In this document: piece after piece, positions 1 through 33,556 of the stretch | Layout of the letters: every line of letters begins with the position of its first letter | How positions within the stretch are numbered: position 1 is the first letter of the stretch | Origin: Thermoleophilia bacterium | GTDB taxonomy: Bacteria; Actinomycetota; Thermoleophilia; Gaiellales; Gaiellaceae | Assembly: GCA_023382435.1 (NCBI GenBank) | Contig: JAHDVS010000031.1 | Coordinates: forward strand, 1-33,556 | Direction: 5' to 3' | DNA length: 33,556 nucleotides | Translations under genes and position numbers: made by a program | The notes under the pieces: model-generated | Seen by the model: only the letters and a program-made list of their open reading frames with translations | What the model was told of the DNA's origin: nothing | Database searches by the model: none

Positions 1-1
1 G

Positions 2-988
2 TGGATCCTCTCCTGCCAGAACGGCACCCTCGACCTGCGCACCGGGAAGCTGCGCCCGCACGACCCCGCCGAGCTGATCAGCCTCGGGTCGCAGATCCCC
101 TACGAGCCGAGCGCGACCTGCCCACGCTGGTAGCGGTTCCTGCTCGAGGCCTTCGCCGACGATCCGGAGCTCGTCGAGTTCGTCCGGCGCGCCATCGGCT
201 ACAGCCTCACCAGGGACACCCGCGAGCATGCCCTCTTCATCTGCCACGGGGCCGGCGCGAACGGCAAGACCACATTCCTCGAGACCGCCAAGCGGCTACT
301 CGGCGGGCTCGCCGCAACCGCCGCCTTCGACACCTTCGCCAGGGCTCGCGGCAACCGAGGCCCCCGCAACGACCTCGCCCGCCTCCACCGTGCCCGACTC
401 GTCGCAGCCGCCGAAAGCGGCGAAGGCCGACGCCTCGACGAAGCCACCGTGAAGCAGATCACCGGCGGAGACACCGTAGCCGCCCGCTTCCTGTACGGCG
501 AGCACTTCGAGTACCGGCCCGCGTTCAAGCTCTGGCTCGCGACGAACCATCGGCCCAGGGTTGACGGCGACGACGACGCGATCTGGCGACGCATCCGCCT
601 CATCCCCTTCGGCGTCAGCTTCCGCGGCCGCGAAGACCGCGAGCTCGAACAGACCCTCGCCGCCGAACTACCCGGCATCCTCACCTGGGCCGTCCAGGGC
701 TGCCTCGACTGGCAGAGCGACGGGCTCGGCAGCGCCGGCGCCGTCGACGAGGCCACGGCCGAGTACCGCCAAGACGAGGACGTCCTCGGCGCGTTCCTCA
801 CCGAGCGGTGCGAGCTCGGAGCCGGCCACGAGACCGCACCCGCCGACCTCCGCACCGCCTACGAGACCTACCGCGTCGAACTGGGCGAGAAGCCCGTCAC
901 CGCGAGCATCCTCGGAAAGCAGCTCTCCCGCCGCGGTATCAAGCGCGGCGGGCGCAACAGCGTCTACCGGGGGCTCAGGCTGCGATGA
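2..988 (+). pseudogene. P4-type phage primase/SF3 helicase C-terminal part, interrupted by an amber codon
   Basis: Replication protein of the P4/D5 family: an SF3 helicase that unwinds DNA at the element's origin, normally fused to an N-terminal primase. Here the 5' part is off the window. In frame 2 the protein is open from base 2 except for TAG at 131-133, in the context CPRW*RFL, where relatives typically have a sense codon (commonly Glu). Beyond it lie Walker A (GAGANGKTT, 248-274), the Walker B region (LVAAAESGEG), motif C (KLWLATNHRP, about 527-556), an arginine-finger segment (IWRRIRLIPF) and a D5 C-terminal winged-helix region. Everything on both sides is intact and in frame, so a single substitution (for example GAG to TAG) explains the break. 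The first canonical start after the stop is GTG at 449, after Walker A, so a restarted protein would lack the ATP site. It could instead be read by amber suppression or be a sequencing error. Confidence 0.85.
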
Positions 989-1000
989 CGATCCAGCCAT

Positions 1001-1090
1001 GTACCCGGGTACATGACGTACTTTCGGTAACTCGCCTCGCGTGCGCGCGGAAGAGGGGAGTTACCGATTCTGCCTCCCGTACCCGGGTAC
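1001..1090. repeat. 90-bp symmetric dyad: two inverted copies of a palindrome plus 10-mer
   Basis: A 12-bp palindrome GTACCCGGGTAC lies at 1001-1012 and again at 1079-1090. Between them TCGGTAACTC at 1024-1033 faces its reverse complement at 1058-1067. The two halves have the same spacing (11 bases) and a common centre at 1045.5, so the whole is an inverted repeat of a composite module, palindrome-N11-10mer. The first palindrome extends to 16 bp (999-1014). It lies in the 182-base gap between the primase and the HTH gene. By position it could be the element's replication origin, an operator of the HTH protein, or a recombination site; the sequence alone does not decide. Confidence 0.75.
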
Positions 1091-1169
1091 CAGCCGTAGG
1101 CGGGCCTGTTCCCGGTCCGGCCGGCTCGGGTGCTCAGGTGTTGCCGCGCCCGCAGGCGGAGGGCGGGGC

Positions 1170-1559
1170 GTGAACGTCGAGCTCCTCGCTGGGCTCCTCG
1201 ACGAACTGGCCGAGCGTGTTGCCGGCCGTGTCCTCGCGGAGCTGGCGGCGCGGCCGGGTCTCGAGGCGCCATCGGAGCAGTGGCGCCTCCTGGATGTCGA
1301 GGAGGTCGCTGGGCGGCTGGGCCGGTCGACGCGGTGGGTTCGGGAGCGGGCGAAGCGCGGCGACCTGCCGTGGGTTCGGCTCGACGGTGGGGCTCTCGCT
1401 TTCGACCCCGACGATGTTCGGGCTTTCGTCCGGGAGCGTAGGATCGCTTGCAGTCCGCTTGCAGGCGCCCCGGGAGCTGTCTGTTCAAGCGGGTTTCCGG
1501 ACCCGTGTCTGCCTACGATTCAGAAGGCTCGGGGTTCGGCCGGCCGGAGGTCGGCGTGA
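1170..1559 (+). CDS. Excisionase-like helix-turn-helix protein
   Basis: A 129-aa DNA-binding protein, start GTG with GGAGG-like purines upstream. The N-terminal part is a short amphipathic helix (LLAGLLDELAERVAGRVLAEL), probably for dimerisation. The middle is an HTH_17/MerR-type excisionase fold: LLDVEEVAGRLGRSTRWVRERAKRGDLPWVRL, followed by a DPDDVRAFVRER helix. Proteins of this kind act as excisionases or repressors in actinobacterial elements. The tail after about residue 92 has no recognisable domain and covers a 21-bp repeat (1446-1466) also found in the integrase tail. Its stop overlaps the start of the terminase small subunit gene (GTGA). The 90-bp dyad lies just upstream and is a natural candidate target. 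Confidence 0.75.
   Translation: MNVELLAGLLDELAERVAGRVLAELAARPGLEAPSEQWRLLDVEEVAGRLGRSTRWVRERAKRGDLPWVRLDGGALAFDPDDVRAFVRERRIACSPLAGAPGAVCSSGFPDPCLPTIQKARGSAGRRSA
1446..1466. repeat. 21-bp repeat, left copy (exact inverse of 6762-6782)
   Basis: The site contains two direct heptamers, CTTGCAG-TCCG-CTTGCAG, within a 21-base sequence that recurs as an exact reverse complement at 6762-6782. The left copy is in the tail of the HTH gene, the right copy in the tail of the integrase gene close to attR. Direct heptamers near an att site are typical of integrase arm-type or excisionase binding sites; that role is inferred. Confidence 0.7.
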
Positions 1560-2032
1560 GCGCGGAGAGGTCGGGGGATGCGCTGCGGTCGCACGGCCCG
1601 AGCCGGCATGCGCAGGGCTGCAGCTGTATCCGCTGCCGGGGGTTTCAGCCGGGGCACGAACCGAGCCGGCGACACGGCGGCTACTCGCTCGTGAGCCTTC
1701 AGCCGAGGGCGGCTGTGATTGCCGACGAGCTGCGCCGGCTCGTCCCTGCTCGGTCGGATGCTGACGAGCCGGCGATCCGGCTGCTCGCGCTCCAGTTGGC
1801 GCAGGTCGAGGGGATCCACGAGTGGCTCGCCGAGCACGGGTTCGTGGATGAGGGCGGGCAGCCCCGGGGGATCCTCCGCCACCTGGGCACCGTGACGAAC
1901 ACGGCGGCCCGGCTCTGTGACCGGCTGGGATTGACGCCGTCCGGCCGGGCGGCGCTCGGGTTGGACATGGCCCGGGCCCGGGGTGAGGCGCTACGCGCCC
2001 ATCTCGTGGAGAACTGCGGGGAGCCAGGGTGA
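1556..2032 (+). CDS. Phage terminase small subunit, P27-like (probable)
   Basis: A 158-aa protein whose GTG start overlaps the preceding stop and has GGAGG about 6 bases upstream. The N-terminus has a small Cys cluster (GCSCIRC), the middle is helical (ADELRRLVPARSDADEPAIRLLALQLAQVEGIHEWL), and the C-terminus (TVTNTAARLCDRLGLTPSGRAALGL) resembles the end of P27-family small terminase subunits, which recognise DNA for packaging. The position one gene before the large subunit supports this. The family match rests on pattern memory, so it is probable rather than certain. Confidence 0.65.
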   Translation: MSAERSGDALRSHGPSRHAQGCSCIRCRGFQPGHEPSRRHGGYSLVSLQPRAAVIADELRRLVPARSDADEPAIRLLALQLAQVEGIHEWLAEHGFVDEGGQPRGILRHLGTVTNTAARLCDRLGLTPSGRAALGLDMARARGEALRAHLVENCGEPG

Positions 2033-2349
2033 GGCTGCGTACGCTCCCAGGGGTCGGGATCGCCTCGGAAGCGGCGGGTGGCGGCGTAGAGTTGCTCGAG
2101 CCCGGCGTGCCCGGCGACGAGGTAGCCGCGCAGTGCGGCTGCGACGCCTTCGACCTCGCTCCAGCCGAGCTCGATCGGCTGTGCGGCTGCCTCCGCGAGC
2201 GCGTGCTCGAGCGCGTTCGAGATCTCGCGCTCAGTGGGATCGTCAACTGGGTCGAGGGGGAGGCTGTCCCGGAGCCTCGTGGCGAGCCAGGCTGCGCCGC
2301 GGGCGTCGAGCGGGTAGGCCCGGCCACCGATGAGCACGGTCGCGCTCAC
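1699..2349 (-). CDS. Uncharacterised minus-strand protein, N-terminal part looks coding
   Basis: Starting from GTG at 2349, the first about 100 residues (VLIGGRAYPLDARGAAWL, then an acidic helical stretch, then a second helix ending near RRFRGDP) look like a genuine soluble protein with no cysteines. The rest, antisense to the terminase small subunit gene, has low-complexity Ser/Arg-rich composition typical of a shadow. Either the gene really overlaps its neighbour for 334 bases, or it has lost its proper end. The opposite strand offers a competing reading (2029-2385). GC by codon position is nearly equal in both directions (my hand count: 84% versus 81%), so the choice is open. Confidence 0.4.
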   Translation of the reverse strand: MSATVLIGGRAYPLDARGAAWLATRLRDSLPLDPVDDPTEREISNALEHALAEAAAQPIELGWSEVEGVAAALRGYLVAGHAGLEQLYAATRRFRGDPDPWERTQPHPGSPQFSTRWARSASPRARAMSNPSAARPDGVNPSRSQSRAAVFVTVPRWRRIPRGCPPSSTNPCSASHSWIPSTCANWSASSRIAGSSASDRAGTSRRSSSAITAALG

Positions 2350-2385
2350 GTCGGCCAGCCTACCCGGACGGGGACGGGCCGGTGA
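2029..2385 (+). CDS. Alternative plus-strand reading between the terminase genes, hypothetical
   Basis: A 118-aa frame whose GTG start overlaps the small terminase stop (GTGA) and whose TGA overlaps the large terminase GTG, which is the arrangement of the other genes in this unit. The protein has no recognisable domain, is Gly/Cys-rich at odd positions, and lies antisense to the more protein-like N-terminal part of the minus-strand frame. It is kept only because of the perfect start/stop coupling; only one of the two readings is likely to be real. Confidence 0.35.
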   Translation: MRLRTLPGVGIASEAAGGGVELLEPGVPGDEVAAQCGCDAFDLAPAELDRLCGCLRERVLERVRDLALSGIVNWVEGEAVPEPRGEPGCAAGVERVGPATDEHGRAHVGQPTRTGTGR

Positions 2386-3857
2386 GACACCTTCTGCCGC
2401 GGGTCGGGCTAGTCGAGGCGTGCGCTGACCCGGCCCTGTTCGGGGTCGACCTGTGGCCGAGGCAGTGTGACCTTCTCGCCACCGTGGAGGCGGGCCCGCG
2501 GCTCCACGTGTGGGCGCTCGGCCGCCGGTCTGGGAAGACGACGATGGCGGCCATGGTTGCCCTGTGGGACTGCCTGCTCCGCCCGGAGCTCGGGGCGAGG
2601 GTGCGCCCGGGGGAGGTCAGGCATGCGGTCGCGGTCGCGACGAACCACCGTCAGGCGCGGCTGTTCGTGCAGGCGGCCCGGTCGATCGTAGAGCGCTCCC
2701 CGCTGCTCGCCGAGCTGGTCGAGCAGGCGACCGAGGACGAGATCACGTTCGTGAACGGGACGGCGCTGTCGGCGTTTCCGTGCTCGTCCAGGGGCGCCCG
2801 CGGCTGGCCGATCTGGACGCTCGTCATGGACGAAGCGGCGCACTTCCTCTCGGAGACAGAGGGGCCGCAGGTGGCCGAGCGGGTATTCGAGGCGTTGGTC
2901 CCGTCGACTGCGCAGTTCGGGGCGGCGGCGCGGGTGATCGTGTGCTCGACGCCGTTTGGGGTCGGAAGCCTGTTCGCGACGCTGTTTCAGCGGGCGTGGT
3001 CGGGGGAACTCGAGGATGCGCTGGCGCAGCATGCGACCACAGCGGAGATGAACCCAACGATCGACCCGGGTTTCCTGGAGCTGGACCGCCAGCGTGACCC
3101 GGAGAGCTTCCGCGCCGAGTTCGAGGCGGAGTTCCTGGCGGGCGGGGCAGCTTTCCTCGACCCGGGACGGATCGCCGATGCGCTGGCCGACCGGGCGGAA
3201 CTCGCGCCGGGCCAGGTGGTCGACTGCGTGGCCGGCCTCGACCCGGCGTTCTCCTCGGACCCGTTCGGGCTGGCGATCGTCGGGCGTGACCCGGCTGACT
3301 GCCGCCGACTGGTGCTCGCGCTGGCGCAGCGCTGGCGGCCGCCGCGTCGGAGGGCGGGGTCGTTCGAGGAGCGTCGGACGATCGAGGACGCGGTGCTGGA
3401 CGAGGTGGCGGAGGTGTGTCGCCGCTACCGGGCCCGCGCGGTGACGGACCAGTTCGCAGCGCCGGCGGTGGTCAGCTATCTGCGCCAGCGCGGGGTGGCC
3501 GTCCGGGTGGAGCCGATGACCGCCCAGGCGAAGACTCAGGCGTACGTGGAGCTCCGGGCCCGGTTGAACACGAGCTCGCTCGAGCTGTATGAGGAGTCGG
3601 TGTTGCTGGGGGAGCTGCGGCGGCTGCGGTCACGGTATGCGGCGGGCCGAGCGTCGGTCGTGAGCCCACGGGCCGGTGACTCGCACGGGGACATTGCGCA
3701 GGCCCTCGCGCTAGCAGTGTTCGAGCATGACCGGTTCGGGCCGCGGCTGATCGAAGGGGACGACGGGGAGGGTTCGTTCCTGGCCGGCGAGGTGGTCCCG
3801 GCCGGGTGGTCTGCGGGGCTGGACGGGCCGATGCCCGGGTACGGGGCCGTCCTATGA
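2382..3857 (+). CDS. Phage terminase large subunit
   Basis: A 491-aa DNA-packaging motor with ATPase and nuclease domains. Walker A is GRRSGKTT at residues 47-54, Walker B is TLVMDEAAHF with D150-E151, and the coupling motif VIVCSTP follows near residue 188. The C-terminal half begins with CVAGLDPAFSSDPFG, where the Asp of GLDP is a likely RNase H-fold nuclease metal ligand, and a late DSHGDIAQALALA motif supplies another acidic residue. The length fits the family. In a phage it docks on a portal, but no portal gene follows here. The GTG start sits at the end of the preceding plus-strand frame; the stop overlaps the next gene (ATGA). Confidence 0.88.
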   Translation: MRHLLPRVGLVEACADPALFGVDLWPRQCDLLATVEAGPRLHVWALGRRSGKTTMAAMVALWDCLLRPELGARVRPGEVRHAVAVATNHRQARLFVQAARSIVERSPLLAELVEQATEDEITFVNGTALSAFPCSSRGARGWPIWTLVMDEAAHFLSETEGPQVAERVFEALVPSTAQFGAAARVIVCSTPFGVGSLFATLFQRAWSGELEDALAQHATTAEMNPTIDPGFLELDRQRDPESFRAEFEAEFLAGGAAFLDPGRIADALADRAELAPGQVVDCVAGLDPAFSSDPFGLAIVGRDPADCRRLVLALAQRWRPPRRRAGSFEERRTIEDAVLDEVAEVCRRYRARAVTDQFAAPAVVSYLRQRGVAVRVEPMTAQAKTQAYVELRARLNTSSLELYEESVLLGELRRLRSRYAAGRASVVSPRAGDSHGDIAQALALAVFEHDRFGPRLIEGDDGEGSFLAGEVVPAGWSAGLDGPMPGYGAVL

Positions 3858-4258
3858 CGGTCGACATGCCCGAGCTGCTTGTCGCGGGTGATCCGGGGGA
3901 GGGCGTGGCGGCTGTGCTGCGGAGGGAGCTCGCGGGGCGAGCGGGTCGGCGGCGGCGGGATCTCGCCGGGGAGGTGGAGGCGTTGCTGCGCGTGTCACCG
4001 GGGTTGTCGGCGAAGGCGGTGGCGAGGGAACTTCGGGCGCAGCCGGCGGAGGTGCTGCGGGTGTTGCGGGGGGACGGTCGGTTCGTGGATCTGGCGGCGG
4101 GGGCCGCTCGGCGTGGTTCCGCGGGTCGCTGGTCGGTCGCGGATGGCCGGTTCCGGCGCGACGGGAACCGGTTCTCGGGCGCTTATGTGTCCGAGACGAG
4201 CTTGGCATCGAGTCGTGATCTGGCGGGCTCAGACGGCCGCTCAGGGCGTCAAGGGTAG
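3854..4258 (+). CDS. Unknown protein with possible HTH segment
   Basis: A 134-aa protein coupled to the large terminase gene by an ATGA overlap. The N-terminal half is Arg/Glu-rich and helical. The segment SPGLSAKAVARELRAQPAEVLRVLRGDGRF reads like a winged helix-turn-helix with a turn at AQPAE. The C-terminus is basic and Ser/Gly-rich and probably disordered. In a complete phage a portal gene would be expected at this place. It may bind DNA; no family is recognised. Confidence 0.6.
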   Translation: MTVDMPELLVAGDPGEGVAAVLRRELAGRAGRRRRDLAGEVEALLRVSPGLSAKAVARELRAQPAEVLRVLRGDGRFVDLAAGAARRGSAGRWSVADGRFRRDGNRFSGAYVSETSLASSRDLAGSDGRSGRQG

Positions 4259-4371
4259 GCCTGCCCGTGTTTCTCGACTTCGACTCGGCTGGCGTCGTCC
4301 AGGCGGACCCGGCCGATCTCGTCGAAGTCGTCCGCGGCGGCGACGTAGAATGGCGACGACCTTTGCCCCAT
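4249..4371 (-). CDS. Small 40-aa acidic protein downstream of the HTH gene
   Basis: A short frame beginning with ATG (4371-4369), 17 bases after the stop of the HTH gene on the same strand. The product is MGQRSSPFYVAAADDFDEIG followed by RVRLDDASRVEVEKHGQAYP. Its balanced, acidic composition is unlike the Arg/Ser-rich shadows seen elsewhere, which is the main support. It overlaps the end of the convergent gene by 10 bases. No Shine-Dalgarno is obvious, so translation may be coupled to the HTH gene. No family is recognised. Confidence 0.45.
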   Translation of the reverse strand: MGQRSSPFYVAAADDFDEIGRVRLDDASRVEVEKHGQAYP

Positions 4372-4388
4372 CAGGGCTCAGGTTCGGA

Positions 4389-4613
4389 TCACCGCGCGGC
4401 GTCGGGTTTCGGATTCCGCGGCCGGCCGGTGGGCAGGGGTAGGTGTTCCCGGGCCCAGGTCTCGACGTCGGTTCGGCGCCAGAGGCGACCGGCTGCGACG
4501 CGCACCTTAGGCGCTGGGAAGTCGGCGCGCTCTGCGTACCGCTGGACGGTTCGTCGCGTCACGCCGAGGAGCTGCGCAACTTCGGAGAGCCCGACGAGGT
4601 CATCAGAGGTCAC
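4389..4613 (-). CDS. Excisionase/AlpA-type helix-turn-helix regulator
   Basis: A 74-aa protein consisting almost entirely of one HTH_17 domain: LVGLSEVAQLLGVTRRTVQRYAERADFPAPKV, then the wing AAGRLWRRTDVETWAREH. Such proteins serve as excisionases (AlpA/Xis) or small repressors in integrated elements. It is transcribed divergently from the integrase-bearing unit starting at 4733, and the inverted repeat at 4645-4710 lies between them. It is therefore a good candidate for the switch that sets integrase expression. Start chosen is GTG at 4613. Distinct in sequence from the HTH protein at 1170-1559. Confidence 0.82.
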   Translation of the reverse strand: MTSDDLVGLSEVAQLLGVTRRTVQRYAERADFPAPKVRVAAGRLWRRTDVETWAREHLPLPTGRPRNPKPDAAR

Positions 4614-4644
4614 TGCCGCGGACGGTATCAGGGCGACGAGGCGA

Positions 4645-4710
4645 AAACCTGTCTCTACATACGTTTGCCTTCATCCCCCGGGAAAGCTATCGTACGTATG
4701 CGTCAGGTTT
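4645..4710. promoter_or_regulatory. Operator-like inverted repeat in the divergent promoter region
   Basis: AAACCTG at 4645-4651 faces CAGGTTT at 4704-4710, and CATACGT at 4658-4664 faces ACGTATG at 4694-4700. The two half-sites thus share two blocks in inverted order, with different block spacing (6 and 3 bases). The segment is clearly AT-richer than its surroundings and lies between divergent starts at 4613 and 4733, as expected for a promoter/operator controlled by the HTH protein. Function is inferred. Confidence 0.6.
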
Positions 4711-4732
4711 CCCAACCGAGAGGAGGTCTCCC

Positions 4733-5035
4733 TTGCCGAGCAACAGCCGTCCGAGTCCACCGCCTTCGCCACCCCTCGGCTCGCTCCCGAGCGACGAGCT
4801 GCTCCGCGAGCTCGACGCGATGCTCGCCGAGGTCGACCGTCGTGCGGCGAATTACGTGGAGATGGGGGCCGGCAACCTCGCCGCTCTCGACGAGGGCCTC
4901 CTCTTCGCGACGAAGGCGGAGGAGCTCATCTACAGGCGGAGGAGGTCCTGGCTTTGCGGCGGCCTCGACGATCTACTTGACCGGCTGAAGCGCATGAGCC
5001 TCGAACAGACGCTCGTCGCGGAGGAGGTGGCGTGA
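4733..5035 (+). CDS. Unknown 100-aa helical protein
   Basis: Starts at TTG with a strong AGGAGG 7 bases upstream, which decides the start. The first 18 residues are Pro/Ser-rich. The rest is a predicted helical bundle with regular hydrophobic spacing: SDELLRELDAMLAEVDRRAANYVEMG, then an amphipathic helix with KAEELIYRRRR, then LDDLLDRLKRMSLEQTLVAEEVA. First gene of the unit that runs to the integrase; its stop overlaps the next start (TGATG). No family recognised. Confidence 0.65.
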   Translation: MPSNSRPSPPPSPPLGSLPSDELLRELDAMLAEVDRRAANYVEMGAGNLAALDEGLLFATKAEELIYRRRRSWLCGGLDDLLDRLKRMSLEQTLVAEEVA

Positions 5036-5421
5036 TGGGAGCGCAGACGACACTGCCCGCCGCCGCTCGCCGGGAGCTGTGCGCCGGCGTCGCGGCGATG
5101 AGCGACATCGTCGCCATGGTGAGCGCGATCGTCCAGGCGCTCGGCGATGAAGACGTTCGAGAGCTCGTCGGGCCGATGGGCGGGGAGTGGGACCCGGAGG
5201 CTGGGGCGAGGGCCGATGAGCTCTCGGCCCGGTGGGCGGTCGAGACGGCCGCCTTCCTGTTCCACAACGCTGTCGGGCGTGCCCGCCTCGCGGCCCTCCA
5301 GCGTGTCCATGGTGAGGACCTGCCGAGCGAGACGGTCTTGGCGGCCTGGCGGGAGGCGCGGGAGGCGGAGGGGCGACTGCGCGCGCTCGCCGCGGAGCTC
5401 GGCCTGGGGGCGTCACCGTGA
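5035..5421 (+). CDS. Unknown 128-aa helical protein
   Basis: ATG at 5035 is coupled to the previous stop and preceded by GGAGG; GTG at 5032 is an in-frame alternative. The product is acidic and almost all helical (ELCAGVAAMSDIVAMVSAIV, then ARWAVETAAFLFHNAVGRARLAAL, then a C-terminal EAREAEGRLRALAAELGL). No signal peptide, metal site or known domain is visible. Its stop overlaps the start of the next small gene (GTGA). Probably a cytoplasmic accessory protein of the element. Confidence 0.65.
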   Translation: MGAQTTLPAAARRELCAGVAAMSDIVAMVSAIVQALGDEDVRELVGPMGGEWDPEAGARADELSARWAVETAAFLFHNAVGRARLAALQRVHGEDLPSETVLAAWREAREAEGRLRALAAELGLGASP

Positions 5422-5588
5422 CCGCGCCGCGGCACGGGGACGGTCGTGCTGCCGGCGCTGCCAGCGGAGAGAGCGCCGAGGTGATCCCTCTCTCGGTGGC
5501 GCGCGCTGCCCGGGAGGCGCAGGATCGGATCGACGTGGCGCGGCGTGCGCTGGCGGGCCCGCCCCGCCGACCCGAGAGGAGCGAGTGA
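5418..5588 (+). CDS. Small 56-aa protein before the integrase
   Basis: GTG at 5418 overlaps the previous stop; TGA at 5586-5588 overlaps the next ATG. The product has a Gly/Ala-rich start, then a helical core (AEVIPLSVARAAREAQDRID, VARRALAG) and a Pro/Arg tail ending PRRPERSE. Its coupling on both sides and a GAGAGGAGCGAG purine stretch near its end, which can serve the next start, argue that it is translated. No family recognised. Confidence 0.5.
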   Translation: MTAPRHGDGRAAGAASGESAEVIPLSVARAAREAQDRIDVARRALAGPPRRPERSE

Positions 5589-5632
5589 TGGCCGACGTCA
5601 GGCTGGGGCGATTCCATGGAAGGGGGACGTGA
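5588..5632 (+). CDS. 14-codon coupled reading frame directly before the integrase (leader-like)
   Basis: ATG at 5588-5590 starts a 14-residue frame, MADVRLGRFHGRGT. Its TGA at 5630-5632 shares one base with the integrase ATG. It begins within the stop of the preceding gene and has an AGAGGAGCG purine stretch upstream. Ribosomes finishing it would land on the integrase start, so it could set integrase translation. It may also be a chance frame. Confidence 0.4.
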   Translation: MADVRLGRFHGRGT

Positions 5633-6897
5633 TGGCAAAGCGCACGAACATCCGGCGTCGCGGCCGGTCGTGGGTCGCGTACTACCGCGTCGACGGGCGG
5701 CAAGTCTGGCGGTCGTTTCCGACGCGCGAGCAGGCGGAGCTGCACCTCGCGCAGGCCCAGGTTGAGAGGGCTCGCGGCGAGCTTCGAGCGCCGGCCCGAG
5801 TCACGTTCGGCGAGGCGCTCGACGAGTGGCTCCGCCACGGCGAGTTCGAGCGGGGACTCAAGCCCTCGACGATCAGGGACTACCGGTCGTGCCTGGAGCG
5901 GTGGCTCCGTCCGGCGTTCGGCGAGCTTCGGCTCGACGCTGTCACGGCCTCGATGATCGAGCGGTGGCGCGCGGAGGCGATGGCCCGGGCGAAGAAGGAC
6001 GAGAGGCTTCCACGGCGCCAGGCCGACAAGCTGATCGCGATCCTCCACGGCGTCTTCGAGCGGGCCCGGAAAGCGTACGGCTTCCCGCGGAACCCAGCCG
6101 ACGATATCGAGCGCTTGAAGGTCAGCTACTCGGGCCGCTTCGACTTCTACTCGCCGGAGGAGGTGTGGGCGCTCGTCCGGGCCGCCGCATCGGAGCAGGA
6201 CGGCGCCATCTTCCTGACCGCAGCGTTCACCGGGCTCCGGCGCGGCGAGCTCCTCGCCCTTCGCGTCCGGGATCTCGACTTCGCAGCGGAGGCGATCCGG
6301 GTAGAGGGAAGCATCGACATCACGGGCGAGCGCGGCACCCCGAAGTCCGGTCGTACGCGAAGCGTGCCGATGGTGCCCGAGGTCGCGCAGACGCTCGCCA
6401 GGCTGCTCACGCGGGAGCAGCACACCGGTGGCGACGACCCCGTGTTCGTCGGCGAGTCCGGCGGATACCTCGACGGGTCCGCGCTCCGCCGCCGCTTCAA
6501 GATCGCTCAGACCCGAGCGAAGCTCAGGCCGCTCCGGCTCCACGATATGCGCCACACGTTCGGGAGCCTCGCCGCGAGGAAGGCGGAGAGCGGCCGCGAG
6601 CTCCAGGAATGGATGGGCCACGCCGACCTGAAGACGACGGCGCGTTACACACACTACCGGTCTCGCGGCGGTGAGGCCGCCCGGCTGGCCGAAGCGTTCA
6701 CGCTCGGCAAGCCCCGACAGGCCGAAGGAGACGGAGCCCGTGGAGGTCGCCACCCACTGATGCCTGCAAGCGGACTGCAAGCATTCGCCCTTCGCACGGA
6801 CGCAGCCGGGTTCCGCCCGAACGCCGGCCGTGAGGGCGTTTCCCCTGCTCGCGTTGCGTTTCGGCGGAACCCGGCGGAACGCGATGACGGCCCTTGA
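5632..6897 (+). CDS. int: Tyrosine recombinase / phage integrase
   Basis: A 421-aa site-specific recombinase that joins the element to the chromosome at tRNA-Gly. An N-terminal arm-binding domain (RRRGRSWVAYYRVDGRQVWR) is followed by a SAM-like core-binding domain (about residues 55-150) and the catalytic domain. Catalytic residues visible are R203 (TGLRRGEL), H304 and R307 (LHDMRHTF), H330 (MGHADLKTT) and nucleophile Y339. The start ATG has AGGGGGA upstream. The last about 60 residues lie past the conserved domain and have unusual composition. In this stretch the DNA carries the 21-bp repeat and another inverted repeat, so it probably doubles as att-arm DNA. The stop is only a few bases from the tRNA fragment, the usual int-att layout. 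Confidence 0.95.
   Translation: MAKRTNIRRRGRSWVAYYRVDGRQVWRSFPTREQAELHLAQAQVERARGELRAPARVTFGEALDEWLRHGEFERGLKPSTIRDYRSCLERWLRPAFGELRLDAVTASMIERWRAEAMARAKKDERLPRRQADKLIAILHGVFERARKAYGFPRNPADDIERLKVSYSGRFDFYSPEEVWALVRAAASEQDGAIFLTAAFTGLRRGELLALRVRDLDFAAEAIRVEGSIDITGERGTPKSGRTRSVPMVPEVAQTLARLLTREQHTGGDDPVFVGESGGYLDGSALRRRFKIAQTRAKLRPLRLHDMRHTFGSLAARKAESGRELQEWMGHADLKTTARYTHYRSRGGEAARLAEAFTLGKPRQAEGDGARGGRHPLMPASGLQAFALRTDAAGFRPNAGREGVSPARVAFRRNPAERDDGP
6762..6782. repeat. 21-bp repeat, right copy (exact inverse of 1446-1466)
   Basis: Exact reverse complement of the sequence at 1446-1466. It lies in the unconserved tail of the integrase gene, about 120 bases before the attR core, and contains two direct heptamers CTGCAAG-CGGA-CTGCAAG. 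Position and structure fit an integrase or excisionase arm-binding site; this role is inferred. Confidence 0.7.
6806..6874. repeat. 12-bp inverted repeat between integrase tail and attR
   Basis: CCGGGTTCCGCC at 6806-6817 faces GGCGGAACCCGG at 6863-6874, with GGCGGAAC repeated once more at 6873-6880. It lies within 30-95 bases of the attR core and may belong to the arm region used by integrase or host factors. Confidence 0.55.
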
Positions 6898-6901
6898 CGG
6901 C

Positions 6902-6943
6902 TTGCCATGCAGAAGGTCGAGGGTTCGAGTCCCTTCATCCGCT
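6902..6943 (+). other. attR: 3' half of tRNA-Gly(GCC)
   Basis: The bases follow tRNA numbering from the anticodon loop to the discriminator: loop TTGCCAT (6902-6908, anticodon GCC), 3' anticodon stem (6909-6913), variable loop of 5, T arm GAGGG-TTCGAGT-CCCTT (6919-6935), acceptor CATCCGC (6936-6942) and discriminator T. The 5' half is missing: upstream DNA does not pair with the anticodon or acceptor stems. This is the usual remnant left when an element integrates in the anticodon loop and restores the tRNA at its other end. The CCA end is not encoded. Confidence 0.88.
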
Positions 6944-6950
6944 CCTCGAG

Positions 6951-6974
6951 AAAGCCCCGCTCAGGCGGGGCTTT
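6951..6974. terminator. Bidirectional hairpin terminator
   Basis: AAAGCCCCGC (6951-6960), loop TCAG, then GCGGGGCTTT (6965-6974): a perfect 10-bp stem. It ends the tRNA-Gly transcript on the plus strand and overlaps the amidase stop codon on the minus strand, so it can end both. Confidence 0.88.
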
Positions 6975-8412
6975 CTGTCACCCGGCCCTCTTGCCGCGGA
7001 TCGATCGGTAGGAGAGAAGCCAGGCCCACCGCCTCCTCGAAGGCAGCCGCTGCCGCGAGCAGATCGGCGTCGCAGCGTGGACGGCCGACCAGCTGGAGCC
7101 CGACGGGTCGCCCGTCGGAGGTGAAGCCGCAGGGAACCGAGATCGCAGGGCACGATGTGAGCGTGATCGCGGAGGTCACGCGTAGCCACTCGACGTAGTT
7201 GTGAAAGACGGTTCCCTCGAGCTCGCGGATCCAGCGGGTCTCGACGGGGAACGGCGCCACGCAGGCGGCGGGGCACGCGAGCAGGTCGTAGCGCTCGAAG
7301 AACGCGGCCACGCGGTGGTAGATCGCCCCGCGGGCGCGTTCGGCCCGGCCGACCTCCTCGGGCTTCAACCGCAGGCCCGCCTCCACGTTCCAGACGATGT
7401 CGGGCTTCAGGCGATCGCGCATCGTCTCGTAGAGGGGCCCGAGGTCCGCGACGAAACCGGCGGCGCGCAGGGTCTGGAAGGTCTCCGGGGCATCACCCAG
7501 ATCAGGGCAAGCCTCTTCGACAGCGGCGCCGAGATCGGCGAAGCGGGCGGCGGCCGCGGCGCACAGCCCGCGCACCTCGGGATCGACCGGAGAGATGCCG
7601 AGATCGGGGCTGAACGCCACTCGGCGGGGAGCGCGCCGGCTTGCCGCGGCGGCCGCGAACGGCTCCGCCGGCGCCGGCAACGACAACGGGTCGGCCGGGT
7701 GGCGGCCAGCCATGGCGTCGAGCATCAGCCCGACGTCGGCGACCGTCCGGGCCATCGGGCCGGCCACCGAGAGCGTGTCGAACGGCAGCTCACGCGGGCC
7801 CGTCGCGACGTACCCCGGGCTCGGACGCAGGCCGACGACGGAACAGAAGCTCGCCGGCGTGCGCAGGCTGCCCCCGAGATCGGAGCCGGTGGCCAGCCAG
7901 GCCTGGCCCGTCGCGAGCGCGGCCGCGGACCCCCCGGAGGAGCCGCCGCAGGTGAGCGCGGTGTTCCACGGGTTGCGTGTCTCGCCGAGGACCTCGTTGA
8001 ACGTGTTTGCCCCGGCGCCGAACTCGGGCGTGTTCGACTTCGCAAGCACGATCGCCCCGTTCGCCTCGAGCCGCTCGACCAGGAGGCTCGAGCGCTCCGG
8101 CACGTGATCTGCGTAGATCGGCGAGCCGTAGGTCGTGCGCACGCCCGCCACATCCTCGAGGTCCTTGACCGCGATCGGCAGTCCGGCGAGCCAGCTCGGC
8201 CCCGGGGCGTCCGGAGGTTCGGCCATCAGCCGGCGGGCACGCTCCCGGGCACGCTCGGGGCAGAGCGTCGGCAGCGCGTTGAGCTGCCCGTCCGTGGCCG
8301 CGACCCGGCCGAGCGCGGCATCGATCAGCTCGAGAGGCGACAGCTCACCGTCGCGCAGGAGCCTCACGGCCTCCCGCGCGGGCAGGGAGATCGGGTCGGA
8401 GGACGCGACCAC
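6961..8412 (-). CDS. Amidase, amidase-signature family
   Basis: A 483-aa hydrolase of the GatA/amidase-signature superfamily that cleaves amide bonds of an unidentified substrate. The Ser-cisSer-Lys triad is present: Lys in GLPIAVKDLEDV, cis-Ser in CGGSSGGSAAALA, nucleophile Ser in GSDLGGSLRTPA. There is no GatB/GatC gene nearby, so a stand-alone amidase is more likely than the tRNA-amidating enzyme. Start GTG at 8412 has a TAGGCT box 9 bases upstream and no Shine-Dalgarno, fitting a leaderless or near-leaderless message. Divergent from the tryptophanase-family gene with 63 bases between them. The stop lies inside the terminator hairpin. Confidence 0.9.
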   Translation of the reverse strand: MVASSDPISLPAREAVRLLRDGELSPLELIDAALGRVAATDGQLNALPTLCPERARERARRLMAEPPDAPGPSWLAGLPIAVKDLEDVAGVRTTYGSPIYADHVPERSSLLVERLEANGAIVLAKSNTPEFGAGANTFNEVLGETRNPWNTALTCGGSSGGSAAALATGQAWLATGSDLGGSLRTPASFCSVVGLRPSPGYVATGPRELPFDTLSVAGPMARTVADVGLMLDAMAGRHPADPLSLPAPAEPFAAAAASRRAPRRVAFSPDLGISPVDPEVRGLCAAAAARFADLGAAVEEACPDLGDAPETFQTLRAAGFVADLGPLYETMRDRLKPDIVWNVEAGLRLKPEEVGRAERARGAIYHRVAAFFERYDLLACPAACVAPFPVETRWIRELEGTVFHNYVEWLRVTSAITLTSCPAISVPCGFTSDGRPVGLQLVGRPRCDADLLAAAAAFEEAVGLASLLPIDPRQEGRVTESPA

Positions 8413-8421
8413 TGGCCCGCC

Positions 8422-8467
8422 AGCCTACCGATGCGCGCCTCACCGCTTTCTGGCGGCCGCGTAGACT
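8422..8467. promoter_or_regulatory. Divergent -10 boxes of amidase and lyase genes
   Basis: On the minus strand TAGGCT (8427-8422) lies 9 bases before the amidase GTG. On the plus strand TAGACT (8462-8467) lies 8 bases before the lyase GTG. Neither gene shows a good Shine-Dalgarno, so both messages may start at or very near the start codon. No clear -35 boxes. Confidence 0.5.
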
Positions 8468-8475
8468 CCGGCCGG

Positions 8476-9852
8476 GTGGAGTTCCACACCGTGATCGAGC
8501 CGTTCCGGATCCACTCGGTCGAGCCGTTGCGACTGACCACGGTGGAGGAGCGGCAGCGGGCGATCCGCGAGGCCGGCTACAACCTCTTCAACCTCCACGC
8601 CGCCGACGTCCTGATCGACTTCCTGACCGACTCGGGCACCGGCGCCATGTCGCGCGACCAGTGGGCGGGGATCCAGAGGGGCGACGAGAGCTACGCGGGC
8701 TCGCCGTCGTGGTTCGCGTTCCTCGCCGCCGTCCAGGAGCTGTTCCCGTTTCGCCACGTGATCCCGACCCACCAGGGACGAGCGGCCGAGAAGATCCTCT
8801 TCTCGGTGATCGGGGGGCCAGGGAAGGCGATTCCGAACAACACGCACTTCGACACGACCCGCGCGAACGTGGAGTTCACCGGGGCCGAGGCGATCGACCT
8901 CGTCGTGCCGGAGGGCCGCGAACCCGCCGCGCTGCACCCGTTCAAGGGCAACATGGACCTGGCCGCCCTGGACGCCTTCCTGGCAGCACGCGAGACCGGG
9001 ACCGTGCCGGCGGTGATGGTGACGATCACGAACAACTCGGGGGGAGGCCAGCCGGTCTCGCTCGAGAACCTCCGCGGCGTGCGGGCGCTCTGCGACCGCT
9101 ACGGCATCCCGCTCTACCTCGACGCCTGCCGTTTCGCTGAGAACGCCTGGTTCATCCGCGAGCGGGAGCCCGGCCAGGAGGGGCGGGCGGTCGCCGACAT
9201 CGTGCGGGAGCTGGCCTCGCTCGCCGACGGGATGACGATGAGCGCGAAGAAGGACCCGCTCGCGAACATCGGCGGCTGGCTCGCCCTCGACGACGACGAG
9301 CTCGCGGAGCGTTGCCGCAACGTGCTCATCCTCACCGAGGGGTTCCCCACCTACGGCGGCCTCGCCGGGCGCGACCTCGAGGCGATCGCGCAGGGGCTGC
9401 GCGAGGCGGTCGACCACGACTACCTGCGCTACAGAGTCCGATCGACCGCCTACCTCGGCGAGGGCCTCGCCCGCTCGGGGTTGCCCATGGTGCAGCCCTA
9501 CGGCGGCCACGCCGTCTACGTCGACGCGCGGGCGCTGCTCCCGCACATCCCACCGCTCGAGTACCCGGGCCAGGCGCTCGCGGTGGCGCTTTACGAGACG
9601 GGCGGGATCCGCGGCTGCGAGATCGGCACGGTCATGTTCGGCCGCCGCCCCGACGGGAGCGAGGAGCCGGCCGCGATGGACCTCGTGCGGCTCGCCGTGC
9701 CGCGGCGCACCTACACGCAGAGCCACGTCGACTACGTGGTCGAGGTGTGCGCTGCGGTCGCGGCCCGGGCCGGGGAGCTGCGCGGCTTCCGCATCGCCTC
9801 GCAACCCCCCGTCCTGCGCCACTTCACGGCTCGCTTCGAGCCTCTCTCCTGA
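8476..9852 (+). CDS. Tryptophanase / tyrosine phenol-lyase family beta-eliminating lyase
   Basis: A 458-aa PLP enzyme (fold type I) that splits an aromatic amino acid, giving pyruvate and ammonia. Its close colinearity with TnaA is visible throughout: EPFRIHSVEPLR, LTDSGTGAMS, PTHQGRAAEKI, FDTTRANVEF, ITNNSGGGQPVSL, the PLP-lysine region MSAKKDP (K258/K259), EGFPTYGGLAGRDLEAIA, PYGGHAVYVDA and LRHFTARFE at the end. Whether tryptophan or tyrosine is the substrate cannot be settled by eye. No tnaC leader or TnaB permease is nearby. Start GTG at 8476 lies 8 bases after TAGACT; an ATG at 8431 is in frame but upstream of that box. Confidence 0.88.
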   Translation: MEFHTVIEPFRIHSVEPLRLTTVEERQRAIREAGYNLFNLHAADVLIDFLTDSGTGAMSRDQWAGIQRGDESYAGSPSWFAFLAAVQELFPFRHVIPTHQGRAAEKILFSVIGGPGKAIPNNTHFDTTRANVEFTGAEAIDLVVPEGREPAALHPFKGNMDLAALDAFLAARETGTVPAVMVTITNNSGGGQPVSLENLRGVRALCDRYGIPLYLDACRFAENAWFIREREPGQEGRAVADIVRELASLADGMTMSAKKDPLANIGGWLALDDDELAERCRNVLILTEGFPTYGGLAGRDLEAIAQGLREAVDHDYLRYRVRSTAYLGEGLARSGLPMVQPYGGHAVYVDARALLPHIPPLEYPGQALAVALYETGGIRGCEIGTVMFGRRPDGSEEPAAMDLVRLAVPRRTYTQSHVDYVVEVCAAVAARAGELRGFRIASQPPVLRHFTARFEPLS

Positions 9853-9855
9853 CGG

Positions 9856-11412
9856 TCAGCCCTCCCCGTGCTTGCGCTGCCACGCGCGCCACGTGAGCGC
9901 CCAGCGCTCCGGGTCGTTGTGCGGCTCCGGGTCCATGTAGTGGACGGTGCTCCGGTGCGGTGAGCTGCGGACGAGCTCCGGCTCCTCCCGCGCCTCCTTC
10001 GCGACCCGCGCGAGGATCGCCGCGTACGTGTCGAGGTCGGCGCGAGACACGGTCTCCGCCGGCTCGAGCGTCATCGGCTCCGCCACGATCCACGGCTCGT
10101 GGCTCGGGAAGTACTGGCTGACGCCGAAGTCCACCGTTCGCCGGGCGACGTCGAGCGTCGAGAGGCCCGTCTCCTGCTGCAGCCGCTCGAGGCTGTAGCG
10201 GATCTGCTCGAGCCGCCGGTCTGAGTTGCCCTCGGCGAACGAGATCTCGATGCCCGGGATCTCGGCGACCTTCTTCGCCAGATAGTTGTTGTTGAGAACG
10301 GCCACCTCGGCGACCTCGCGCAGCCCCTCCCCGCCCAGAGCGAGCACCCAGGCGTACGAGCGCACGACCGTCGCCGGCACGCCGTGGAAGGCCCGCAGCT
10401 TGCCGACCGAGTCGGGCCGGTCGTAGTCGAGGTAGAAGCGCCCGCTCGCCCCGTCCCGCTCGACCATCGGCGCCGGCAGGAAGCGCGCGAGCTCCCCGGT
10501 CACGCCGGAGGCCCCGACCGGCATCCCCATCGAGCAGTGCGGCGAGGAGAACGTCTTGTGCAGGTTGAACTGACACAGGTCGAAGCCGGCGTCGCGAGCG
10601 CGCGTGATCCCGAACAGCCCGTTCGCGTTCGCCTGGTCGTAGTGGCAGAGGCCGCCGGCGTCATGGACGATCTCGACGATCTCGTCGATGTGGGGGTTGA
10701 AGATCCCCGTGTCCTCCGGGTTCGTGATCATCAGTCCGGCCGTCCGCTCGGAGACCGCCGCCCTGATCGCGTCGACGTCCGGGTAGCCGCGCTCGCCCGC
10801 GTAGACCGTCACGACCTTGAAGCCGGCGGTGGCCGGGCCCGCCCCGTCGCAGGGATGCGAGAAGATCGTGGTCAAGATCTCGTCGCGTTGCGACTCGCCG
10901 CGGGCGGCGTGGTAGGCGCGCATCATCAGCGCGTTCGCGTACACGGCCTGCGAGCCGCCGCCCGGTTGGAACGTGAACCGCTCCATCCCGGAGACCTCGC
11001 AGAGCGTCCGCTCGAAGCGCCACATCGCCTCGAGGATCCCCTGCAGCGTCTCGTCGTCCTGGAGGGGGTGCAGGTCTGCGACCTTGTGGGAGCGGATCAG
11101 CTCCTCGTTCACTTTCGGGCTGTATTTCATCGTGCACGTGCCAAGCCCGAGGTGGATGTTGACGTCGTTGCCGAGCGTCTCCTGGGAGAGACGCAGGTAG
11201 TGGCGCAGCACCTGCGGCTGCGAGAGCTCGGGCAGCCCCGGCGGCGCCGAGCGTCGCAGCTCTCCGGGAAGGGCGGAGGAGGCGTCGCCGGCGAGGGCCG
11301 CGATCTCAGGCTCGACCGTGGGCGGCAGGAGACCGCGCTCGCCCGGGCTCGTCTGCTCGTGGAGGATCGGCTCGTTCCAGCTCGCCTGGTGGAATGGCCG
11401 CAGCCGGGTCAT
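9856..11412 (-). CDS. gcvPB: Glycine dehydrogenase (decarboxylating) subunit 2
   Basis: A 518-aa PLP subunit of the P-protein of the glycine cleavage system. With GcvPA it decarboxylates glycine and passes the aminomethyl group to lipoyl-GcvH. Typical motifs: NIHLGLGTCTMKYSPKVNEE near the N-terminus, PLQDDETLQGILE, FQPGGGSQAVYAN, the PLP lysine in NLHKTFSSPHC, and HYMDPEPHNDPERWA near the C-terminus. The ATG at 11412 overlaps the gcvPA stop (ATGA), so the pair is translationally coupled. Neither gcvT nor gcvH is nearby. Confidence 0.96.
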   Translation of the reverse strand: MTRLRPFHQASWNEPILHEQTSPGERGLLPPTVEPEIAALAGDASSALPGELRRSAPPGLPELSQPQVLRHYLRLSQETLGNDVNIHLGLGTCTMKYSPKVNEELIRSHKVADLHPLQDDETLQGILEAMWRFERTLCEVSGMERFTFQPGGGSQAVYANALMMRAYHAARGESQRDEILTTIFSHPCDGAGPATAGFKVVTVYAGERGYPDVDAIRAAVSERTAGLMITNPEDTGIFNPHIDEIVEIVHDAGGLCHYDQANANGLFGITRARDAGFDLCQFNLHKTFSSPHCSMGMPVGASGVTGELARFLPAPMVERDGASGRFYLDYDRPDSVGKLRAFHGVPATVVRSYAWVLALGGEGLREVAEVAVLNNNYLAKKVAEIPGIEISFAEGNSDRRLEQIRYSLERLQQETGLSTLDVARRTVDFGVSQYFPSHEPWIVAEPMTLEPAETVSRADLDTYAAILARVAKEAREEPELVRSSPHRSTVHYMDPEPHNDPERWALTWRAWQRKHGEG

Positions 11413-12794
11413 GCGATCACCTCCGAGAGCGTCTCGACCAGACGGTCGATGTCGGGCTTCGTGTGAACTTCGGTCACGCAGTAGAGGGCGCTCTGGCCGA
11501 GCTGCGGGTACGCGGCGGAGAGGTCGACGCCGCCGTGGATGCCCCGATCGAGCAGCGTCCGGTTGACCTCGGCGACGGTCTTGCCGGTCCCGTCGAAGCG
11601 GACGACGAGCTCCTTGAAGAACGGGCCCGAGAGCGCGGGCGCCTCGACGCCGGGGAGTTCCCCGAGCTTCGCCGCCGCGTAGCGCGCCCGCTGCGTGATC
11701 CCCTCCCCCAGCTCGGCCAAGCCGCGGGGCCCGAGCAGGGCGAGGTAGACGCCGGCCACGATCAGCCACAGGTTCTGGGTCGTGCCGGCGTACTCGCTCG
11801 AGTCGCCGCGGGTGACGTAGGACATGCGCTCCCACACGACCTCTCCGAAGCCCCACTCACCCTGGCTCGTCTTCGCGAGGCCGATCAGGAACGTCGGGCA
11901 CTCGGCGATGAACCGCTCCTCGTCGGGCATCGCGACGAACCCGGCGAGGCCGCCGCCGAAGCCCATGTGGATGCCGAGCGGCTGCAACTCCCCGCAGACG
12001 AGATCGGCGCCGTAGCGGGGGGGCGCCTCGAGCACGCCGAGCGAGATCGGGTCGACGCCGACGACCGCGAGCGCTCCGGCCTCGTGGGCCAGCTCGGCGA
12101 TTCGCGCCGACCGCGTCTCGATCGTGCCGAGATACCCGGGGTTCTCGACGTAGACGGCGGCCGTGTCGCTGTCGAGCAGGGAGCGCAGTGCCTCGAGGTC
12201 GAGCAGACCCGAGCCCGGCTCGAAGGGCACCTCGACGACATCGAGCGACGCGTCGCAGTAGCCGTGGATCACGGAGCGGCGCTCGGGAGCCACGGACTCC
12301 GGCACGAGCACCTTGCCGCGGCCGGTCAGACGGCCTGCCATCGAGAGCGCGGTCGCGGCCGCGGTGCCCCAGTCGTACGTGGGCTGGCTGACCGCGTCGA
12401 GCTCGACCAGATCGCCGAGCATGCTCGCCCCCTCGAAGAGGGCCTGCATCTTGCCGTGGTCGGAGTAGGTCTCGCCGTAGTAGGCGGTCAGGAACTCCCC
12501 CCGGCTCGCGATCTCGTCGCAGACCGCCGGGACGTAGTGGGGCCAGCAGCCGCCGCCGAGGAAGCTCAGGGTCTCCTTGCAGCTTCGGTTGGTGTCGAGC
12601 AGCCCTTCCAGGTGGCGGCGCAGGTTCGCCTCCGAGGCCAGCGGCGGTGGCAGGTCGAGCGGCCGGTCGAGGCGCAGCCGCGCGGGGATCGCCCCGTACA
12701 GCTCCTCGATACTGGCCGCACCGATCTCGCGCAGCATCTCCTCCTTGATCCGCGGCACCGAGTTCGGGATGTACGGATGGGCCGTGTAGGGCAT
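11409..12794 (-). CDS. gcvPA: Glycine dehydrogenase (decarboxylating) subunit 1
   Basis: A 461-aa first subunit of the split P-protein. Starts MPYTAHPYIPNS; other motifs are FLGGGCWPHYVPAVCDEI, GEFLTAYYGETYSDHGKMQ and YVENPGYLG. ATG at 12794 is preferred over GTG at 12800 because GAGGAG lies 9 bases before it. A TATGGT box at 12836-12831 suggests its own promoter, though the ATP-NAD-kinase-family gene ends only 47 bases upstream. Splitting P into two genes is common in Gram-positive and thermophilic lineages. Confidence 0.95.
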   Translation of the reverse strand: MPYTAHPYIPNSVPRIKEEMLREIGAASIEELYGAIPARLRLDRPLDLPPPLASEANLRRHLEGLLDTNRSCKETLSFLGGGCWPHYVPAVCDEIASRGEFLTAYYGETYSDHGKMQALFEGASMLGDLVELDAVSQPTYDWGTAAATALSMAGRLTGRGKVLVPESVAPERRSVIHGYCDASLDVVEVPFEPGSGLLDLEALRSLLDSDTAAVYVENPGYLGTIETRSARIAELAHEAGALAVVGVDPISLGVLEAPPRYGADLVCGELQPLGIHMGFGGGLAGFVAMPDEERFIAECPTFLIGLAKTSQGEWGFGEVVWERMSYVTRGDSSEYAGTTQNLWLIVAGVYLALLGPRGLAELGEGITQRARYAAAKLGELPGVEAPALSGPFFKELVVRFDGTGKTVAEVNRTLLDRGIHGGVDLSAAYPQLGQSALYCVTEVHTKPDIDRLVETLSEVIA

Positions 12795-12830
12795 GGGCAC
12801 ACGCTCCTCGCGTCGAGACGGGACACCACG

Positions 12831-12836
12831 ACCATA
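12831..12836 (-). promoter_or_regulatory. -10 box of gcvPA-gcvPB
   Basis: TATGGT on the minus strand, about 36 bases before the gcvPA ATG, leaving a short leader that contains the GAGGAG ribosome-binding site. No riboswitch-sized leader is present. Confidence 0.4.
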
Positions 12837-12841
12837 TCCCG

Positions 12842-13969
12842 CTAGGAGCTGACGCGGTAGACAACCTCTCGTCCCGGACCGGTGATCACCCTCCGGAAAC
12901 CGGAGAGCTCCGCGTCGAGCTCGGGGTCCCCTGTGTCGACGAGGAGGGGGCGCCCGCCGAGCGCGGCGAGCTTGGCCTCCGTCGCGACGACCACCACGTT
13001 CGCGGGTCCGCAGCGCCGCAGAACGCGCGCCGAGAGCTGCTGGTTGCCCCGTCCGAGCACGAAACCCTGGCCGCCCACCGGCGTCACCACCACCTTCGTC
13101 CCCGGCCCGGCCAGATCGAGCAGCGTGCGCTCGTCCGCGTCGATCGCGACGAGCCGGCCCCCGCGCACGGCGTCGATGCCGAGCAGCGTCTTCTCGAGCC
13201 CGAGCGCCGCCAGCACCGCGCGGGTGGTCGTCCCCGGGCCGACGAGGTAGAGCCCGTCGCCGAGCACCTCCCCGGCGACGTACCGGCCGAGCGCCTCCTG
13301 CGCGGCGCGCTCGGACGGGGCGCTGCGGGCCTTCCCACCCTGCACCCGCGAGGCGCTCGCCGGGACGCGGAGGTAGCCGTGCAGCCGCGCCGAGACGACG
13401 CCCTCGCGCAGCGCGGCCTCGTCGACGTCCATCACCTCGCCCTCCCCGACTGCCCCGTTGCCGCGCAGGAACCGCAGCGCGACCTCGCCGGCACCGCGGG
13501 GGTTGACCGCGAACACGGCGGAGTGCATCTTCACACCCGCCGGGATCCCGAGCGCGGGGACGCGATCGCCGATCGCCCGGAGCACGTCGACGGCGGTTCC
13601 GTCCCCGCCCGCGAACAGGAGCAGGTCGACCCCCGCGTCGGCCATCGCCGCCGCGGCCGCGCGCGTGTCGGCGGCCGTCGTCGCCTCCCCGATCGTGCCG
13701 ACCACGACCGGGTCGAAGCCGCGGGCGCGTGCCTCGCGCTCGCCCATCTCCCCGGGCGCGGCGAGGAGCTCGAGCCCGTCGCCGTCGGACGCGAGCACCT
13801 CCAGCGCCTGCTCGGCGCGACCCGGCGAGACCTGTTCGGCGCCGCGCTCGCGAGCCAGAGCGACGAGCACGGGATCGTCGCTGCCCTTGAGCGCCGCCCG
13901 GCCGCCCACGCCGGCGACGGGGTTGACGACGAGCCCGACGCGGCGGGCGGCCCGCTCAGCCTCCGGCAT
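12842..13969 (-). CDS. ATP-NAD kinase family protein
   Basis: A 375-aa protein with an NAD-kinase-like fold. It opens with RRVGLVVNPVAGVGGRAALK, and the nucleotide-binding GGDGT motif is in LFAGGDGTAVDVLRAIG, followed by GIPAGVKMHSAVFAVNP. It matches the AcoX/PpnK-related group of long ATP-NAD-kinase-like proteins rather than the classic 290-residue NadK; the physiological substrate is uncertain. Start ATG at 13969 overlaps the end of the RNase H-like gene by 14 bases. A longer upstream extension of the frame is just the shadow of that gene. Confidence 0.8.
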   Translation of the reverse strand: MPEAERAARRVGLVVNPVAGVGGRAALKGSDDPVLVALARERGAEQVSPGRAEQALEVLASDGDGLELLAAPGEMGEREARARGFDPVVVGTIGEATTAADTRAAAAAMADAGVDLLLFAGGDGTAVDVLRAIGDRVPALGIPAGVKMHSAVFAVNPRGAGEVALRFLRGNGAVGEGEVMDVDEAALREGVVSARLHGYLRVPASASRVQGGKARSAPSERAAQEALGRYVAGEVLGDGLYLVGPGTTTRAVLAALGLEKTLLGIDAVRGGRLVAIDADERTLLDLAGPGTKVVVTPVGGQGFVLGRGNQQLSARVLRRCGPANVVVVATEAKLAALGGRPLLVDTGDPELDAELSGFRRVITGPGREVVYRVSS

Positions 13970-14387
13970 CGAGGGCCTCGTTGACAAGGCGGTCGGCGAG
14001 GAGGTTGTGCTCGCGCCGCACGGCCGTGTAGCGAACCATCCCGATCCGCCGCGCAAGCCGGGCTGCCTCGAGCGAGAGCTCGCGGAGCGCCGCGTTCTTG
14101 ACCCGGTAGACGCCGGTCATCTGCTTGACGAGCAACTCGGAGTCGGACACGACCTCGAGCTCGCACACGGCGAGCTCGGCGGCCTTTGCGAGGCCGGCCA
14201 CGAGCGCCCGGTACTCGGCGACGTTGTTCGTGGCGACGCCGATCGCCTCGCCACGGGCGTCGAGCACCGTCCCGTCTTCGGCCTCGAGCACGTAGCCGAA
14301 CGCTGCCGGCCCCGGGTTGCCGCGCGCTCCCCCGTCGGTGAACAGCCGCGCCCTCACCGGCCGGGGCCAGCTCTTGCACTGCAGCAC
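13956..14387 (-). CDS. Ribonuclease HI-like protein
   Basis: An RNase H-fold protein of about 143 residues. Catalytic acids are visible: Asp in LFTDGGARGNPGPAAFGY, Glu in NNVAEYRALVAGL, Asp in VVSDSELLVKQM, and a final His/Asp patch REHNLLADRLVNEAL. It belongs to the compact RVT_3-like group that cleaves RNA in RNA:DNA hybrids and lacks the basic handle loop of E. coli RnhA. The start is uncertain: GTG at 14387 (used here), 14402 or 14357; the domain itself needs only the last. Confidence 0.85.
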   Translation of the reverse strand: MLQCKSWPRPVRARLFTDGGARGNPGPAAFGYVLEAEDGTVLDARGEAIGVATNNVAEYRALVAGLAKAAELAVCELEVVSDSELLVKQMTGVYRVKNAALRELSLEAARLARRIGMVRYTAVRREHNLLADRLVNEALDAGG

Positions 14388-14442
14388 TCCCTCGCCGTGC
14401 ACGTCCCGCGCCGTATGCCGCACCGCACGACCCGACCCCGTC

Positions 14443-14652
14443 TCACGGCGGGTCGGTCGGCAGGAACGTGCCCGGCACGCGGGCGCGCCGGCGGTCGCGG
14501 GTGACGCGCTGCCCGCCGCCGCCCGCGCCGGATCGCCTCGGGCCTGTGCGACGGTCGACAACGACCTCGACATTCGGGTTGTCGCGGTAGTGGGCGACCA
14601 GTTTCTCGTAGAGCGCGTCCTCGAGCTCCCGGGGGATCACGCAGTAGATCAC
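14443..14652 (-). CDS. Small conserved-looking protein
   Basis: A 69-aa protein starting at GTG 14652, 16 bases after the zinc-ribbon gene. The first half (VIYCVIPRELEDALYEKLVA then HYRDNPNVEVVVDRRTGPRR) has the alternating pattern of a small alpha/beta domain, and the NVEVVVDRR motif recalls short actinobacterial proteins ending in a DRR(R)GxRR signature. The second half is Arg-rich with a PGTFLPTDPP end. Function unknown. The longer upstream frame reads through the neighbour and is rejected. Confidence 0.6.
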   Translation of the reverse strand: MIYCVIPRELEDALYEKLVAHYRDNPNVEVVVDRRTGPRRSGAGGGGQRVTRDRRRARVPGTFLPTDPP

Positions 14653-14668
14653 GGCGGCGCTTCCGCGC

Positions 14669-15283
14669 TCAGAGCCTCGGGATGTCCGGTGCCAGGCGCC
14701 CGTCCGCGTCGAACGACGCGTTCCAGTCCTTGAAGCGCGGGTCGAGCTCGTCGATCTCGTAGCCACGCTCGACGAGGCGGATCGGCTGGCTCGACTCCAG
14801 CCCGACGCGATACTGGTACCAGGAGATCTCCCAGGCGACCGTGATCACGACCTCGTGGTTCGTCCCGGAGAGGACGAGCAGGCTGACCCGCGGTTCGCCG
14901 AGGCTTCGGCCGATACCGAAGATCGTACGCCTGAACGGGCTCTCGTCGAACAACTCGGCAGCGTCCGCCATCGCCTGCTCCGCGGCCGTCAGGCGTCGCA
15001 GCATCGGCTCGGTGGCCGTAGCCGGTGCAGGCTCGTCGCGACGGCCGTCGAGCAAGCCGAGATGCGGCAACCGGCGGCGTCGACGGCGCGTGTCGCCGAC
15101 GACCGGGGCCGTTGGGCTGCCCTCCCGGGCCCAGCCATGCTCATTCGCCTCGTCGGTGCACAGCGCGCAGACGTCCACCCAGTCGCCATCGAACGGCAGG
15201 TAGCGCCACGTGCGCTCGCCCAGGAGCAGCGTGCGCTCGCAGATCCCGCAGTGCGAGAGGGTATCGACCTTCTTGACGATCAC
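14669..15283 (-). CDS. Zinc-ribbon protein of unknown function
   Basis: A 204-aa protein with an N-terminal zinc ribbon: CGIC near residue 12 and CALC near residue 39, framing a GERTWRYLPFDGDWVDV strand region. A basic linker (RRRRRR) follows, then a helical segment (LTAAEQAMADAAELFDES) and a C-terminal alpha/beta domain (PRVSLLVLSGTNHEVVITVAWEISWYQYRV). Start GTG overlaps the EF-G-like stop (GTGA), so the two are translated together. The ribbon could contact RNA or the partner GTPase; this is inference. Confidence 0.7.
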   Translation of the reverse strand: MIVKKVDTLSHCGICERTLLLGERTWRYLPFDGDWVDVCALCTDEANEHGWAREGSPTAPVVGDTRRRRRRLPHLGLLDGRRDEPAPATATEPMLRRLTAAEQAMADAAELFDESPFRRTIFGIGRSLGEPRVSLLVLSGTNHEVVITVAWEISWYQYRVGLESSQPIRLVERGYEIDELDPRFKDWNASFDADGRLAPDIPRL

Positions 15284-17325
15284 GCCTTCGCCTCCTCGCG
15301 TTCCTTCGTCGCGTCCGCGATCACCTTCTGCGCGATGTGGGCCGGTACCTCCTCGTAGCGCAGGAAGCCCATCGTGTAGTCGCCCCGCCCGCCGGTGAGC
15401 GAGGTGAGCGACTGGGAGTAGGTCAGCATCTCAGCGAACGGGACCTCGGCGCGGATGGCCGTCGTGCCGCCCGCGGGCTCCATTCCGAGCAGCCGCCCCC
15501 GGCGCGAGTTGAGATCGCCGTTGACGGCGCCGACCGTCTCGTCGGGCGCGGTGACCTCGACCGCCATGATCGGCTCGAGCAGGACCGGGTCGGCCTTCGC
15601 GTACGCGTCCTTGAACGCCATCGAGCCGGCGATCTTGAAAGCCATCTCGGATGAGTCGACGGTGTGGTACTGGCCGTCGACCAGGCGCACCCGGAGGCCC
15701 TGGACGGGGGCCCCCGCAAGCTCGCCGTGTCGCATCGCCTCCTGGATTCCCTTGTCGACGGCGGGCCGGAAGCTCTGCGGGATCACGCCACCGACGATCT
15801 GATCGACGAACTCGTAGCCCTCGTGGCCGTCGAGCGGCTCGAGCACGATGTCGCAGTCTCCGAACTGGCCGCGACCTCCGGTCTGCTTCTTGTAGCGGTG
15901 CCTCGCCCGGGACTCCTTGCGGATCGTCTCGAGGTAGGGGACACGCGGCTGGTGTAGGTCGACCTCGACCCCGAAGCGTCGCTTCAGGCGGTCGACGGCG
16001 ACCTCGACGTGCATCTGGCCCATCCCGGCGAGAAGCTGCTCCCCGGTCTGCTCGTCCCTGCGCAAGACGAGCGTGGGGTCCTCCTCGGCGAGGCGCCGCA
16101 GCGCGGTCGCCACCTTCTCCTCGTCGCCCTTCGCTTTCGGGGTCACAGCGAAGCTCATCACGGGCTGGGGGAAGACGATCGGGTCGACCTCGACCGGCCG
16201 GTCGCTCGCCGCGAGCACGTCACCGGTCTGCGCCTCCTTGAGCTTCGCGACGGCGCCGAGATCGCCGGTGCCGAACTCGGGAGCCTGCTGGTGATCCTTG
16301 CCCTGGAGCACGAGGAGCTGGCCGAGGCGCTCCTTGCCGTGGGTTCGCAGGTTGACGAGCGTCGAGTCGGCCTTGACCGGGCCCGAGAGGACGCGGAAGA
16401 CGGTGATCCGCCCAGCGAACGGGTCGGCGACGGTCTTGAACACGAATGCGGCGGCCCCGTCGAATGCCTCCGCCGCGGACTGCTCGGCGGGCGAGGGGAC
16501 GGACTCGACAAGCAGGTCGAGCAGCGCGGTGGTGCCGATGTTCTGGGTCGCGACGCTGCACGCCACCGGAACGAGGTCGCCGCGGGCCACGGCGCCGCGC
16601 AACGCTGCGCCCAGCTCGGCGCCGCTGATCTCCTCGCCCTCGAGATACCGCTCCATCAAACCTTCGTCGGTCTCGACGACGGCGTCGACGAGCTGCTCGC
16701 GGAGGACGGCCGCCTCGCTCGCGATCTCGTCCGGCACGTCGACGGGCCCCGCCTCTCGCGCGCCGCCGGGTGAGAGATAGGCGCGCATGTGCAGGAGGTC
16801 GACGATCCCCCGCAACTCGTGCTCATGGCCGATCGGGAGCTCGACAGCGACGCAGGCAGGGGACAGCTGCGAGCGGATCTGCTCGAGGACGGCAGCGAAG
16901 TCGGCGCGCTCCCGATCGAGCATGTTGATGCACACGACCCGGCCGACGCCAAGCGTCTCGCAGCGCCGCCACGCCCTGGACGTCTGCACCTGGACGCCCG
17001 CCACGCCGCTGACGACGAGAAGCGCGCCCTCCGTGACACGCAGAGCGGCGAGCCCGTCCGCCTGGAAGCCCGCGTCCCCGGGGACGTCGACCAGGTTCAC
17101 CTTCGTGCCTTTCCAGTCGAGGTGGCAGAGCGACGCCGAAAGCGACATCTGCCGCTTGTGCTCGTCCTCGTCCCAGTCGGAGACGGTCGTCCCCTGCTCG
17201 ACCGTTCCCAGCCGATTCGTCTGCTCCGCCTGGAACAGCAGCGCCTCGACGAGCGACGTCTTCCCCGTGCCGCGGTGGCCGACAACGGTGATGTTCCGGA
17301 TCGCGCTCGGGTCGAGGGCAGGCAT
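15280..17325 (-). CDS. EF-G-like translational GTPase paralogue
   Basis: A 681-aa protein with EF-G domain order: GTPase, beta-barrel, then domains III-V (RYKKQTGGRGQFGDCDIVLEP, GVIPQSFRPAVDKGIQEAM, EPIMAVEVTAPDETVGAVNG, RGDYTMGFLRYEEVP). The P-loop is GHRGTGKTS (16-24). Two GTPase motifs differ from true EF-G: G3 reads DVPGD (80-84), with Asp where the catalytic His of DTPGH should be, and G4 reads NMLD (134-137) instead of NKMD. It therefore belongs to the EF-G2/FusA2-like paralogues rather than the housekeeping translocase. Start ATG at 17325 has AAGGAGG upstream. It is 43 bases after the sigma factor gene and coupled to the zinc-ribbon gene. Confidence 0.9.
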   Translation of the reverse strand: MPALDPSAIRNITVVGHRGTGKTSLVEALLFQAEQTNRLGTVEQGTTVSDWDEDEHKRQMSLSASLCHLDWKGTKVNLVDVPGDAGFQADGLAALRVTEGALLVVSGVAGVQVQTSRAWRRCETLGVGRVVCINMLDRERADFAAVLEQIRSQLSPACVAVELPIGHEHELRGIVDLLHMRAYLSPGGAREAGPVDVPDEIASEAAVLREQLVDAVVETDEGLMERYLEGEEISGAELGAALRGAVARGDLVPVACSVATQNIGTTALLDLLVESVPSPAEQSAAEAFDGAAAFVFKTVADPFAGRITVFRVLSGPVKADSTLVNLRTHGKERLGQLLVLQGKDHQQAPEFGTGDLGAVAKLKEAQTGDVLAASDRPVEVDPIVFPQPVMSFAVTPKAKGDEEKVATALRRLAEEDPTLVLRRDEQTGEQLLAGMGQMHVEVAVDRLKRRFGVEVDLHQPRVPYLETIRKESRARHRYKKQTGGRGQFGDCDIVLEPLDGHEGYEFVDQIVGGVIPQSFRPAVDKGIQEAMRHGELAGAPVQGLRVRLVDGQYHTVDSSEMAFKIAGSMAFKDAYAKADPVLLEPIMAVEVTAPDETVGAVNGDLNSRRGRLLGMEPAGGTTAIRAEVPFAEMLTYSQSLTSLTGGRGDYTMGFLRYEEVPAHIAQKVIADATKEREEAKA

Positions 17326-17368
17326 GAGCTCGAGTACCTCCTTCCGCTTGGAGTGCGGAGTTTAGCCT

Positions 17369-18157
17369 CTACCCGCTGAGCGAGGCGCGCGTCTGGGCGT
17401 CCGCCAGGCGCGCCTTCAGGCGCAGAATCGCCTTCGTGTGCAGCTGCGATACGCGCGACTCCGTGACCCCGAGGACCTCGCCGATCTCGCGCAGCGTCAG
17501 CTCCTCGTAGTAGTAGAGAGTGATCACGAGCTTCTCACGCTCCGGCAGCGACGCGATCGCCTCGCCGACCAGCTCCTTGATCTCGCTCGCTTCGAGCTGG
17601 CCACCGGGCGCGACCGCGTGCGGATCCTCGAGCGTGTCGACGAGCGCGACGGCGTCACCGGAGCCCGTCGGGCTCGCCCAGAGCTCGTCGAGCGCACCGA
17701 TCGACGAGCGGGAGATCTCGAGCAGCGACTCGTCGAGATCCTCCTCGCTGACCCCGAGCTTTGCCGCGATCTCCTCGTCGGTGGGCGCGCGCAGGAGCTG
17801 TGCCTCGAGCTGGGCGATCGCCTTCTCGATCGCCCTCGCGCGGCTGCGTACGGAGCGCGGCACCCAGTCGAGCGAGCGCAGCTCGTCGATGATCGAGCCG
17901 CGGATCCGGGAGATCGCGTACGTCTCGAACTTCACGTCCCGGCCCGGGTCGTAGCGCTCGATCGCGTCGATCAGGCCGAGCAGGCCGTAGGAGACGAGAT
18001 CGCTCTCGTCGACGTGCGCGGGGAGCCCGGCGCCGAGCCGCCCGGCCACGTACTTGACGAGCGGGGCGTAGGTGAGAACGAGCCGGTCGCGAAGGGCCTT
18101 GTCGGGGCTGCGCTTGTAGCGCTGCCACAGGGTATCGGTGTCCTCGGGATTCGGCAC
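17369..18157 (-). CDS. FliA/WhiG-family RNA polymerase sigma factor
   Basis: A 262-aa group 3 sigma factor with regions 2, 3 and 4. Region 2 shows LVLTYAPLVKYVAGRLGAGL, ESDLVSYGLLGLIDAIERYD and KFETYAISRIRGSIIDELRS; region 3 PTDEEIAAKLGVSEEDL; region 4 SLPEREKLVITLYYYEELTL then REIGEVLGVTESRVSQLHTK. This is the FliA/WhiG pattern (flagellar or developmental promoters). No flagellar, whi or anti-sigma gene lies nearby, so its regulon is unknown. GTG start lies exactly 6 bases after a TATGCT box with no Shine-Dalgarno, so the message is probably leaderless. Confidence 0.95.
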   Translation of the reverse strand: MPNPEDTDTLWQRYKRSPDKALRDRLVLTYAPLVKYVAGRLGAGLPAHVDESDLVSYGLLGLIDAIERYDPGRDVKFETYAISRIRGSIIDELRSLDWVPRSVRSRARAIEKAIAQLEAQLLRAPTDEEIAAKLGVSEEDLDESLLEISRSSIGALDELWASPTGSGDAVALVDTLEDPHAVAPGGQLEASEIKELVGEAIASLPEREKLVITLYYYEELTLREIGEVLGVTESRVSQLHTKAILRLKARLADAQTRASLSG

Positions 18158-18163
18158 GGTCAG

Positions 18164-18169
18164 AGCATA
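18164..18169 (-). promoter_or_regulatory. -10 box of the sigma factor gene
   Basis: TATGCT on the minus strand, 6 bases before the GTG. TTCGCA at 18192-18187 is a possible -35 at 17-base spacing (4 of 6 consensus bases). It overlaps the tail of no gene and suggests a leaderless sigma factor message. Confidence 0.55.
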
Positions 18170-18175
18170 CGGCCC

Positions 18176-18343
18176 TCAGCGCAGGGTGCGAAAGGAGAGT
18201 TCCCCCATCCACAGGGTCAGGGCGCCCGCGGCTGCGGCAATCACCCAGGCGCCGGCGGCGGCGGAGTAGGCGGCCACGGACGCGAACACGGCGGTCAGAA
18301 GGGCGAACAGCGCCCCGAGCGAGCGACGCTTCGGGCGAGTCAT
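18176..18343 (-). CDS. Small 55-aa membrane protein
   Basis: A short frame upstream of the sigma factor gene: a basic start MTRPKRRSLG, one long or two short hydrophobic segments (ALFALLTAVFASVAAYS and AAGAWVIAAAAGALTLWMG), and a SFRTLR tail. Positive-inside logic puts the N-terminus in the cytoplasm. TACACT lies exactly 6 bases before the ATG, the same layout as the sigma gene, which supports expression. The stop is 18 bases upstream of the sigma GTG and within its promoter. Whether it affects the sigma factor is unknown. Confidence 0.7.
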   Translation of the reverse strand: MTRPKRRSLGALFALLTAVFASVAAYSAAAGAWVIAAAAGALTLWMGELSFRTLR

Positions 18344-18349
18344 GGGCCG

Positions 18350-18378
18350 AGTGTAGAGACCGCGGCCCGGGGTACAAT
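18350..18378. promoter_or_regulatory. Overlapping divergent promoters of tRNA-Trp and the 55-aa gene
   Basis: TACACT on the minus strand (18355-18350) serves the 55-aa gene, and TACAAT on the plus strand (18373-18378) serves tRNA-Trp. TTGTAC on the minus strand (18377-18372) is a possible -35 of the 55-aa gene and lies on the tRNA -10 box, so polymerase at one promoter should hinder the other. Confidence 0.55.
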
Positions 18379-18390
18379 GGTGCGACCCCT

Positions 18391-18463
18391 AGGGCAGTAG
18401 CTCAACTGGTAGAGCACCGGTCTCCAAAACCGGGGGTTGGGGGTTCGAGCCCCTCCTGCCCTG
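18391..18463 (+). tRNA. trnW: tRNA-Trp (anticodon CCA)
   Basis: Complete cloverleaf: acceptor AGGGCAG/CTGCCCT, D arm GCTC-AACTGGTA-GAGC, anticodon stem CCGGT/ACCGG around CTCCAAA (anticodon CCA), 5-base variable loop, T arm GGGGG-TTCGAGC-CCCTC, discriminator G. CCA is not encoded. A TACAAT box ends 12 bases upstream. In many bacteria secE-nusG follow tRNA-Trp, but not here. Confidence 0.97.
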
Positions 18464-18483
18464 TAGCTCGACAGGCGACCCAC

Positions 18484-18508
18484 GAGGGCTGGCGCGAGCC
18501 CAGCCCTC
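18484..18508 (+). terminator. Hairpin after tRNA-Trp
   Basis: GAGGGCTGG (18484-18492) and CCAGCCCTC (18500-18508) form a 9-bp stem with a 7-base loop. No T-run follows, so termination strength is uncertain. It may also protect the end of the convergent AIR-synthase-like gene's message. Confidence 0.6.
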
Positions 18509-18531
18509 CGAACTCTCGCAAGGAGCCGCGC

Positions 18532-19554
18532 CTACAGGACCCGCGCGACCTCGTCGCTCGCGTAGACGGGGAGCTCACGCTCGACTCCGCCGGCGCGGAT
18601 CGTGAACCGGCCCGGTTGGTTCGTGACTGAGCCGATCCGGGTTACCGGGATGCCGGCGGCGGCGCCGGCCGCGACGAGCAACTCGACAGCTCCCGGGTCG
18701 GCGGCGGCGAGGAGGCTCCCGGAGGCGAGCATCCCCAGCGGCTCGATGCCGAGCTCGGCGGCGATCGTCGCCGTCTCGGCAAGGATCGGAACCGCGTCTC
18801 GGTCGATCGTCGCGCCGCAGCCCGCGGCGAGCGCCAACTCGCGAACGCCGGTGGCCAGCCCGCCTTCGGTCGGGTCATGGAGGGCCGTGACGCCGCCGGC
18901 TCGCAGAAGGCAGGCCGCGTCCGCGACGACCGAGATACCGGGGTCGTAGAGCAGGTTGGCCGCACGCGTGATCAACGCCGGATCGAGAGCGATGCGAAGA
19001 CGGGGGGCGAGCTCTCGCGCCAGCAGGGCCGTGCCCTCGAGGGCAAGCGCCTTGGTCAGCAGAAGCTGGTCGCCCGGGCGGGCTCCGCCGGGACGGAGCA
19101 GGCTGCCAGCTTCGACCTCGCCGATCAGCACGCCGACGAGGATCGGCCGATCGAGACCGGCGGTGATCTCGGTGTGGCCGCCGACGAGGCAGATGCTTCG
19201 CTCCCGGCAGGCGTCGCGCAGCTCGCAGAAGAGGGATTCGATCAGCGCTTCGGTCGTCGCCCCCTCCGGCAAGAGCGCCGTCAGCATCATCCAGCGGGCC
19301 GTGGCGCCCAGGCAGGCAAGGTCATTCGCATTCACGTTGACGAGATAGCGCGGCGCGTTCTCGGTGGCGAACGTGATCGGATCGGTCTTGACGACCAGCG
19401 TCGTTCCCGCGAGCTGGATTGCCGCGGCGTCACTCCCGACGCCGGGGCCCACGACAACGGTCGGGTCAGTCGTCGCGTACGTCGCGATCAGCCGCGCGAG
19501 CAGCTCGCCCGGGAGCTTGCCGACCGGCAGGCGCTCGCCGTGGGTGTCCGCCAT
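18532..19554 (-). CDS. AIR synthase-related protein (HypE/PurM-like)
   Basis: A 340-aa protein of the PurM/HypE/SelD/ThiL ATP-binding superfamily. Motifs: GPGVGSDAAAIQLAGTTLVV, VNVNANDLACLGATARWMML, CLVGGHTEITAG, PGDQLLLTKALALEGTALLA, DPTEGGLATGVRELALAAGC. No hydrogenase (hyp) genes or Sec/Cys position for SelD are seen, so HypE-like is only a family label and the substrate is unknown. ATG at 19554 is preferred to the TTG one codon upstream. Convergent with tRNA-Trp. Confidence 0.85.
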   Translation of the reverse strand: MADTHGERLPVGKLPGELLARLIATYATTDPTVVVGPGVGSDAAAIQLAGTTLVVKTDPITFATENAPRYLVNVNANDLACLGATARWMMLTALLPEGATTEALIESLFCELRDACRERSICLVGGHTEITAGLDRPILVGVLIGEVEAGSLLRPGGARPGDQLLLTKALALEGTALLARELAPRLRIALDPALITRAANLLYDPGISVVADAACLLRAGGVTALHDPTEGGLATGVRELALAAGCGATIDRDAVPILAETATIAAELGIEPLGMLASGSLLAAADPGAVELLVAAGAAAGIPVTRIGSVTNQPGRFTIRAGGVERELPVYASDEVARVL

Positions 19555-19630
19555 CAACTCGGGTTCCGAGGCAGGTTCCTCAACGGCGGTATCGTAGGCA
19601 CGCAGCCCGGTCTGCAGAACCCGGGGGCGG

Positions 19631-19636
19631 TAGACT
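19631..19636 (+). promoter_or_regulatory. -10 box of the TPR gene
   Basis: TAGACT, identical to the box before the lyase gene at 8462. Six bases later is ATC (19643), where four other genes in this window have ATG or GTG at the same distance. Confidence 0.5.
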
Positions 19637-19642
19637 CACGTC

Positions 19643-20377
19643 ATCGCCGAGCTCGAGGATCTCCTTGGCCGCGCGCACGAGCTGCGCGAGGCGGGCGACT
19701 GGGGCAGCGAGGCCACTGCCGTCTACGCCCGCCTCGCCGAGCTGGCGCCGACGGCGGCGGGACCGCTCGTGATGCTCGCCTCCTGCCACGAGCGAGCCGG
19801 GCGTGTCCGGGATGCGCGCGCGGCGTACGAGCGGGCGCTCGCGCTCCCCGACCGGGGACGCTTCGACCGGCGTATCCGCAACGGGCTCAAGCGCGCACGC
19901 AGCCTCGAACGCGCGGCCGGTCTCGCGACCGTGGCGGACGCGCTCCGAGTCGCTGCGCTTGCCCGGGACGACGGCCGAGCGGACCTGGCGCTCGCGGCCA
20001 GCGGGCGGGCGCTCGAGCTCGCCAGGAGCCCGGGTGAGGAGACGGCAGCGCTCGCGTGCCGCGCCTCGATCGCGCTCGGTGCGGGCAGGGCCGCCGAGGC
20101 GCTCGAGCTGGCGCGCCGCTCGCTCGGCATCGACGCGTCCCGCGAGACGAACCGCGAGACGTACGCGGTCCTCGTCGCGGCCCTGCTCGAGGTCGGCCGC
20201 ACCGACGATGCCAGGGCGGAGGGTGAGCGCCTGCTCGCCGTCAACCCAACCGATCCGACCGTGGCACGGGCGCTCGCTGCCGCCTACCGGCGCCTATTCG
20301 AGCTGACGAACGACCCGAGCTGGCAGGCGGCGGCCGAGAGCTGCCGAGCCCGCGCCGCCGGCCCGCGGCTGCGCTGA
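19643..20377 (+). CDS. Tetratricopeptide-repeat protein, possible ATC start
   Basis: A helical-repeat protein of about 244 residues, likely a scaffold for protein contacts. TPR-like pairs are visible: RAHELREAGDWGSEATAVYA then RLAELAPTAAG; LVMLASCHERAGRVRDARAA then YERALALPD; later RASIALGAGRAAEALELARR; last LVAALLEVGRTDDARAEGER then LLAVNPTD. The first repeat begins before the first canonical start (GTG 19769), and the frame is closed upstream by TAG at 19631. Between them there is no ATG, GTG or TTG. The -10 spacing points to ATC at 19643. Alternatively the protein starts at 19769 without its first repeat, or the sequence has an error. Confidence 0.75.
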   Translation: MAELEDLLGRAHELREAGDWGSEATAVYARLAELAPTAAGPLVMLASCHERAGRVRDARAAYERALALPDRGRFDRRIRNGLKRARSLERAAGLATVADALRVAALARDDGRADLALAASGRALELARSPGEETAALACRASIALGAGRAAEALELARRSLGIDASRETNRETYAVLVAALLEVGRTDDARAEGERLLAVNPTDPTVARALAAAYRRLFELTNDPSWQAAAESCRARAAGPRLR

Positions 20378-20410
20378 TCCGGCGTCCTTCCCTTCGCGGC
20401 CGAGGAGGCG

Positions 20411-20416
20411 TACACT
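20411..20416 (+). promoter_or_regulatory. -10 box before the hairpin-rich region
   Basis: TACACT, the same hexamer as before the 55-aa gene. Transcription would begin about 6 bases later at the first bases of the 13-bp closing stem, which suggests a promoter for a structured RNA. Confidence 0.45.
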
Positions 20417-20422
20417 GGCGCG

Positions 20423-20761
20423 GGCCCCCGAGCCTCTCTTCCCCACGGGAAGCACGGCCAGCGGCCGGCCAGCCCGTGTCTGATGACGGCACTCCTTCGC
20501 CCGGCAACGAAGCGACGGAGCTGAAGACTGCTCGGGGGCCCGACTCACGCCGGCCGACGCCGCGGACCGCAGCGAGAATCCCCCGAACCGTGGATCACAC
20601 GATCCGCCGATCGGGGATGGTCGCGCGACGGGGTCGCGACGATGCTGAGCCCGGAATACGGCGGCGGCCGCACCGCCGCCGGTCGGGCCGACCCGGGCGC
20701 TGCGAAGCGGGGGTCGGCCCAGCGGAAGGCGGCCCGGGCGCGAAAGCGGGGGCCGCCTTCC
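20423..20761 (+). ncRNA. Candidate structured RNA or long leader, family unknown
   Basis: A gene-free stretch with dense pairing. CGGGCCCCCGAGC (20421-20433) pairs perfectly with GCTCGGGGGCCCG (20530-20542) and encloses small hairpins (CTTCC/GGAAG, CACGG/CCGTG, TTCG/CGAA). Then come a 9-bp stem (20659-20667/20673-20681) and two sister hairpins: 10 bp (20685-20694/20711-20720) capped by GCGA, and 12 bp (20724-20735/20750-20761) capped by GAAA. The last could also terminate, though no T-run follows. The conserved cores of RNase P RNA, tmRNA and SRP RNA were looked for and are absent. It may be an independent RNA or the leader of the small gene at 20858. Confidence 0.45.
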
Positions 20762-20857
20762 GTGTCTCGTCGCGCACCTTCCCTCACATCGGGGGATCGC
20801 ACCGGGCGACGCCCCCGCCGATACGCAACGAACAGCACGTATCGGCTCGGGTTCCGG

Positions 20858-21136
20858 ATGCTTCGTGCCGCTCTCCTGATAGCCCTGATCGTCGCTCTCG
20901 GCGTCGCTGTTCGAGGCTCGGGCGTCCTGGAGGAGCTCGGCCTGCTCGGCTCCTGCCACACGATCGCGGCACCGGCAGGCCTGCGAGCCGAGTGGCAGGC
21001 ATGCCGGCCGGGCCGGCTCGGTGACGCGCCGGACATGGCGAAGCGATCGTGCGCAAGCCAGGGAGTCGTCGGGGCGGTCGAGTACTGGCTGTGCCCGCTG
21101 CCGCCGGCGGGCGAACGCGCGATCAGCTCCGGCTGA
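20858..21136 (+). CDS. Small secreted or membrane-anchored Cys-containing protein
   Basis: A 92-aa product. ATG at 20858 is chosen because a signal-like segment follows at once: MLRAALLIALIVALGVAVRG. The mature part has four cysteines (GSCH, QACR, RSCA, WLCP), enough for two disulfides outside the cell, and ends PPAGERAISSG. Earlier in-frame starts (for example 20642) would translate the hairpin-rich region and give Arg-rich low-complexity sequence. Its end overlaps the convergent gene by 14 bases. No family recognised. Confidence 0.65.
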   Translation: MLRAALLIALIVALGVAVRGSGVLEELGLLGSCHTIAAPAGLRAEWQACRPGRLGDAPDMAKRSCASQGVVGAVEYWLCPLPPAGERAISSG

Positions 21137-22472
21137 CGGGCCGCCGCCCGGCGAGCTCGATCACGGGCCCGAGCAGCTGCGCGAGCGCCGGCTCACCCAG
21201 CTCCTCGAGCTCGTACGTGACCCTGCGCACCGGATGGCGGGTCGCGATCAGCCTGGCGAGATCGATCGGCGTCCCGGCGACGACGACGTCGCAGTCGACC
21301 GCGTCGATCGTCGCAGCGAGCTCGGCAAGCTGGGCATCCGAGTAGCCCATGGCCGGCAGGACCGGCCCGACGGCGGGATACCGGGAGAACGTGTCCGCGA
21401 GCGAGCCGACCGCGTACGGCCGAGGATCGACCAGCGTTCCCGCTCCGGCCTCGCGGGCCGCCACCGTCCCGGCGCCGAACGGCATGCCCCCGTGGGTCAC
21501 GGTCGGGCCGTCCTCGACGACCAGCACCCGGGCACCGGCGAGCGGCGGGCCCGGCTCGAGCCGCACCGGCGAGGCCGCCCTCACGATTGCCGCGCCCGGA
21601 TTGACGGAGCGAACGTTCGCGACCACCAGATCGACAGCCGCGGGTGGAGCCGAGTCCACCTTGTTGACGACGACCACGTCCGCGAGACGCACGTTCGCCT
21701 CCCCCGGGTGGAACGCGAGCTCGTGGCCGGGGCGGAGCGGGTCGACCACGGTCACGTGGAGGTCGGGCACGTAGAACGGCAGGTCGTTGTTGCCGCCATC
21801 CCAGACGAGAACGTCCGCCTCGGCCTGCGCCCGCTCGAGGATCTCCCCGTAGTCGACCCCCGCGTACATGACCATGCCGGCGCGCACCGGCGCCTCGTAC
21901 TCCTCGCGCTCCTCGACCGTCGGCCGCGCAGCGTCGATGTCGGCAAGCGTCGAGAACCGCTGCACGCGCATCCTCTCGAGGTCGCCGTAGGGCATCGGGT
22001 GCCTGACGAGGGCAACGGAGAGGCCGGCGTCAAGGAGGATCCGACCGATCCTGCGGCTCGTCTGGCTCTTGCCGCAGCCGGTACGCACCGCGCACACCGC
22101 CACAACCGGCCGCTCGGCGCGCAGCATCGTCGCGCGGGGCCCGAGCAGCGTGAAGCTCGCGCCCGCGGCGAGTGCGATCGACGCCCTGTGCATCACGTCC
22201 TCGTGGGACAGATCGGAGTAGGCGAACACGACCTCGTCGACGTCCTCGTCCCGAACGATCCCGGCGAGCGCGGTCTCCGGCCGGATCGGAATCCCGCCCG
22301 GATAGAGCGGCCCCGCGAGCGAGGGCGGGTACGTGCGGTCGTCGATGCCCGGGATCTGCGCGGCCGTGAACGCCACCACGCTCACCGCCGGGTCGCCCCG
22401 GAAGACGACGTTGAAGTCGTGGAAGTCCCGCCCCCCGGCCCCCATGATCACGACCTTACGCGCCCCCGCCAT
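21123..22472 (-). CDS. Cyclic 2,3-diphosphoglycerate synthetase homologue
   Basis: A 449-aa P-loop protein. It begins ARKVVIMGAGGRDFHDFN, has a Rossmann-like N-terminal domain (VVAFTAAQIPGIDDRTYPPS), then a P-loop VCAVRTGCGKSQTSRRI, DVLVWDGGNNDLPFY (Walker B-like), VVVNKVDSA (NKxD-type base-specificity motif) and PFGAGTVAAREAGAG. These are features of the CPGS family, which makes cyclic 2,3-diphosphoglycerate in some methanogenic archaea. Bacterial members are poorly characterised, so the reaction here is unproven. ATG at 22472 is chosen; the upstream extension is shadow. Confidence 0.75.
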   Translation of the reverse strand: MAGARKVVIMGAGGRDFHDFNVVFRGDPAVSVVAFTAAQIPGIDDRTYPPSLAGPLYPGGIPIRPETALAGIVRDEDVDEVVFAYSDLSHEDVMHRASIALAAGASFTLLGPRATMLRAERPVVAVCAVRTGCGKSQTSRRIGRILLDAGLSVALVRHPMPYGDLERMRVQRFSTLADIDAARPTVEEREEYEAPVRAGMVMYAGVDYGEILERAQAEADVLVWDGGNNDLPFYVPDLHVTVVDPLRPGHELAFHPGEANVRLADVVVVNKVDSAPPAAVDLVVANVRSVNPGAAIVRAASPVRLEPGPPLAGARVLVVEDGPTVTHGGMPFGAGTVAAREAGAGTLVDPRPYAVGSLADTFSRYPAVGPVLPAMGYSDAQLAELAATIDAVDCDVVVAGTPIDLARLIATRHPVRRVTYELEELGEPALAQLLGPVIELAGRRPVSRS

Positions 22473-22529
22473 CCCGGGGACATGATGCCGGCCGCGGGCA
22501 GACGCCGGGGCGGCCCGAGGGTGTTTCGC

Positions 22530-22535
22530 TAGGCT
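22530..22535 (+). promoter_or_regulatory. -10 box of sodA
   Basis: TAGGCT, giving a leader of about 25 bases that ends in TAGGAGGAAGAG before the ATG. In contrast to several neighbours this is a conventional leadered promoter. Confidence 0.45.
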
Positions 22536-22566
22536 CAAGCTGCCAAGACCGACCTAGGAGGAAGAG

Positions 22567-23172
22567 ATGGCCTACAGCGTCCCGCCGCTCCCCTACGACT
22601 ACGGCGCGCTCGAGCCCCACATCGACGAGCAGACGATGCGCATCCACCACGGCAAGCACCACCAGGCGTACGTCGACAACGCGAACAAGGCCCTTGACGG
22701 AACCGAGTGGGCCGGCAAGGCCGTCGAGGACGTCCTCCGAGGCCTCGACGGCGTCCCGGAGGCGATCCGCACGGCCGTGCGCAACAACGCGGGCGGCCAC
22801 GCGAACCACTCCCTCTTCTGGCAGGTGATGGCACCGGACGGCGGCGGCGCTCCCGGGGGCGAGCTCGTCGGCGCGATCGACGCGGCATTCGGCGGCCTCG
22901 ACTCGCTCAAGGAGAAGCTCACGCAGGCAGGGATCACCCGCTTCGGCAGCGGCTGGGCCTGGCTCGTCTGGAGCGGCTCCGGCCTCGAGATCATGTCGAC
23001 CGCGAACCAGGACAGCCCGCTCTCCGAGGGCAAGACGCCGGTCCTCGGCGTCGACGTCTGGGAGCACGCCTACTACCTCCACTACCAGAACCGCCGGCCC
23101 GACTACCTGGCCGCCTGGTGGAACGTCGTCAACTGGCCGGAGGTCGAGCGCCGCCTGAAGGCCGCAGCGTAG
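22567..23172 (+). CDS. sodA: Superoxide dismutase, Fe/Mn family, Mn-type residues
   Basis: A 201-aa cytoplasmic enzyme that dismutates superoxide. Metal ligands are H27 (MRIHHGKHH), H81 (NHSLFW), D163 and H167 ([10 protein letters not shown]). GGHANHS and ANQDSP carry the Gly and Gln typical of manganese enzymes. The Shine-Dalgarno AGGAGG fixes the start. Followed after 36 bases by the ergothioneine genes, which fits a shared oxidative-stress role. Confidence 0.97.
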
Positions 23173-23208
23173 AGCCGAGCCCCGGCCGTGGGCGAGCCCG
23201 GAGACCGC

Positions 23209-24489
23209 GTGTCGAAGGCGGCGCTGGCCGCCGGGCTCGTCGCGGCCCGGGAGCGCACGCTCGCCCTGCTCGGCCCGCTCCCCGACGGCGAGCTGACCCG
23301 ACAGGTGTCGCCGCTCATGTCGCCGCTCGTCTGGGATCTCGCCCACATCGCCTGGTACGAGGAGATGTGGCTGCTGCGCCGGCTCGCGGGCACACCGCCG
23401 GTCGACCCGAAGCTCGACGACCTCTACGACGCGTTCCGCCATCCGCGCGCGGAGCGCCGCTCGCTGCCCCTGCTCGAGCCCGAACGCGCGCTGACGTACG
23501 CCGCCGACGTGCGCGAGCGCGCCCTCGGCGTGCTCGAGCGGGTCGAGCTCGACCCGGCGGATCCGCTCCGCGCCGACGGCTTCGCGTTCGCGCTCGTGGC
23601 GCAGCACGAGCAGCAGCACGTGGAGACGATGCTCCAGACGCTGCAGCTTCGCGCCGAGCCGTACCCGCTCGGCCCGCCCGCGCCGGCCGGCTCGCCGGTC
23701 GACCCCGCGGAGGTGCTCGTCCCGGCCGGGGCCTTCGTCCTGGGTACGGACAGCGAGCCGTGGGCATACGACAACGAGCGGGCCGCCCACGAGCTCGAGT
23801 TGCCGGCGTTCTGGATCGACGCGACGCCTGTGACGAACCTCGCGTACGCCGCGTTTGTCGCCGACGGCGGCTACGACGAGCCGGCCTGGTGGAGCCCCGA
23901 AGGGTGGAAGCACCGCCGGCAAGCCGGCCTCGAGCACCCCCGCTTCTGGCGGCGTGAGGGTGACGGCTCGTGGTCGCGGGCCCGCTTCGGGCACGTGGAG
24001 GCGCTCCCACCCGACGAGCCCGTCCTCCACGTCTGCTTCCACGAGGCCGAGGCGTTCGCGCGCTTCGCGGGCAAGCGCTTGCCGACCGAGGCCGAGTGGG
24101 AGCGGGCCGCCTCCTGGGACGCCGCTGCGGGACGGAAGCGCCGCTACCCGTGGGGGGGCGACGTGCCCGACGGGCGCGCCAACCTGGGTGGCCGCCACCT
24201 CGGCCCGGCCGCTGCCGGCGCCTACCCGTCCGGCAGCTCGCCGGACGGCTGCCGCCAACTCGTCGGGGACGTGTGGGAGTGGACGGCCTCGGAGTTCCGC
24301 GCGTACCCGGGCTTTGCCGCCTTCCCCTACCGGGAGTACTCGGAGGTGTTCTTCGACTCGGGCTACCGGGTGCTGCGCGGTGGCTCATTCGCCACCCACC
24401 CGTCCGTGGCCCGGGCGACGTTTCGCAACTGGGACATCCCGATCCGCAGCCAGATCTTCGCGGGATTTCGCTGCGCAAGAGACGCGTGA
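23209..24489 (+). CDS. egtB: Ergothioneine biosynthesis sulfoxide synthase EgtB
   Basis: A 426-aa non-haem iron enzyme that joins hercynine to a Cys-containing thiol with O2. The N-terminal DinB-like domain supplies iron ligands in WDLAHIAWYEEMW and QHEQQHVETM (HxxxHxE). The C-terminal formylglycine-generating-like domain shows VPAGAFVLGTDSEPWAYDNE, KRLPTEAEWERAASWDA, GDVWEWTASEF and RVLRGGSFATHPS. GTG 23209 has GGAG 5 bases upstream; GTG 23188 is in frame and also possible. Overlaps egtD by 4 bases (GTGA). The iron and substrate residues seem complete; whether it uses gamma-Glu-Cys or Cys cannot be told. No egtA, egtC or egtE is adjacent. Confidence 0.92.
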   Translation: MSKAALAAGLVAARERTLALLGPLPDGELTRQVSPLMSPLVWDLAHIAWYEEMWLLRRLAGTPPVDPKLDDLYDAFRHPRAERRSLPLLEPERALTYAADVRERALGVLERVELDPADPLRADGFAFALVAQHEQQHVETMLQTLQLRAEPYPLGPPAPAGSPVDPAEVLVPAGAFVLGTDSEPWAYDNERAAHELELPAFWIDATPVTNLAYAAFVADGGYDEPAWWSPEGWKHRRQAGLEHPRFWRREGDGSWSRARFGHVEALPPDEPVLHVCFHEAEAFARFAGKRLPTEAEWERAASWDAAAGRKRRYPWGGDVPDGRANLGGRHLGPAAAGAYPSGSSPDGCRQLVGDVWEWTASEFRAYPGFAAFPYREYSEVFFDSGYRVLRGGSFATHPSVARATFRNWDIPIRSQIFAGFRCARDA

Positions 24490-25466
24490 GCTCCGCGCTG
24501 GAGCCGAGGATCGACGTCCTCCTCGGCCCCGACGACCTGCGGCACGCCCTGCGCGCCGACGTGCTCGCCGGCCTCACGAGAGCCCCGAAGGAGCTACCGC
24601 CGAAATGGTTCTACGACGAGGCGGGAAGCGCGCTCTTCGAGCAGATCACACGGCTGCCCGAGTACTACCCGACACGGCGCGAGCGGGAGATCCTGACGTC
24701 GGAAGTCGCCGCGATCGCGCACCTGACGCGGGCGGAGACGCTCATCGAGCTCGGCTCCGGGACGTCGGAGAAGACGCGGTTGCTCCTGGCGGCTCTGAGC
24801 GGCGTGGGCACCCTACGGCGCTTCGTCCCGCTCGACCTCAACGAGCGCGTGCTGCGCGGCTCGACGGTGGCGATCGCCGGCCGCTACCCGGGCCTCGAGG
24901 TGCACGGGGTCGTCGGGGACTTCGAGCGCCACCTCGGGCGAGCCCCGGTCGAGGGAATACCCCTGGTCGCGTTCCTCGGCTCGACGATCGGCAACCTGAA
25001 GCCGGTGGCACGAGCCGCGTTCCTCGCGAAGATCGCTGCCCACCTCGGCACGAACGGAGCCCTGCTGCTCGGCACCGACCTGGTCAAGGACCCGGCGCGG
25101 CTCGAAGCCGCCTACGACGACGCGGCCGGCGTCACGGCCGCGTTCAACCTCAACCTCCTGTCGGTGCTGAACCGGGAGCTCGGCGCAGATTTCGACCCGG
25201 GCGCGTTCGAGCACGTGGCGCGCTGGGATCCCGGCGCCGAATGGGTCGAGCTTGCGCTGCGCTCCCGCCGCGACCAGCGCGTCCGTGTCGCCGGGCTCGC
25301 CCTCGAGGTGGCGTTCGCCCAGGGAGAGGAGCTGCGCACCGAGGTCAGCGCGAAGTTCCGCCGCGAGGGCGTCGAGGCGGAGCTCGAGGCCGCCGGTCTC
25401 GAGCTCCTGCGCTGGTGGACCGACGCCCGCGGCGACTTCGCCCTCTCGCTCGCCGTCCCGGCCTGA
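24486..25466 (+). CDS. egtD: L-histidine N-alpha-methyltransferase EgtD
   Basis: A 326-aa SAM-dependent enzyme that trimethylates histidine to hercynine, the first step of ergothioneine synthesis. Signature stretches: LPPKWFYDEAGSALFEQITR, PEYYPTRREREIL, the SAM loop LIELGSGTSEKTRLL, VPLDLNERVL, FLGSTIGNL, LLGTDLVKD, AFNLNLLSVLNRELGADFDP, and the C-terminal TEVSAKFRREGVEAEL. GTG at 24486 overlaps the egtB stop, so egtB and egtD are translated together. Confidence 0.95.
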   Translation: MSSALEPRIDVLLGPDDLRHALRADVLAGLTRAPKELPPKWFYDEAGSALFEQITRLPEYYPTRREREILTSEVAAIAHLTRAETLIELGSGTSEKTRLLLAALSGVGTLRRFVPLDLNERVLRGSTVAIAGRYPGLEVHGVVGDFERHLGRAPVEGIPLVAFLGSTIGNLKPVARAAFLAKIAAHLGTNGALLLGTDLVKDPARLEAAYDDAAGVTAAFNLNLLSVLNRELGADFDPGAFEHVARWDPGAEWVELALRSRRDQRVRVAGLALEVAFAQGEELRTEVSAKFRREGVEAELEAAGLELLRWWTDARGDFALSLAVPA

Positions 25467-25495
25467 GACACGCCCCGGGCGAGTACCGGGCGCGA

Positions 25496-25501
25496 TACGG
25501 T
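25496..25501 (+). promoter_or_regulatory. -10 box of the zinc alcohol dehydrogenase gene
   Basis: TACGGT, ending 6 bases before GTG 25508; no Shine-Dalgarno precedes that GTG. It suggests a separate leaderless promoter 30 bases after egtD. Confidence 0.45.
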
Positions 25502-25507
25502 TGAGCG

Positions 25508-26656
25508 GTGCAGATCGCGGAGGCGATGCCGGTCGGGGCCGCCGTCTGGCGGAATCCGGGGGCTCCCGGCTCCGTCGAGGAGGTGCTGCTCGACCCGGCC
25601 GGGCCCAGCGAGGTGCGCGTCCGCGTCGCCGCGGCCGGCGTCTGCCACTCAGACCTCCACCAGGCGGACGGCCACCTGGGCGGCGAGCTGTTCCCGACCG
25701 TGCTCGGGCACGAGGGCGCCGGGATCGTCGAGGCGGTCGGGACGGACGTGGCGGGGCTGGAGCCCGGCCAGCCGGTCGCGTTCTGCTTCATCGCCGCCTG
25801 CGCCGAGTGCCGCCGCTGCCTCGAGGGCCGGGCGGCCCTGTGCGAACGCAACTCCCGCGCCTCGTTCGAGGGGACGATGCTCGACGGCACGACGCGCGTT
25901 CGTCTCGCCGACGGCAAGCCCGCCCGCAGCTTCCTCGGGATCGGCTGCTTCGCCGAGCGCTGCGTCGTCCCCGCGCGGGCCACGGTGCCCCTGCCGCCGG
26001 GCCTGCCGCTCTGGCAGGCGGCGCTCGTCGGCTGCGCCGTCGTCACCGGCTTCGGGGCGGTCCGCAACGCGGCCGGCGTGCGCGCCGGCGAGAGCGCCTG
26101 CGTGGTCGGCCTCGGCGGCGTCGGCCTCCAGGTGCTGGCGGCGGCACGTCTCGCCGGCGCCGAGCCGCTCGTCGCGGTCGACCGGACACCCGCCAAGCTC
26201 GAGCTCGCGCTCGCCCGCGGCGCGACGCACGCGGTCGACGCGGGCGCTGCGGACGCGGCACGCCAGATCCGCAAGCTGACCGGCGGCGGCGCCGACCATG
26301 CGTTCGAGGTCGTCGGGCGAGCCGAGACGATCCGCCTCGCCTGGGACTCGCTGCGCGCCGGCGGCACCGCCGTCGTGGTCGGGCTCGCCCCCGTCGGAGT
26401 CGAGGCGGCCGTGCCCGCGATCGGCTTCATCTCCGAGAAGAGCCTGCGAGGCTGCTTCTACGGCTCGGGCGAGCCCCGCCGGGAGATCCCCGAGCTCGCC
26501 CGGCTCGCCGCGGACGGCGAGATCGACGTCGCGGGCAGCGTCTCCCACCTCGCGGGCCTCGACGGGATCGAGGACGCGTTCGGGCGGATGCGCCGCGGCG
26601 AGGGCTCCCGGACCGTGATCGTCCTCGACCGGGAGCTCGCGGGGGTGTCGCCGTGA
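25508..26656 (+). CDS. Zinc-dependent alcohol dehydrogenase, MDR family
   Basis: A 382-aa NAD(P)-dependent oxidoreductase. Catalytic zinc ligands are Cys in AAGVCHSDLHQADGH, His-Glu in VLGHEGAGIVEAVG and Cys in LGIGCFAERC. The structural zinc loop CAECRRCLEGRAALC (CX2CX2CX7C) is intact. The Rossmann glycines are in VVGLGGVGLQVLAAARLAGA. It resembles class III or thiol-adduct-type dehydrogenases (for example mycothiol-dependent formaldehyde oxidation), but substrate is unproven. ATG at 25526 is an alternative start. Its stop overlaps the next gene (GTGA). Confidence 0.88.
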   Translation: MQIAEAMPVGAAVWRNPGAPGSVEEVLLDPAGPSEVRVRVAAAGVCHSDLHQADGHLGGELFPTVLGHEGAGIVEAVGTDVAGLEPGQPVAFCFIAACAECRRCLEGRAALCERNSRASFEGTMLDGTTRVRLADGKPARSFLGIGCFAERCVVPARATVPLPPGLPLWQAALVGCAVVTGFGAVRNAAGVRAGESACVVGLGGVGLQVLAAARLAGAEPLVAVDRTPAKLELALARGATHAVDAGAADAARQIRKLTGGGADHAFEVVGRAETIRLAWDSLRAGGTAVVVGLAPVGVEAAVPAIGFISEKSLRGCFYGSGEPRREIPELARLAADGEIDVAGSVSHLAGLDGIEDAFGRMRRGEGSRTVIVLDRELAGVSP

Positions 26657-27564
26657 CCGGTCCGTCCCCGCTCGAGCGGGCGCCCGCCGAGCTGGTCGGC
26701 GGGCGCGACGCCTACCTGAAGCGGGAGGACACGCACGAGCTCGGCGCGTTCAAGTGGCGCGGGGCCCTCCCCACGCTGCGCGAGCATGCCGCACGCGACG
26801 CGCGCACCGTCGTCACCGCGTCGACTGGGAACCACGGGGCCGCGACCGCCTGGGCAGCCCGCGAGCTCGGCATGACGGCGATCGTGTACGCGCCGGAGCA
26901 TGCCCCACGCGCGAAGATGGCGCTGATCGAGTCGCTGGGCGCGGAGATGAGGCTGACCGGTGCCGACCTCGACGAGGCGAAGGACGCGGCGAGAGCGTTC
27001 GCCGCCGCGAGCGAGCTGCCGTTCTTCGAGGACGGCGCCGAGCCCGCCCAGTACCTGGGCTACCGTTCGATCGCCCGCGAGGTGCTGGAGCAGCTCGGGC
27101 GCGCGCCGGCGGCGCTCGTCGTCCCGCTCGGAAACGGAGCGCTGCTCGGGGGGATCGGGCTCGAGCTCGCAGACCGCTCGCCCTCGACGCTCGCCGCCGG
27201 AGTCCAGTCGCGCGAGGCGCCGGTGATGGTCGAGTGCTGGCAGGCGGGCCGCGTCGTCGAGAGCGACCGGTCGGAGACGTTCGCGGACGGCCTCGCGGTC
27301 CGGGTTGCGATCCCCCACGCGGTCGACGTTCTGGCACGGGTCGCCGGGCGGATGCTGCTCGTGTCCGAGCGGGCGATCGCGGAGGCCGTGGGGGCCTACG
27401 CGAGGGCGGGGATCCGCGTCGAGGGCGCAGCCGCGGCCGCGCTCGCGGCGCTCCCGCAGCTCGGCGACGTCCCGGATCCGCTCGTGCTCGTCGTCACGGG
27501 CCGCAACATCGACGACGAGCTGTGGCGCCGGGCGGTCGACCGGCCGGAGTCGTTTCCGGACTGA
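26653..27564 (+). CDS. Threonine dehydratase-like PLP enzyme
   Basis: A 303-aa fold-type II PLP enzyme. The PLP lysine is in KREDTHELGAFKWRGAL; STGNHGAATAWAARELGM binds the carboxylate; LVVPLGNGALLGGIG is the phosphate-binding loop, with Asn inside the usual Gly-rich run; VVTGRNID closes the fold. There is no ACT regulatory domain, so it is a catabolic or non-allosteric threonine/serine ammonia-lyase or a relative with another substrate. Start GTG is coupled to the dehydrogenase stop; ends 19 bases from convergent korB. Confidence 0.85.
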   Translation: MTGPSPLERAPAELVGGRDAYLKREDTHELGAFKWRGALPTLREHAARDARTVVTASTGNHGAATAWAARELGMTAIVYAPEHAPRAKMALIESLGAEMRLTGADLDEAKDAARAFAAASELPFFEDGAEPAQYLGYRSIAREVLEQLGRAPAALVVPLGNGALLGGIGLELADRSPSTLAAGVQSREAPVMVECWQAGRVVESDRSETFADGLAVRVAIPHAVDVLARVAGRMLLVSERAIAEAVGAYARAGIRVEGAAAAALAALPQLGDVPDPLVLVVTGRNIDDELWRRAVDRPESFPD

Positions 27565-27583
27565 GCCGCGCGCCGACAGCCTG

Positions 27584-28597
27584 TCAGGCGACGGCCCAGG
27601 TATGACCCGAGCCGAGCAGGGACGCGAGGTCGCCAACCCCGAGCCTGGCCCGGGCAACGGCAAGTTGATCGTCGAGCGCCTGGCCATACACCTGCCGCTC
27701 GACCGAGCGGAACACCCCGATCGGGGTGGGACCGGTCGGTCGCTCGCTCAGATGAGCGAGCGCGAACGCGAGGCTCGGGTCGTGGTGATGGGCGTCGTGG
27801 ACCACGAGCGCGTCCTCGCCGACGTCGGCGACGTTCACGATCTCCATGCTTCCGTCGCCGCGCTGGACGACGCCGCGCTCTCCTTCGGGCCCGAAGCGAA
27901 TCGGTCGGTCGTGCTCGAGCCGGATCTGGTTCAGCGCACGCGTCTGCTTGTCGGTGAGCGTATCGAAGGCGCCGTCGTTGAAAACGTTGCAGTTCTGATA
28001 GATCTCGACGAAGGCGGTGCCGCGATGCGCCGCTGCCGCCCGCAGCACCCCGGTCAGGTGCGCGCGGTCGACATCGAGCGTGCGCGCCACGAACGACGCC
28101 TCGGCCCCGAGCGCCAGGGCGAGCGGGTTGAACGGGTGGTCGAGCGCCCCGAACGGCGTCGACTTCGTGATCTTCCCCTCCTCGCTCGTCGGCGAGTACT
28201 GCCCCTTCGTGAGCCCGTAGATCTGGTTGTTGAAGAGCAGGACCTTGACCGGCACGTTGCGCCTGAGCGCGTGGATCAGGTGGTTGCCGCCGATCGAGAG
28301 CGAGTCCCCGTCACCGGTCACGACCCAGACGGACAGATCCGGGCGCGCCACGGCCAGTCCGCTCGCGAGCGCGAGCGCGCGCCCGTGGATCGCGTGCACG
28401 CCGTAGGTGTTGACGTAGTAGACGAACCGTCCCGAGCAGCCGATGCCGGACACGAACACGAATTTCTCGCGCGGCACGCCCAGCTCGGGCAGGAAGCTCT
28501 CGATCGCCGCGAGGATCGCGTAGTCGCCGCAGCCGGGGCACCAGCGCGGCTCCTCGCCCGACGCCCAGGCTTTCCGATCCTTCGCGGCGACGGCCAT
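27584..28597 (-). CDS. korB: 2-oxoacid:ferredoxin oxidoreductase beta subunit
   Basis: A 337-aa TPP-binding subunit which, with KorA, converts 2-oxoglutarate (or a related 2-oxoacid) and CoA to acyl-CoA while reducing ferredoxin. Cluster and TPP motifs: RWCPGCGDYAIL, GIGCSGRFVYYVNTYGVHAI, the TPP motif GDGDSLSIGGNHLIHALRRN, and NNQIYGLTKGQYSPTSEEG. The ATG shares one base with the korA stop (TGATG). This is the usual actinobacterial KorAB pair. Confidence 0.94.
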   Translation of the reverse strand: MAVAAKDRKAWASGEEPRWCPGCGDYAILAAIESFLPELGVPREKFVFVSGIGCSGRFVYYVNTYGVHAIHGRALALASGLAVARPDLSVWVVTGDGDSLSIGGNHLIHALRRNVPVKVLLFNNQIYGLTKGQYSPTSEEGKITKSTPFGALDHPFNPLALALGAEASFVARTLDVDRAHLTGVLRAAAAHRGTAFVEIYQNCNVFNDGAFDTLTDKQTRALNQIRLEHDRPIRFGPEGERGVVQRGDGSMEIVNVADVGEDALVVHDAHHHDPSLAFALAHLSERPTGPTPIGVFRSVERQVYGQALDDQLAVARARLGVGDLASLLGSGHTWAVA

Positions 28598-30432
28598 CAG
28601 AGCCGCCTCTCGATCTCGCGCTCGAGCTCCGCGAACCCGAACGGCACGCCCTGCATCTTCGAGTAGCCCTCCGCGGCGACGAGGTACTCGGCCCGCAGCA
28701 CCCGGACGAGCTGGCCCGAGTTCAGCTCGGGCACGAGCACCCGCTCGTAGGAGGCGAGAACGTCGCCCGTGTTCTCCGGCAGGGGGCTGAGGTGGGTGAA
28801 ATGAGCGGTCGCGACGGCGCCAGCCCGCGAGCGGACACGCCTGGCGGCCGCGCGGATGGCTCCGTACGTGGAGCCCCAGCCGAGCACGAGCAGGTCGGCG
28901 CCGTCCGGGTCGTCGACCTCGAGCGGCGGGATGTCGCGAGCGATTCCGGCGACCTTCCCGGCGCGCAGGGCGGTCATCCGCTCGTGGTTCCCGGGATCGT
29001 AGGAGACCGCGCCCGTGCCGTCCTGCTTCTCGAGCCCGCCGATCCTGTGCTCCAGCCCGGGGGTTCCGGGCACCACCCAAGGGCGAGCGAGCCGCTCGTC
29101 GCGCGAGTACGGCAGGAAGCCGTCGGACGAGCTCGCGTCGGTGGTGAAGGCGGGGTCGATCACGGGCAGGTCGTCGACGGCGGGGATCAGCCACGGCTCC
29201 GAGGAGTTGCCGAGGAACGTGTCCGAGAGCAGGATCACCGGCGTTCGGTACGTGACCGCGATGCGCACCGCCTCGATGGCGGCGTCAAAGCACTGCGCGG
29301 GCGCGTAGGCGGCCACCACCGGCAGCGGCGCCTCGCCGTGGCGCCCGTACAGCGCCATCATGAGGTCGGACGCCTCGTTCTTCGTCGGCAGGCCCGTGGA
29401 CGGGCCGGCGCGCTGAACGTCGACGATGACGAGCGGCAGCTCGAGCATCACGGCGAGGCCGATCGTCTCCGCCTTGAGGTCCATGCCCGGGCCGCTCGTC
29501 CCGGTCGCGCCCAGGTGGCCACCGAAGGCGGCCCCGAGCGCGAGGTTGGCGGCGGCGATCTCGTCCTCGGCCTGGAACGTGCGCACGTCGAAGTTCTTGT
29601 GGCGCGAGAGCTCGTGGAGGATCTCGGAAGCCGGGGTGATCGGGTAGCTCGCGTAGAAGAGCGGGAGCCCGCTGCGCACGCTCGCGGCGATCAGGCCCCA
29701 GGCGAGAGCCGCGGCGCCGGAGATGTTGCGGTACACGCCCGGGGCGGCGGGGGCGGGCTTGACCTCGTAGCGGACCGCGAACACCTCGGTCGTCTCGCCG
29801 AAGTTCCAGCCGGCCCGGAACGCCGCCAGGTTCGCATCCCGGATCTCGGCCTTGCCGGCGAACTTCTCGGCGATCCACTGCTCGGTCACCTCCACCGGGC
29901 GGCCGTACATCCAGGAGACGAGCCCGAGCGCGAAGAAGTTCTTGGCCCGCTCCGCCTCCCGCTTCGACAGGCCCGCGATGCCCTCGGTCGCGCGCAGCGT
30001 CAGCGTCTGCATCGGCACGCGGAAGACGCGGTAGCCGGCGAGGCTGTCATCGTCCAGGGGGCTGGTGGCATAGCCGGCCCGCTCGAGATTGCGCGCGTTG
30101 AACTCGTCGTCGTTGACGATCACCGCGCCTCCGGCCTCGAGCAAGCCGATGTTCGTCTTCAGCGCCGCCGGGTTCATCGCGACGAGCACGCTTGGCTCGT
30201 CGCCGGGCGTGAGGATGTCACGCGATGCGAACTGGATCTGGAACGCGGAGACGCCGTGCAGCGTGCCACGTGGCGCGCGGATCTCGGCGGGGAAGTCCGG
30301 CAGCGTAACGAGGTCGTTGCCGAAGAGGCCGGTCGCGCTCGTGAACCGATCGCCGGTGAGTTGCATCCCGTCGCCCGAATCCCCAGCGAACCGGATGACG
30401 ACCCGATCTCGTTCCTCGACTGCTTTCGCCAC
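28597..30432 (-). CDS. korA: 2-oxoacid:ferredoxin oxidoreductase, fused gamma-alpha subunit
   Basis: A 611-aa subunit. Residues about 1-190 are the gamma domain (VVIRFAGDSGDGMQLTGDRF, LVAMNPAALKTNIGLLEAGG); the rest is the alpha (PORA/PFOR) domain with ASYPITPASEILHELSRHKN, FQAEDEIAAANLALGAAFGG, TGTSGPGMDLKAE, VDVQRAGPSTGLPTKNEASD and LVPELNSGQLVRVLR. GTG at 30432 is the start that fits the domain; a TAGGGT box at 30464-30459 would give a short leader. Confidence 0.94.
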   Translation of the reverse strand: MAKAVEERDRVVIRFAGDSGDGMQLTGDRFTSATGLFGNDLVTLPDFPAEIRAPRGTLHGVSAFQIQFASRDILTPGDEPSVLVAMNPAALKTNIGLLEAGGAVIVNDDEFNARNLERAGYATSPLDDDSLAGYRVFRVPMQTLTLRATEGIAGLSKREAERAKNFFALGLVSWMYGRPVEVTEQWIAEKFAGKAEIRDANLAAFRAGWNFGETTEVFAVRYEVKPAPAAPGVYRNISGAAALAWGLIAASVRSGLPLFYASYPITPASEILHELSRHKNFDVRTFQAEDEIAAANLALGAAFGGHLGATGTSGPGMDLKAETIGLAVMLELPLVIVDVQRAGPSTGLPTKNEASDLMMALYGRHGEAPLPVVAAYAPAQCFDAAIEAVRIAVTYRTPVILLSDTFLGNSSEPWLIPAVDDLPVIDPAFTTDASSSDGFLPYSRDERLARPWVVPGTPGLEHRIGGLEKQDGTGAVSYDPGNHERMTALRAGKVAGIARDIPPLEVDDPDGADLLVLGWGSTYGAIRAAARRVRSRAGAVATAHFTHLSPLPENTGDVLASYERVLVPELNSGQLVRVLRAEYLVAAEGYSKMQGVPFGFAELEREIERRL

Positions 30433-30507
30433 TAGACGGTCAGGCCACCTTCGCTCCCACCCTACCACGCGGGGTCGGACGCGAGCGCCGCCACCTTCCC
30501 CGCGGGC

Positions 30508-30771
30508 TCAGCTCGCGTTGAGGGCGTCGAGCTCCGCGCGGAGGGAGCGGATCCGCTCCACGCCGGCGGTGATTCCGTCGTGGGTGAGCTGCCCCTGGTC
30601 GGCGAGGTCGAACGCGGCCTTGCCGAGGTCGTCGTACGCGTTGTTGAGATCGCGCTTGAGCTGAAGCTCCTTCGCCTCCTCCTTGGCTTTTTGCGCCGCC
30701 TCTCCGGCCAGCTCCTTGCCCTTGACCGCGGCCTGGCCGGCAACTTCCTTCGCCTTGTCGAGAAACCCCAT
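30508..30771 (-). CDS. Small coiled-coil protein
   Basis: An 87-aa protein. ATG at 30771 has GGAGG 6 bases upstream and a TAGTAT box at 30802-30797. The N-terminal half repeats Ala/Lys/Glu helical turns (LDKAKEVAGQAAVKGKELAG then EAAQKAKEEAKELQ), resembling stress- or LEA-like amphipathic helices; the second half (LNNAYDDLGKAAFDLADQGQ, then GVERIRSLRAELDALNA) is a coiled coil. Likely cytoplasmic. Similar small proteins are common in actinobacteria without known function. Confidence 0.8.
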   Translation of the reverse strand: MGFLDKAKEVAGQAAVKGKELAGEAAQKAKEEAKELQLKRDLNNAYDDLGKAAFDLADQGQLTHDGITAGVERIRSLRAELDALNAS

Positions 30772-30803
30772 GAGCACCTCCGTGTCGTTGACCCTGATAC
30801 TAG

Positions 30804-30947
30804 TTGCCGGATCCGCTGGCGCGCAGCGTGCGGCACGCGAGCCGCCCCGCGGGCAAGCGCGCGCTCGGGCGCCTCTCGCTTGCGGCGGCGGCGATCGGCG
30901 GCTTCGGCGTCTGGTCGATCGTCACGGGCGCGATAGAGCTCGCGTAA
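30804..30947 (+). CDS. Possible 47-aa membrane protein
   Basis: From TTG at 30804: LPDPLARSVRHASRPAGKRA then LGRLSLAAAAIGGFGVWSIV then TGAIELA. A basic head and one clear hydrophobic helix make a plausible single-pass protein, unlike the Arg-rich shadows. It diverges from the coiled-coil gene and overlaps the 3' end of dprA by 26 bases. GATACT ends only 2 bases before the TTG, so GTG at 30828 may be the true start. Weakly supported. Confidence 0.35.
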   Translation: MPDPLARSVRHASRPAGKRALGRLSLAAAAIGGFGVWSIVTGAIELA

Positions 30948-31803
30948 CCGCGGCCACGGTGGCGCGGTAGAGGCCGCCGTCCACGGCCGCGAGCCCCTCT
31001 AGCTCGAGCGAGACGAGCGCGGCCGCGACCGTCTCGGCCGCGAGGCCGCTTCGGCGGGCGAGCGCGTCGGCGTCGGCGGGGCCGTCCCGCAGCAGCGCGA
31101 GCACGGCCGCGGCTGTCGGCTCCGGGCCGGGCCCGGCCGGTCGAGGCGGCGGCTCGAGGCCGAGCGCAGCCAGCACGTCGCCGGCGCAGAGCAGCGGCGC
31201 GGCTCCGGCGCGCAGGAGCGCGTTCGTGCCGGCCGACAGCGCCGAAGTGATCTCGCCGGGGACGGCGAAGACCTCCCGTCCCTCCTCGAGCGCGAAATCC
31301 GCGGTGATCAGGGCCCCGGAGCGCTCCCTCGCCTCGACCACGACGGTGGCGAGCGAGAGACCCGCGATGATGCGGTTGCGCGCCGGGAACCGCCACGGCG
31401 CCGGCTCGACGCCGGGAGGGTACTCGGACACGATCAGGCCCGCCGCGGCGATCCTCCGCGCCAGCTCCGCGTGTGCCCGCGGGTAGTCGCGATCGATGCC
31501 GCAGCCGAGCACGGCGATCGTGGCGCCACCGGCCTCGAGCGCACCCCGGTGAGCCTCCGCGTCGATCCCGCGCGCGAGCCCGCTCACGACGACTGCCCCC
31601 GCGCCGGCGAGGTCGCGGCCGAGCGTGCGGGCGACCTGGACCCCGTAGCCGGAGCAGGAGCGGGCGCCGACGACGGCAACGCATCTGTCCGCCAGGAGCT
31701 CCGGGCGGGCCCCGCGGAGGTGCAGGCGGCGTGGCGGGTCGTAGATACGCGCGAGCAGCTGCGGGAAGCCCGCTGCGCCGAGCTCGACCGCCGCCCCCGT
31801 CAC
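30922..31803 (-). CDS. dprA: DNA-processing protein DprA
   Basis: A 293-aa single-strand DNA-binding protein that loads RecA during natural transformation. The Rossmann core shows CVAVVGARSCSGYGVQVART, VVSGLARGIDAEAHRGALEA, AVLGCGIDRDYPRAHAELAR, FPARNRIIAGLS and ERSGALITADFALEEGREVF. The C-terminal winged helix (LLRDGPADADALARRSGL) is present. The N-terminal SAM-like domain seems short, so the protein is at the small end for the family. Start GTG overlaps the comM stop. Confidence 0.93.
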   Translation of the reverse strand: MTGAAVELGAAGFPQLLARIYDPPRRLHLRGARPELLADRCVAVVGARSCSGYGVQVARTLGRDLAGAGAVVVSGLARGIDAEAHRGALEAGGATIAVLGCGIDRDYPRAHAELARRIAAAGLIVSEYPPGVEPAPWRFPARNRIIAGLSLATVVVEARERSGALITADFALEEGREVFAVPGEITSALSAGTNALLRAGAAPLLCAGDVLAALGLEPPPRPAGPGPEPTAAAVLALLRDGPADADALARRSGLAAETVAAALVSLELEGLAAVDGGLYRATVAAVTRALSRP

Positions 31804-33260
31804 GGCCCCTCCCCGAGCTCCCGCGGCACGCGGTAGGAGAGCGCCTCCGCCACGTGCTCCGCCCGGATCTCCGGCGCGCCCGCGAGCGCCGCAGCCGTCG
31901 CGGCCACGCGTGCGACCCGGGCACGACCCCGTCCGGAGAGCGGCAGCCTGTCGACGGCGCGGTCGAGCAGCTCCCTGGCAGCGGTCGAGAGCTGCGGCGG
32001 CGCCTCCGCGAGACGGGCCCCGGCTGCCTCCACGCGCCCGGCGACGGTTGCGCTCGACTCCCCCGGGGCGCCGCCGAGCTCGCGCGAGCGCGCGCGCGGA
32101 ACGACCAGAACGAGGTCGAAGCGGTCGAGCAGCGCCCGCGAGAGCTTCGCCCGGTAGGCGGCAATCCGCTGCGGCGTGCAGGCGCAGGCTGCGGCCGGAT
32201 CGCCGCGGCCGCCGCACGGGCAGAGGTTCATCGTGGCCGCGAGCAGGAACCGGGCCGGGAAGATCGCGCGGCCGAGGACGCGGGCGATCGCGATCACGCC
32301 GTCCTCGAGCGGCTGGCGTAGCGCCTCGAGCACCGGCCGCTGGAACTCGGCCAGCTCGTCGAGGAGCAGCACACCGCCGTGCGCGAGACTGATCTCGCCT
32401 GGACGCGGGCCGGCGCCACCGCCGACGATCCCGGCGGTCGAGGCGCTGTGGTGCGGCGCGCGAAACGGCGGGTGCTCGACGAGGCCGCGCCCGGGCGCAA
32501 GCAGGCCGGCGACCGAGTGGATGCGCGTCACCGTGAGCGCCTCGTCGTGGCCGAGGCGGGGCAGGAGCCCGGGCAGGCGACGCGCCAGCATCGTCTTGCC
32601 GGTGCCCGGCGGGCCGGCGAGAAGGAGGTTGTGCCCACCGGCGGCGGCCAGCTCGAGCGCACGGCGGGCACGCTCCTGTCCGCGAACGTCGGCGAGATCC
32701 GGGTACGCGGGCCGCGGCGAGGGTGGCGGCGGCTCGGGAACCGGGGGGCGCAGCTCGCCGCGCAGGTACGCACCCGCCTCCGCGAGGTGGCGCAGCGGGA
32801 CAGGCTCGACGCCTGCGAGGGCGGCCTCGGCGGCAGACTCGACCGGGCACAGCAGCCGGGGGATGCCGGACCGGCGGGCGGCCTCGGCACAGGCCAGGAC
32901 GCCGGGGACGGGGCGCAGCCGCCCGTCGAGAGCGAGCTCTCCGACGGCCGCGTGCCCGGCCAGGCGCTCCGCCGGTACCTGGCGGGAGGCGGCGAGCACG
33001 GCGAGGGCGATCGGCAGGTCGAGCCCGGAGCCCTCCTTGCGCAGGCCGGCGGGGGCCAGGTTCACGGTGATTCGCCGCAGCGGCCACTCGAGCTCGGAGC
33101 TCGTGACCCCGCTGCGGACGCGCTCCTTCGCCTCCTGGCACGACTTGTCCGGCAGCCCCACGATCGCGAACGCGGGCACCCCGAGCTGGAGGTGCGCCTC
33201 GACCTCGACCGGGCGGGCATCGAGCCCGACGACCACGTGCGTCAGGGCCTTCGCGAGCAC
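31800..33260 (-). CDS. comM: YifB/ComM family AAA+ ATPase
   Basis: A 486-aa Mg-chelatase-like ATPase; ComM is a helicase that helps branch migration in natural transformation. The N-terminal ChlI-like domain carries VPAFAIVGLPDKSCQEAKER, RRITVNLAPAGLRKEGSGLD and LPIALAVLAAS. The AAA core has Walker A (LAGPPGTGKTMLARRL), FRAPHHSAS, GVLLLDELAEF (Walker B) and a Cys cluster (NLCPCGGRGDPAAACACTPQ). GTG at 33260 lies 6 bases after a TAGCCT box without Shine-Dalgarno, so probably leaderless. Forms a transformation pair with dprA. Confidence 0.95.
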   Translation of the reverse strand: MLAKALTHVVVGLDARPVEVEAHLQLGVPAFAIVGLPDKSCQEAKERVRSGVTSSELEWPLRRITVNLAPAGLRKEGSGLDLPIALAVLAASRQVPAERLAGHAAVGELALDGRLRPVPGVLACAEAARRSGIPRLLCPVESAAEAALAGVEPVPLRHLAEAGAYLRGELRPPVPEPPPPSPRPAYPDLADVRGQERARRALELAAAGGHNLLLAGPPGTGKTMLARRLPGLLPRLGHDEALTVTRIHSVAGLLAPGRGLVEHPPFRAPHHSASTAGIVGGGAGPRPGEISLAHGGVLLLDELAEFQRPVLEALRQPLEDGVIAIARVLGRAIFPARFLLAATMNLCPCGGRGDPAAACACTPQRIAAYRAKLSRALLDRFDLVLVVPRARSRELGGAPGESSATVAGRVEAAGARLAEAPPQLSTAARELLDRAVDRLPLSGRGRARVARVAATAAALAGAPEIRAEHVAEALSYRVPRELGEGP

Positions 33261-33266
33261 GGTCCG

Positions 33267-33272
33267 AGGCTA
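33267..33272 (-). promoter_or_regulatory. -10 box of comM-dprA
   Basis: TAGCCT on the minus strand, 6 bases before the comM GTG; same layout as the sigma factor and 55-aa genes. No clear -35. Confidence 0.5.
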
Positions 33273-33396
33273 AGCGCACGGGACGCACCGATTCCGCGCG
33301 GACCGTGGCGAGGAGGCGCCGAGAGCGGGTCGCCTCACGCGCGTCCGGCCGGCCGGTCTGCGAGACTCGCGGCGTCCGACCGGCGGGAGGGAAGGG

Positions 33397-33556
33397 ATGA
33401 CGGTACCGCTCAGACGTGGCTTCGGCACGCTCATGCTGCTCGTGCTCGCGCTCGGCCTGGCAGCCTGCGGTGGTGGTGGTGGTGGTGGTGGTGGTGGTGG
33501 TGGCGATGCGCAGCCTGCGACCTCTACGGTGCCGGCGAGCGCGGCTGCGGCAGCCG
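33397..33556 (+). CDS. Putative lipoprotein with poly-glycine tract, 5' part only
   Basis: ATG at 33397 after GGGAGGGAAGGG. The N-terminus is a lipoprotein signal peptide: basic start MTVPLRRGFG, hydrophobic core TLMLLVLALG, lipobox LAAC with the acylated Cys at residue 24. Twelve glycines follow directly, then DAQPATSTVPASAAAAA, an extended surface linker. The protein runs off the window, so its function cannot be read. Confidence 0.75.
   Translation, partial: MTVPLRRGFGTLMLLVLALGLAACGGGGGGGGGGGGDAQPATSTVPASAAAAA
33469..33504 (+). repeat. GGT trinucleotide repeat (11 GGT plus GGC)
   Basis: Eleven consecutive GGT codons and one GGC directly after the lipobox Cys. Use of GGT is striking in a genome that prefers GGC/GGG for glycine. 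Slippage would change linker length in steps of one residue without shifting the frame. Confidence 0.9.

What the first reader, a model, noticed from the sequence alone, without database searches (positions are those of the whole stretch)
1001..1090. Perfectly symmetric 90-bp composite dyad between primase and HTH gene
A 12-bp palindrome and a 10-mer appear on both sides of one centre with identical 11-base spacers of different sequence. Conserved blocks with free spacers indicate selected protein-binding sites. Lying beside the replication gene, it may be the element's origin or a lytic/lysogenic operator.
Basis: partly seen in the sequence, partly recalled or inferred. Interest (0 to 1): 0.65.

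Follow-up and report, generated by a model that had tools for sequence, protein, structure and literature searches.

The report
Replication origin beside phage primase-helicase gene
The mirrored 90-base stretch is most likely the replication start site of an integrated phage-like element, read by the element's own primase-helicase, whose gene ends 12 bases before it; relatives of that enzyme in many phages have the same layout in the same place with a different address sequence, so the kind is known and this member is new.

Summary
GTACCCGGGTAC (1001-1012, 1079-1090) and TCGGTAACTC/GAGTTACCGA (1024-1033, 1058-1067) are concentric about 1045.5; 33 of 45 positions pair, the best centre in the window, and 40 shuffles reach at most 29. 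The 12-mer occurs nowhere else in the 2.73 Mb genome.

It is best explained as the replication origin of a 13.8-kb prophage-like element in a tRNA-Gly gene, bound by its D5/SF3-type primase-helicase. Across 85 non-redundant relatives of that primase, the stretch just 3' of the helicase domain holds inverted repeats, mostly ~9-bp iterons, at 54 loci, against 10 of 331 control segments (P = 3e-35). Iteron letters differ between elements while the layout recurs. Streptococcus phage Sfi21, which encodes a relative of this primase, has an annotated 302-bp 'origin of replication' at exactly this place with the same anatomy. The nearest relative (68% primase identity) shares the inner ~62 bp but has different outer repeats. 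The predicted fold matches SaPI5 primase-helicase and ASFV C962R.

The HTH-operator reading is weak: an HTH gene follows the array in 4 of 85 loci. The window primase carries an in-frame TAG, so this copy may be dead. A new member of a known kind.

The parts
1001..1012 (.). left outer recognition block GTACCCGGGTAC (perfect palindrome; can be read as GTAC-type iterons)
   Evidence: unique to this locus in the genome
1079..1090 (.). right outer recognition block GTACCCGGGTAC
1024..1033 (+). left inner box TCGGTAACTC (inside TTTCGGTAACTCGCC)
   Evidence: shared with L034
1058..1067 (-). right inner box GAGTTACCGA (reverse complement of the left)
1038..1049 (.). central alternating pyrimidine-purine tract CGCGTGCGCGCG, candidate opening region
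   Evidence: such tracts are longer than in shuffles in this position family-wide
1001..1090 (.). whole inferred origin of replication
134..988 (+). C-terminal part of the D5/SF3-type primase-helicase (DUF5906 plus winged-helix-like tail); in-frame TAG at 131-133 separates it from its N-terminal part, which lies on contig C26
1170..1559 (+). HTH_17 protein, neighbour gene
   Evidence: adjacent only in window, L034, L016 and L019
1556..2032 (+). small terminase subunit (weak matches)
2382..3857 (+). large terminase subunit
5632..6897 (+). tyrosine integrase of the element
6900..6976 (.). right attachment site: 77-bp copy of the 3' part of tRNA-Gly plus downstream hairpin, identical to C26:30764-30840

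Best explanation
The 90-bp dyad is the origin of replication (cis site) of a ~13.8-kb integrated phage-like element. The element's primase-helicase (Toprim-like/D5_N/DUF5906 with a C-terminal winged-helix-like tail) binds the outer inverted blocks with its tail and loads as two facing hexamers over the inner boxes. It opens the central alternating pyrimidine-purine tract and starts bidirectional theta replication once the element is excised. Shown here: the anatomy; its constant position 3' of this primase family; iteron letters that differ between elements; the annotated Sfi21 origin with the same anatomy; the primase fold. Inferred: binding, the double hexamer, opening, and activity of this copy, whose primase reading frame is interrupted by a TAG.
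For: (1) In 85 non-redundant loci with this primase, the 450 bp after the helicase domain hold at least 8 inverted 8-mer pairs in 54 loci against 10 of 331 control segments (Fisher P = 3e-35). The strongest inverted-repeat window lies 0-400 bp after the domain in 57 of 85. The window itself scores 12 pairs against 2.8 in shuffles. (2) The arrays are mostly ~9-bp direct repeats facing inward, with spans of 83-125 bp in the GC-rich loci; the window spans 90. (3) Sfi21's annotated 'origin of replication, 302 bp non-coding region' starts at the 3' end of its primase gene (A1 profile E 2.8e-25) and holds such an array around an A+T tract; it is the top window of 16.7 kb. (4) phi105, GMA4, Findley and Adephagia show it too. 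(5) The window primase matches SaPI5 primase-helicase by sequence (E 1e-17) and fold (Z 23.7), and C962R (Z 25.1). The C962R tail resembles the P4 alpha origin-binding domain (PMC10516667). SaPI origins lie directly downstream of the Rep gene, consist of iterons and are read by the Rep C-terminal domain; Cch2 of SCCmec binds direct repeats downstream of its own gene through its C-terminal domain (PMC7581432). (6) The inner ~62 bp is conserved with L034 (score 33 vs 13.6 in shuffles, P 0.001).
Against: No replication or binding was tested. The window's outer blocks are palindromic, not clean 9-bp tandem iterons. About a third of relatives lack a clear array by this measure, and Arthrobacter phages Liebe and Sue2 show none near the primase. 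Iteron similarity did not track the primase C-terminus once core similarity was removed (partial r 0.05, P 0.125). The window primase has an in-frame stop.
Confidence: 0.85

Rival explanations
1. The dyad is the operator of the downstream HTH_17 protein (a lytic/lysogenic or replication switch).
For: The HTH gene is adjacent here and in L034, L016 and L019; palindromes are typical operators.
Against: The array is present at dozens of loci without such a gene next to it; no sigma-70-like promoter was found in 900-1250, although GC-rich actinobacterial promoters may be missed; inverted iterons with an opening tract fit an origin better.
Confidence: 0.07
2. It is a packaging (pac/cos) site for the terminase encoded just downstream.
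For: terS and terL follow directly.
Against: In Sfi21 the annotated cos lies at 40722-40736, about 6 kb from the array, which lies at the primase end; the array follows the primase in many loci whatever comes next.
Confidence: 0.03
3. It acts as RNA: a hairpin that ends or attenuates the primase transcript.
For: Strong fold, -55.9 kcal/mol, z -5.4.
Against: No T tract or terminator match; relatives keep repeated iterons with unequal copy number on the two sides, such as L034, rather than one continuous stem; in many AT-rich relatives the centre is a TATATA tract.
Confidence: 0.04
4. It is only a relic: a former origin in a decayed prophage that no longer replicates (compatible with the best explanation for what the site is, but not for what it does now).
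For: In-frame TAG in the primase; no capsid or tail genes recognised between terL and the integrase.
Against: The dyad blocks are still letter-perfect; satellites normally lack capsid genes; the TAG could be an assembly or strain artefact at a contig break with a 55-bp overlap.
Confidence: 0.35

Closest known systems
Streptococcus thermophilus phage Sfi21 ori (NC_000872, 34487-34784)
   Same: Directly at the 3' end of a primase-helicase of the same broad family; inverted short repeats around an opening tract.
   Different: Different iteron letters (AGTTACTTAGTTACT), an A+T centre instead of CGCGTGCGCGCG, and extra repeats outside.
SaPI Rep and SCCmec Cch2 origins (PMC7581432)
   Same: Iterons directly downstream of the initiator helicase gene; read by the helicase's C-terminal domain; proposed to load as two hexamers. 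SaPI5 primase-helicase is the close structural match.
   Different: Staphylococcal satellites and cassettes; Cch2 binding needs the direct repeats, not the inverted repeats; their sequences were not fetched here.
Phage P4 ori/crr with alpha protein
   Same: Primase-helicase with a C-terminal winged-helix origin-binding domain that binds short iterons (own knowledge; domain likeness via PMC10516667).
   Different: P4 uses two separate sites, ori and crr (own knowledge); here one site was found, with no second GTACCCGGGTAC on the C26 half.
Papillomavirus E1 / SV40 T-antigen origins
   Same: SF3 helicase that recognises paired sites and assembles a double hexamer; the core fold matches E1 (Z 12.4).
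   Different: The DNA-binding domain is N-terminal there (PMC7581432); eukaryotic viruses.

Membership tests
Iteron origins of D5/SF3-type primase-helicases (Sfi21/SaPI kind) | Initiator is a D5-type SF3 primase-helicase | tested here: met
   D5_N and DUF5906; SaPI5 by sequence and fold
Iteron origins of D5/SF3-type primase-helicases (Sfi21/SaPI kind) | Site lies directly 3' of the initiator gene | tested here: met
   Primase ends at 988, dyad starts at 1001; family-wide position
Iteron origins of D5/SF3-type primase-helicases (Sfi21/SaPI kind) | Repeated short recognition units on both sides in inverted orientation | tested here: met
   Two concentric inverted block pairs. A 9-bp register of GTAC/GTAA units (1009, 1018, 1027; 1082, 1064) is visible but was not tested statistically
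Iteron origins of D5/SF3-type primase-helicases (Sfi21/SaPI kind) | Easily opened central tract | tested here: inconclusive
   Alternating pyrimidine-purine tract of 12 at 1038-1049; enriched family-wide (P 0.001), but not A+T-rich here
Iteron origins of D5/SF3-type primase-helicases (Sfi21/SaPI kind) | Initiator tail binds the repeats | not testable with these tools
   Only an indirect test, inconclusive
Iteron origins of D5/SF3-type primase-helicases (Sfi21/SaPI kind) | Site supports replication in cis | not testable with these tools
   Needs a plasmid assay
Repressor operator of an HTH gene | Dyad co-occurs with the HTH gene | tested here: not met
   HTH relative within 1.2 kb downstream in 4 of 85 loci, whereas the array is at 54
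Intrinsic terminator | GC stem followed by a T tract | tested here: not met

The most novel reading that the evidence does not exclude
D5-type phage origins are two-part modules: a conserved inner core (TTTCGGTAACTC-like boxes and an alternating pyrimidine-purine centre) that the helicase opens, and outer 'address' repeats that are exchanged quickly between related elements, perhaps because elements that share an address interfere with each other. The window and L034 would be a case where the core stayed and the address changed.
Probability: 0.35. Interest if true: 0.55.

Novelty: new member of a known kind. Interest (0 to 1): 0.42.

Why it matters
It gives a rule for finding origins in the many phages and satellites that carry this primase (1,343 records in the phage collection alone): look just 3' of the primase gene for inverted ~9-bp repeats. 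It also suggests that origin specificity changes fast while the core stays, which can be tested by swapping origins and primase tails in laboratory phages such as phi105.

Tried and rejected
(a) Exact-pattern scans of viral contigs for the 12-mer pair or the 12-mer plus GGTAAC: one unrelated pair (L005) and scattered chance hits, so the letters themselves are not widespread. (b) Covariation of iterons with the primase tail: inconclusive. (c) The motif TTTCGGAAACT as a general inner box: at least 10 of 11 matches in 7 of 85 loci vs 4 of 417 controls, but the motif came from the same data, so this counts as weak. (d) A universal central motif: none; AT-rich loci have TATATA, GC-rich ones CGCG-like tracts. 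(e) The array measure misses imperfect arrays (L016, L018 and L019 look arrayed by eye but score 1-3). (f) Open-access text of the original Sfi21 and SaPI origin papers and the SaPI5 structure paper was not held. (g) SaPI sequences were not fetched because they are virulence islands.

Full report
Observation. About the centre 1045.5, 33 of 45 positions pair, the best value of any centre in the window; the next is 29, and 40 whole-window dinucleotide shuffles reach 26-29. GTACCCGGGTAC occurs exactly nowhere else in the 2.73-Mb genome.

Setting. The primase gene at the left edge is the C-terminal part of a phage primase (PHROG 6088, E 1e-84; DUF5906) and ends at 988. Its N-terminal part (weak Toprim-like, D5_N) is at the end of contig C26, whose last 55 bases equal the first 55 of the window. 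C26 also carries the intact tRNA-Gly; a 77-bp stretch made of its 3' part and the bases after it is repeated at window 6900-6976 next to the integrase. The element is therefore about 13.8 kb: left-end genes, primase, dyad, HTH_17, terS, terL, small genes, HTH, integrase. No capsid gene was recognised among the proteins scanned. An in-frame TAG at 131-133 interrupts the primase; the relative L034 has glutamate there.

Relatives. The nearest primase relative (L034/L014, Solirubrobacteraceae, 66-68% identity) and many others have, just 3' of the primase, inward-facing arrays of short repeats with element-specific letters: AGTGACGGC, GGGACAGAT, TTGACCGAT, AACCCTTGG, GGTGGCACT and so on. I measured this on 85 non-redundant loci drawn from viral contigs and actinobacterial genomes: at least 8 inverted 8-mer pairs in 54 of 85, against 10 of 331 control segments of equal length from the same loci (P 3e-35). 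The strongest inverted-repeat window lies 0-400 bp after the helicase domain in 57 of 85 loci, and another 10 lie at 400-800.

Link to an annotated origin. Phage Sfi21's record marks a 302-bp 'origin of replication ... phage inhibitory sequence' at 34487-34784, overlapping the 3' end of its primase gene. That primase belongs to the family (profile E 2.8e-25), and the stretch contains CTTTAGTTACTTAGTTACT ... GTAACTAAGTAACTAAAG around an A+T tract. phi105, GMA4, Findley and Adephagia have comparable arrays; Liebe and Sue2, which carry their own DNA polymerase I gene, do not.

The protein. A model of window residues encoded by 134-985 (mean pLDDT 90) matches ASFV C962R (Z 25.1), SaPI5 primase-helicase (Z 23.7), poxvirus D5 and papillomavirus E1; sequence agrees. 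The literature reports that the C962R tail resembles the P4 alpha origin-binding winged helix (PMC10516667), that SaPI Rep reads iterons directly downstream of its gene with its C-terminal domain, and that Cch2 binds such a site through its C-terminal domain (PMC7581432).

Core and address. Between window and L034 the outer repeats differ completely, but the inner ~62 bp aligns (TGACGTACTTTCGGTAACTCGCC...GTTACCGATTCTGCC against TGACGGCACATTCTGTAACTCGCC...CTTTCCGAATCTGCC), score 33 against 13.6 for shuffles, P 0.001. L016 did not reach significance. The central CGCGTGCGCGCG is an alternating pyrimidine-purine run; such runs are longer at this position than in dinucleotide shuffles across the family (9.8 vs 8.4, P 0.001), and in AT-rich phages take the form TATATATA. 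Opening at this tract is inference.

Alternatives. An operator for the HTH_17 protein is unlikely, since that gene follows the array in only 4 of 85 loci. A terminator lacks its T tract, though the RNA would fold strongly (z -5.4). A packaging site is disfavoured by Sfi21, where the cos site is far away. A partial Mantel test of iteron against primase-tail similarity was inconclusive, so which protein binds is inferred, not shown.

Verdict. A real, selected feature: with about 85% confidence the replication origin of a phage-like element, of the Sfi21/SaPI kind. This copy may be defective. The family-wide layout is a useful rule, and the core/address split is the most novel reading.

Noticed in passing
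window 131-133: In-frame TAG inside the primase; the nearest relative has glutamate at that position. Either a disabled primase or an assembly/strain artefact next to a contig break.
   Followed up: partly
window 1-55 and C26 end (L152); window 6900-6976: Contig C26 ends with the first 55 bp of the window, and a 77-bp tRNA-Gly repeat flanks the element, giving a 13,826-bp integrated element with terminase genes but no recognised capsid genes: a possible actinobacterial satellite or a decayed prophage.
   Followed up: partly
L152 4565-5296 (-) and 5232-5531 (+): Two adjacent ADP-ribosyltransferase-like (PF03496) reading frames on opposite strands at the left end of the element, next to a gene with a sigma-70 region 2 match (5925-7652, -).
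   Followed up: no
L005 7595-7671: The only viral contig with two GTACCCGGGTAC this close (starts about 65 bp apart); they sit at the 3' end of an unrelated AAA_25 (RepA-like) helicase gene, perhaps a convergent origin using the same letters.
   Followed up: partly
L128, about 450-900 bp after the helicase domain: A dense inverted array (30 pairs) further downstream of the primase than usual; L097 is similar (23 pairs).
   Followed up: no
L155, L158 (Arthrobacter phages Liebe, Sue2): Phages with this primase plus their own DNA polymerase I gene lack a clear array at the primase end, suggesting another origin place or type.
   Followed up: no
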